Of a stretch of DNA of 64,000 nucleotides, positions 1 through 64,000 are shown piece after piece. The notes below the pieces were generated by a model. It saw only the letters and a list, made by a program, of their open reading frames with translations, was not told the DNA's origin and made no database searches. A program made the position numbers and the translations under genes. The DNA is from Azadirachta indica. Lineage: Eukaryota > Streptophyta > Magnoliopsida > Sapindales > Meliaceae. The stretch covers positions 10,487,368 through 10,551,367 of the forward strand of contig CM040453.1 in the NCBI GenBank assembly GCA_022749755.1. Reading direction: 5' to 3'. The first letter of the stretch is position 1. Every line of letters starts with the position of its first letter.

Positions 1-551
1 ATAAACATAAATGACATTGGAAGAACCATTACATATTTTACGAATAACCCTCGCAGGAGTTTTTGCCTCTATACTATTCTTTAAAGCCAGATTTCCTCTT
101 TCAAGCTTTTGATCTTCCATTTCGGTCTATTTGCTATCTTTGGATTTCCTTCTTGACCTGAATAAATCAATACATCACGAGACTTTGCGTCATTAGGATA
201 ACGTCCCAAATTAACAACACTTGTTGCCAATAATTTTCCACCCACGGCTGTCATATAGTCTATACCAGAGGAAAAAAGATGATGAAGACCAATCACATTT
301 AATTCACTCATCCATTGAAACTTATCACCCTCTTCTACTCCAGGGATTGAACCTAATCTATTGCTTGTGTTAATCCATTTTCCTTTACTTCGGAGAACCC
401 TTGCTGCCTTCAAAAGAATTTTACAGTTTCCTTTCTACACAATCCTGATGACTTTTCTGCTGCATGCTCTTGCTTGATCTTGTAAAACATCTCCTGAAAC
501 AAATTCAAAGTCTCCTTCACCTTATAACGTTCAAAATCAATTTCTGATTGT

Positions 552-770
552 AAATGAGCAAGATAAAGGATTTAAAGGCTTTCTCCGGAATCAGCGTCCG
601 AAAGTTAGTGTTGTTCGTACGTTTCCAGAAGGATGTGGACCGCTGGCCAGAGAGATTGACCACCATCACCAAGCCAAACCATTGGAGAAGACCACCACTT
701 TACCGAGCTCTGCGCCTAAGAAATGCCCTCCTCGAAGAAATTTGAAAGCATTGGCTGTAAGAAGAGATTT
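552..770. repeat. Inverted repeat, left arm (SRA gene 5' coding piece)
   Basis: This 219-bp stretch is the reverse complement of 808-1026 with about ten mismatches and no indel. It is the N-terminal coding part of the SRA gene, flipped relative to the pseudogene around it. At several mismatches it matches the intact paralogue at 47.5-47.7 kb better than the right arm does, so it probably came from a different paralogue. Confidence 0.95.
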
Positions 771-807
771 TTCTCTTTTGAACTTTGATTCCCACACACC
801 ATAAGGA

Positions 808-1026
808 AAATCTCTTCTTACAGACAATGCGTTCAAATTTCTTTGAGGAGGGTATTTCTTAGGCGCAGAGCTCGGTAAAGTGCTGGTCTTCTCCAGTGGT
901 TTGGCTTGGTGATGGTGGTCAATCTCTCTGGCCAGCGGTCCACATCCTTCTGGAAACGTACGAACAACACTAACTTTCGGACACTGATTCCGGAGAAACC
1001 CATTAAATCCTTTATCTTGGTCATTT
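808..1026. repeat. Inverted repeat, right arm (SRA gene 5' coding piece)
   Basis: This arm is in the native orientation (minus-strand coding) and pairs with 552-770 around a spacer of about 37 bp. A transcript through both arms would fold into a hairpin of more than 200 bp. Confidence 0.95.
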
Positions 1027-1049
1027 ACAAGTGGATTTAATGAAGCCAT

Positions 1050-1951
1050 TTTAAATTGACCGACAATCTCAATACGAAAGCAGAGTATCGCTTTTGCATA
1101 CATATACACATATGTGTATGTATGCATTCAACAAACCAAAAACGTGTTAGTTATTTGTCCATTAGCACATTTACATCAATTGAGTTTTGACATTATTAGT
1201 GAATACGAAATCAATTCGGTTTTGTTAGTTCATTACATTAATTAAAATTTGTATAATTAAACTTCACATTCATTAAACAATTAATGATTATACACAGTAA
1301 ATTCCTACCACACATAGAGGAAGAGAGAGAGTTGTTAGGTGAATGTCAATGTAACTTGTTAATTCAACTAAGAGTTGTACTATCTTTTGAAATAGGTTCC
1401 AAATTAAGAAATATATAATATAAATACTAAGTTTTAAAATTCAATTACATATCTATATTTTACAATTAAAAGTTAAACTTCAATATTTATAATTTCTCTT
1501 CTCAAAATAATTAATTATATTACAATGTAATAAGTTTAAGTGTATATTACAATGTAAACTCATTTATATGATTGATCAAAGAACGAATGATAATACATGA
1601 AATAAAAGTGTATTATTAATTTTATAACTTCTTATTTTAACTTTAAATTTTATGAATATTATATTTTATTACAATTTTTCATTAAATTTTTGTTCTATTA
1701 ACTGCCAATTTCAATTTACAAGGTATACATTACATTGGTAGGTTTATCTTTGATTTAGAAACATTGAAATTTAATAGTTTCAAAATAATTGTATGTATGA
1801 TATCATTTTTATATAGTTTAAAAATTTTATAAAATGATAGGTTTATATAGTATATAAATATTAATAAGGAATTGATTATAATTAATATATCGAAAAATCT
1901 ATGTCAATTCATGTTAATTTATTTACATATGCGCATAAATAAATTAATCTA
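1050..1951. other. AT-rich intergenic, upstream of SRA pseudogene
   Basis: This is the 5' flank of the minus-strand SRA pseudogene. It has a short alternating purine-pyrimidine tract near 1098-1125, also present upstream of the intact copy. The flank is conserved with copy 3 only to about 1520. I see no gene in it. Confidence 0.6.
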
Positions 1952-1960
1952 TCAAAAAGT

Positions 1961-2158
1961 TTGGCTGTACAGATTCCGAAAGTAGTAGAGAAGTTGGTGC
2001 CATGTTTTACAGGGATTTGCTTGGAGGTGAATGACATGAAGGAAGATCTGTTTCTGATAAAGAATATCAACGAGCTGACTGAAATTTTGTTGCAGCAAAC
2101 TCTGGAGAAATTTAAGGTAATTGTTGCAATTTTCGTTGGTGAAGCCTATCCTGTTTGA
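1961..2158 (+). other. Exon-like fragment, unknown protein
   Basis: An open stretch with more even base composition than its surroundings reads PKVVEKLVPCFTGICLEVND, then a leucine-rich helix-like segment ending LLQQTLEKFK. It is followed by a plausible splice donor (AAG|GTAATT) near 2115. The same sequence occurs at 25351-25548. No family was recognised. It may be a relic of one exon of a larger gene; no partner exons are visible nearby. Confidence 0.3.
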
Positions 2159-2159
2159 A

Positions 2160-3440
2160 GGAAGGAAATGATTGGTGAGTTTGGAGATAGTATGTAAGGA
2201 TAGATGGCAGCTACTAAAATCAAAATTAGCGTATTTTTTATTTTTTAATTTTGTTATTATATTATTTTGTATTTTCATTTCTTAGATTTTTTTGTTGAAA
2301 AATAGAAACATTAAAGAAAGAGTATAGTTAAGGTAAATTTATTTTAACGTTTAATCAGCTCCTTAAAATTAATCTTAATATTAACGATATTACTATTAAG
2401 AAAAAGTTTCTGTGAAGTTTTACATTTTTTTTTTATTTATATATAATTTTTATAAATTTTGGGGAGATATATAAAAACACCGTTCATTTATTATTTTATA
2501 AAAGTTCTTATACATATATGTGTGTGTGTTCGAAATGGGCCAAAAGTCACTCTAAAATCAAGTCTATTGAGTTGGAGTAGCAAATAAGAGAGTTTTGGCC
2601 CAAAAAGAGACAAAAAGAAAAACAGGGGAAACTCAAATTTTTATAAATTTGGTCTGTCTTTTCAAATCAACAAAGGTGTCTTTTCAAATTTTAGAGAGAG
2701 GCTGGGTTTCAAGGTTGAGATTTGCTTGCAAGGTTCAAATCAACAAGGCCTCTTTTCCCCGACCGCCCCAATTTCTTATTTTCAAATTCAAATTTTGTTT
2801 GATTAAATTACTTCAATATTCATTTTATTTACTAAATAATTATAAAAGTTATATAACTTTATTTTACTCAAATAAGTCCTTCAAAAAAGTTGATAAATTT
2901 TTAATTTAATCAATTAAGTCTCTTCTTATTATTTAGAGATCTTCAATTTAATCAATCTTTAAAAAAGTTTAAATTTATTTCTTAATAAAGAAATTTACTA
3001 AAATAATTGAAAACTAATAAAATTAAATAATTGTTAATAATTAAATTTACAAAAATAAATTTTGATAAAAAAAAAATAATAAATTAATGTCAAACAAAAT
3101 AATAATTTGTAATTAATGAATTTATCGTTATAATATAATAATATAAGATTTATAAACAAATAAATTCTTAAAGATTTTTCTCTATAGATTTCATTTTCTT
3201 ATTTACCAAACAAAAAATAATATTATGTAAAATTATCAAAAAATAAAAACTTTAATGTTAATTGAATAAATTTTTCTAACTTTATCAATTAATCTATTAA
3301 AAATTATATCATAATTTACTACTGCAATTATTTATTTTTTTTATTTATATAGATTAATAAAAATATTATAGTAAATTTATCAATCAAAATTAATATTTTG
3401 TTCTAAAATTTTATTATTAGCTATAATATTTTATATAAAT
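2160..3440. other. AT-rich intergenic with a small GC-richer island
   Basis: Low-complexity AT sequence surrounds a GC-richer patch at about 2530-2770. A 9-bp inverted pair (GGGCCAAAA / TTTTGGCCC) lies near 2538 and 2597. I see no convincing gene. The matching stretch in copy 2 is 25550-26840. Confidence 0.4.
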
Positions 3441-3443
3441 TTA

Positions 3444-3773
3444 TTAATTAAATTGGTAATTATTATCATTTATCATTTTTAAAATTTCACATTTGTATTC
3501 ATCTTTAAATGAAGTTAAAATTTTTATTTCAGTCGTAGATATAAATTTTTTTTTCATTATCTCGGTAATTTCAATTTTTCTTTTTGATTTTATTGTAATT
3601 AGGTGTCTGTAATATAATCTATATGTGTTGGAAACCTCTAAATTAAAATTAATTATCAAACATACTTTTTCTGTTACATTTTCTGCTAACTTTTGTTTTT
3701 GAGTTTTGTCGATCAGTGCATTGCCAATACATGATGGCTTATAAAGGCTCTTTATTCCATTGATTGTGGACAA
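3444..3773 (-). other. Short conserved ORF of unknown function, intact form
   Basis: This 109-codon ORF begins MSTINGIKSLYK and contains LAENVTEKVCLIINFNLEV followed by a lysine-rich tail. Related ORFs occur at 26840-27169 (identical), 37830-38075 and 59127-59375. A version broken by a stop lies at about 14387-14674. Partial repeats of its 3' part lie at about 4235-4350, 4715-4830 and 15130-15235. The reading frame survives in several diverged copies, which hints at an old coding exon, but I recognise no domain. It could be a relic of one exon. Confidence 0.35.
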
Positions 3774-3782
3774 AATTATCCC

Positions 3783-3957
3783 TTTAAAACAGGAAATTTG
3801 GCTTTAAAGAAGTTTTCTTAAAATTTTATACTATGATTCTATTCAACCTAACGATAAAGATAACTAACTAATGAGACGGTTTTATTAAATGTTAATTTGA
3901 ATTATATAAGTACATTTATAATTCTTTTCTTAAAATAGAGAGTTTGTCAAAATTCAG
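3783..3957. repeat. Dispersed repeat block (~150 bp), member 1
   Basis: This block recurs six times in the unit. Its core reads roughly: Ttc(A/T)TTCAACCTAA(C/T)GATA, then an AGATAGCTAACTAA segment, TTAAATGTTAATTTGAATTA, and an AAAATAGAGAGTTTGTCAAAATT end. Copy 2 equivalents lie near 27185, 29926, 31257, 38100, 39115 and 40553. No terminal inverted repeats were seen. Confidence 0.75.
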
Positions 3958-4189
3958 TACATCAATGCATACGTTAACTAGTTATTTATATTGATTTGAA
4001 AAATCAACCAAATTATTATATAGATGTGGTGAATTCTTGACCATTACTTATCCTTTGATGATAATAGATTTTATTTAATATTCATTAATTATAATTATAT
4101 ATAAGCATTTATTTGCAGGAGTTGATGCACTAATTAGTACATCAATTAATGACAAAATTTTAAAATCAACCAGTTTAGTTTACGGCCTT

Positions 4190-4480
4190 ACATCAATTAA
4201 TTTTAAAAAAATAAATGTGTTTTCTTTTGCAAAACGAAATTTCACTCACAATTATATTTATCTTTAAAAGAAGTTCAAATCTTTATTATAAACATAAATA
4301 CAAAATTTTCTTTTATTATTTCAGTAATTTCAATTTTTTTAATTTAGTTTATAGTAGTGAAAATGAGCAAACGACAACTAGACCTATGTAGGATAGTTTG
4401 CGTGATATGTTGTAGTCATTTATTCTATGGACATTTGCATTTAATTTTTTTAGTTGGCATTTATTTGGATTTAAGAAAAA
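4190..4480. repeat. Internal tandem block A1
   Basis: This is the first of two adjacent copies (the other is at about 4660-4950) of a block. The block contains a degenerate piece of the 3444-3773 ORF (minus) followed by a short plus-strand ORF starting MSKRQLDLC near 4362. A third copy lies at about 15080-15370, and a shortened relative lies at 19764-19950. Confidence 0.75.
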
Positions 4481-4659
4481 ATTTAGTCAAAGAAAGTTAA
4501 ATTTATTTGTTTTTCTTTCAATTAATGCAACCTCATCAATTAATATTCAATATTCTATAATTCGTACTAAAAAAAATTAAGCATGCAATAAAAGAGTTAA
4601 AAAAATGTCGCTATCAAGTTGTCAATTATTTTATCAAAATTTAATTTAAAAAAATTTAG

Positions 4660-4950
4660 TTTACGGCCTTACATCAATTAATTTTAAAAAATAACTATGA
4701 TTCTTTTGTAAAACGAAATTTCACTTTAAATTATACTCATCTTTAAAAGAAGTTGAAATCTTTCTTATAAATATAAATACAAAATTTTCTTTTATTATTT
4801 CAGTAATTTTAATTTTTTTATTTTTAGTCTATAGTAGTAAAAATGAGCAAACGACAACTAGACCTATGTAGGATAGTCTGTGTGATATGTTGTAGTCATT
4901 TATTATATGGACATTTGCATTTAATTTTGTTAATTGACATTTATTTAGAT
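4660..4950. repeat. Internal tandem block A2
   Basis: This is the second copy of block A1, about 480 bp downstream. The short plus-strand ORF (MSKRQLDLCRIVCVICCSHL...) is again open, with mostly third-position or conservative changes. It may be a remnant of a once-coding microprotein or chance; there is no other support. Confidence 0.7.
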
Positions 4951-4959
4951 TTGATGTGA

Positions 4960-6480
4960 TATCTTTCTGTATGCAATTTCATACGAATCGTATAAATGAA
5001 CTAAATGATGATTAATGAAAAGGGAATAACCATTAGAGGTGTCCCCGCCCCATGTGAATGAGCATGAATTTGCAGTAAATTCTGGTGAATAAGGATATGT
5101 TGAACAGTTTCTATCATGAATGCAAATGCATAATTTAGAAAAGGATGTTTTCTAAAAGTTTTAAGTTTCTTGTTTTATCTTTGTGAATATAAAAAATTAT
5201 TTTTTCTAATTTTCAAGACTCTAGAGGCTGAGAGAAACAAGAGGAACTTGTTAATAATTAATTGAAAAATAATATGTAATATGAAATCTTAATAATTAAT
5301 TGAGTAATTGATAAAAGAAATAATAATAACAACAAGATTTAATTTATTCCATAACAAAAGATTAATCTCAATAATAAGATTTAACAACCTATTAGTATGA
5401 GACGCACGGCAATTTATTAATTTAGATTGATTATTATTGAATTCGACGCATTCTCAAAAATAACAAAGCGCCAACAAATATTTGCCTGCGTTGATAGTTT
5501 AGAAAGAAAGGAATTAAACTCCAACTTAATTAATTTATTAATATATCAATTGGAGTTAGAAAAATTTTATTTTTTGTCTCTTACTTTACAAGAAGAGAGA
5601 AAATCAATTAAATGCAAAAAATAAAAAATTATTTTCCTGCAACGTGCAAGAGATTTCAGAAATTTCTTTTAAAATTAAGTCAATCGAATGATTTGTTATG
5701 AAGAAAATTAACAAAAATCATGAGGATTAGCCATCTTATGACAATTAGAGTAGGTGGAATTAATTTGCCAAAATTGCATTGAGTACTGGGAATATTGATG
5801 TAAATGCTGGTATCAATTAAAAGTTAAATACTCTACATATTTGTATTACGTTAGACTTTATGACAAATTTATTTAAATAACTTTATGTAATGTAAGATAC
5901 CATACATTTCGTAATGAAAATTACCAAATAAGTATTTAAATTGGTTCTAATTTTATATGATTAGCTGAAACTTTTTACATCTGTAATTTTAAACTTTTAA
6001 GCTTATTTTTCAATTTTTAATGAAAGTTTTTATAAAAACGTACCTTCTGCAAATAATTTAGAAAACGTCCAACCAAATATATTTCATACTAGTATTTTTA
6101 TTTTTTAAAAATGCAACCAAAATAACGTGTAAATTATCCCAAACCCTTCAATTTATTTTCTAAATTTTAATTCATCTCTCTGATTTGTGTACTATTTTTA
6201 ACGTCTTTATGCTAAGGCATGGCTATATTTTTAAGAGAAGTCTAAATATAATTATTTTAATATTTAAAAAAGTTGTTTGTTTTTTAAATTATCTAAATAT
6301 TTGTTAAAAAAATTTAATGCAGTTGAGTAAAATGTTTCAACATACATTTGAATAAGTGAATTTTTAAATAAGGTTAATATTTTTTTTTTTTTTTAATACT
6401 ATTACCATTTTATTAATTTATTTATTAACAAATTAAAATTCTATCTAACCCATTTTTCTTTTACATTTATCGCTTTTCTT
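4960..6480. other. AT-rich stretch without recognised gene
   Basis: It holds a short open stretch at 5427-5624 (plus) that is conserved at 28822-29019 and 60999-61196 and partly at 52980-53107. Its translation is Lys/Glu/Leu-rich without a recognisable domain. An imperfect palindrome around 5519-5549 (ACTCCAA ... TTGGAGT) is present in all copies. I see no other structure. Confidence 0.4.
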
Positions 6481-6527
6481 TGTTTGGTTTTTTAGGTGAA
6501 ATTCAAAAGATTCAAAAAATTTAGAAG

Positions 6528-6672
6528 TTTCCTTAAAATTTTAGACAATCGATTCTATTCAATCTAACGATAAAGATAGCTAACTTACAAGTTGGTTTTA
6601 TTAAATGCTAATTAGAATTATATAAGTACATTTATTAAATTTTTCTCTTAAAATAGAGAGTTTGTCAAAATT
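6528..6672. repeat. Dispersed repeat block (~150 bp), member 2
   Basis: Same block as 3783-3957. It is followed by about 1 kb (6670-7640) that is itself paralogous to 16030-16960. Confidence 0.7.
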
Positions 6673-7093
6673 TGTAATTAAGATTTTAGAAAAAAATAAT
6701 TTCACCCTTTAGAGAATCAAAATGAAGGCACTGTTGGTTCCTCAGAAATAACTTCTTTATATGTAATTTTGTGAATATGGATTGAAAATTATTGCAGCCA
6801 ATAAATAAATATTACTTGAGTAATTAATTATGAGATTGATGTTAATTGTCATTATTTGCAACTAATAAGATCTCATCAGTTTGTATTTAATTTAATAGGA
6901 ATTACTTTGATAATTTTTCTTCTCTTTTCTTCATTAATATTTTAAACTTAAATTAAACCTAAATGCATTCGTGGTTTCATTTCTCTGTTGATAGTTTAGA
7001 AAACAAGAAAATTAATCACTAAATTTCATCAGCCTAATCCCACATGTATTTTTTTGCGCTGAACACATGTAATGTATATTTCTGCTCAACCAG

Positions 7094-7139
7094 AAAGAAG
7101 AAGATGAAGAAGAAGAAGAAGGAAAAAAAAAAAAAAAAA
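7094..7139. repeat. GAA-rich/poly-A simple repeat
   Basis: A (GAA)n run leads into a poly-A tract. Its length differs between copies (30486-30534; 62918-62955), and the paralogous site at about 16438 has only poly-A. Confidence 0.85.
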
Positions 7140-7861
7140 GGCAGCCCACATGTATGATTTAGATATAACTGGATTACAACATGACCTCAAATTTAACCAT
7201 TTATCACAGCCACTGAAATGAATACTTGCAATATAACTATCGAATTTATAAAACTTATTCAAAAATTTTCTACTACTTCAGATCATTAATTTTCATTAAT
7301 TATATATATATATATATATATTGAAGTTTCTTTCTCTACCTATAGGTGCATTGAGAATTGAAAAGGGTTCTTGGCTTTTAAAGTGCTTTGCTTTTCTTTG
7401 TACCAGGTAGAAAAGAAAATAAATTCAACAATTTAATCACCAATCTTAAGAATGTGGAGTTTAACTATAGAAATTTTAATTAATGTAATTAAACAATTAG
7501 CAAATCCTAATTGATTTCATTTTCAATAATTAATGTAATTAACCAGTTAACTGGTAAAGAGCAGGATTCTCCTTCATTGGATGTGTTTTTCTTGTTAAAT
7601 ATAACTTTTGAGAATTAGAATAATATGAAGTGACTAATCCTCCCAAGAACAAGAGGTTTTCTCATTAAAATTTAAAATAATTTTCTTTGTTTTATCGCTT
7701 AAAAAATATGCCCGCCACATTTCATGATGAAATATAAAAGTTTTAGAAAGATTAAAATAATTCTTTCTTTCTTTCATGAATTTAATTATTGTTATAATCT
7801 GGTAAAATCCTTTTTCTCTCTCTTTTTTCCTCTAGAGCTTTGGTTTATTTTCCATTTACTT

Positions 7862-8012
7862 AAAGGGATCGTAAAATTTTAAACCATTCATTTTATTTAA
7901 CCTAATGATAGAGATAGTTGACTAATAAGATGCTTCTATTAAATGTTAATTTGAATTATACAAGTATATTCATTAATTCTTTTCTTAAAATGGAGAGTTT
8001 GTCAGAATTATA
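7862..8012. repeat. Dispersed repeat block (~150 bp), member 3
   Basis: Same block as 3783-3957. The region between members 2 and 3 matches that between members 5 and 6 at 16.0-17.3 kb. Confidence 0.7.
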
Positions 8013-9330
8013 ATTAGGTTTTTGAAATAAATTGATATTGAATCATGCAATGCAGTGGTAATTAAGTATATACGTTAAATGTTATGTAAATTGAGTTGAA
8101 AAAAAAAAACATCAAAGTTATTATATGTGGCTAAGTCTTAGCCATTACTTATCTTTTAGTGATGATCGATTGTAATTAATACTCATTAATTATAATTATC
8201 TACAAGCATTTATTCCTATTGGTTGATGCATTTAATTTCATTAATTATTACACAATTCATATTAAAATATTATCATTGATAAACTAAACAAGCTTGAAAT
8301 AAATGATAAATTGAAAAAATTACGAAAAATATTGTTCTTATTGTATTATTTATTTCTCAATTATTTTTAAAATTTTAATGAATCTTCTAGAAAAGTTTTT
8401 AATTAATTACATAATAAATTAAATTTGAACATAGAATAGATTACATAAAATATGAATGCAAAATAGGGATGTGTAACAAAAAAAAAATTATTTTGCATTT
8501 CTATAACAAGTAGAAAGAGATAAAATTGAAAAATCATTAATGTTTATGCTTGGGAATATTATTATTGTTGTTGTTGTTGTTGTAACTAATAGATAAAATA
8601 ATTCTTTTTATGATAATTGATTGATGTGATACAGGTCACTAAAGAATACATTTACAGTAATTAGCAATTTTTATATTTTTATTGGCGAATATATTTATAA
8701 TCCCTAAACTACTATAAACTAACAGAACAGGAAATAAATGTTTCCACTTTAATAGTTAGTCTCTGGTATATAAATTGTTTGGAATGCGTCAGAAAAAGCA
8801 AGAAAAAAAGGACGAAATTGTCATGATGAAAAACACATATCTTTACTTTTTTTTTTTAATAAAGTACAGGAATGCAAATGTCCTTATCTATTATTTTTAA
8901 TTGTTAAATAACTATTATTGTAATAAGAAAAAATCTTATTTTTTAATAAATTAAGAATTTAATCAATATTTTTAAAATTATGCGACTAATCAATCTATTA
9001 AGTCAAATTTTTAGGAACTTAGAAGTTCTTTACATACTATTATATACAAATTTTACATGATATAATAGTACTATTTCAATGTAAATATAAAATCGATGAA
9101 AATAAATTAACTTTATGACAATTATACAAAAATATCATATTAGTTTATATAAATTTTGTAGAAAATTTGTATCTCTAACACTATTTTAAACTTATTTTGA
9201 ATTTTATTTTTTCACAAAATGCCATTCAATTTATATTATTCATTAATTACTTTCATGCATATTATACGTTAGGCTTAATAAATTTCGCGTGAGTTTTGCA
9301 TTTGAGGAAATGAAACTTTGTCAAATACAT
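8013..9330. other. AT-rich stretch without recognised gene
   Basis: It contains a TTG microsatellite at 8562-8583 whose repeat number differs among copies (31945-31972; 53299-53319). No coding signal was seen on either strand. Confidence 0.5.
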
Positions 9331-9339
9331 ACACCTATA

Positions 9340-10330
9340 AAGTTATTAGTAAAAGGGGTGAGATGAGAATTTGACTAAACGTTGGAAAAGGAAAAAATTT
9401 TGTGTTCCCAAAGGATCATATGTTGAGATATCCGGAGTCTATTAAATACAAAATCCTAACATCTATAACTTTTATGCTCAATATGATACCCCATAAAGGA
9501 GAATAGAAGAGCCTTGAGTTGTAATTTTGCATGCTCATGAGGTTAAAGGAGAGCAACATACGCATGACAAAAAATCTTTAGAAGATTATAATGAGGAGAA
9601 ATCCTATACAATCATTCGTTAAGAAAATGATTAGCAATAATTAAGAAAGGAATGCAATTAATAATGTAGTTGGCTGTAAGAGCGACTTTCTCCCAAAAAT
9701 GCTCTAGATAAAAGGTCAAAATAATGAGTGCACAAATTATTTCAATGATGTGTTTGTGTTTGCATTTAGCTATATCATTTTATTGGGATGTGTCAAAGTA
9801 AGATCGAAGATGAAAAGTGCCATTACTTTAATAAATTCTATAGCTTTATCAGTGCAAAAAAAAAAAAAACTTTAATATACAACAACAAAATTGTGTTTGA
9901 ATCATTTTAGTAAAATCATGATAAATTTTAGTCAACTCTAATTTGGTTTATAAGATAAATGCAAGTATAATGAGAATAATAATTTATGAAAATAACAAAA
10001 TACTTGAAGCCTTCACAGTAGCAAGTGTCTCCAAATATCATAATAAATTAAATTAAACGAAGCATGAGAAAGAGAGTCATTATTATTGAAAGATAAAACA
10101 ATATGTCTTGCTAAACGACAAGAGAAACAATCAACTTTGTAAAGTAATACAGTACCCAAAACAATGTTAGAAGTTAGTGAACGAAAAAAACCGAGTAACA
10201 AATGGTCTAGTAGAGAATGCTAAGACTTAGGGAAAGAGCAGAAGTGATAGAGGCAACAGACTAAAGAATGAGTGATAATTGAGCGAAAGATGAAAACTGA
10301 TAAGCTTGGATAGACGTCTAACTTTACGAC
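9340..10330 (-). mobile_element. Ty1/copia retrotransposon relic, integrase region
   Basis: Reading the minus strand, the order matches a copia polyprotein. Near 10013-10201 a zinc-binding-like segment (FSCRLARHIVLSFNNNDSLS) leads into YYDIWR, corresponding to the family's H-S-D-x-W-G-P start of the integrase core. Around 9660-9800 the segment KCKHKHIIEI ... HFWEKVALTANYIINCIP matches the QQNGVAERKHRH / FWGEA part. Around 9370-9500 a degenerate segment resembles the GYGxEHKGYRCYD / ISRHVxFWEHK region after the core. Stops and frameshifts interrupt all three. No gag, reverse transcriptase, RNase H or LTRs were recognised, so it is an old truncated insertion. It is present in all three copies and therefore predates the array. 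Confidence 0.8.
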
Positions 10331-11239
10331 CTATCCTAATCAACTGACATTTCTTAAAATACTACATATAACATACAAATGCGGTAAAAAAAAAAAACAT
10401 GAAGATTAGGATCACACAATTGACTAATAGACAAAAAGGTTGAGAGTGAGATTGGAATTAGAGAAATTAGATAAAATGACATGACCTAAATGACTAAACG
10501 TTGATAGTAAATCTATTTATAGTCTTAATAACAGGTAAATTAGGGAAGTAGATTTACAAGAAAAAATAGTAGAATCTACAATTACATGATTATTATTAGA
10601 AACTTCTTGAATGCATATCTCTTTGCTATATATGTTAACTTTTATACCATATAATACCTAATTGATTCGTTTTATCATATATGTTTAATTAAATATAAAA
10701 AACTCATAAAAGCTTATTGATTCATTTGTAATAATTAATATCGTGATATTGATACTTTAGGTAGCGAATTTTAAGACAAATATTAAGATAATCTTTTAAA
10801 AAAAAAAAAAAAATTTTTAAAATATAAACTAATTAACATTAATATCAAAAAAATATTGGCTTTATTTGCTATCCCTAATTACGGCTACAAAAAAACTTAT
10901 TTCTTTATAGTGATAGGGTTGTTACAATTTTAATTTTTATATATCTAATAAATTTAGAAGGTTGTCCATTTTTTAACTTTTTGACATAGTAAAAGTCACT
11001 TATTTTTACTGTAAAAATGTAGAAAAATATTTTAAAAATTAAATTTTTTGTGTCAATTTACTTACATATATATACATATATATATTCTATATGTTGATTC
11101 AATTAGTACAAGAGGTGTAAGTCCAAACTTCACGCATAATAAGTGGAGGGAGATTAGGTTACTTGTAATATTTATAAAAGAAATAATAAATTTATTTTTA
11201 TTTTATCACACGGTCTAAAAATTATTTTATACACATAAG
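10331..11239. other. AT-rich stretch downstream of GDSL pseudogene
   Basis: It holds several poly-A tracts (10387-10399 and 10798-10813) that vary between copies, and a TA-rich run near 11067-11090. No gene was recognised. Confidence 0.5.
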
Positions 11240-12400
11240 TCATTGACAAATACCAACTATAATTTGATTGAAAACCCATGTATTTGCAGCTTGGGTATAA
11301 TTTTATATTATCCAAGCTAATAAATTTGAAAGGGTTTGGGCAACCACCTCCAAATACGTGAGTTTCATTATTGCTTTCTTCGCAAAGCACAGCAGTTGGA
11401 TTCTGCTTATCTCCACTGCAGCAATAATCAAACGGATCCTCGAATCCTGCATCCATAAATAAATATTATTAACTTTTTAATATATATATATATTGACTTC
11501 ACAATATAATACATATAAAAAAGAATGTATAAATCAATACTCAAATTTCTTGCTTTGCTGATCAATGCATATTTTGCAGCATAAATATCAACATATTTGA
11601 TTGCAGCCCCTATCAATTTTGTCTTCAATGTGTTTATTTTTTTTTAAGCTATTTGTTGAATTCTAACGCAACGTCGTTGTAAGATTTGACGCAACCAACT
11701 TCATCGTGTAATGTTGAACTTCGATTAGGGATAACATAAAATGGCAAGCATCCTACAAGCCCTGTGTTATGTATCCAAAATGTTCGCCCTCCATGGTCTT
11801 GTTGATATATATTCTGAAAGTTATAACAGATTTGTTAATTATGATATTTTCGATAAATAATTTTTATAATTAATCACTTAGTGCTAATACTTACCTTTAG
11901 GGGTGGGCAGAAAAACCGATCTAAATCGAACCAGATCAGAATTTACGAGTTCAGTCTGGTGTTTTATGCAATTCGGTCCAGTTCGGTTTTTAAACTAAGA
12001 AATTTGAAATTTTCGTTCCAATTTCGGTTTTAGTCCAAAAATCCGGATCGGACCGAAAATATTATTTTTTAATATGTTTTCATCTAAACTACGTCGTTTT
12101 ATTGTATTTTCGTAAAATGACGTCCTTTAATGAAATGAAAAATTTTTTTAAAAAAAATATTTTTATTCAAAAACCAAACTAACTTGAAAATCGAACCGAT
12201 CGATTCGGTTTTATTTCAATTCTAACATATAATCGGTTCGGTCCGATCCTGCTCAAAAATTTGAAACCCGAAATTTTCAGGTTCGGTTCGATTATTTAAA
12301 ATTTCGGACCGAACCAAACCGTGCCCACCTCTACTTACCTTAATAGATGAAGCCAATTGATCAATAATGCCGCAATTATTAGGCGAATTTGATGCAAACT
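11240..12400 (-). pseudogene. GDSL esterase/lipase pseudogene, 3' half, copy 1
   Basis: Fragments of three exons of an ENOD8/fucosidase-like GDSL gene can be read on the minus strand. An upstream exon end (about 12400-12339) reads GIIDQLASSIK. The next exon (11813-11541) starts NIYQQDHGGRTFWIHNTG and continues through CVKSYNDVALEFN and AAIKYVDIYAAKY. The last exon (11446-11240) reads FEDPFDYCC ... CPNPFKFISLDNI. Introns have AG acceptors at both. The 5' half with the catalytic Gly-Asp-Ser-Leu block is missing. An in-frame TAG at 11649-11651 interrupts the middle exon. One extra T near 11303 shifts the frame just at the family's D-x-x-H block. It cannot encode an active esterase. Confidence 0.85.
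11898..12333. mobile_element. hAT-type MITE at the GDSL splice donor, copy 1
   Basis: This 436-bp non-coding element has terminal inverted repeats TAGGGGTGGGCA / TGCCCACCTCTA. It is flanked by a perfect 8-bp duplication CTTACCTT (11890-11897 and 12334-12341). Subterminal regions are rich in alternating GGTTCGGTT / AACCGAACC motifs and can pair. The 8-bp target duplication and these termini fit the hAT superfamily. It has no transposase. The duplicated 8 bp is, on the minus strand, the exon-intron boundary AAG|GTAAG of the GDSL gene. Confidence 0.88.
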
Positions 12401-13730
12401 CTCTAAAAGAATTTCCTTTTTAATAAGATTATTTTGCCTAATATCAAAAGTATATAGATCCTTTACGAAATTCTCAATTCCTGAAAATTTGGCTCTCTTT
12501 TCCTGAAAATTTGGCTCTCTTTTCCTGAAAATTTAGCTCTCTTTGTCTCATTCTTGGCTGATTAGGAGAATAAGCTGCGAAGAATCATATATAAAATTTA
12601 ACCTTTCCTCTTTAGAATCATGCCTCTCTTTTGCTCATCTCATTTTCTTGTTTTTCTTGTTCTTACTTTGTCTCCAAATTAGAATTAGAAGGAAGAATTT
12701 TTATAAAAGCAAAATATGTCATTCAATTTTGATGTGAAATTGAATAAGGATAAGTTTTGGTAATTTTAACAAATAAATTACTAATTTTATTTGCTTTTTA
12801 ATTTTATGCAAGTCCGTATTGTAAGCTTATTTCTTGTAAATAATAAAAATATGTGTTTATATATTATTTTATAAAAACTTTGGGAATCTATTTATTATTT
12901 CATTTGAATGTTTTAATCGAATTAATCTAACAAAAAATTAAATATTGACTTTGACATTGTAAATGCAGTTAATCTCATATTTATTGGTCTATTAATTTCT
13001 ACCTAATCCCACATGTACATGGCTTTTTCATTTTTTCTTTTTTTTTTGTTAAATTAATTAATTATACATTTATTTTATTATTAGAAACCTCTTGAATGCA
13101 AGAAATTTCCATTGATATATTGATTTTTGTGCCGCTACAAAAGAGGCATTTTTTAATTTATTTATAAATTTTTATTTTTACACAAGTTTTTAAATAAGAG
13201 TATTTTCTTTAAAAAATCTATTATTTTAAATGATAAATTTTAATTAATTGTTTCATAAAGCCGTTTTAAATTAAATGAGAATTGTAGTATACTCCTAAGT
13301 CAACCACTTGTTAGCATAGAGTCACTTTCAAAAAATTAAATAACCCACGCTACAAAAAGAACATAGAGGAACAAAATACAAATTACACTCTCTTGGATGT
13401 GGTTGAGTTTATTAATTGAAACATTTATATGTATATTTATATCCGTGTCTTAGAGAGAAGAATTAATGAATTAAGATTCCACATAAAATCTCATGAATTT
13501 ATTTCAAGTTATTTTCAAAGTCCCAATATCAATTAATAAACCCATGTCCTTTATGTTTCAAATCAATTTTATTTAGAAATTTGAGCGCATAATAGATATA
13601 TTATAAAAGTTATTTTTTTAATTAATTTATAAATTTTTTCTTATTTTTATTCAATATTTAGAATACATTTTTATCATTGTTTTAATTTTATAATAAACAT
13701 ACTAAATAGGAAAAAAAATACAGATTAGCA
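12401..13730. other. AT-rich intergenic
   Basis: It lies between the GDSL pseudogene and the inverted SRA relic. A short open stretch at 12543-12737 (plus) is hydrophobic but has no recognisable domain and a degraded counterpart at 50040-50420. No gene call is made. Confidence 0.5.
12479..12544. repeat. Tandem repeat, 3 x 22 bp
   Basis: Three consecutive copies of a 22-bp unit starting TCCTGAAAATTTGGCTCTCT. Copy 2 has the same three (35881-35946). Copy 3 has one unit near 57199, so the expansion is specific to the lineage of copies 1 and 2. Confidence 0.9.
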
Positions 13731-13732
13731 TT

Positions 13733-14062
13733 TATAAAGGTCTCAGGATTTTATGGAACGGAAACCTTAAAAATTCTTTCGAAGGCAGTGAGGATTCTTC
13801 CAAGGAAAGAAAATGGATTAAAGCAAAATAGTTGTAATATTTGATTGGAAAACATGAGTGAAAAGGGTGATACTGTTATGTAATGTACCAAGATGAAATG
13901 TCCTTATTAATATGTGAATTAATGATGCTTGAGGCCCACGCTACAGTTATTGTATGAAGAAAAAAATCATATTTATAACGTATTTTCTTTTATTTTCTTC
14001 GTTGATACATCACTAGATCTCTAACTCTTTCTTTTCCTTTTCATAGTGGATATAAATTTTCA
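13733..14062 (+). pseudogene. Inverted relic of SRA gene 3' end plus 3' flank, copy 1
   Basis: At 13760-13800 the plus strand reads GGAAACCTT, AAAAATTCTTTCGA and GTGAGG. These match the DNA encoding the SRA-domain GNLALKNS...ARVIR segment with internal deletions. It then jumps to sequence matching the stop codon and 3' flank of the SRA gene, beginning GCAAAATAGTTGTA at 13824. The match to the reverse complement of 23105-23312 continues for about 200 bp, through a TTTCCTTTTC(A/T)TAGTGGATATAAA segment. It is therefore a truncated second SRA gene in opposite orientation. Counterparts lie at 37133-37462 and 58436-58766. Confidence 0.75.
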
Positions 14063-14386
14063 TGCAACCATTAAAGTTCTCCAATTCATTACCTAACGTT
14101 AGAAGAAAATTTGGAGGTTGAAAGAATTAATTATTATGAATGCATGACAACATCAATTAACAAAATATTAAATTTTTTACTATGAGAGAAAGAGTTCAAT
14201 TAACATTTAACTATCTCTTAAATTAAAAAAATTTAAATAAATTATCAGGCTTTATGGAAATACAATTACATCTAATTAATGTATTAAATAAATTGTCAGC
14301 TTATCTTTGCATCCTTTTGTCATTTTAAATTATCACCTTATCTTACATTAATTGATTCAAAAAAAATAACCATGATTGAACCAAAT

Positions 14387-14674
14387 TTCACATTTGTACT
14401 CATCTTTAAATGAAGTTGAAATTTTTATTTCAATTGTAGATACAAATTTTTTTTGTCATTATCTCACTAATTTCAAATTTTCTTTTAGATTTAATTGTAA
14501 CCAGGCCTTTGTAATATAATTTATATGAGTTGGAAACCTCTAAATTAAAATTAATTATCAAACATACTCTTTCTGTTACATTTTCTGCTAACTATTGTTT
14601 TTGATTTTTGTTGATCAGTGCATTGCCAAGAGTTGATGACTTATAAAGGCTCTTTATTCCATTGATTATGGACA
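14387..14674 (-). pseudogene. Broken copy of the short conserved ORF
   Basis: This is a paralogue of 3444-3773. A TAG near 14594 (in place of a lysine/glutamine region codon) interrupts it. The copy 2 counterpart at 37830-38075 lacks this stop but ends early in the lysine-rich tail. Confidence 0.4.
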
Positions 14675-14699
14675 AAATTATCCCTTTAAAAGAGGAAAT

Positions 14700-14858
14700 T
14701 TGGCTTTAAAGAAGTTTTCTTAAACTTTTAGACTATGATTCTATTCAACCTAATGATAAAGATAGCTAACTAATGAGATGGTTTTATTAAATGTTAATTT
14801 GAATTATATAGTACATTTATAATTCTTTTCTTAAAATAGAGAGTTTATCAAAATTTTG
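14700..14858. repeat. Dispersed repeat block (~150 bp), member 4
   Basis: Same block as 3783-3957. It sits in the same position relative to the short ORF, showing that the whole 3.4-5.1 kb interval was duplicated. Confidence 0.75.
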
Positions 14859-15079
14859 TACATCAATGAATACATTAAATGGTTATTTATATTGATTTGA
14901 AAAATTAACAAAATTATTATATAGATGTGGCGAATTCTTGGCGATTACTTATCCTTTGATGATAATATATTTTAGTTAAAAATCGTTAATTATAATTATA
15001 TACAATCTTTTATTTGTAGGAGTTGATGCATTAATTAGTACATTAATTAATGACAAAATTTTAAAATCAACCAGTTTAG

Positions 15080-15370
15080 TTTACGATTTTACATCAATTA
15101 ATTTAAAAAAAATAACCATGATTCTTTTGTAGAATGAAATTTCACTCACAATTATATTCATCCTTAAAAGAAGTTGAAATTTTTATTAAAAATATAAATA
15201 AAAAATTTTCTTTTATTATTTTAGTAATTTCAATTTTTTATTTTTAGTTTATAGTAGTGAAAATGGGTAAACGACAACTAGACCTATGTAGGATAGTCTG
15301 TGTGATATGTTGTAGTCATTTATTCTATGGACATTTGCATTTAATTTTGTTAATTGACATTTATTTAGAT
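15080..15370. repeat. Internal block A3
   Basis: This paralogue of 4190-4480 and 4660-4950 has the short plus-strand ORF beginning MGKRQLDLC near 15263. In the second half-unit the block occurs once, not twice. Confidence 0.75.
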
Positions 15371-15712
15371 TTGATGTGATATCTTCTTGTATGCAATTTT
15401 ATACGAATCGCATAAATGAACTGAATGATGATTAATGAAAAGGGAATAAACATTAGAGGTGTCCCCGCCCCATGTGAATGAGCATGAATTTGCAGTAAAT
15501 TCTGGTGAATAAGGATATGTTGAACAGTTTCTATCATGAATACAAATGCATAATTTAGAAAAGGATGTTTTCTGAAAGTTTTAAATTTCTTATTTTGTCT
15601 TTATAAATATAAAAATTATTTTTTCGAGTTTTGAAGACTTTAGAGACTAAGAGAAACAAAGGAACTTGTTTTGCCTCTTAGAGGTTTTTGGCTTATTTTT
15701 TATTTTTTTAAC

Positions 15713-15857
15713 GGAATCATAAAATTTTAGACCATTCATTCCATTCAACCTACTGATAGAGATAGCTAACTAATAAGATGTTTCTCTTAAATGTTAATTT
15801 GAATTATATAAGAATATTCATTAATTCTTTTCTTAAAATGGAGAGTTTGTCAAGATG
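15713..15857. repeat. Dispersed repeat block (~150 bp), member 5
   Basis: Same block as 3783-3957. Confidence 0.75.
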
Positions 15858-16029
15858 ATTTTCAATAATGGATATAGATAGCTAGCTCAACATTCAACCA
15901 AATTAAACCACAAACATATCGTTTGATGATTAATTCTTGCTTGTAATTCCTTTGCATTAATATATATATATATATATTAATATTGTAAAAGGTTATCAGG
16001 ATGGTTCAATCAAGGCTAGATCTAAAAAG

Positions 16030-17050
16030 TTTAATGTTTAAAATAATTTCAACCTTAATTTAGAGAATCAAAACGGAGTTATGGTTGGTTCCTCAGAGAT
16101 AACTTCTTTATATGTAACTTCTTGTGAATATAGATTAAAAATTATTGCAGTCGATAAATATTAATTGAGTAATTAATTATGAGATTGATGTTAATTGACA
16201 TTATTTGCAACTAATAAGATCTCATCAGTTTGAATTTAATTTAATAGGAACTACTTTCATTATTTCTTCTCTTTTCTCATTAATATTTTAAACTTAAATT
16301 AAACCTAAATGCATGCGAGATTTCATTTCTCTGTTGATAGTTTAGAAAAGAAAGGAATTAATCACTAAATTTCATCACCCTAATCCCACATGCATCTTTT
16401 TATACTGAACACATGTAATGTAAGTATCTGGTCAACCATGAAAAAAAAAAAAAAAAAAAAGAGCAGCCCTAATATAACAGGATTACAACATGACCACAAA
16501 TTTAATCATTTATCATAGCCATTGAAAATGTATAGTTGCAATATAACTATCGAATTTATAAAACTTATTTATTAAAAAAATTTCTGCTACTTCAGATCAC
16601 TAATTTTCGTTAATTATTATTTTATAAATATATGTGTATATATATATATATATATATTGAAGTCTCTTTCTCTACCTATATGTGTATTGAGAATTGAAAA
16701 GGGTTCTTGGCTTTAAAGTGCTTTGCTTTTCTTTGTACCAAGTAAAGAAAATAAAATTAACAACTTAATCACCAATCTTAAGAATGTGGAGTTTAATTAT
16801 AGAAATTTTAATTAATGTAATTAAACAATTAGCAAAACCTAATTAATTTAATTTTCCTTCATTTGATATATTTTTCCTGTTAAATATAATGTTAGAGAAT
16901 TAGAATGATATGAAATGACTAATCTCCAGAGAATCAGAGGTTTTTTCATTAAAATTTAAAATAATTTTTCTTTATTTTATCGCTTAAGAAATATGCCCGC
17001 CAGTTCATTTCATGATGAAATATAAAAATTTTAAAATGATTAAATTAATT
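16030..17050. repeat. Second-half paralogue of 6670-7740
   Basis: Collinear with 6670-7740 at an offset near 9.3 kb, with frequent substitutions and a missing insert (about 7510-7560). It includes a (TA)n microsatellite at about 16618-16658 whose length differs in copy 2. No gene was seen. Confidence 0.7.
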
Positions 17051-17145
17051 CTTTCATTCTTTCATGAATTTAATTATTGTCAAAATCTTTTTCCCTTCTC
17101 TTGCCTCTAAAGGTTTTGGCTTATTTTTTTATTTATTTGAAGGGA

Positions 17146-17300
17146 TTGTAAAAATTTTAGACCATTCATTCTATTCAACTTAATGATAGAGATAACTAAC
17201 TAACAAGATGTTTTTATTAAATGTTAATTTGAATTATGTAAGTACATTTTAACATTTATTAATTCTTTTCTTAAAATGGAGAGTTTTGTCAGAATTTATA
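17146..17300. repeat. Dispersed repeat block (~150 bp), member 6
   Basis: Same block as 3783-3957. It matches member 3 in context. Confidence 0.75.
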
Positions 17301-17410
17301 ATTAAGCTTTTTAAATGAATTGAACTTTCAAATAAGATTGTGTAATACAACAGCAGTAATATTACAAAGTAAAATAAATTATCATGAAAGTTAAAATTTT
17401 CTCTTATTAG

Positions 17411-17581
17411 TCTCCAAAAGTACTTGTCGGAAGTGGTGGTTGTGGAAAAAAGAATATGGTTACGATATTAGAAAATGTTGAAGATGGCATTCAATCTTAT
17501 GGTGTTGAAATCGCTTCCTCTATAATATTGTATTTTGTTACAATTCATATTAAATACATTTCAACAATATTCATATAATAA
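17411..17581 (+). other. Exon-like fragment with glycine-rich motif
   Basis: After a possible acceptor (TTATTAG) an open frame reads SPKVLVGSGGCGKKNMVTIL, then ENVEDGIQSYGVEIASS. The GSGGCGKK stretch superficially resembles a P-loop, but the following residues match no ATPase I know. It is nearly identical at about 40821-40991. It is probably a relic of one exon, or chance. Confidence 0.25.
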
Positions 17582-19550
17582 TAAGTAAATTAGTGGCATG
17601 ACCTAAGTGACATAATAAATTTATTTACAGTCTTAATACCACATAAATTAGGGGAGTAGAATTATAAGGAAAAATAGTAGAATCTACAATTAATTTTTAT
17701 AAGGTTGGGTTCAATTAATTTTCTATTTAATATTATAAAAATCTAAATATCTGGTTCAATCTTCAAACTAAGAATCAAATTTAAGAATCAGACCATAAAA
17801 TATAAAAAATTTATAAAAAAAAATAGTAATGATAATTTCTTTTTAATGTTATAATCTTATATTATTTACAAATCTACTGATATACAATCAAGAGTCTATT
17901 GAGAAGTTAAAAACACTGTTATATCACACCAAGCATTCAGATAATCTACCCTCATTAAATAAGGGAACCTGCTAAAAAATTTATGAGAAATACTCACATT
18001 TCATAGGTAATTCATATCCCCAATGAGAAATAGAAATCCATCTCATGCTCTTAAAAGGCGTGAGTTCTAACCATCAAGCCACTGGCTTGATGGCGTAGTA
18101 ATGATAATTAATATAAATAGGTTTTCACAAATAATCTCGTCATATTTGATCAATCTAAAATTTTAAAAAAATGTAATGAATAATAAATAATGGATACTTG
18201 TTTAGTTCAATTTTTAAAATTTTTTCGAACTCAAATATAATGAATAAATGAACTAATCAATGGCATTGCCATTCTGTCGTTAATTAGTTTAAGTCGATTC
18301 ATTTGTTTATTTAGTGGATTTTCTAACTTTTTAATATTTAATTATAATTCGAGTAAAAAAATAAAAATAGTAGCTTAATTGTCATACAACTACTATTTTA
18401 AATTTAGGATTTGATAGAAAAGAAAGTCACAAAATAAATTTAAAATGTAAAAATTAATCAACATTTAATTGCTAATTAAATTTAAGTTTCGATCAAACAA
18501 TCATAAATGTAGAAGTTTGAGTTTTACGTGTCAAATATAAATGATTTATTTAAATTAAAAAAAGTTAATTGTATACAACTGCAGGTACCGTAGTTGTCTT
18601 ATTTGCCGTTGCATGTCATATATTGTCGTTCGTGTTGATTTTTTAATAAAATAAAACTATAATTTTGAAAGAAGTAGAGCATTCACAATTCAAGAATGCA
18701 TACGTACATATAAAAATATTTTACCATATTAGATTAAAAAATCATTGATTAAATATAAAGGTTACTGTGTTTAATTATTACCACAGCGGTAAAAAGAAAG
18801 TAAAATTAACCACTACTACCATTCTATTGGCTTTTAAAGAATATGGAGTTTAGTTTTAAGAATTTTAATATCTAAACAATTAGCAAAACCTAATTGATTT
18901 TATTTTCAATAATTTATAAACATACATAATAATAATCAAGATGTGTAAGAAATGAAAATTTTCTTTGACACGCCTTGTTACTCTATTTCAAATTAAAAAA
19001 ATCAAAATTTTGAAGACTGTTAATGGAGGGTTCACTTTCAAATTAAAAAACTCAGAAAAAAAAATGGTATCTATATATTTGTTTATTTATTACAAGCTAA
19101 GAATTTTGTAAACAACAAATTTCAACCACTAATTTAATTCTAGAGAGGAGTTAGATTGCTACTCTTTTTTTTTTTATGGCTCTTATTACATGTATGCAGC
19201 AGTCTTTCCAAAATCACTCATTAAAACGGATGCGCAACTACTGCAGTAAGTGATAAACAAATCAGAAGGGGAAATTTAATTAATATTCAACTAACTAAAA
19301 AATTTAAAAAAGAAATAAAATTATAAATAATTTTTAAAAAATTTAATTGACATTTAAGTACAAATTAAATTCAATGTTTTGATAAGAAAGGAAATAGTTA
19401 GCATCGTCTAATAAATTCACCATTTAATGAAAATCAAAGGTCTTCGGCTGCTTCCCCACGTCTCATTTAATTACTGAGTGCTTCCTTTTTTTTTTTCTAC
19501 TAACGATTTATCAAATTTATTTATTTTCTGAAGGCTTGGCCCTTTGCTTG
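17582..19550. other. AT-rich stretch without recognised gene
   Basis: It contains the 18071-18093 palindrome and otherwise low-complexity sequence. No coding signal was found. Confidence 0.5.
18071..18093. repeat. Perfect short palindrome
   Basis: Two 11-bp arms, CCATCAAGCCA and TGGCTTGATGG, are separated by one base. The copy at 41479-41501 is identical. It lies in a slightly GC-richer patch in AT-rich DNA. It is possibly the end of an old mobile element; the function is unknown. Confidence 0.8.
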
Positions 19551-19554
19551 TACA

Positions 19555-19646
19555 TGATCTTTTTTCTTTCAATTTATTTAATTAATATATTAGGAATAAA
19601 TGATCTTTTTTCTTTCAATTTATTTAATTAATATATTAGGAATAAA
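19555..19646. repeat. Perfect tandem repeat, 2 x 46 bp
   Basis: A 46-bp unit beginning TGATCTTTTTTCTTTC is repeated exactly. The same pair is at 42965-43056. Confidence 0.9.
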
Positions 19647-19763
19647 TATCATTAATTATACGCATTTATTGGCATTTATTTATTTTGATAGCGTGTAACT
19701 TCTTATTCCTATTTCGTGAAGCGTTTGATACGAAATCTTCGATTTGCTTAGCAAGAACTAGCT

Positions 19764-19851
19764 TTGACATGGGATGCATTGTAATCATCTATAGACATTT
19801 ATTTGCATTGACATGGGATGCGTTGTAATCATCTATGGACATTTATTTGCA
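19764..19851. repeat. Tandem repeat, 2 x 44 bp
   Basis: The unit begins TTGACATGGGATGC and continues TTGTAATCATCTAT and GACATTTATTTGCA. The two copies differ at two positions. It is related to block A (TGTAGTCATTTATT ... GGACATTTGCATT). Its copy 2 counterpart is 43174-43261. The identity between copies 1 and 2 drops right after it. Confidence 0.85.
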
Positions 19852-22800
19852 TTGATTTGATATGTTTCTGTGTGCAGTTTTCATAAAGAATCCAGTAAAT
19901 GAATTGGATGATGATTAATAAAAAGAGAAGCAGCAAATTTTACACATGGAGATCAGAGCTATTCAGCTGCTTGGCTTATGACTTAGAACTTACGATTTCA
20001 AGTTTTAAACCAGCTCCTCCTATTATGTAGCAGTCAGTTGTTGCTAATATCCAACAATTTTTTAACAGTAATTTTTCATTTGAGTTCAGTTTGAAAATCT
20101 GAAAAGTAGCTTTATCCCTTTGATAGTGGGTACAAATTATTCTTATATCATGATAATTTGGTCTTATATGTTGTTTTTCCATACCGAATTTTGTATACTT
20201 TCAAAGACTACATCCTAAGAGATTTTTTTGTTTTTATGACTGAAATATGAATATAGTTATTTTTATGTTTAAGAATAATTTATTTTTAATTTATATTTAA
20301 ATATTTGTCAAAAATATTTTAATATAATTAAGTTAAAAATTTAATTTGTATTTAAATAAACGAATGTCTAGGCAAGTAATATTTTTAATTTATTTACTAA
20401 TAAAATTAAAATTTTATTTCACCAATTTTGACATCTGTCATTTCTCTCTCTTTGATCTCCTCTCTCTATTTTATCAGTTGTCACTTATAACTAAGTGCAA
20501 AACTTCAAAGTCAATATCTGTTCTAATTACAGATTAATTCAATATAATTTATTAATTAATTAATATTAAATATTGCTATTATATATGTCAATATATATCT
20601 TTACAAATTACAAGATTCATATATATTATCTGTAAGATGAATTATAGAACGTATGTTGACATTATAATACACATACAATGAATTCTTCGAGGTTTATGCC
20701 ATGCAAAATTGAGAAATTTTATTAAATGTGCCTTTGATGTGTTAGAAGCTCATTTCTTGATTCTAAAGAGGATGAGACCATACTTGTTTGATTTGCAGAT
20801 AAAATTAATAATTAGATGCTTTTTAATACTCAATTTCCTTTGAAAAGTATCAATTGTCATACGTTTCTATTTTTTTTTGTTTATTAATGAGAAAATGTGT
20901 AAAACAAAAGGAAAACTAAGAAAGAAAATAAAATCTGCTAAATGATAGTTGTTTGGTTTTCTTGGTGAAATTGAAGAAATTCAAAAAATATAGAAATTTG
21001 CTTCTGCTGCTTGGCTATGTCTCATTTAATCACTAAATTTATCACACAACTAGTATTTATGCATATAATTTGAGAAGAATATGAAAATTTAGTAGAAACT
21101 TTCTACATATTTGAATGAATTTTATCAGTCTTTTTTGTTGTGAAAAAGGATTTACGGGAGTCAGTTTCTGTGAGTGATTAAAAAAAAAATGTGTTGATGG
21201 CACTTACATGTCCTGTATCTTCTTTGATGCTTGTCAAAAAGTTGTTTGAATTTCTTACAGTCTTCCTTCTTATTATGCGAATGAGTTTTCTTGTGTGCTC
21301 ACTTCTTTCTCCGAAGGTTTTCTCTTGGTTCATGCATTTAATCTTTTTAATTAACGAGAAAATGAGTGAAATCAAAAGAAAAATTAAAAAGAAAATGAAA
21401 TCTTCCTATTTTACACTTCCTTCTTTTCGATTTAATAGCAAAACGATAGTTGTTTGATCTTCTTCGTGAAATTCCGTAAATATAGAAGACGGAAATAAAT
21501 GGGCTTAAGTTTAATTAAACTTGTCTTTTCGGCACGTACTGTTGATCGTGCGTCACAGGCTTAAAGTCGGTTCACCTGCGGACGCTGGGCTTGTGCTAAA
21601 CCGATGTGGGCTTGAAGCTAAACAAGCAACTATTGTTCAGAAAAAGTATACATTTGAAGAAATTATCATTATAGGAAATAAATAATAATGAGTAGCAATT
21701 TACTACATTTGTTAAATAGTTCTTAAACAACTGAGAAAATGTAAACTAACTTACATTTTAAAGCTTTTGGGCGCATGATTTGAATCTATGAAACGATAGA
21801 CATAAGAGAAGCAGCAAGCCACCTTATGAATCCTTGCTGAAACCGTTAATCTAAATTTGGCAGAAGTGGCACTGCATCTACCAGAATCAAAATCATGTCT
21901 GACATTCATTTCTCTGTCAAAAATTGTTGCAGAGTTCAACATACAACTTTCAGGAAAAATTGATTAATCTTAGGTTAGAACTCGTACAATTTTGAGGTAA
22001 TATAGGTGGATATATAGGCAGTAAAATACAGATTGGTCAGCAATTTGGGTACTGATTAATTTTATTTTCTTGATTCAACATTACTTGTGAAGTCAAGTGC
22101 TACATTGTAATATTTTTCAATATAATTTAAGATTTAGTGATCCATTTGATTTTTACTGAGGGAATAAAGCGTATTAGTCATGTGCAGTGTGGAGGATATG
22201 CACTTGTAAATTCGAAATTACATTAGAGGAATCTTGTAATTCATTCCTCTTCGTTACTCCAGCAAAAGCTTTGTAATAAGACCCCTAAAAGACTTAATTG
22301 ATTTGAGATGTTTGTTTGTATATATATTGGCTGATATATATATATTGTTCAACTATTGTACGTGGTATTACTACTCCAATCTCCAATTTTCGAAATTAAA
22401 TAATTAATTAAGTTGTAATTGTAGATAATAAAATATGTATTTACACTAGTTGAGTCTGGGCTAGCCGGTTTACAATGAAACAATAAAGCTTCTAAATATT
22501 TATTTCTTTCTTCTTTTTTCCTTCCCAAAAAAAATTGTAATGTTACAAACTTGTCATCATTCCTGATTAACCTTTTTAAAGATTGTAGATACATTCATAT
22601 TTTCAAATGTAATATGTAAGAAAATAACTAAATGCCTCAATTATTCCTTTGGACGAAATGAATTATATGATAGTCATCTTTTTTCTCTTCACTCTAAGAT
22701 AATTGTAGATATAGAGAGAAAAATAAAAGGAAAGGTAGGACTATAGTCTACATGTTTTTTGTGGTTCTTTTGTTTCATTTTTTTTTTATTTTAATTCTTT

Positions 22801-23305
22801 TATACAGATTATAAGTTTGAGACAAAGTTAGCTATTGATGTATGCTTCGGCTAGGATCCCGGTCAGGTTAAAATAAGGATTCGCTTATGGAAAAAAAAAT
22901 GCAAATAAATGTCTATGGATGACTGCAACTCATTCCATACTAATGCTATTTGCTTTTTGTACATTAATTAATTAATTAATTAATTAATAAAAATATGTTA
23001 CTACCTTAGTCCATCCAAGAATATCTGTATTTCGAACTTTTTTTTCAACAACGAAAATTGTATCTTAGCATGAACTTTTTAATTAAATATGACAAAAGTA
23101 CGTGCCAAAATATATTTATATCCACTAAGAAAAGGAAAAGAAAGAGTGACGAGAGTGGTGTATCAATGAAGAAAATAAAAGAAAATACTTTAATACAATA
23201 ATTGTACTGTGGCGTCAAGCATCATTCATACATTAATAAGGATATTTCATTCGCATACATTCAGTATCACTCGTTTCACTCATGTTTTCGAATCAAATAG
23301 TACAA
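19852..23305. other. Diverged section between block A relic and SRA pseudogene, copy 1
   Basis: It shows several open stretches that survive in copy 2: 19976-20182 (minus), 21191-21457 (plus) and 22349-22594 (minus). None has a recognisable domain. A minus ORF at 21751-21942 is broken by one base in copy 2. There is a GC-richer patch at 21520-21620 and a TTAA-type microsatellite at 22965-22987. The last 200 bp is the 3' flank of the SRA pseudogene. Confidence 0.45.
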
Positions 23306-23940
23306 CTATTTTGCCCTTAGCATGAACTTAAAAACTAGTTTATCGAATGGCCCTTCTTCATTCCAATAATCATCCACAAAGAACAAGTCATCATAAACAT
23401 AAATGACATTGGAAGAACCATTACATATTTTACGAATAACCCTCGCAGGAGTTTTTGCCTCTATACTATTCTTTAAAGCCAGATTTCCTCTTTCAAGCTT
23501 TTGATCTTCCATTTCGGTCTATTTGCTATCTTTGGATTTCCTTCTTGACCTGAATAAATCAATACATCACGAGACTTTGCGTCATTAGGATAACGTCCCA
23601 AATTAACAACACTTGTTGCCAATAATTTTCCACCCACGGCTGTCATATAGTCTATACCAGAGGAAAAAAGATGATGAAGACCAATCACATTTAATTCACT
23701 CATCCATTGAAACTTATCACCCTCTTCTACTCCAGGGATTGAACCTAATCTATTGCTTGTGTTAATCCATTTTCCTTTACTTCGGAGAACCCTTGCTGCC
23801 TTCAAAAGAATTTTACAGTTTCCTTACACAATCCTGATGACTTTTCTGCTGCATGCTCTTGCTTGATCTTGTAAAACATCTCCTGAAACAAATTCAAAGT
23901 CTCCTTCACCTTATAACGTTCAAAATCAATTTCTGATTGT

Positions 23941-24159
23941 AAATGAGCAAGATAAAGGATTTAAAGGCTTTCTCCGGAATCAGCGTCCGAAAGTTAGTGT
24001 TGTTCGTACGTTTCCAGAAGGATGTGGACCGCTGGCCAGAGAGATTGACCACCATCACCAAGCCAAACCATTGGAGAAGACCACCACTTTACCGAGCTCT
24101 GCGCCTAAGAAATGCCCTCCTCGAAGAAATTTGAAAGCATTGGCTGTAAGAAGAGATTT
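23941..24159. repeat. Inverted repeat, left arm, copy 2
   Basis: Identical in arrangement to 552-770. It pairs with 24196-24414 across a spacer of about 36 bp. Confidence 0.95.
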
Positions 24160-24195
24160 TTCTCTTTTGAACTTTGATTCCCACACCCATAAGGA

Positions 24196-24414
24196 AAATC
24201 TCTTCTTACAGACAATGCGTTCAAATTTCTTTGAGGAGGGTATTTCTTAGGCGCAGAGCTCGGTAAAGTGCTGGTCTTCTCCAGTGGTTTGGCTTGGTGA
24301 TGGTGGTCAATCTCTCTGGCCAGCGGTCCACATCCTTCTGGAAACGTACGAACAACACTAACTTTCGGACACTGATTCCGGAGAAACCCATTAAATCCTT
24401 TATCTTGGTCATTT
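24196..24414. repeat. Inverted repeat, right arm, copy 2
   Basis: Counterpart of 808-1026. The inverted repeat is preserved in both recent copies with no additional decay visible between the arms. Confidence 0.95.
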
Positions 24415-24437
24415 ACAAGTGGATTTAATGAAGCCAT

Positions 24438-26839
24438 TTTAAATTGACCGACAATCTCAATACGAAAGCAGAGTATCGCTTTTGCATACATATACACATA
24501 TGTGTATGTATGCATTCAACAAACCAAAAACGTGTTAGTTATTTGTCCATTAGCACATTTACATCAATTGAGTTTTGACATTATTAGTGAATACGAAATC
24601 AATTCGGTTTTGTTAGTTCATTACATTAATTAAAATTTGTATAATTAAACTTCACATTCATTAAACAATTAATGATTATAACACAGTAAATTCCTACCAC
24701 ACATAGAGGAAGAGAGAGAGTTGTTAGGTGAATGTCAATGTAACTTGTTAATTCAACTAAGAGTTGTACTATCTTTTGAAATAGGTTCCAAATTAAGAAA
24801 TATATAATATAAATACTAAGTTTTAAAATTCAATTACATATCTATATTTTACAATTAAAAGTTAAACTTCAATATTTATAATTTCTCTTCTCAAAATAAT
24901 TAATTATATTACAATGTAATAAGTTTAAGTGTATATTACAATGTAAACTCATTTATATGATTGATCAAAGAACGAATGATAATACATGAAATAAAAGTGT
25001 ATTATTAATTTTATAACTTCTTATTTTAACTTTAAATTTTATGAATATTATATTTTATTACAATTTTTCATTAAATTTTGTTCTATTAACTGCCAATTTC
25101 AATTTACAAGGTATACATTACATTGGTAGGTTTATCTTTGATTTAGAAACATTGAAATTTAATAGTTTCAAAATAATTGTATGTATGATATCATTTTTAT
25201 ATAGTTTAAAAATTTTATAAAATGATAGGTTTATATAGTATATAAATATTAATAAGGAATTGATTATAATTAATATATCGAAAAATCTATGTCAATTCAT
25301 GTTAATTTATTTACATATGCGCATATAAATAAATTAATCTATCAAAAAGTTTGGCTGTACAGATTCCGAAAGTAGTAGAGAAGTTGGTGCCATGTTTTAC
25401 AGGGATTTGCTTGGAGGTGAATGACATGAAGGAAGATCTGTTTCTGATAAAGAATATCAACGAGCTGACTGAAATTTTGTTGCAGCAAACTCTGGAGAAA
25501 TTTAAGGTAATTGTTGCAATTTTCGTTGGTGAAGCCTATCCTGTTTGAAGGAAGGAAATGATTGGTGAGTTTGGAGATAGTATGTAAGGATAGATGGCAG
25601 CTACTAAAATCAAAATTAGCGTATTTTTTATTTTTTAATTTTGTTATTATATTATTTTGTATTTTCATTTCTTAGATTTTTTTGTTGAAAAATAGAAACA
25701 TTAAAGAAAGAGTATAGTTAAGGTAAATTTATTTTAACGTTTAATCAGCTCCTTAAAATTAATCTTAATATTAACGATATTACTATTAAGAAAAAGTTTC
25801 TGTGAAGTTTTACAATTTTTTTATTTATATATAATTTTTATAAATTTTGGGGAGATATATAAAAACACCGTTCATTTATTATTTTATAAAAGTTCTTATA
25901 CATATATGTGTGTGTGTTCGAAATGGGCCAAAAGTCACTCTAAAATCAAGTCTATTGAGTTGGAGTAGCAAATAAGAGAGTTTTGGCCCAAAAAGAGACA
26001 AAAAGAAAAACAGGGGAAACTCAAATTTTTATAAATTTGGTCTGTCTTTTCAAATCAACAAAGGTGTCTTTTCAAATTTTAGAGAGAGGCTGGGTTTCAA
26101 GGTTGAGATTTGCTTGCAAGGTTCAAATCAACAAGGCCTCTTTTCCCCGACCGCCCCAATTTCTTATTTTCAAATTCAAATTTTGTTTGATTAAATTACT
26201 TCAATATTCATTTTATTTACTAAATAATTATAAAAGTTATATAACTTTATTTTACTCAAATAAGTCCTTCAAAAAAGTTGATAAATTTTTAATTTAATCA
26301 ATTAAGTCTCTTCTTATTATTTAGAGAGATCTTCAATTTAATCAATCTTTAAAAAAGTTTAAATTTATTTCTTAATAAAGAAATTTACTAAAATAATTGA
26401 AAACTAATAAAATTAAATAATTGTTAATAATTAAATTTACAAAAATAAATTTTGATAAAATAAAAATAATAAATTAATGTCAAACAAAATAATAATTTGT
26501 AATTAATGAATTTATCGTTATAATATAATAATATAAGATTTATAAACAAATAAATTCTTAAAGATTTTTCTCTATAGATTTCATTTTCTTATTTACCAAA
26601 CAAAATAATATTATGTAAAATTATCAAAAAATAAAAACTTTAATGTTAATTGAATAAATTTTTCTAACTTTATCAATTAATCTATTTAAAAATTATATCA
26701 TAATTTACTACTGCAATTATTTATTTTTTTTTTTATTTATATAGATTAATAAAAAAAAATATTATAGTAAATTTATCAATCAAAATTAATATTTTGTTCT
26801 AAAATTTTATTATTAGCTATAATATTTTATATAAATTTA
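24438..26839. other. Copy 2 counterpart of 1050-3440
   Basis: It contains the exon-like fragment at 25351-25548 (plus) and the GC-richer patch at about 25920-26160. No further gene was seen. Confidence 0.5.
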
Positions 26840-27169
26840 TTAATTAAATTGGTAATTATTATCATTTATCATTTTTAAAATTTCACATTTGTATTCATCT
26901 TTAAATGAAGTTAAAATTTTTATTTCAGTCGTAGATATAAATTTTTTTTTCATTATCTCGGTAATTTCAATTTTTCTTTTTGATTTTATTGTAATTAGGT
27001 GTCTGTAATATAATCTATATGTGTTGGAAACCTCTAAATTAAAATTAATTATCAAACATACTTTTTCTGTTACATTTTCTGCTAACTTTTGTTTTTGAGT
27101 TTTGTCGATCAGTGCATTGCCAATACATGATGGCTTATAAAGGCTCTTTATTCCATTGATTGTGGACAA
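26840..27169 (-). other. Short conserved ORF of unknown function, copy 2
   Basis: Same 109-codon ORF as 3444-3773, with identical translation. It is followed by dispersed block member 1' (27185-27352) and blocks A1' and A2' (about 27585-27875 and 28055-28345). Confidence 0.35.
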
Positions 27170-27584
27170 AATTATCCCTTTAAAACAGGAAATTTGGCTT
27201 TAAAGAAGTTTTCTTAAAATTTTATACTATGATTCTATTCAACCTAACGATAAAGATAACTAACTAATGAGACGGTTTTATTAAATGTTAATTTGAATTA
27301 TATAAGTACATTTATAATTCTTTTCTTAAAATAGAGAGTTTGTCAAAATTCAGTACATCAATGCATACGTTAACTAGTTATTTATATTGATTTGAAAAAT
27401 CAACCAAATTATTATATAGATGTGGTGAATTCTTGACCATTACTTATCCTTTGATGATAATAGATTTTATTTAATATTCATTAATTATAATTATATATAA
27501 GCATTTATTTGCAGGAGTTGATGCACTAATTAGTACATCAATTAATGACAAAATTTTAAAATCAACCAGTTTAGTTTACGGCCT

Positions 27585-30500
27585 TACATCAATTAATTTT
27601 AAAAAAATAAATGTGTTTTCTTTTGCAAAACGAAATTTCACTCACAATTATATTTATCTTTAAAAGAAGTTCAAATCTTTATTATAAACATAAATACAAA
27701 ATTTTCTTTTATTATTTCAGTAATTTCAATTTTTTTAATTTAGTTTATAGTAGTGAAAATGAGCAAACGACAACTAGACCTATGTAGGATAGTTTGCGTG
27801 ATATGTTGTAGTCATTTATTCTATGGACATTTGCATTTAATTTTTTTAGTTGGCATTTATTTGGATTTAAGAAAAAATTTAGTCAAAGAAAGTTAAATTT
27901 ATTTGTTTTTCTTTCAATTAATGCAACCTCATCAATTAATATTCAATATTCTATAATTCGTACTAAAAAAAATTAAGCATGCAATAAAAGAGTTAAAAAA
28001 ATGTCGCTATCAAGTTGTCAATTATTTTATCAAAATTTAATTTAAAAAAATTTAGTTTACGGCCTTACATCAATTAATTTTAAAAAATAACTATGATTCT
28101 TTTGTAAAACGAAATTTCACTTTAAATTATACTCATCTTTAAAAGAAGTTGAAATCTTTCTTATAAATATAAATACAAAATTTTCTTTTATTATTTCAGT
28201 AATTTTAATTTTTTTATTTTTAGTCTATAGTAGTAAAAATGAGCAAACGACAACTAGACCTATGTAGGATAGTCTGTGTGATATGTTGTAGTCATTTATT
28301 ATATGGACATTTGCATTTAATTTTGTTAATTGACATTTATTTAGATTTGATGTGATATCTTTCTGTATGCAATTTCATACGAATCGTATAAATGAACTAA
28401 ATGATGATTAATGAAAAGGGAATAACCATTAGAGGTGTCCCCGCCCCATGTGAATGAGCATGAATTTGCAGTAAATTCTGGTGAATAAGGATATGTTGAA
28501 CAGTTTCTATCATGAATGCAAATGCATAATTTAGAAAAGGATGTTTTCTAAAAGTTTTAAGTTTCTTGTTTTATCTTTGTGAATATAAAAATTATTTTTT
28601 CTAATTTTCAAGACTCTAGAGGCTGAGAGAAACAAGAGGAACTTGTTAATAATTAATTGAAAAATAATATGTAATATGAAATCTTAATAATTAATTGAGT
28701 AATTGATAAAAGAAATAATAATAACAACAAGATTTAATTTATTCCATAACAAAAGATTAATCTCAATAATAAGATTTAACAACCTATTAGTATGAGACGC
28801 ACGGCAATTTATTAATTTAGATTGATTATTATTGAATTCGACGCATTCTCAAAAATAACAAAGCGCCAACAAATATTTGCCTGCGTTGATAGTTTAGAAA
28901 GAAAGGAATTAAACTCCAACTTAATTAATTTATTAATATATCAATTGGAGTTAGAAAAATTTTATTTTTTGTCTCTTACTTTACAAGAAGAGAGAAAATC
29001 AATTAAATGCAAAAAATAAAAAATTATTTTCCTGCAACGTGCAAGAGATTTCAGAAATTTCTTTTAAAATTAAGTCAATCGAATGATTTGTTATGAAGAA
29101 AATTAACAAAAATCATGAGGATTAGCCATCTTATGACAATTAGAGTAGGTGGAATTAATTTGCCAAAATTGCATTGAGTACTGGGAATATTGATGTAAAT
29201 GCTGGTATCAATTAAAAGTTAAATACTCTACATATTTGTATTACGTTAGACTTTATGACAAATTTATTTAAATAACTTTATGTAATGTAAGATACCATAC
29301 ATTTCGTAATGAAAATTACCAAATAAGTATTTAAATTGGTTCTAATTTTATATGATTAGCTGAAACTTTTTACATCTGTAATTTTAAACTTTTAAGCTTA
29401 TTTTTCAATTTTTAATGAAAGTTTTTATAAAAACGTACCTTCTGCAAATAATTTAGAAAACGTCCAACCAAATATATTTCATACTAGTATTTTTATTTTT
29501 TAAAAATGCAACCAAAATAACGTGTAAATTATCCCAAACCCTTCAATTTATTTTCTAAATTTTAATTCATCTCTCTGATTTGTGTACTATTTTTAACGTC
29601 TTTATGCTAAGGCATGGCTATATTTTTAAGAGAAGTCTAAATATAATTATTTTAATATTTAAAAAAGTTGTTTGTTTTTTAAATTATCTAAATATTTGTT
29701 AAAAAAATTTAATGCAGTTGAGTAAAATGTTTCAACATACATTTGAATAAGTGAATTTTTAAATAAGGTTAATATTTTTATTTTTTTAATACTATTACCA
29801 TTTTATTAATTTATTTATTAACAAATTAAAATTCTATCTAACCCATTTTTCTTTTACATTTATCGCTTTTCTTTGTTTGGTTTTTTAGGTGAAATTCAAA
29901 AGATTCAAAAAATTTAGAAGTTTCCTTAAAATTTTAGACAATCGATTCTATTCAATCTAACGATAAAGATAGCTAACTTACAAGTTGGTTTTATTAAATG
30001 CTAATTAGAATTATATAAGTACATTTATTAAATTTTTCTCTTAAAATAGAGAGTTTGTCAAAATTTGTAATTAAGATTTTAGAAAAAAATAATTTCACCC
30101 TTTAGAGAATCAAAATGAAGGCACTGTTGGTTCCTCAGAAATAACTTCTTTATATGTAATTTTGTGAATATGGATTGAAAATTATTGCAGCCAATAAATA
30201 AATATTACTTGAGTAATTAATTATGAGATTGATGTTAATTGTCATTATTTGCAACTAATAAGATCTCATCAGTTTGTATTTAATTTAATAGGAATTACTT
30301 TGATAATTTTTCTTCTCTTTTCTTCATTAATATTTTAAACTTAAATTAAACCTAAATGCATTCGTGGTTTCATTTCTCTGTTGATAGTTTAGAAAACAAG
30401 AAAATTAATCACTAAATTTCATCAGCCTAATCCCACATGTATTTTTTTGCGCTGAACACATGTAATGTATATTTCTGCTCAACCAGAAAGAAGAAGATGA

Positions 30501-32730
30501 AGAAGAAGAAGAAGGAAAAAAAAAAAAAAAAAAGGCAGCCCACATGTATGATTTAGATATAACTGGATTACAACATGACCTCAAATTTAACCATTTATCA
30601 CAGCCACTGAAATGAATACTTGCAATATAACTATCGAATTTATAAAACTTATTCAAAAATTTTCTACTACTTCAGATCATTAATTTTCATTAATTATTAT
30701 ATATATATATATATTGAAGTTTCTTTCTCTACCTATAGGTGCATTGAGAATTGAAAAGGGTTCTTGGCTTTTAAAGTGCTTTGCTTTTCTTTGTACCAGG
30801 TAGAAAAGAAAATAAATTCAACAATTTAATCACCAATCTTAAGAATGTGGAGTTTAACTATAGAAATTTTAATTAATGTAATTAAACAATTAGCAAATCC
30901 TAATTGATTTCATTTTCAATAATTAATGTAATTAACCAGTTAACTGGTAAAGAGCAGGATTCTCCTTCATTGGATGTGTTTTTCTTGTTAAATATAACTT
31001 TTGAGAATTAGAATAATATGAAGTGACTAATCCTCCCAAGAACAAGAGGTTTTCTCATTAAAATTTAAAATAATTTTCTTTGTTTTATCGCTTAAAAAAT
31101 ATGCCCGCCACATTTCATGATGAAATATAAAAGTTTTAGAAAGATTAAAATAATTCTTTCTTTCTTTCATGAATTTAATTATTGTTATAATCTGGTAAAA
31201 TCCTTTTTCTCTCTCTTTTTTCCTCTAGAGCTTTGGTTTATTTTCCATTTACTTAAAGGGATCGTAAAATTTTAAACCATTCATTTTATTTAACCTAATG
31301 ATAGAGATAGTTGACTAATAAGATGCTTCTATTAAATGTTAATTTGAATTATACAAGTATATTCATTAATTCTTTTCTTAAAATGGAGAGTTTGTCAGAA
31401 TTATAATTAGGTTTTTGAAATAAATTGATATTGAATCATGCAATGCAGTGGTAATTAAGTATATACGTTAAATGTTATGTAAATTGAGTTGAAAAAACAT
31501 CAAAGTTATTATATGTGGCTAAGTCTTAGCCATTACTTATCTTTTAGTGATGATCGATTGTAATTAATACTCATTAATTATAATTATCTACAAGCATTTA
31601 TTCCTATTGGTTGATGCATTTAATTTCATTAATTATTACACAATTCATATTAAAATATTATCATTGATAAACTAAACAAGCTTGAAATAAATGATAAATT
31701 GAAAAAATTACGAAAAATATTGTTCTTATTGTATTATTTATTTCTCAATTATTTTTAAAATTTTAATGAATCTTCTAGAAAAGTTTTTAATTAATTACAT
31801 AATAAATTAAATTTGAACATAGAATAGATTACATAAAATATGAATGCAAAATAGGGATGTGTAACAAAAAAAAATTATTTTGCATTTCTATAACAAGTAG
31901 AAAGAGATAAAATTGAAAAATCATTAATGTTTATGCTTGGGAATATTATTATTATTGTTGTTGTTGTTGTTGTAACTAATAGATAAAATAATTCTTTTTA
32001 TGATAATTGATTGATGTGATACAGGTCACTAAAGAATACATTTACAGTAATTAGCAATTTTTATATTTTTATTGGCGAATATATTTATAATCCCTAAAAA
32101 CTACTATAAACTAACAGAACAGGAAATAAATGTTTCCACTTTAATAGTTAGTCTCTGGTATATAAATTGTTTGGAATGCGTCAGAAAAAGCAAGAAAAAA
32201 AGGACGAAATTGTCATGATGAAAAACACATATCTTTACTTTTTTTTTTTAATAAAGTACAGGAATGCAAATGTCCTTATCTATTATTTTTAATTGTTAAA
32301 TAACTATTATTGTAATAAGAAAAAATCTTATTTTTTTTAAATTAAGAATTTAATCAATATTTTTAAAATTATGCGACTAATCAATCTATTAAGTCAAATT
32401 TTTAGGAACTTAGAAGTTCTTTACATACTATTATATACAAATTTTACATGATATAATAGTACTATTTCAATGTAAATATAAAATCGATGAAAATAAATTA
32501 ACTTTATGACAATTATACAAAAATATCATATTAGTTTATATAAATTTTGTAGAAAATTTGTATCTCTAACACTATTTTAAACTTATTTTGAATTTTATTT
32601 TTTCACAAAATGCCATTCAATTTATATTATTCATTAATTACTTTCATGCATATTATACGTTAGGCTTAATAAATTTCGCGTGAGTTTTGCATTTGAGGAA
32701 ATGAAACTTTGTCAAATACATACACCTATA
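27585..32730. other. Copy 2 counterpart of 4190-9330
   Basis: It holds blocks A1'/A2', dispersed members 2' (29926-30066) and 3' (31257-31405), the GAA/poly-A tract (30486-30534) and the TTG microsatellite (31945-31972). I see no gene. A serine/phenylalanine-rich open frame at 30405-30656 is only the GAA tract read backwards. Confidence 0.55.
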
Positions 32731-32736
32731 AAGTTA

Positions 32737-33727
32737 TTAGTAAAAGGGGTGAGATGAGAATTTGACTAAACGTTGGAAAAGGAAAAAATTTTGTGTTCCC
32801 AAAGGATCATATGTTGAGATATCCGGAGTCTATTAAATACAAAATCCTAACATCTATAACTTTTATGCTCAATATGATACCCCATAAAGGAGAATAGAAG
32901 AGCCTTGAGTTGTAATTTTGCATGCTCATGAGGTTAAAGGAGAGCAACATACGCATGACAAAAAATCTTTAGAAGATTATAATGAGGAGAAATCCTATAC
33001 AATCATTCGTTAAGAAAATGATTAGCAATAATTAAGAAAGGAATGCAATTAATAATGTAGTTGGCTGTAAGAGCGACTTTCTCCCAAAAATGCTCTAGAT
33101 AAAAGGTCAAAATAATGAGTGCACAAATTATTTCAATGATGTGTTTGTGTTTGCATTTAGCTATATCATTTTATTGGGATGTGTCAAAGTAAGATCGAAG
33201 ATGAAAAGTGCCATTACTTTAATAAATTCTATAGCTTTATCAGTGCAAAAAAAAAAAAAAAAAAAACTTTAATATACAACAACAAAATTGTGTTTGAATC
33301 ATTTTAGTAAAATCATGATAAATTTTAGTCAACTCTAATTTGGGTTATAAGATAAATGCAAGTATAATGAGAATAATAATTTATGAAAATAACAAAATAC
33401 TTGAAGCCTTCACAGTAGCAAGTGTCTCCAAATATCATAATAAATTAAATTAAACGAAGCATGAGAAAGAGAGTCATTATTATTGAAAGATAAAACAATA
33501 TGTCTTGCTAAACGACAAGAGAAACAATCAACTTTGTAAAGTAATACAGTACCCAAAACAATGTTAGAAGTTAGTGAACGAAAAAAACCGAGTAACAAAT
33601 GGTCTAGTAGAGAATGCTAAGACTTAGGGAAAGAGCAGAAGTGATAGAGGCAACAGACTAAAGAATGAGTGATAATTGAGCGAAAGATGAAAACTGATAA
33701 GCTTGGATAGACGTCTAACTTTACGAC
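32737..33727 (-). mobile_element. Ty1/copia integrase relic, copy 2
   Basis: Same fragments as 9340-10330: CRLARHIVLSFNNNDSLS then YYDIWR near 33410-33598, and the FWEKVALTANYIINCIP stretch near 33060. It shares the same stops, so the decay predates the recent duplication. Confidence 0.8.
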
Positions 33728-34640
33728 CTATCCTAATCAACTGACATTTCTTAAAATACTACATATAACATACAAATGCGGTAAAAAAAAAAAAAAACAT
33801 GAAGATTAGGATCACACAATTGACTAATAGACAAAAAGGTTGAGAGTGAGATTGGAATTAGAGAAATTAGATAAAATGACATGACCTAAATGACTAAACG
33901 TTGATAGTAAATCTATTTATAGTCTTAATAACAGGTAAATTAGGGAAGTAGATTTACAAGAAAAAAATAGTAGAATCTACAATTACATGATTATTATTAG
34001 AAACTTCTTGAATGCATATCTCTTTGCTATATATGTTAACTTTTATACCATATAATACCTAATTGATTCGTTTTATCATATATGTTTAATTAAATATAAA
34101 AAACTCATAAAAGCTTATTGATTCATTTGTAATAATTAATATCGTGATATTGATACTTTAGGTAGCGAATTTTAAGACAAATATTAAGATAATCTTTTAA
34201 AAAAAAAGAAAAAATTTTTAAAATATAAACTAATTAACATTAATATCAAAAAAATATTGGCTTTATTTGCTATCCCTAATTACGGCTACAAAAAAACTTA
34301 TTTCTTTATAGTGATAGGGTTGTTACAATTTTAATTTTTATATATCTAATAAATTTAGAAGGTTGTCCATTTTTTAACTTTTTGACATAGTAAAAGTCAC
34401 TTATTTTTACTGTAAAAATGTAGAAAAATATTTTAAAAATTAAATTTTTTGTGTCAATTTACTTACATATATATACATATATATATTCTATATGTTGATT
34501 CAATTAGTACAAGAGGTGTAAGTCCAAACTTCACGCATAATAAGTGGAGGGAGATTAGGTTACTTGTAATATTTATAAAAGAAATAATAAATTTATTTTT
34601 ATTTTATCACACGGTCTAAAAATTATTTTATACACATAAG

Positions 34641-35805
34641 TCATTGACAAATACCAACTATAATTTGATTGAAAACCCATGTATTTGCAGCTTGGGTATA
34701 ATTTATATTATCCAAGCTAATAAATTTGAAAGGGTTTGGGCAACCACCTCCAAATACGTGAGTTTCATTATTGCTTTCTTCGCAAAGCACAGCAGTTGGA
34801 TTCTGCTTATCTCCACTGCAGCAATAATCAAACGGATCCTCGAATCCTGCATCCATCCATAAATAAATATTATTAACTTTTAATATATATATATATTGAC
34901 TTCACAATATAATACATATAAAAAAGAATGTATAAATCAATACTCAAATTTCTTGCTTTGCTGATCAATGCATATTTTGCAGCATAAATATCAACATATT
35001 TGATTGCAGCCCCTATCAATTTTGTCTTCAATGTGTTTATTTTTTTTTAAGCTATTTGTTGAATTCTAACGCAACGTCGTTGTAAGATTTGACGCAACCA
35101 ACTTCATCGTGTAATGTTGAACTTCGATTAGGGATAACATAAAATGGCAAGCATCCTACAAGCCCTGTGTTATGTATCCAAAATGTTCGCCCTCCATGGT
35201 CTTGTTGATATATATTCTGAAAGTTATAACAGATTTGTTAATTATGATATTTTCGATAAATAATTTTTATAATTAATCACTTAGTGCTAATACTTACCTT
35301 TAGGGGTGGGCAGAAAAACCGATCTAAATCGAACCAGATCAGAATTTACGAGTCAGTCTGGTGTTTTATGCAATTCGGTCCAGTTCGGTTTTTAAACTAA
35401 GAAATTTGAAATTTTCGTTCCAATTTCGGTTTTAGTCCAAAAATCCGGATCGGACCGAAAATATTATTTTTTAATATGTTTTCATCTAAACTACGTCGTT
35501 TTATTGTATTTTCGTAAAATGACGTCCTTTAATGAAATGAAAATTTTTTTTAAAAAAAATATTTTTATTCAAAAACCAAACTAACTTGAAAATCGAACCG
35601 ATCGATTCGGTTTTATTTCAATTCTAACATATAATCGGTTCGGTCCGATCCTGCTCAAAAATTTGAAACCCGAAATTTTCAGGTTCGGTTCGATTATTTA
35701 AAATTTCGAACCGAACCAAACCGTGCCCACCTCTACTTACCTTAATAGATGAAGCCAATTGATCAATAATGCCGCAATTATTAGGCGAATTTGATGCAAA
35801 CTCTC
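34641..35805 (-). pseudogene. GDSL esterase/lipase pseudogene, 3' half, copy 2
   Basis: Exon pieces are at about 35805-35741, 35216-34944 and 34846-34641. Unlike copy 1, the last exon stays in frame to its stop (FISLDNINYTQAANTWVFNQ). However, the family's catalytic D-x-x-H has become D-N-I-N, so the histidine is lost. The TAG in the middle exon is shared with copy 1. The 5' half is absent. Confidence 0.85.
35301..35735. mobile_element. hAT-type MITE at the GDSL splice donor, copy 2
   Basis: 435 bp with the same terminal repeats and the same 8-bp CTTACCTT duplication (35293-35300 and 35736-35743) as copy 1. Confidence 0.88.
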
Positions 35806-35880
35806 TAAAAGAATTTCCTTTTTAATAAGATTATTTTGCCTAATATCAAAAGTATATAGATCCTTTACGAAATTCTCAAT

Positions 35881-35946
35881 TCCTGAAAATTTGGCTCTCT
35901 TTTCCTGAAAATTTGGCTCTCTTTTCCTGAAAATTTAGCTCTCTTT
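35881..35946. repeat. Tandem repeat, 3 x 22 bp, copy 2
   Basis: Same as 12479-12544. Confidence 0.9.
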
Positions 35947-37132
35947 GTCTCATTCTTGGCTGATTAGGAGAATAAGCTGCGAAGAATCATATATAAAATT
36001 TAACCTTTCCTCTTTAGAATCATGCCTCTCTTTTGCTCATCTCATTTTCTTGTTTTTCTTGTTCTTACTTTGTCTCCAAATTAGAATTAGAAGGAAGAAT
36101 TTTTATAAAAGCAAAATATGTCATTCAATTTTGATGTGAAATTGAATAAGGATAAGTTTTGGTAATTTTAACAAATAAATTACTAATTTTATTTGCTTTT
36201 TAATTTTATGCAAGTCCGTATTGTAAGCTTATTTCTTGTAAATAATAAAAATATGTGTTTATATATTATTTTATAAAAACTTTGGGAATCTATTTATTAT
36301 TTCATTTGAATGTTTTAATCGAATTAATCTAACAAAAAATTAAATATTGACTTTGACATTGTAAATGCAGTTAATCTCATATTTATTGGTCTATTAATTT
36401 CTACCTAATCCCACATGTACATGGCTTTTTCATTTTTTCTTTTTTTTTTGTTAAATTAATTAATTATACATTTATTTTATTATTAGAAACCTCTTGAATG
36501 CAAGAAATTTCCATTGATATATTGATTTTTGTGCCGCTACAAAAGAGGCATTTTTTAATTTATTTATAAATTTTTATTTTTACACAAGTTTTTAAATAAG
36601 AGTATTTTCTTTAAAAAATCTATTATTTTAAATGATAAATTTTAATTAATTGTTTCATAAAGCCGTTTTAAATTAAATGAGAATTGTAGTATACTCCTAA
36701 GTCAACCACTTGTTAGCATAGAGTCACTTTCAAAATTAAATAACCCACGCTACAAAAAGAACATAGAGGAACAAAATACAAATTACACTCTCTTGGATGT
36801 GGTTGAGTTTATTAATTGAAACATTTATATGTATATTTATATCCGTGTCTTAGAGAGAAGAATTAATGAATTAAGATTCCACATAAAATCTCATGAATTT
36901 ATTTCAAGTTATTTTCAAAGTCCCAATATCAATTAATAAACCCATGTCCTTTATGTTTCAAATCAATTTTATTTAGAAATTTGAGCGCATAATAGATATA
37001 TTATAAAAGTTATTTTTTTAATTAATTTATAAATTTTTTCTTATTTTTATTCAATATTTAGAATACATTTTTATCATTGTTTTAATTTTATAATAAACAT
37101 ACTAAATAGGAAAAAAAATACAGATTAGCATT

Positions 37133-37462
37133 TATAAAGGTCTCAGGATTTTATGGAACGGAAACCTTAAAAATTCTTTCGAAGGCAGTGAGGATTCTTC
37201 CAAGGAAAGAAAAATGGATTAAAGCAAAATAGTTGTAATATTTGATTGGAAAACATGAGTGAAAAGGGTGATACTGTTATGTAATGTACCAAGATGAAAT
37301 GTCCTTATTAATATGTGAATTAATGATGCTTGAGGCCCACGCTACAGTTATTGTATGAAGAAAAAATCATATTTATAACGTATTTTCTTTTATTTTCTTC
37401 GTTGATACATCACTAGATCTCTAACTCTTTCTTTTCCTTTTCATAGTGGATATAAATTTTCA
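37133..37462 (+). pseudogene. Inverted relic of SRA gene 3' end, copy 2
   Basis: Counterpart of 13733-14062, with the same internal deletions. Confidence 0.75.
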
Positions 37463-40400
37463 TGCAACCATTAAAGTTCTCCAATTCATTACCTAACGTT
37501 AGAAGAAAATTTGGAGGTTGAAAGAATTAATTATTATGAATGCATGACAACATCAATTAACAAAATATTAAATTTTTTACTATGAGAGAAAGAGTTCAAT
37601 TAACATTTAACTATCTCTTAAATTAAAAAAATTTAAATAAATTATCAGGCTTTATGGAAATACAATTACATCTAATTAATGTATTAAATAAATTGTCAGC
37701 TTATCTTTGCATCCTTTTGTCATTTTAAATTATCACCTTATCTTACATTAATTGATTCAAAAAAAATAACCATGATTGAACCAAATTTCACATTTGTACT
37801 CATCTTTAAATGAAGTTGAAATTTTTATTTCAATTGTAGATACAAATTTTTTTTGTCATTATCTCACTAATTTCAAATTTTCTTTTAGATTTAATTGTAA
37901 CCAGGCCTTTGTAATATAATTTATATGAGTCGGAAACCTCTAAATTAAAATTAATTATCAAACATACTCTTTCTGTTACATTTTCTGCTAACTTTTGTTT
38001 TTGATTTTTGTTGATCAGTGCATTGCCAAGAGTTGATGACTTATAAAGGCTCTTTATTCCATTGATTATGGACAAAATTATCCCTTTAAAAGAGGAAATT
38101 TGGCTTTAAAGAAGTTTTCTTAAACTTTTAGACTATGATTCTATTCAACCTAATGATAAAGATAGCTAACTAATGAGATGGTTTTATTAAATGTTAATTT
38201 GAATTATATAAGTACATTTATAATTCTTTTCTTAAAATAGAGAGTTTATCAAAATTTTGTACATCAATGAATACATTAAATGGTTATTTATATTGATTTG
38301 AAAAATTAACAAAATTATTATATAGATGTGGCGAATTCTTGGCGATTACTTATCCTTTGATGATAATATATTTTAGTTAAAAATCGTTAATTATAATTAT
38401 ATACAATCTTTTATTTGTAGGAGTTGATGCATTAATTAGTACATTAATTAATGACAAAATTTTAAAATCAACCAGTTTAGTTTACGATTTTACATCAATT
38501 AATTTAAAAAAAATAACCATGATTCTTTTGTAGAATGAAATTTCACTCACAATTATATTCATCCTTAAAAGAAGTTGAAATTTTTATTAAAAATATAAAT
38601 AAAAAATTTTCTTTTATTATTTTAGTAATTTCAATTTTTTATTTTTAGTTTATAGTAGTGAAAATGGGTAAACGACAACTAGACCTATGTAGGATAGTCT
38701 GTGTGATATGTTGTAGTCATTTATTCTATGGACATTTGCATTTAATTTTGTTAATTGACATTTATTTAGATTTGATGTGATATCTTCTTGTATGCAATTT
38801 TATACGAATCGCATAAATGAACTGAATGATGATTAATGAAAAGGGAATAAACATTAGAGGTGTCCCCGCCCCATGTGAATGAGCATGAATTTGCAGTAAA
38901 TTCTGGTGAATAAGGATATGTTGAACAGTTTCTATCATGAATACAAATGCATAATTTAGAAAAGGATGTTTTCTGAAAGTTTTAAATTTCTTATTTTGTC
39001 TTTATAAATATAAAAATTATTTTTTCGAGTTTTGAAGACTTTAGAGACTAAGAGAAACAAAGGAACTTGTTTTGCCTCTTAGAGGTTTTTGGCTTATTTT
39101 TTATTTTTTTAACGGAATCATAAAATTTTAGACCATTCATTCCATTCAACCTACTGATAGAGATAGCTAACTAATAAGATGTTTCTCTTAAATGTTAATT
39201 TGAATTATATAAGAATATTCATTAATTCTTTTCTTAAAATGGAGAGTTTGTCAAGATGATTTTCAATAATGGATATAGATAGCTAGCTCAACATTCAACC
39301 AAATTAAACCACAAACATATCGTTTGATGATTAATTCTTGCTTGTAATTCCTTTGCATAATATATATATATATATATTAATATTGTAAAAGGTTATCAGG
39401 ATGGTTCAATCAAGGCTAGATCTAAAAAGTTTAATGTTTAAAATAATTTCAACCTTAATTTAGAGAATCAAAACGGAGTTATGGTTGGTTCCTCAGAGAT
39501 AACTTCTTTATATGTAACTTCTTGTGAATATAGATTAAAAATTATTGCAGTCGATAAATATTAATTGAGTAATTAATTATGAGATTGATGTTAATTGACA
39601 TTATTTGCAACTAATAAGATCTCATCAGTTTGAATTTAATTTAATAGGAACTACTTTCATTATTTCTTCTCTTTTCTCATTAATATTTTAAACTTAAATT
39701 AAACCTAAATGCATGCGAGATTTCATTTCTCTGTTGATAGTTTAGAAAAGAAAGGAATTAATCACTAAATTTCATCACCCTAATCCCACATGCATCTTTT
39801 TATACTGAACACATGTAATGTAAGTATCTGGTCAACCATGAAACAAAAAAAAAAAAAAAAAAAGAGCAGCCCTAATATAACAGGATTACAACATGACCAC
39901 AAATTTAACCATTTATCATAGCCATTGAAAATGTATAGTTGCAATATAACTATCGAATTTATAAAACTTATTTATTAAAAAAATTTCTGCTACTTCAGAT
40001 CACTAATTTTCGTTAATTATTTTATAAATATATGTGTATATATATATATATATATACATATTGAAGTCTCTTTCTCTACCTATATGTGTATTGAGAATTG
40101 AAAAGGGTTCTTGGCTTTAAAGTGCTTTGCTTTTCTTTGTACCAAGTAAAGAAAATAAAATTAACAACTTAATCACCAATCTTAAGAATGTGGAGTTTAA
40201 TTATAGAAATTTTAATTAATGTAATTAAACAATTAGCAAAACCTAATTAATTTAATTTTCCTTCATTTGATATATTTTTCCTGTTAAATATAATGTTAGA
40301 GAATTAGAATGATATGAAATGACTAATCTCCAGAGAATCAGAGGTTTTTTCATTAAAATTTAAAATAAAATTTTTTTTTCTTTATTTTATCGCTTAAGAA

Positions 40401-43250
40401 ATATGCCCGCCAGTTCATTTCATGATGAAATATAAAAATTTTAAAATGATTAAATTAATTCTTTCATTCTTTCATGAATTTAATTATTGTCAAAATCTTT
40501 TTCCCTTCTCTTGCCTCTAAAGGTTTTGGCTTATTTTTTTATTTATTTGAAGGGATTGTAAAAATTTTAGACCATTCATTCTATTCAACTTAATGATAGA
40601 GATAACTAACTAACAAGATGTTTTTATTAAATGTTAATTTGAATTATGTAAGTACATTTTAACATTTATTAATTCTTTTCTTAAAATGGAGAGTTTTGTC
40701 AGAATTTATAATTAAGCTTTTGAAATGAATTGAACTTTCAAATAAGATTGTGTAATACAACAGCAGTAATATTACAAAGTAAAATAAATTATCATGAAAG
40801 TTAAAATTTTCTCTTATTAGTCTCCAAAAGTACTTGTCGGAAGTGGTGGTTGTGGAAAAAAGAATATGGTTACGATATTAGAAAATGTTGAAGATGGCAT
40901 TCAATCTTATGGTGTTGAAATCGCTTCCTCTATAATATTGTATTTTGTTACAATTCATATTAAATACATTTCAACAATATTCATATAATAATAAGTAAAT
41001 TAGTGGCATGACCTAAGTGACATAATAAATTTATTTACAGTCTTAATACCACATAAATTAGGGGAGTAGAATTATAAGGAAAAATAGTAGAATCTACAAT
41101 TAATTTTTATAAGGTTGGGTTCAATTAATTTTCTATTTAATATTATAAAAATCTAAATATCTGGTTCAATCTTCAAACTAAGAATCAAATTTAAGAATCA
41201 GACCATAAAATATAAAAAATTTATAAAAAAATAGTAATGATAATTTCTTTTTAATGTTATAATCTTATATTATTTACAAATCTACTGATATACAATCAAG
41301 AGTCTATTGAGAAGTTAAAAACACTGTTATATCACACCAAGCATTCAGATAATCTACCCTCATTAAATAAGGGAACCTGCTAAAAAATTTATGAGAAATA
41401 CTCACATTTCATAGGTAATTCATATCCCCAATGAGAAATAGAAATCCATCTCATGCTCTTAAAAGGCGTGAGTTCTAACCATCAAGCCACTGGCTTGATG
41501 GCGTAGTAATGATAATTAATATAAATAGGTTTTCACAAATAATCTCGTCATATTTGATCAATCTAAAATTTTAAAAAAATGTAATGAATAATAAATAATG
41601 GATACTTGTTTAGTTCAATTTTTAAAATTTTTTCGAACTCAAATATAATGAATAAATGAACTAATCAATGGCATTGCCATTCTGTCGTTAATTAGTTTAA
41701 GTCGATTCATTTGTTTATTTAGTGGATTTTCTAACTTTTTAATATTTAATTATAATTCGAGTAAAAAAATAAAAATAGTAGCTTAATTGTCATACAACTA
41801 CTATTTTAAATTTAGGATTTGATAGAAAAGAAAGTCACAAAATAAATTTAAAATGTAAAAATTAATCAACATTTAATTGCTAATTAAATTTAAGTTTCGA
41901 TCAAACAATCATAAATGTAGAAGTTTGAGTTTTACGTGTCAAATATAAATGATTTATTTAAATTAAAAAAAGTTAATTGTATACAACTGCAGGTACCGTA
42001 GTTGTCTTATTTGCCGTTGCATGTCATATATTGTCGTTCGTGTTGATTTTTTAATAAAATAAAACTATAATTTTGAAAGAAGTAGAGCATTCACAATTCA
42101 AGAATGCATACGTACATATAAAAATATTTTACCATATTAGATTAAAAAATCATTGATTAAATATAAAGGTTACTGTGTTTAATTATTACCACAGCGGTAA
42201 AAAGAAAGTAAAATTAACCACTAAACTACCATTCTATTGGCTTTTAAAGAATATGGAGTTTAGTTTTAAGAATTTTAATATCTAAACAATTAGCAAAACC
42301 TAATTGATTTTATTTTCAATAATTTATAAACATACATAATAATAATCAAGATGTGTAAGAAATGAAAATTTTCTTTGACACGCCTTGTTACTCTATTTCA
42401 AATTAAAAAAATCAAAATTTTGAAGACTGTTAATGGAGGGTTCACTTTCAAATTAAAAAACTCAGAAAAAAAAATGGTATCTATATATTTGTTTATTTAT
42501 TACAAGCTAAGAATTTTGTAAACAACAAATTTCAACCACTAATTTAATTCTAGAGAGGAGTTAGATTGCTACTCTTTTTTTTTTTATGGCTCTTATTACA
42601 TGTATGCAGCAGTCTTTCCAAAATCACTCATTAAAACGGATGCGCAACTACTGCAGTAAGTGATAAACAAATCAGAAGGGGAAATTTAATTAATATTCAA
42701 CTAACTAAAAAATTTAAAAAAGAAATAAAATTATAAATAATTTTTAAAAAATTTAATTGACATTTAAGTACAAATTAAATTCAATGTTTTGATAAGAAAG
42801 GAAATAGTTAGCATCGTCTAATAAATTCACCATTTAATGAAAATCAAAGGTCTTCGGCTGCTTCCCCACGTCTCATTTAATTACTGAGTGCTTCCTTTTT
42901 TTTTTTCTACTAACGATTTATCAAATTTATTTATTTTCTGAAGGCTTGGCCCTTTGCTTGTACATGATCTTTTTTCTTTCAATTTATTTAATTAATATAT
43001 TAGGAATAAATGATCTTTTTTCTTTCAATTTATTTAATTAATATATTAGGAATAAATATCATTAATTATACGCATTTATTGGCATTTATTTATTTTGATA
43101 GCGTGTAACTTCTTATTCCTATTTCGTGAAGCGTTTGATACGAAATCTTCGATTTGCTTAGCAAGAACTAGCTTTGACATGGGATGCATTGTAATCATCT
43201 ATAGACATTTATTTGCATTGACATGGGATGCGTTGTAATCATCTATAGAC
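37463..43250. other. Copy 2 counterpart of 14063-19840
   Basis: It contains the short ORF at 37830-38075 (minus) and block A3' (about 38480-38770). It also holds dispersed members 4'-6' (38100-38255, 39115-39255, 40553-40702), the exon-like fragment near 40821-40991, the palindrome 41479-41501, and tandem repeats 42965-43056 and 43174-43261. No intact gene was seen. Confidence 0.55.
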
Positions 43251-46200
43251 ATTTATTTGCATTGATTTGATATGTTTCTGTGTGTAGTTTTCATAAAGAA
43301 TCCAGTAAATGAATTGGCTGATGGTTAATAAAAAGAGAAGCAGCAAAATTTTACAAATGGAGATCAGAGCTCTTCAGCTGCTTGGCTTATGACTTAGAAC
43401 TTACGATTTCAAGTTTTAAACCAGCTCCTCCTATTATGTAGCAGTCAGTTGTTGCTAATATCCAACAATTTTTTAACAGTAATTTTTCATTTGAGTTCAG
43501 TTTGAAAATCTGAAAAGTAGCTTTATCCCTTTGATAGTGGGTACAAATTATTCTTATATCATGATAATTTGGTCTTATATGTTGTTTTTTCATACTGAAT
43601 TTTGGATACTTTGAAAGTCTACATACTAAGAATTTTTTTGTTTTTATAACTGAAGTGTGAATATAGTTATTTATATGTTTAAGTATAGTTTATTTTTAAT
43701 TTATATTTAAATTTTTGTCAAAAATATTTTAATATAATTAAGTTAAAAATTTAATTTGTATTTAAATAAACGAATGTCTAGGCAAGTAATATTTTTAATT
43801 TATTTACTAATAAAATTAAAATTTTATTCCTCCAATTGTGACATCTGTCAATTCTCTCTCTTTGATCACCTCTTGCTATCTTATCAGTTGTCATTTATAA
43901 CTAAGTGCAAAACTTTAAAGTCAATATCTGTTCTAATTACGGATTAATTCAATATAATTTATTAATTAATTAATATTAAATATTGCTATTATATATGTTA
44001 ATATATACTTTACAAATTACAAGATGAATTATCTTTATGATGAATTATAGAACGTATGTTGACATTATAATACACATACAATGAATTCTTCGAGGTTTAT
44101 GCCATGCAAAATTGAGAAATTTTATTAAATGTGCCTTTGATGTGTTAGCAGCTCATTTCTTGATTCTAAAGAGGATGAGACCATACTTGTTTGATTTGCA
44201 AATAAAATTAATAATTAGATGCAATTTAATACTCAATTTCCTTTGAAAAGTATCAATTGTCATAGGTTTCTATTTTTTTTTTATTAATGAGAAAATGTGT
44301 AAACCAAAAGGAAAAACTAAGAAAGAAAATAAAATATTCTAAATGATAGTTGTTTGGTTTTCTTGGTGAAATTGAAGAAATTCAAAAAATATAGAAATTT
44401 GCTTCTGCTGCTTGGCTATGTCTCATTTAATCACTAAATTTATCACACAACTAGTATTTATGCATATAATTTGAGAAGATTATGAAAATTTTAGTAGAAA
44501 CTTTCTACATTACTTATTTGAATGAATTTCATCAGTCTTTTTTGTTGTGAAAAAGGATTTACGGGAGTCAGTTTCTGTGAGTGATTAAAAAAAAAATGTG
44601 TTGATGGCACTTACATGTCCTTTATCTTCTTTGATGCTTGTCAAAAAGTTGTTTGAATTTCTTACAGTCTTCCTTCTTATTATGCGAATGAGTTTTCTTG
44701 TGTGCTCACTTCTTTCTCCGAAGGTTTTCTCTTGGTTCATGCATTTAATCTTTTTAATTAACGAGAAAATGAGTGAAATCAAAAGAAAAATTAAAAAGAA
44801 AATGAAATCTTCCTATTTTACACTTCCTTCTTTTCGATTTAATAGCAAAACGATAGTTGTTTGATCTTCTTCGTGAAATTCAGTAAATATAGAAGGCGGA
44901 AATAAATGGGCTTAAGTTTAATTAAACTTGTCTTTTCGGCACGTACTGTTGATCATGCTTCACAGGCTTAAAGTCGGTTCACCTGCGGACGCTGGGCTTG
45001 TGCTAAACCGATGTGGGCTTGAAGCTAAACAGGCAACTATTGTTCAGAAAAAATATACATTTGAAGAAATTATCATTATAGGAAATAAATAATAATGAGT
45101 AGCAATTTACTACATTTGTTAAATAGTTCTTAAACAACTGAGAAAATGTAAACTAACTTACATTTTAAAGCTTTTGGGCGCATGATTTGAATCTATGAAA
45201 CTATAGACATAAGAGAAGCAGCAAGCCACCTTATGAATCCTTGCTGAAACCGTTAATCTAATTTGGCAGAAGTGGCACTGCATCTACCAGAATCAAAATC
45301 ATGTCTGACATTGATTTCTCTGTCAAAAATTGTTGCAGAGTTCAACATACAACTTTCAGGAAAAATTGATTAATCTTAGGTTAGAACTCGTACAATTTTG
45401 TGGTAATATAGGTGGATATATAGGCAGTAAAATACAGATTGGTCAGCAATTTGGGTACTGATTAATTTTATTTTCTTGATTCAACATTACTTGTGAAGTC
45501 AATTGCTACATTGCAATATTTTTCAATGTAATTTAAGATTTAGTGATCCATTTGATTTTTACTGAGGGAATAAAGCGTATTAGTCATGTGAAGTGTGGAG
45601 GATATGCACTTGTAAATTCGAAATTTCATTAGAGGAATCTTGTAATTCATTCCTCTTCGTGACTCCAGCAAAGCTTTGTAATAAGACCCCTAAAAGACTT
45701 AATTGATTTGAGATGCTTGTATATATATTGGATGATATATATATATATATATATATATTGTCCAACTATTGTACGCGGTATTACTACTCCAATCTCCAAT
45801 TTTCGAAATTAAATAATTAATTAAGTTGTAATTGTAGATAATAAAATATGTATTTACACTAGTTGAGTCTGGGCTAGCCGGTTTACAATGAAACAATAAT
45901 GCTTCTAAATATTTATTTCTTTCTTCTTTTTTCCTTGCCAAAAAAAATTGTAATGTTACAAACTTGTGATCATTCCTGATAAACCTTTTTAAAGATTGTA
46001 GATACATTCATATTTTCAAATGTAATATGTAAGAAAATAACTAAATGCCTCAATTATTCCTTTGGACAAAATGAATTATATGATAGTCATCTTTTTTCTC
46101 TTCACTCTAAGATAATTGTAGATATAGAGAGAAAAATAAAAAGGAAAGATAGGACTATAGTCTACATGTTTTTGTGGTTCTTTTGTTTCATTTTTTATTT

Positions 46201-46718
46201 TAATTCTTTTATACAGATTATAAGTTTGAGACAAAGTTAGCTATTGATGTATGCTTCCGCTAGGATCCCGGTCAGGTTAAAATAAGGATTTGCTTATGGA
46301 AAATAAATGCAAACAAATGTCTATGGATGACTGCAACTCATTCCATACTAATGCTATTTGCTTTTTGTACATTAATGAATTAATTAATTAATTAATTAAT
46401 AAAAATATGTTACTACCTTAGTCCATCCGAGAATATCTGTATTCCGAACTTTTTTTCCAACAACGAAACATGTATCTTAGCATGAACTTTTTAATTAAAT
46501 ATGACAAAAGTACGTGCCAAAATATATTTATATCCACTAAGAAAAGGAAAAGAAAGAGTGACGAGAGTGATGTATCATTGAAGAAAATAAAAGAAAATAC
46601 TTTAATACAATAATTGTACTGTGGGCGTCAAGCATCATTCATACATTAATAAGGGTATTTCATTCTCGTATATTCAGTATCACTCGTTTCACTCATGTTT
46701 TCGAATCAAATACTACAA
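43251..46718. other. Diverged 3' flank section, copy 2, next to intact SRA gene
   Basis: Collinear with 19.84-23.3 kb but clearly more diverged. Conserved open stretches without recognisable domain are at 43387-43593 (minus), 44598-44864 (plus) and 45699-46007 (minus). A (TA)n run is at about 45737-45762. The right end is the 3' flank and probable terminator region of the intact SRA gene. Confidence 0.5.
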
Positions 46719-47705
46719 CTATTTTGCCCCAACATTAAATCTTCTTAGCATGAACTTAAAAACTAGTTTATCGAATGGCCCTACTTCATTCCAATAATCA
46801 TCCACAAAGAACAAGCCATCATAAACATAAATTACATTGGAAGAACCATTACGTATTTTACGAATAACCCTCGCAGGAGTTTTTGCCTCCATACTATTCT
46901 TTAAAGCCAGATTTCCTCTTTCAAGCTTTTGATCCTCTATTTCGGTCTTATTTGCTATCTTTGGATTTCCTCCTTTACCTGAATAAATCAATACATCACG
47001 AGACTTTGCGTCATTAGGATAACGTCCCGAATTAACAACACTTGTTGCCAATAATTTCTCACCCACGACTGTCATATAGTCTATACCAGAGGAAAAAAGA
47101 CGATGAAGACCAATCACATTTAATTCACTCATCCATTGAAACTTATCACCCTCTTCTACTCCAGGGATTGAACCTAATCTATTGCTTGTGTTAATCCGTT
47201 TTCCTTTACTTCGGAGAACCCTTGCTGCCTTCAAAAGAATTTTTACAGTTTCCTTTCTACACAATCCTGATGACTTTTCTGCTGCATGCTCTTGCTTGAT
47301 CTTGTAAAACATCTCCTGAAACAAATTCAAAGTCTCCTTCACCATATGACGTTCAAAATCAATTTCTGATTGTTTAACGTTCACAATTTCTTTAGACTCA
47401 CTTCTGACCTCCACTGTAGATTTATTCTTGTCTTTTGAACTTTGATTCCCACACCCATAAGGAAAATCTCTTCTTACAGACAATGCTTTCAAATTTCTTC
47501 GAGGTGGGTATTTCTTAGGCGCAGAGCTCGGTAAAGTGGTGGTCTTCTCCAATGGTTTGGCTTGGTGATGGTGGTCAATCTCTCTGGCCAGCGGTCCACA
47601 TCCTGCTGGAAACGTACAAACAACACTAACTTTCGGACGCTGATTCCGGAGAAATCCTGTAAATCCTTTATCTTGCTCATTTACAAGTGGATTTAACGAA
47701 GCCAT
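46719..47705 (-). CDS. SRA/YDG-domain protein, SUVH5/6-like without SET domain
   Basis: An intronless, uninterrupted frame of 328 codons. I chose the Met at 47703-47705 (MASLNPLVNE); the open frame continues 29 codons upstream, but that part is a TA/CA simple tract resembling 5' UTR. Residues 25-37 (KVSVVCTFPAGCG) and about 74-86 (LSVRRDFPYGCG) match the repeated N-terminal motifs of SUVH5/6 proteins. Residues about 117-140 form a charged helix (FERHMVKETLNLFQEMFYKI). The SRA domain spans about 175-325 with GSIPGVEEGDKFQ, GIDYM, DVLIYSG, DQKLERGNLALKNS, the YDG triplet and KLVFKF. In SUVH proteins this domain binds methylated DNA. The pre-SET/SET domains of an H3K9 methyltransferase are absent; the stop follows the SRA directly. 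It may be a reader or a dominant competitor, but activity is inferred only. It is the only intact gene here. Confidence 0.88.
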   Translation of the reverse strand: MASLNPLVNEQDKGFTGFLRNQRPKVSVVCTFPAGCGPLAREIDHHHQAKPLEKTTTLPSSAPKKYPPRRNLKALSVRRDFPYGCGNQSSKDKNKSTVEVRSESKEIVNVKQSEIDFERHMVKETLNLFQEMFYKIKQEHAAEKSSGLCRKETVKILLKAARVLRSKGKRINTSNRLGSIPGVEEGDKFQWMSELNVIGLHRLFSSGIDYMTVVGEKLLATSVVNSGRYPNDAKSRDVLIYSGKGGNPKIANKTEIEDQKLERGNLALKNSMEAKTPARVIRKIRNGSSNVIYVYDGLFFVDDYWNEVGPFDKLVFKFMLRRFNVGAK

Positions 47706-48180
47706 TTTAAATTGACCTACAATCTCAATACGAAAGCAGAGTATCGCTCCTGCATATATATACACATATATGTGTATGTATGCATTCAACAAACCAAAAA
47801 CGTGTTAGTTATTTGTCAATTAGCACATTTACATCAATTGAGTTTTGACATTATTAGTGAAAACGAAATCAATTCGGTTTTGTTAGTTCATTACATTAAT
47901 TAAAATTTCTATAATTAAACTTCACATTCATTAAACAATTAATGATTATAACACAGTAAATTCCTTCCACACATAGAGGAAGAGAGAGAGTTGTTAGGTG
48001 AATATCAATGTAACTTGTTAATTCAACTAAGAGTTGTACTATCTTTTGAGTTAGGTTCCAAATTAAGAAATATTTAATATAAATACTAAGTTTTAAAATT
48101 CAATTACATATCTATATTTTACAATTAAAAGTTAAATTTCAATATTTATAATTTCTCTTCTCAAAATAATTAATTATATT
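47706..48180 (-). promoter_or_regulatory. 5' flank of the intact SRA gene
   Basis: It includes a TA/CA alternating tract (about 47752-47782) directly upstream of the start, then AT-rich sequence conserved with 1050-1520 in copy 1. The promoter most likely lies here, but I cannot single out a core element amid the AT-rich background. Confidence 0.4.
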
Positions 48181-48320
48181 ACAGAATAATCAAGAGATTA
48201 GTTGAACATGATAACTTTAAGTTTATATTATAATGTAAACTCATTTATATGATTGATCAAAGAATGAATGATAATACATGAAATAAAAGTGTATATTACA
48301 ATGTAAACTCATTTATATTA

Positions 48321-50040
48321 TTGTATATTCTTTTACTCGTTCTTAAATTTGATAGAAATTAAACTCGGTGCAAATATAAGATGAAATCTTGGGCATTTAC
48401 TCAGAAGCTTAGTGTTTTTTGCGACTGTTGCTTTGTTGCTTCTGCTGCTGGGAACTGTTGCCCAGCTGATGAAATAAAATTCAATTGCTGCTTATTGCCC
48501 TGCTGCTCCTATGTTGATGCCCTGCTTGGACCATTACTTCTTTTGTCCAAGTGCTTAGGTTTTGTCATAGAGAGGAGATCTTTTAGTATCTTCTTTTGTC
48601 GTCTTATGATGGTTTGGTGTTTGTTTCACTCCTTTAGTTTTTAATAATATTGTCTATCTTTTGATGTTTAAATTTAGAAAAAAAAAATCTTGGGTGCAAC
48701 TTGATGTTAATATACAATATGTATTAGTGGCATACAATTATTGAACATGATATGTTAGAATATTATCATGATATGTCTCACACTAATTGATATAGATATT
48801 TGAAAAACGGTTAGGTATGAAATTAATTAGTGTTTAATTAATTGCCCATAATTTACCATGATAAGTCCAATTTAAACTTTTTAGTTGAAGTTATTTAATT
48901 TAGTACATAAAAGTGTGTATTATGAGTAAGTCGTGTTGTTTCATCAGTATCTCCTAATTTATCTATAAATTAAAGCTTAACAAATTAGGATCAATCGGTT
49001 ATTTGTACTTATATTTATTTATATACTTATTAAGGTTAATTCAAATGAATTACTGTCTTTTGAGTTGGATTTGTTTTCTCTCAACTCTCAACTTCAAATT
49101 TTAACCTACTTTTTCATTTAGGACAAGTTGACTTTTTCTAAAACTCTCAATATCTTATAGTTTAATTAGTAAGTTGATTACTCCAAATTTTTTTTTCTAA
49201 AATTTCTATTGCCTAATTTTTGTGAATCGAAATTCAATTCAAAGTAAAACCATCTTACAGTTTAAATTTGAATTGAAATAAAATCAATAGTTAAGAAAAA
49301 GTATTGAATCAAAACCAAACCCGTCAAACTTTTAATTTCAGTCCAGTTCCAATTTTTAAAATTTTTTCTTTTGTAGAATTATTATCTCTCTATTTTTTCT
49401 TAAAAATCAAAACAATATTATTTTAGATAACATAATGAAGGAAACAAAATAAAAATTAAAAAAATTTCGATTTTGATCCGATTTGATTTTATTGTATTAT
49501 TCTACTAATACTAAACCAGACCAAATGAGTTGGTCTTCTAAAAAGAGAATTGAAACCACACCAAAACTTTTAGTTTGGGTTCAATCCGATCCAAAATTTT
49601 AAGTATCATTTTTTTTTTGTGCTTATTTGTATTCATAACTAATAATAAGTACATAATTTTATTATTTTCAATATCATATTTATTTAAAAAATAAGTGTCA
49701 TTTTTGTTTAATAAGTTAAAAATTTTTTATTCTTTTAATTTATGCAATGGAATACTTGAAATTATCTTATTTGAGTGTTTATATGAATTTGATTGAATTA
49801 AATTTTTATCATTATACAAATTTTATTAGAAGTGGATCAGTCATTTTATAATTGAATTTATATAGTCTTATTCATTAATCTCTTGATAAGGGCATTAGGC
49901 AATTTATTAATAAATTCCAATCGCACACTCAAAAGCTTTGCAACAAAGGTTAATTTATATTTTCTCAGTTTTTGGAGAACTATATAATAAAATGTTCGTG
50001 CATAGACGTGTTTGATATATTCTCCTAATTACCCAAGAAT
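48321..50040. other. Copy-3-specific segment with a GC-richer open stretch
   Basis: It is absent from copies 1 and 2. An open frame at 48381-48644 (plus, 87 codons) is cysteine- and leucine-rich (CDCCFVASAAGNCC, LLPCCSYVDALLG) and differs in composition from its surroundings. It might be the 3' end of an inserted retroelement, but no domain was recognised. At about 49190-49620 there are scattered GGTTC/CAATCCGAT-type stretches like those in the hAT MITE, too degraded to delimit. Confidence 0.4.
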
Positions 50041-50419
50041 GAGTAAGAGAGAGGTAAGCTGCCAAGAATTATATCTAAAATTTAACCTTTTCTCTTGAAA
50101 ATCATGCCTCTCTTTTGCTCATCTCATTTTCTTGCTTTTCTTTCTCTTACTTTGTCTCTTTTCTATCTTCTTTTTGTATGTTCTCCAAATTAGAATTAGA
50201 AGGAAGAATTTTTGTAAAAACAAAATATGTTATTCAATTTTGATATGAAATTGAATAAGGATACGTTTTGGTAATTTTAACAAATAAATTATTGATTTTA
50301 TTTGCTTTTCAATTTTACGCAAGTCCGTACTGTAAGCTTATTTCTTGTAAATAATAAACATATGTGTTTATTATTATTTCATAAAAACTTTGGGAATCTA
50401 TTTATTAATAAAACAAAAT

Positions 50420-51560
50420 ATCAATTAAATAAAACGAGTTTACCCAGTTTGGGCTTTAAAAAGCAGGCTCCCCAGGCTTCAATAAACAAAATTTGGTATT
50501 GGAGTTAAAAGCTAAGCTTGGGTATTGGCTTTGGGTCATTACACGAAGCTTTCAATGCCGAGCAAAATTGTCAAAATAAAAACTTGTTAATAAAATCATT
50601 ATATATATATATATATATTATGACACATAACTCATATTTTTCTACCGCAAGTTAAATTTTTTTTATGAATTAAAATATATTTTCTAACTAATAGTATTTA
50701 AAAATGATGAAAGAAAAAATATTGGAAAAATTGAAGAAGGAAAAAATAGTTTCACGTTAATTTTTGTAAGGTTTTATCAAAATATTTGTTTGTAAAAGTG
50801 TGTGTATGAGAAATATTCACAATAAATTCAGTTTTCTTTAAAAAATTGTTCAAAGTCACTTACTCATTAAATATGAGAAAAAAGAAGTATTTGGTATATA
50901 ATAGTAAGATTGTTTCTATATTATATGAATTTAATGTTTAAAGTATTGTGAATTCTAAAATTATAAATTAATAAATGAGTTGGAAACATTACTATTAATT
51001 TTTTTTCTCTTTGTATTTAAATTTAATATTCAAGTTTTTTTTTTTAATACAAGTTTAATTTTAAGTTGTATTCAAACACCAAAATTCAAAATTTTAGGAC
51101 CTTGGAAACGTGATGAGCAGTTTATATATTAATGATTTTAAATGATGTCTTAAGGGTCCTTAAAAGTGAACTACTCGCAGCGATAGTATGGGCTTCACTA
51201 CAAAGTTGAGTTTGAGACCATACTACTTCTTGAAACAACAAAGAATGCTTTGATCATATACTAATACTAGACAACTCTGAGAAAAAACGATATGTTAATA
51301 GTTTTATATAAGGAAAATTCACAATTTCTCCTCTAAATTATTATGAAGAAAAGTCTCTAGACATAATTCGGCTTGTATAGAGCATGCTTGATGTTCAAAT
51401 AATAGTGGAGGGAAAATTTTGAATTGTTGCATGTGAGATTTTTTTATTCTCATCTAAAATTTTTTAAATAAAAATATTATTATTAGAAAAGTGAAAGAAG
51501 AAGTGAATTTACGGGTATCTTTTTATTTCCTTAAAAATTCAAGAGTATTTAGCACATCTT
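50420..51560. other. Second copy-3-specific segment
   Basis: This AT-rich stretch has a (TA)n run at about 50602-50620 and a slightly GC-richer patch at 51100-51420. It is not found in copies 1 or 2. No coding frame or element ends were recognised. Confidence 0.4.
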
Positions 51561-53107
51561 TTTATTATATAGATGTGGTGAATTCTTGACCATTACTTAT
51601 CCTTTGATGATAATAGATTTTATTTAATATTCATTAATTATAATTATATACAAGCATTTATTTGTTGGAGTTGATGCATTAATTAGTACATCAATTAATG
51701 AAAAAATTTTAAAATCAACCAGTTTAGTTTACGGCCTTACATCAATTAATTTTAAAAAAATAAACATGATTCCTTTGCATAACGAAATTTCACTCACAAT
51801 TATATTCATCTTTAAAAGAAGTTGAAATCTTTATTATAAACATAAATACAAAATTTTCTTTTATTATTTCAGTAATTTCAATTTTTTAAATTTTAGTTTA
51901 TAGTAGTGAAAATGGGCAAACAACAACTAGACCTATGTAGCATAGTTTGCGTGATATGTTGTAGTCATTTATTCTATGGACATTTACATTTAATTTTGTT
52001 AGTTGGCATTTATTTGGATTTAAGAAAAACTTTAGTCAGAAAAAGTTAAATTTATTTGTTTTTCCTTTAATTAATGCAACCTCATCAACTAATATTCAAT
52101 ATTTCATAATTCGTACTAAAAAAATTTAAGCATGCAATAAAAGAGTTAAAAAAAATGTCGTTATCAAGTTGTCAATTATTTTGTCAAAATTTAATTTAAA
52201 AAAATTTAGTTTATGGCCTTACATCAATTAATTTAAAAAAATAATCATGATTCTTTTGTAAAACGAAATTTCACTTACAATTATACTCATCTTTAAAAGA
52301 AGTTGAAATCTTTATTATAAATATAAATACAAAATTTTCTTTTATTATTTCAAGAGTTTTAATTTTTTATTTTTAGTTTATAGTAGTGAAAATGAGCAAA
52401 CGACAACTAGACCTATGTAGGATAGTCTGTATGATATGTTGTAGTCATTTATTCTAAGGACATTTGCATTTAATTTTGTTTGACATTTATATAGATTTGA
52501 TATGATATCTTCCTGTATGCAATTTCATACGAATCGTATAAATGAACCGAATGATGATTAATGAAAAGAGAATAAGCATTAAAGGTGTCCCCGCCCTATG
52601 TGAATGAGCATGAATTTGCAGTAAATTCTGGTGAATAAGGATATGTTGAACAGTTTCTATCATGAATGCAAATGCATAATTTAGAAAAGGATGTTTTCTG
52701 AAAGTTTTAAGTTTCTTGTTTTCTCTTTGTAAATATAAAAATTATTTTTTCTAGTTTTGAAGACTCTAGAGACTGAGAGAAACAGAGGAACTTGTTAATA
52801 ATTAATTGAAAAATAATATGAAAAATGAAATCTTAATAATTAATTGAGTAATTGATAAAAGAAATAATAATAACAACAAGATTTAATTTATTCCATGACA
52901 AAAGATTAATCTCAATAATAAGATTTAACAACCTATTAGTATTAGACGTACGGCAATTTATTAATTTAGATTGATTATTATTGAATTCGACGCATTCTCA
53001 AAAATAACAAAGCACCAACAAATATTTGCCTGCGTTGATAGTTTAGAAAGAAAGGAATTAAACTCCAACTTAATTAATTTATTAATATATCAATTGGAGT
53101 TAGAAAA
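51561..53107. repeat. Copy 3 equivalent of 4017-5557
   Basis: It contains blocks A1 and A2 (short ORF starts near 51911 and 52392) with more substitutions than copy 2. It ends abruptly at about 53107 inside the conserved open stretch. Confidence 0.8.
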
Positions 53108-54039
53108 ATTTTAATGAATCTTCTAGAAAAGTTTTTAATTAATTACATAATAAATTAAATTTGAACATATAATAGATTACATAAAATATGAATGCAAAAT
53201 AGGGATGTGTAACCAAAAAAAAAATTAGTTTTCATTTCTATAACAAGTAGAAAGAGATAAAATTGAAAAATCATTAGTGTTTATGCTTGGGTATATTATT
53301 GTTGTTGTTGTTGTTGTAACTAATAGATAAAATAATTCCTTTTATGATAATTGATTGATGTGATACAGGTCACTAAAGAATACATTTACAGTAATTAGCA
53401 ATTTTTATATATTTTTATTGGCGAATATATTTATAATCCCTAAACTACTATAAACTAACAGAACAAGAAATAAATGTTTCCACTTTAATAGTTAGTCTCT
53501 GGTATATAAATTGTTTGGAGTGCATCAGAAAAAGCAAGAAGAAAAGGACGAAATTGTCATTATGAAAAACACATATCTTTACTTTTTTTTTAATAAAGTA
53601 CAGGGATGCAAATGTCCTTATCTATTATTTTTAATTGTTAAATAACTATTATTGTAATAAGAAATAATCTTATTTTTTAATAAATTAAGAATTTAATCAA
53701 TATTTTTAAAATTATGCGACTAATCAATCTATTAAGTCAAATTTTTAGGAACTTAGAAGTTCTTTACTCTACATACTATTATATACAAATTTTACATGAT
53801 ATAACAGTACTATTTCAATGTAAATATAAAATCAATGAAAATAAATTAACTTTATGACAATTATACCAAAATATCATATTAGTTTATATAAATTTTGTAG
53901 AAAATTTGTATCTCTAACGCTATTTTAAACTTATTTTGAATTTTATTTTTTCAAAAAATGTCATTCAATTTATATTATTCATTAATTACTTTCATGCATA
54001 TTATACGTTAGGCTTAATAAATTTCGCATGAGTTATTAG

Positions 54040-55010
54040 TAAAAGGGGTGAGATGAGACTTTGACTAAATGTTGGAAAGGCAGAAAATTTTGTGTTCCCA
54101 AAGGATCATATGTTGAGATATACGGAGTCTATTAGATACAAAATCCTAACATCTATAACTTTTATGCTCAATATCATACCCGATAAAGGAGAATAGAAGA
54201 GTCTTGAGTTGTAATTTTCTATGCTCATAAGGTTAAAGGAGAGCAAAATAAGCATGACAAAAAATTTTTAGAAGATTATAATCAGGAGAAATCCTATACA
54301 ATCATTCGTAAAGAAAATGATTAGCAATAATTAAGAAAGGAATGCAATTAATAATGTAGTTCGCTGTAAGGGCGACTTTCTCCCAAAAATGCTCTAGATA
54401 AAAGGTCAAAATAATGAGTACACAAATTATTTCAATGATGTGTTTGTGTTTGCATTTAGCTATATCATTTTGTTGGGATGTGTCAAAGTAAGATCGAAGA
54501 TGAAAAGTGTCATTACTTTAATAAATTCTATAGCTTTATCAGTGCAAAAAAAAAAAACTTTAATATACAACAACAAAATTGTGTTTGAATCATTTTAGTA
54601 AAATCATGATAAATTTTAGTCAACTCTAATTTGGTTTATAAGATAAATGCAAGTATAATGAGAATAATAATCTATGAAAATAACAAAATATTTAAAGCCT
54701 TCACAATAGCAAGTGTCTCCAAATATCATAATAAATTAAATTAAACAAAACATGAGAAAGAGAGTCATTATTATTGAAAGATAAAACAATATGTCTTGCT
54801 AAACGACAAGAGAAACAATCAACTTTGTAAAGTAATACAGTACCCAAAACAATGTTAGAAGCTAGTGAACGAAAAAACCAAGTAACAAATGGTCTACTAG
54901 AAAATGCTAAGACTTAGGGAAAGAGCAAAAGTGATAGAAGCAACAGACTAAAGAATGAGTGATAATTGGGCGAAAGATGAAAACTGATAAACTCGGATAG
55001 ACGTTCAACT
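54040..55010 (-). mobile_element. Ty1/copia integrase relic, copy 3
   Basis: Same relic as 9340-10330 with independent substitutions. At its downstream (left) edge about 50 bp present in copies 1 and 2 is missing. Confidence 0.75.
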
Positions 55011-55942
55011 TTACTACCTATCCTAATCATTTTACATGTCTTAAAATACTGCATATAACATACAAATGCGGTAAAAAAAAACATGAAGATTAGGATCACA
55101 CAATTGACTAATAGACAAAAAGGTTGAGAGTGAGATTGGAATTAGAGAAGTATCAAATAAAGAGAAATTAGATAAAGTGACATGACCTAAATGACTAACG
55201 TTGATAGTAAATCTATTTACAATCTTAATAACAGGTAAATTAAGGAAGTAGATTTACAAGAAAAAAAAAGTTGAATCTACAATTATATGATTATTATTAG
55301 AAACTTCTTGAATACATATCTCTTTGCTATATATGTTAACTTTTATACCATTTAATACCTAATTGATTCGTTTTATCATCATATATGTTTAATTAAATAT
55401 AAAAAAACTCGTAAAAGCTTATTAATTCATTTGTAATAATTAATATCGTGATATTGATACTTTGGGTAGAGAATTTTAAGACAAATTTTAAGATAATCTT
55501 TTTTTAAAAAAAAAGAAAAAATTTTTAAAATATAAACTAATTAACATTAATATCAAAAAAATATTGGCTTTATTTCCTATCCCTAATTACGGCCACAAAA
55601 AAACTTATTTCTTATACTGATAGGGTTGTTACAATTTTAATTTTTATACATCTAATAAATTTAGAAGGTTGTCCACTTTTTAACTTTTTGACATAGTAAA
55701 AGTCACTTATTTTTACTGTAAAAATGTAGAAAAATATTTTAAAAATTAAATTTTTTGTGTCAATTTTATATATATATATATATTTTATATGTTGATTCAA
55801 TTAGTACAAAAGGTGTAAGTTCAAACTTCACGCGTAATAAGTGGAGGGATATTAGGTTACTTACTTGTATAATTTATAAAAGAAATATTACAATTTATTT
55901 TTATTTTATCATACGGTCTAAAAATTATTTTACACGCATAAG

Positions 55943-57110
55943 TTATTGATAAATACCAACTATAATTTGATTGGAAACCCACATATTTGCAACTTGGGTA
56001 TAATGTATATTATCCCAGCTAATAAATTTGAAAGGCTTTGGGCAACCACCTCCAAATACGTGAGTTTCATTATTGCTTTCTCCGCAAAGCACAGCAGCTG
56101 GATTCTGCTCATCTCCACCACAACAATAATCAAATGGATCCTCAAATCCTGCATCCATCAATAAATATTATTAACTTTTAATATATATATATATGTATAT
56201 TAACTTCACAATATAATACATATAAAAGAGAATGTATAAATGAATACTCAAATTTCTTGCGTTGCTGATCAATGCATATTTTGCAGCATAGATATCAACA
56301 TATTTGATTGCAGCCCCCATCAATTTTGTCTTCAATGTGTTTATTTTTTCTTGAAGCTGTTTGTTGAATTCTAACGCAACGTCGTTGTAAGATTTGACGC
56401 AACTAACTTCATTATGTAATGTTGAATTTCGATTAGAGATAACATAAAATGGCAAGCATTCCACAGGCCTTGTATTATGTATTCAAAATGTTCGCCCTCC
56501 ATGGTCTTGTTGATATATATTCTAAAAGTTATAACAGATTTGTTAATTATGATATCTTCGATAAATAATTTTTATAATTAATCACTTAGTGCTAATACTT
56601 ACCCTTAAGAGTGGGCAAAAAAACTGATCCGAATCGAACCGTATCGAAATTTACGGGTTCAGTCCGGTATTTTATGCAATTCGGTCCGGTTTCGGTTTTT
56701 AAATTAAAAAATCTGAAATTTTTGGTTCGATTTCAGTTTTAGTCGAAAAAATCCGGATCAGACCGAAAATATTATTTTTTAATATTTTTTCATTCAAATG
56801 ACGTCGTTTCATTGTATTTTCGTAAAACGGTGTCGTTTAATAAAACGAAAAATTTTTAAAAAAAAATAATTTTTATTCAAAAACCGAACCGAACCAATTG
56901 ATTCGGTTTTATTTCAGTTCTAATATATAATCGGTTCGGTTCGGTTCGATCCGGTACAGGTTCTCCTTCCAATTCGATCCGGTTTGGTTCAAAAATTTGA
57001 GACCTGAAATTTTCAGGTTCGGTTCAATTATTCAAAAATTTGAAGCGAACCGAAGCGAACCGTACCCACCCCTACTTACCTTACTGGATGAAGTCAATTG
57101 CTCAATAATG
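55943..57110 (-). pseudogene. GDSL esterase/lipase pseudogene, 3' half, copy 3
   Basis: This is the best-preserved version. The last exon (56148-55943) reads FEDPFDYCCGGDEQNP ... FISWDNIHYTQVANMWVSNQ, keeping the family's D-x-x-H catalytic pair. The middle exon (56521-56248) keeps CVKSYNDVALEFNKQLQEKI and IKYVDIYAAKYALIS without the TAG of copies 1 and 2. However, the conserved Trp of TFWIHNTG is a TGA at 56483-56485. The upstream exon end reads GIIEQLTSSSK (about 57110-57080). The 5' half with the catalytic serine is missing. Confidence 0.85.
56606..57074. mobile_element. hAT-type MITE at the GDSL splice donor, copy 3
   Basis: About 469 bp. Termini are TAAGAGTGGGCA / TACCCACCCCTA, with flanking CTTACCCT (56598-56605) and CTTACCTT (57075-57082). 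It is the same insertion as in copies 1 and 2 but slightly longer and more diverged, so the insertion predates the array. Confidence 0.82.
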
Positions 57111-58435
57111 CCTGAAATCATATATAAAGAATTTTTTTTTAATAAAATTATTTTATCCAATGTCAAAAGTATATAGAGCCTTTACGAAATTCTCAATTCC
57201 TGAAAATTTGGCTCTCTCTATCTCATTCTTGGCTGATTAGAAGAATAAGTTGCCAAGAATCATATATAAAATTTAACCTTTCCTCTTTAGAATCATGCCT
57301 CTCTTTTGCTCATCTCATTTTCTTATTTTTCTTGCTCTTATTTTGTCTCCAAATTAGAATTAGAAGGAAGAATTTTTGTAAAAATAAAATATGTCATTCA
57401 ATTTTGATATGAAATTGAATAAGGATATGTTTTGGTAATTTTAACAAATAAATTACTGATTTTATTTTCTTTTTAATTTTACGCAAGTCCGTATTGTAAG
57501 CTTATTTCTTGTAAATAATAAAAATATGTGTTTATATATTATTTCATAAAAACTTTGGGAATCTATTTATTATTTCATTTGAATTTTTTAATCGAATTAA
57601 TCTAACAAAAAATTAAATATCAAATAATTGTATCGAAAAAATTAAATATTGACTTTGACGTTGTGAATGCAGTTAATCTCATATTTATTGGTCTATTAAT
57701 TTCTACCTAATCCCACATGCACATGTCTTTTTCATTTTTCCTTCTTTTTGTTAAATTAATTAATTATACATTTATTTTATTATTAGAAACCTCTTGAATG
57801 CAAGAAATTGCCATTGATATATTGATTTTTGTGCCGCTACAAAGGAGGCAATTTTTAATTTATTTATAAATTTTTATTTTTATACAAGTTTTTAAATAAG
57901 AGTATATTCTGTCAAAAAAATCTATTATTTTAAATGATTAATTTTAATTAATTGTTTCATAAATGCGTTTTTAATTAAATGAGAATTGTAGTATACTCCT
58001 AAGTCAACCACTTGTTAGCATAGAGTCACTTTCAAAATTAAATAACCCACGCTACAAAAAGAACAGAGAGGAATAAAATACAAATTACACTCTCTTGGAT
58101 GTAGTTGACTTTATTAATTGAAGCATTTATATGTATATTTATATCCGTGTCTTAGAGGGAAGAATTAATGAATTAAGATTCCACATAAAATCCCGTGAAT
58201 TTATTTCAAGTTATTTTCAAGGTCCCAATATCAATTAATAAACCCATATCCTTTATGTTTCAAATCAATTTTATTTAGAAATTTGATCGCATAATAGATA
58301 TATTATAAAAGTTATTTTTTTTAATTAATTTATAAATTTTATCTTATTTTTATTCAATATTTACAATACATTTTTATCATTGTTTTAATTTTATAATAAA
58401 CATACTAAGAGAAAAAAAAAATACATATTAGCATT

Positions 58436-58766
58436 TAGAAAGGTCATCAGGGTTTTATAGAACAGAAACCTTAAAAATTCTTTCGAAGGCAGCGAGGATT
58501 CTTCCAAGGAAAGAAAAATGGATGAAAGCAAAATAGTCGTAGTATTTGATTGGAAAACATGAGTGAAAAGGGTGATACTGTTATGTAATGTACGAAGATG
58601 AAATGTCCTTATTAATATGTGAATTAATGATGCTTGAGGCCCACGCCACAGTTATTGTATGAAGAAAAAATCATATTTATAACATATTTTCTTTTATTTT
58701 CTTCGTTGATACATCACTAGATCTCTAACTCTTTCTTTTCCTTTTCACAGTGGATATAAATTTTCA
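58436..58766 (+). pseudogene. Inverted relic of SRA gene 3' end, copy 3
   Basis: Same relic as 13733-14062 with the GAAACCTT / AAAAATTCTTTCGA stretch at about 58465-58487. It is followed by sequence matching the SRA 3' flank. Confidence 0.72.
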
Positions 58767-59126
58767 TGCAACATTAAAGTTCTCCAATTCATTACCTAAC
58801 GTTAGAAGAAAATTTGGAGGTTGAAAGAACTAATTATTATAAATGCATGGCAACATCAATTAACAAAATATTAATTTTTTTACTATGAAAGAAAGAGTTC
58901 AATTAGCATTTAACTATCTCTTAAATTAAAAAAATTTAAATAAATTATCAGGCTTTATGGAAATACAATTACATCTAATTAATGTATTAAATAAATTGTC
59001 AGCTTATCTTTGCATCCTTTTGTCATTTTAAACTATCACCTTATCTTACATTAATTGATTCAAAAAAATAACCATGATTGAACCAAATTTCACATTTGTA
59101 CTCATCTTTAAATGAAGTTGAAATTT

Positions 59127-59375
59127 TTATTTCAATTGTAGATACAATTTTTTTTTCATTATCTCACTAGTTTCAAATTTTCTTTTAGATTTACTTGTAA
59201 CCAGGCCTTTGTAATACAATTTATATGAGTTGGAAACCTCTAAATTAAAATTAATTATCAAACATACTCTTTCTGTTACATTTTCTGCTAACTTTTGTTT
59301 TTTATTTTTGTTGATCAGTGCATTGCCAAGACTTGAAGACTTATAAAGGCTCTTTATTCCATTGATTATGGACAA
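59127..59375 (-). other. Short conserved ORF of unknown function, copy 3
   Basis: 82 codons (MSIINGIKSLYKSSSLGNAL ...), alignable to 3444-3773 over its first 75 residues with conservative changes. It ends early after the lysine run. Confidence 0.35.
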
Positions 59376-59399
59376 AATTATCCCTTAAAAGGGGAAATT

Positions 59400-59553
59400 T
59401 GGCTTTAAAGAAGTTTTCTTAAAATTTTAGACTATGATTCTATTCAACCTAATGATAAAGATAGCTAACTAATGAGATGATTTTATTAAATGTTAATTTG
59501 AATTATATAAGTACATTTATAATTCTTTTCTTAAAATAGAGAGTTTATCACAA
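59400..59553. repeat. Dispersed repeat block (~150 bp), copy 3
   Basis: Same block as 14700-14858. Further members in the fourth unit are at about 62345-62490 and 63705-63852. Confidence 0.75.
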
Positions 59554-62055
59554 TTTTTTACATCAATGCATACGTTAAATGGTTATTTATATTGATTTGA
59601 AAAATTAACAAAATTATTATATAGATGTGGCGAATTCTTGGCCAATACTTATCCTTTGATGATAATATATTTAGTTAAAACTCGTTAATTATAATTATAT
59701 ACAATCGTTTATTTGTAGGAGTTGACACATTAATTAGTACATTAATTAATGACAAAATTTTAAAATCAACCAGTTTAGTTTACGGCCTTACATCAATTAA
59801 TTTTAAAAAAATAAACATGATTCTTTTGTAGAACGAAATTTCACTCACAATTATATTCATTTTTAAAAGAAGTTGAAATCTTTATTATAAACATAAATAC
59901 AGAGTTTTCTTTTATTATTTCGGTAATTTCAATTTTTTAATTTTAGTTTATAGTAGTGAAAATGGGCAAACGACAACTAGACCTATGTAGGATAGTTTGC
60001 GTGATATGTTGCGGTCATTTATTCTATGGACATTTGCATTTAATTTTGTTAGTTGGCATTTATTTAGATTTTAAAAAAAAATTAGTCAGAGAAAGTTAAA
60101 TTTATTTATTTTTTCTTTAATTAATGCAACCTTATCAACTAATATTCAATATTCTATAATTCGTACTAAAAAAATTAAGCATGCAATAAAAGAGTTAAAA
60201 AAAATGTCATTATCAAGTTGTTAATTATTTTGTCAAAATTTAATTTAAAAAAAACTAGTTTACGGCCTTACATAAATTAATTTAAAAAAATAACTATGAT
60301 TCTTTTGTAAAACGAAAACGAAATTTTACTTACAATTATACTCATCTTTAAAAGAAGTTAAATTTTTATTATAAATATAAATACAAAATTTTCTTTTATT
60401 ATTTCAGTAATTTTATTTTTTTATTTTTAGTTTATAGTAGTGAAAATGGGTAAACGACAACTAAACCTATTAAGGATAGTCTGTGTGATATGTTGTAGTA
60501 ATTTATTCTATGGACATTTGCATTTAATTTTGTTTGGCATTTATATAGATTTGATATGATATCTTCCTGCAATTTCATACGAATCGTATAAATGAACCGA
60601 ATGATGATTAATGAAAAGAGAATAAGCATTAAAGGTGTCCCCGCCCTATGTGAATGAGCATGAATTTGATGTTGAACAGTTTCTATCATGAATGCAAATG
60701 CATAATTTAGAAAAGGATGTTTTCTGAAAGTTTTAAGTTTCTTGTTTTGTCTTTGTAAAAATATAAAAATTATTTTTTCTAGTTTTGAAGACTCTAGAGA
60801 CTGAGAGAAACAGAGGAACTTGTTAATAATTAATTGAAAAATAATATGTAATATGAAATCTTAATAATTAATTGAGTAATTGATAAAAGAAATAATAATA
60901 ACAACAAGATTTAATTTATTCCATAACAAAAGATTAATCTCAATAATAAGATTTAACAACCTATTAGTATGAGACGCACGGCAATTTATTAATTTAGATT
61001 GATTATTATTGAATTCGACGCATTCTCAAAAATAACAAAGCGCCAACAAATATTTGCCTGCGTTGATAGTTTAGAAAGAAAGGAATTAAACTCCAACTTA
61101 ATTAATTTATTAATATATCAATTGGAGTTAGAAAAATTTTATTTTTTGTCTCTTACTTTGCAAGAAGAGAGAAAATCAATTAAATGCAAAAAATAAAAAA
61201 TTATTTTCCTGCAACGTGCAAGAGATTTCAGAAATTTCTTTTAAAATTAAGTCAATAGAATGATTTGTTATGAAGAAAATTAACAAAAATCATGAGGATT
61301 AGCCATCTTATGACAATTAGAGTAGGTGGAATTAATTTGCCAAAATTGCATTGAGTACTGGGAATATTGATGTAAATGCTGGTATCAATTAAAAGTTAAA
61401 TACTCTACATATTTGTATTACGTTAGACTTTATGACAAATTTATTTAAATAACTTTATGTAATGTAAGATACCATACATTTCGTAATGAAAATTACCAAA
61501 TAAGTATTTAAATTGGTTCTAATTTTATATGATTAGCTGAAACTTTTTACATCTGTAATTTTAAACTTTTAAGCTTATTTTTCAATTTTTAATGAAAGTT
61601 TTTATAAAAACGTACCTTCTGCAAATAATTTAGAAAACGTCCAACCAAATATATTTCATACTAGTATTTTTATTTTTTAAAAATGCAACCAAAATAACGT
61701 GTAAATTATCCCAAAACCTTCAATTTATTTTCTAAATTTTAATTCATCTCTCTGGTTTGTGTACTATTTTTAACGACTTCATGCTAAGGCGTGGCTATAT
61801 TTTTAAGTGAAGTCTAAATGTAATTATTTTAATATTTAAAAAAGTTGTTTGTTTTTTAAATTATCTAAATATTTGTTAAAAAAATTTAATGCAGTTGAGT
61901 AAAATGTTTCAACATACATTTGCATAAGTGAATTTTTAAATAAGGTTAATATTTTTATTTTTTAATACTATTAACATTTTATTAATTTATTTATTATCAA
62001 AATTAAAATTCTATCTAACCCATTTTTCTTTTACATTTATCACTTTTCTTTGTAA

Positions 62056-62310
62056 TACACATAATGAATTCCTTGGAGTTTATGCCATGCAAAATTGAGA
62101 AATTATGTCATTAAATCTACTTTTGATGTGGTAGAAGCTTGCCTTTTGATTACAAAGAGGATGACACTGTGGCTTTTTGATTTGCAAATAAAAATATTAA
62201 TTGTCATACATTTATAGACTTTTTGATTAATGAGAAAATTTGTGAAAAAACAAAGAGAAAAAATAAGAAAGAAAATGAAATCTTCTAAATGACAGTTGTT
62301 TGATTTTTTA
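62056..62310. other. Segment lost from copies 1 and 2 at this place
   Basis: This roughly 255-bp stretch lies between sequences that are directly joined at 6480/6486 in copy 1. It resembles about 20665-20960 (AATGAATTC, GGTTTATGCCATGCAAAATT) and its copy 2 counterpart. No coding content was seen. Confidence 0.65.
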
Positions 62311-63121
62311 GGTGAAATTCAAAAGCTTCAAAAAATTTAGAAGTTTCCTTAAAATTTTAGACAATCGATTCTATTCAATCTAACGATAAAGATAGCTAAC
62401 TAACAAGTTGGTTTTATTAAATGCTAATTTGAATTATATAAGTACATTTATTAATTTTTTTTCTTAAAATAGAGTTTGTCAAAATTTGTAATTAAGATTT
62501 TTAGAAAAAAAAATAATTTCACCCTTTAGAGAATCAAAATGAAGGCACTGTTGGTTCCTCAGAAATAACTTCTTTATATGTAATTTTGTGAATATGGATT
62601 GAAAATTATTGCAGCCAATAAATAAATATTACTTGAGTAATTAATTATGAGATTGATGTTAATTGTCATTATTTGCAACTAATAAGATCTCATCAGTTTG
62701 TATTTAATTTAATAGGAATTACTTTGATAATTTTTCTTCTCTTTTCTTCATTAATATTTTAAACTTAAATTAAACCTAAATGCATTCGTGGTTTCATTTC
62801 TCTGTTGACAGTTTAGAAAACAAGAAAATTAATCACTAAATTTCATCAGCCTAATCCCACATGTATTTTTTTACGCTCAACACATGTAATGTATATTTCT
62901 GCTCAACCAGAAAGAAGAAGATGAAGAAGAAGAAGGGAAAAAAGAAAAAAAAAAAGGCAGCCGACATGTATGATTTAGATATAACAGGATTACAACATGA
63001 CCTCAAATTTAACCATTTATCACAGCCACTGAAATGAATAGTTGCAATATAACCATCGAATTTACAAAACTTACTTATTCAAAAATTTTCTACTACTTCA
63101 GATCATTAATTTTCATTAATT

Positions 63122-63127
<6 letters not shown>

Positions 63128-63162
<35 letters not shown>
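63128..63162. repeat. (TA)n microsatellite
   Basis: An uninterrupted TA run, longer than at the equivalent sites 7301-7320 and 30698-30714. Confidence 0.9.
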
Positions 63163-63164
<2 letters not shown>

Positions 63165-64000
63165 AAGTCTCTTTCTCTACCTATAGGTGCATTGAGAATT
63201 GAAAAGGGTTCTTGGCTTTTAAAGTGCTTTGCTTTTCTTCGTACCAGGTAGAAAAGAAAATAAATTCAACAATTTAATCACCAATCTTAAGAATGTGGAG
63301 TTTAACTATAGAAATTTTAATTAATGTAATAAAACAATTAGCAAATCCTAATTGATTTCATTTTCAATAATTAATGTAATTAACCAGTTAACTGGTAAAG
63401 AGAAGGATTCTCCTTCATTGGATGTATTTTTCTTGTTAAATATAACGTTTGAGAATTAGAATAATATGAAGTGACTAATCCTCCCAAGAGCAAGAGGTTT
63501 TCTCATTAAAATTTAAAATAATTTTCTTTGTTTTATCGCTTAAAAAATATGCCCGCCACATTTCATGATGAAATATAAAAGTTTTAGAAAGATTAAAATA
63601 ATTCTTTCTTTCTTTCATGAATTTAATTATTGTTATAATCTGTTAAAATCCTTTTTCTCTCTCCTTTTTCCTCTAGAGCTTTGGTTTATTTTTCATTTAT
63701 TTAAAAGGATCGTAAAATTTTAAACCATTCATTTTATTTAACGTAATAATAGAGATAGTTAACTAATAAGATGCTTCTATTAAATGTTAATTTGAATTAT
63801 ACAAGTATATTCATTAATTCTTTTCTCAAAATGGAGAGTTTGTCAGAATTATAATTAGGTTTTTGAAATAAATTGACATTGAATCATGCAATGCAGGGGT
63901 AATTAAGTATATACGTTAAATGTTATGTAAATTGAGTTGAAAAAACATCAAAGCTATTATATGTGGCTAATTCTTAGCCATTACTTATCTTTTAATGATG

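What the first reader, a model, noticed from the sequence alone, without database searches (positions are those of the whole stretch)
552..1026. SRA pseudogene contains a 219-bp inverted repeat of its own coding sequence
Arms 552-770 and 808-1026 pair with about ten mismatches and no indel around a loop of about 37 bp (seen). Transcription across them would give a long hairpin RNA whose stem matches the 5' coding part of the intact SRA gene at 47.5-47.7 kb. In plants such hairpins feed DCL enzymes and can direct silencing and DNA methylation of homologous loci. In Arabidopsis the PAI inverted repeat is a model for this, and SUVH-class proteins act there. A SUVH-like gene that may be policed by a hairpin made from itself would be a self-referential epigenetic circuit (inference).
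Basis: partly seen in the sequence, partly recalled or inferred. Interest (0 to 1): 0.8.

Follow-up and report, generated by a model that had tools for sequence, protein, structure and literature searches.

The report
Hairpin-forming pseudogene of SRA-only gene
In a plant genome, probably neem, a dead copy of a gene carries part of itself copied back in reverse, so its RNA could fold into a long hairpin and silence the living gene; such hairpins are a known kind, and nothing here shows that this one works.

Summary
The inverted repeat is real. Arms 552-770 and 808-1026 differ at 10 of 219 positions, no indel, 37-nt loop; full arms are 548-774 and 804-1030 (11 of 227 differ). Both match codons 7-82 of an SRA-only gene whose open copy lies at 46719-47705 (-). 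One event explains it: a 227-nt inverted templated insertion replacing about 50 bp, with 4-nt microhomology at one junction. Segmental duplication copied it: the genome search found three copies with identical arms, two here in 23.4-kb tandem units and one on what is probably the alternative haplotype, which appears to lack the 24 kb holding the open gene.

A transcript would fold extremely well (-408 kcal/mol). I found no sequence sign of function: arms differ from the open gene no less than flanking pseudogene DNA (20/454 versus 36/1134), no pair is clearly compensated, and mutations show no methylation footprint in the arms; these tests are weak. The gene has SRA but no SET, so it is not an SUVH methyltransferase. 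The proposed circuit has a published precedent: the VIM4-VIM2 inverted repeat of SRA-domain genes in Arabidopsis Cvi-0. Best reading: a neutrally decaying hairpin pseudogene, a plausible but untested siRNA source. New member of a known kind.

The parts
548..774 (+). Arm 1: inverted copy of the SRA gene's N-terminal coding sequence (codons 7-82), coding sense on +; antisense in a transcript from the pseudogene's own 5' flank
   Evidence: 227 nt, 8 differences from 47460-47686
775..803 (.).
804..1030 (-). Arm 2: original-position copy of the same coding sequence, gene sense on -
   Evidence: 12 of 227 differences from the open gene
1..547 (-). Remainder of the pseudogene: SRA-domain region, frameshifted and with stops; runs past the window start
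   Evidence: 15 of 547 aligned sites differ from 46821-47369
1031..1618 (-). Retained 5' flank of the pseudogene (possible promoter); 21 of 587 aligned sites differ from the open gene's flank, plus 26 gap columns
23937..24418 (.). Second copy of the hairpin pseudogene, arms identical to the first, 1-nt indel in the loop
1..23392 (.). First ~23.4-kb tandem unit, repeated from 23393 on (98.9% over 24 kb)
46719..47705 (-). Open SRA-only gene, 328 aa from the first ATG, one uninterrupted frame; the only full-length open copy at this level of identity in the list
47460..47686 (-). Segment of the open gene matched by both arms
47374..47423 (-). About 50 bp present in the open gene that the inverted insertion replaced in the pseudogene copies

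Best explanation
This is a duplicated SRA-only gene disabled, among other lesions, by one inverted templated insertion. During replication or break repair, synthesis left the gene at the equivalent of 47373, copied 227 nt of the same (or a sister) gene's 5' coding sequence backwards, and rejoined at the equivalent of 47424, losing about 50 bp (anatomy shown; repair route inferred). Segmental duplication then spread the pseudogene (shown). If the retained 5' flank is still transcribed, the RNA folds into a stem of about 227 bp (fold computed) that DCL enzymes would probably cut into siRNAs able to match the open gene (inferred from the pathway, not tested). Sequence evidence, though weak, favours a by-product decaying neutrally over a selected silencer.
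For: Junctions: at the first, acceptor and donor share TTGT; about 50 bp is missing. The C9 paralogue and the Melia azedarach protein have the uninterrupted order. Three copies found, arms identical (0 of 227), with small loop indels. Tandem units at 98.9%. Neutral decay: arms differ from the open gene at 20 of 454 sites, flanks at 36 of 1134 (Fisher p 0.23; changes on the open gene's own branch count twice in the 20, so the sites are not independent). The arms differ from each other at 11 of 227; in the gene-sense transcript 1 of these is a G-U pair and 10 are mismatches. Fold -408.3 kcal/mol, z -40.
Against: No RNA, small-RNA or methylation data were available, so absence of function is not shown. 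Neutral decay over a short time does not exclude siRNA production. One site (182) changed in both arms and keeps its pair: most simply a change before the inversion, but a compensated pair or arm-to-arm conversion is not excluded. One site (135) groups arm 1 with the open gene against arm 2 and C9, so cis or sister-copy origin of arm 1 is unresolved. The second junction is not clean.
Confidence: 0.72

Rival explanations
1. Active silencing hairpin: the pseudogene is transcribed, its stem is diced and the siRNAs cleave the mRNA of the open SRA gene, and perhaps methylate it or act on the C9 paralogue, as at PAI, GmIRCHS or VIM4-VIM2.
For: Perfect stem run of 86 bp; arm 1 (antisense in the gene-sense transcript) shares 102 of 207 21-mers with the open gene, longest run 95 nt; arm 2 has a 26-nt perfect match to the C9 paralogue. 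5' flank retained. Published inverted repeats of this kind are active. CpG observed/expected is slightly lower in the pseudogene (0.63) than in the window (0.72).
Against: No expression data. No excess conservation of arms or pairing. Transitions are not enriched in arm pieces (9 of 22) over flanks (24 of 36); differences at CpG are similar (5 of 22 against 7 of 36); the open gene's CpG ratio (0.70) is near the window's (0.72). The presumed alternative haplotype keeps a hairpin while no open gene was found there.
Confidence: 0.2
2. Young MIRNA gene in the making, by inverted duplication of its target.
For: Foldback with extended homology to a target-family gene, the starting state of the inverted-duplication model (PMC3237417, abstract and one section read).
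Against: Stem far longer and more perfect than a mature MIRNA precursor (recalled); no Rfam match in the window at gathering score; no test here could show a conserved mature duplex.
Confidence: 0.04
3. Sequencing or assembly artefact (fold-back chimeric read).
For: Long reads can fold back (recalled); the assembly seems to hold unpurged haplotigs.
Against: Arms differ at 11 of 227 sites, the structure recurs at three assembled places with different loops, and a ~50-bp loss accompanies it.
Confidence: 0.02
4. Transposon-type inverted repeat (MITE).
For: Inverted repeats near genes are often MITEs (recalled).
Against: Arms are coding sequence of an SRA gene; the genome search (16 matches, counts are lower bounds) placed them only at C14 SRA copies and the C9 paralogues.
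Confidence: 0.02

Closest known systems
Arabidopsis Cvi-0 VIM4-VIM2 inverted repeat (PMC13213937; abstract, passages and one results section read)
   Same: Inverted repeat of SRA-domain genes, homologous to intact family members, at a locus thought to be shaped by non-allelic recombination
   Different: Two genes head to head with a shortened spacer; siRNAs, a VIM1 cleavage tag and cis methylation were measured. Here: 227 bp inside one pseudogene of an SRA-only gene, nothing measured
Arabidopsis PAI1-PAI4 inverted repeat (review PMC3431836, passages read)
   Same: Gene-derived inverted repeat with homologous singlet genes
   Different: Tail-to-tail genes, methylation in trans shown; SUVH4/5/6 act as effectors, not as target
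Soybean GmIRCHS (I locus) beside ICHS1 (PMC13051633, abstract read)
   Same: Inverted repeat of a pseudogene clustered with a family member, in a region prone to deletions of tens of kb
   Different: Natural RNA silencing with a visible phenotype is established there
Rice pseudogene hairpins (PMC2708354, passages read)
   Same: Inverted pseudogene sequences predicted to form a 185-nt duplex, with mapped small RNAs
   Different: Two adjacent pseudogenes and a 1,283-nt loop; no small RNAs seen from the parent gene in that example
Snapdragon SULF / Mimulus YUP (review PMC12371187, passages read)
   Same: Taxon-specific small-RNA loci from incomplete or inverted gene duplication
   Different: Reported with targets and flower-colour effects
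Short-range template-switch mutations (PMC7954356, passages read)
   Same: The four-point anatomy: leave, copy inverted, return
   Different: Gold-standard great-ape inserts there have median 12 and maximum 128 nt; this one is 227, so break-repair synthesis may fit better

Membership tests
Endogenous hairpin-siRNA locus (PAI / GmIRCHS / VIM4-VIM2 type) | Long, nearly identical inverted arms with short spacer | tested here: met
   227-nt arms, 11 differences, 29-nt spacer
Endogenous hairpin-siRNA locus (PAI / GmIRCHS / VIM4-VIM2 type) | Stem homologous to an intact gene elsewhere | tested here: met
   47460-47686: 8 and 12 of 227 differences; 102 and 52 of 207 shared 21-mers
Endogenous hairpin-siRNA locus (PAI / GmIRCHS / VIM4-VIM2 type) | Transcript reading through both arms | not testable with these tools
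   No RNA reads; the retained 5' flank is only permissive
Endogenous hairpin-siRNA locus (PAI / GmIRCHS / VIM4-VIM2 type) | 21-24-nt siRNAs from the stem | not testable with these tools
   No small-RNA reads
Endogenous hairpin-siRNA locus (PAI / GmIRCHS / VIM4-VIM2 type) | Silencing or methylation of the homologous gene in trans | not testable with these tools
   No expression or bisulfite data; mutation pattern gives no support
MIRNA gene born by inverted duplication | Foldback arms with extended homology to the target gene | tested here: met
MIRNA gene born by inverted duplication | A conserved mature duplex while the rest of the stem decays | tested here: inconclusive
   11 differences over 227 nt leave an 86-nt perfect run, but three copies with identical arms cannot show conservation
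SUVH histone methyltransferase | SRA domain | tested here: met
   PF02182, E 3.6e-43
SUVH histone methyltransferase | Pre-SET and SET domains | tested here: not met
   Only SAD_SRA found in the 357-aa frame, which ends just after it
SRA-only (YDG-domain-containing, At5g47150-like) proteins | SRA domain alone with N-terminal extension, no SET | tested here: met
   best hit a 387-aa Melia protein with PF02182 alone; 4 of 63 hits bear the name At5g47150-like

The most novel reading that the evidence does not exclude
The hairpin is transcribed and its siRNAs repress an SRA-only family in trans, through the open C14 gene and, by the 26-nt perfect match, the conserved C9 paralogue. Because hairpin and target seem to vary in copy number between haplotypes (2 hairpins + 1 open gene against 1 hairpin + none found), trees would differ in the dose of silencer and target: a second, independent evolution of RNAi against an SRA-domain gene, after VIM4-VIM2.
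Probability: 0.1. Interest if true: 0.6.

Novelty: new member of a known kind. Interest (0 to 1): 0.36.

Why it matters
It is a clean example of how a hairpin-capable locus is born in what looks like a single mutation inside a gene duplicate, before any proof of function, beside a homologous open gene and with apparent haplotype differences in both. If siRNAs were found, it would be a second case, in another plant order (species inferred) and another SRA family, of an SRA-domain gene exposed to RNAi by an inverted repeat of itself. If none were found, it would be a useful negative: a near-perfect hairpin that is silent.

Tried and rejected
Rfam scan of the window: 0 matches at gathering score. 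Of 28 stop-to-stop frames of 85 aa or more 7 are SRA-derived; 5 of the other 21 were scanned against Pfam, no family at E 0.1. A plasmid search of one of them was uninformative. MITE, artefact and MIRNA readings were weighed and set low (see rivals). A methylation footprint was sought through transitions, CpG differences and CpG content; none appeared in the arms, but counts are small. Cis versus sister-copy origin of arm 1 could not be resolved. In the 3' part, of 15 differences between open gene and pseudogene, 9 fall on the open gene (6 non-synonymous, 3 synonymous), 4 on the pseudogene (all would change the amino acid) and 2 are unpolarised; this does not separate selection from drift. The alternative-haplotype reading was probed with four further pieces: one supports it (L046), one supports it only for its first 4.5 kb (L044), one matches fetched DNA at no more than about 94% (L045), and one (L047) had no match of 500 bp or more in the DNA compared; the counterparts of the last two may not have been fetched. 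Ten literature searches; no row listed concerned this locus, but only named neem and none combined it with SRA genes or hairpins, so I make no claim that it is unpublished.

Full report
WHAT IS THERE. The window is part of a plant genome assembly (280,826,157 bases in 21 contigs), at C14:10487368-10551367. No tool names the species. The nearest protein to the open gene is from Melia azedarach (62%), a C9 paralogue in the same genome is 85% identical to that Melia protein, and the size is close to the published neem (Azadirachta indica) assembly of 281.6 Mb on 14 chromosomes, which however lists 70 scaffolds (PMC9069239, passages read). I take it to be neem, by inference.

THE INVERTED REPEAT. 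Extended, they are 548-774 and 804-1030, 227 nt with 29 nt between and 11 differences. Folded as the gene-sense RNA, 540-1060 gives -408.3 kcal/mol; 100 shuffles average -134.7 and none reaches it. Apart from its own copy at 23937-24418, no other inverted pair in the window passed a filter of 80 bp, 3 kb and E 1e-6.

WHAT THE ARMS ARE. Both arms match 47460-47686 of an open frame on the minus strand (46719-47705, 328 aa from the first ATG): 8 differences for arm 1 and 12 for arm 2, of 227. That is codons 7-82; the SRA domain lies further on (residues 206-352 of the 357-aa frame, Pfam PF02182, E 3.6e-43), and no other Pfam domain was found, so it is an SRA-only protein. The best solved relatives by sequence are SUVH6 and SUVH5. 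By a Nei-Gojobori count, dN/dS between the open gene and its C9 paralogue is 0.48 (bootstrap 0.37-0.73, 200 replicates), which indicates some constraint over the pair's whole history; the few changes since the pseudogene split are not informative.

HOW IT AROSE. The pseudogene follows the open gene from 46821 to 47373, then runs through the inverted 227 nt, then resumes at 47424. At the first junction acceptor and donor share TTGT. At the second, the alignments overlap by 8 nt with mismatches, so microhomology there is unclear. The C9 paralogue and Melia have the uninterrupted order, so the inversion is derived. This is the leave-copy-return pattern of template switching. The insert is longer than the maximum in a great-ape set (128 nt; PMC7954356, passages), so synthesis-dependent break repair is as likely. 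Polarised with C9, the 15 variable sites among arm 1, arm 2 and open gene are: arm 2 alone 6, arm 1 alone 3, open gene alone 3, shared by both arms 1, arm 1 with open gene against arm 2 and C9 1, three-state 1. With only one change shared by both arms, the inversion most simply came soon after, or together with, the split from the open gene's lineage.

COPIES AND HAPLOTYPES. The genome search (its counts are lower bounds) found the repeat at three places, all on C14, with identical arms (0 of 227 differences) and loop indels. Two are in the window's 23.4-kb tandem units (98.9% over 24 kb). The third, at 21.77 Mb in opposite orientation, lies in what is probably the alternative haplotype left in the assembly: DNA about 26 kb to one side of it matches DNA about 50 kb from the window's second copy at 99.5-99.8% (three blocks totalling about 6.1 kb). 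Chunk-wise comparison shows that sequence switching from unit A/B to unit 3 near 28480 / 52630, inside a 1.55-kb block repeated at 95%. The skipped 24 kb contains the open SRA gene, and the 24-kb difference in spacing agrees. On the other side the 99.6% match ends about 14 kb from the repeat and falls to 93-94% (L044, L045), so further rearrangement, or a less simple history, is present there. Read simply, one haplotype has two hairpins and the open gene, the other one hairpin and no open gene found. This rests on an assembly of a tandem array and needs checking.

TESTS FOR FUNCTION BY SEQUENCE. (a) Arms against open gene: 20 differences in 454 sites; flanks of the pseudogene: 36 in 1134; Fisher p 0.23, in the direction of less conservation in the arms. 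The two arms share the open gene's own changes, so the 20 are not independent. (b) Of the 11 arm-arm differences, 1 is a G-U pair and 10 are mismatches in the gene-sense transcript (4 and 7 on the other strand). Site 182 changed in both arms and keeps its pair; a change before the inversion explains it most simply, but compensation or conversion is not excluded. (c) Transitions: 9 of 22 in the arm pieces (the arm-2 piece includes loop sequence), 24 of 36 in flanks, p 0.06, opposite to a methylation footprint; differences at CpG are 5 of 22 and 7 of 36; CpG observed/expected is 0.70 in the open gene, 0.63 in the pseudogene and 0.72 in the window. These are weak tests over a short time, but none favours a maintained hairpin. 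(d) Targeting capacity: arm 1 shares 102 of 207 21-mers with the open gene, arm 2 shares 52; with C9 the figures are 0 and 6, the 6 from one 26-nt run.

COMPARISON WITH WHAT IS KNOWN. Gene-derived inverted repeats that make small RNAs are a known kind: PAI (PMC3431836, passages), soybean GmIRCHS (PMC13051633, abstract), rice pseudogene pairs (PMC2708354, passages), SULF and YUP (PMC12371187, passages), and the inverted-duplication model of MIRNA birth (PMC3237417, abstract and one section). The closest is the VIM4-VIM2 inverted repeat of Arabidopsis Cvi-0: SRA-domain genes of the methylation pathway give siRNAs, with a cleavage tag in VIM1 mRNA, modest non-CG methylation at VIM2/3/4, none at VIM1, and a proposed link to low CG methylation genome-wide (PMC13213937, abstract, passages and one results section). 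GmIRCHS is the closest in architecture: an inverted pseudogene clustered with a relative, in a region where deletions of 17-38 kb are reported.

VERDICT. The mechanism proposed is plausible and untested. I put about 0.35-0.4 on some siRNA being made in some tissue (judgement), 0.2 on consequential silencing of the open gene, and less on selection for it. It is a new member of a known kind, with extra value as a clean single-event origin and an apparent haplotype difference that would make a natural dosage test.

Noticed in passing
C14:10.49 Mb and 21.77 Mb; C9:9.67 and 15.99 Mb; C6:0.93-0.94 and 5.85-5.86 Mb: SRA loci recur as pairs on the same contig, near-identical where compared (C9, C14), as unpurged haplotigs would. 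The neem paper reports a 165-Mb k-mer estimate against 281 Mb assembled, 0.896% heterozygosity and a Ks peak at about 0.01; part of that peak may be haplotigs.
   Followed up: partly
window 28480 / 52630; L006 about 4700-6263: Recombination breakpoint of the presumed alternative haplotype inside a 1.55-kb repeated block, skipping 24 kb with the open SRA gene.
   Followed up: partly
window 1-64000 and flanks L010-L012: The region is an AT-rich (25.5% GC) array of ~23-kb units of different ages (long blocks about 92-99%) with little coding capacity beyond SRA copies: the 3 frames of 120 aa or more with ATG/GTG/TTG start are SRA-derived; stop-to-stop, one other of 142 aa at 60432-60860 has no Pfam match.
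   Followed up: partly
C14:10379102-10379749 (L015): 5'-truncated SRA copy, open for 224 codons, 92% identical to residues 141-357 of the window's frame, without the arm region.
   Followed up: no
window 11172-11465 (-) and 34641-34901 (-): Short frames that by eye resemble the end of a GDSL esterase/lipase (recalled motif); Pfam gave no match at E 0.1, so unconfirmed.
   Followed up: partly
window 666-1127 (-) and 24105-24515 (-): The pseudogene copies keep open frames of 153 and 136 aa that run from before the old start codon through arm 2 and the loop into antisense arm 1, giving chimeric C-termini.
   Followed up: no
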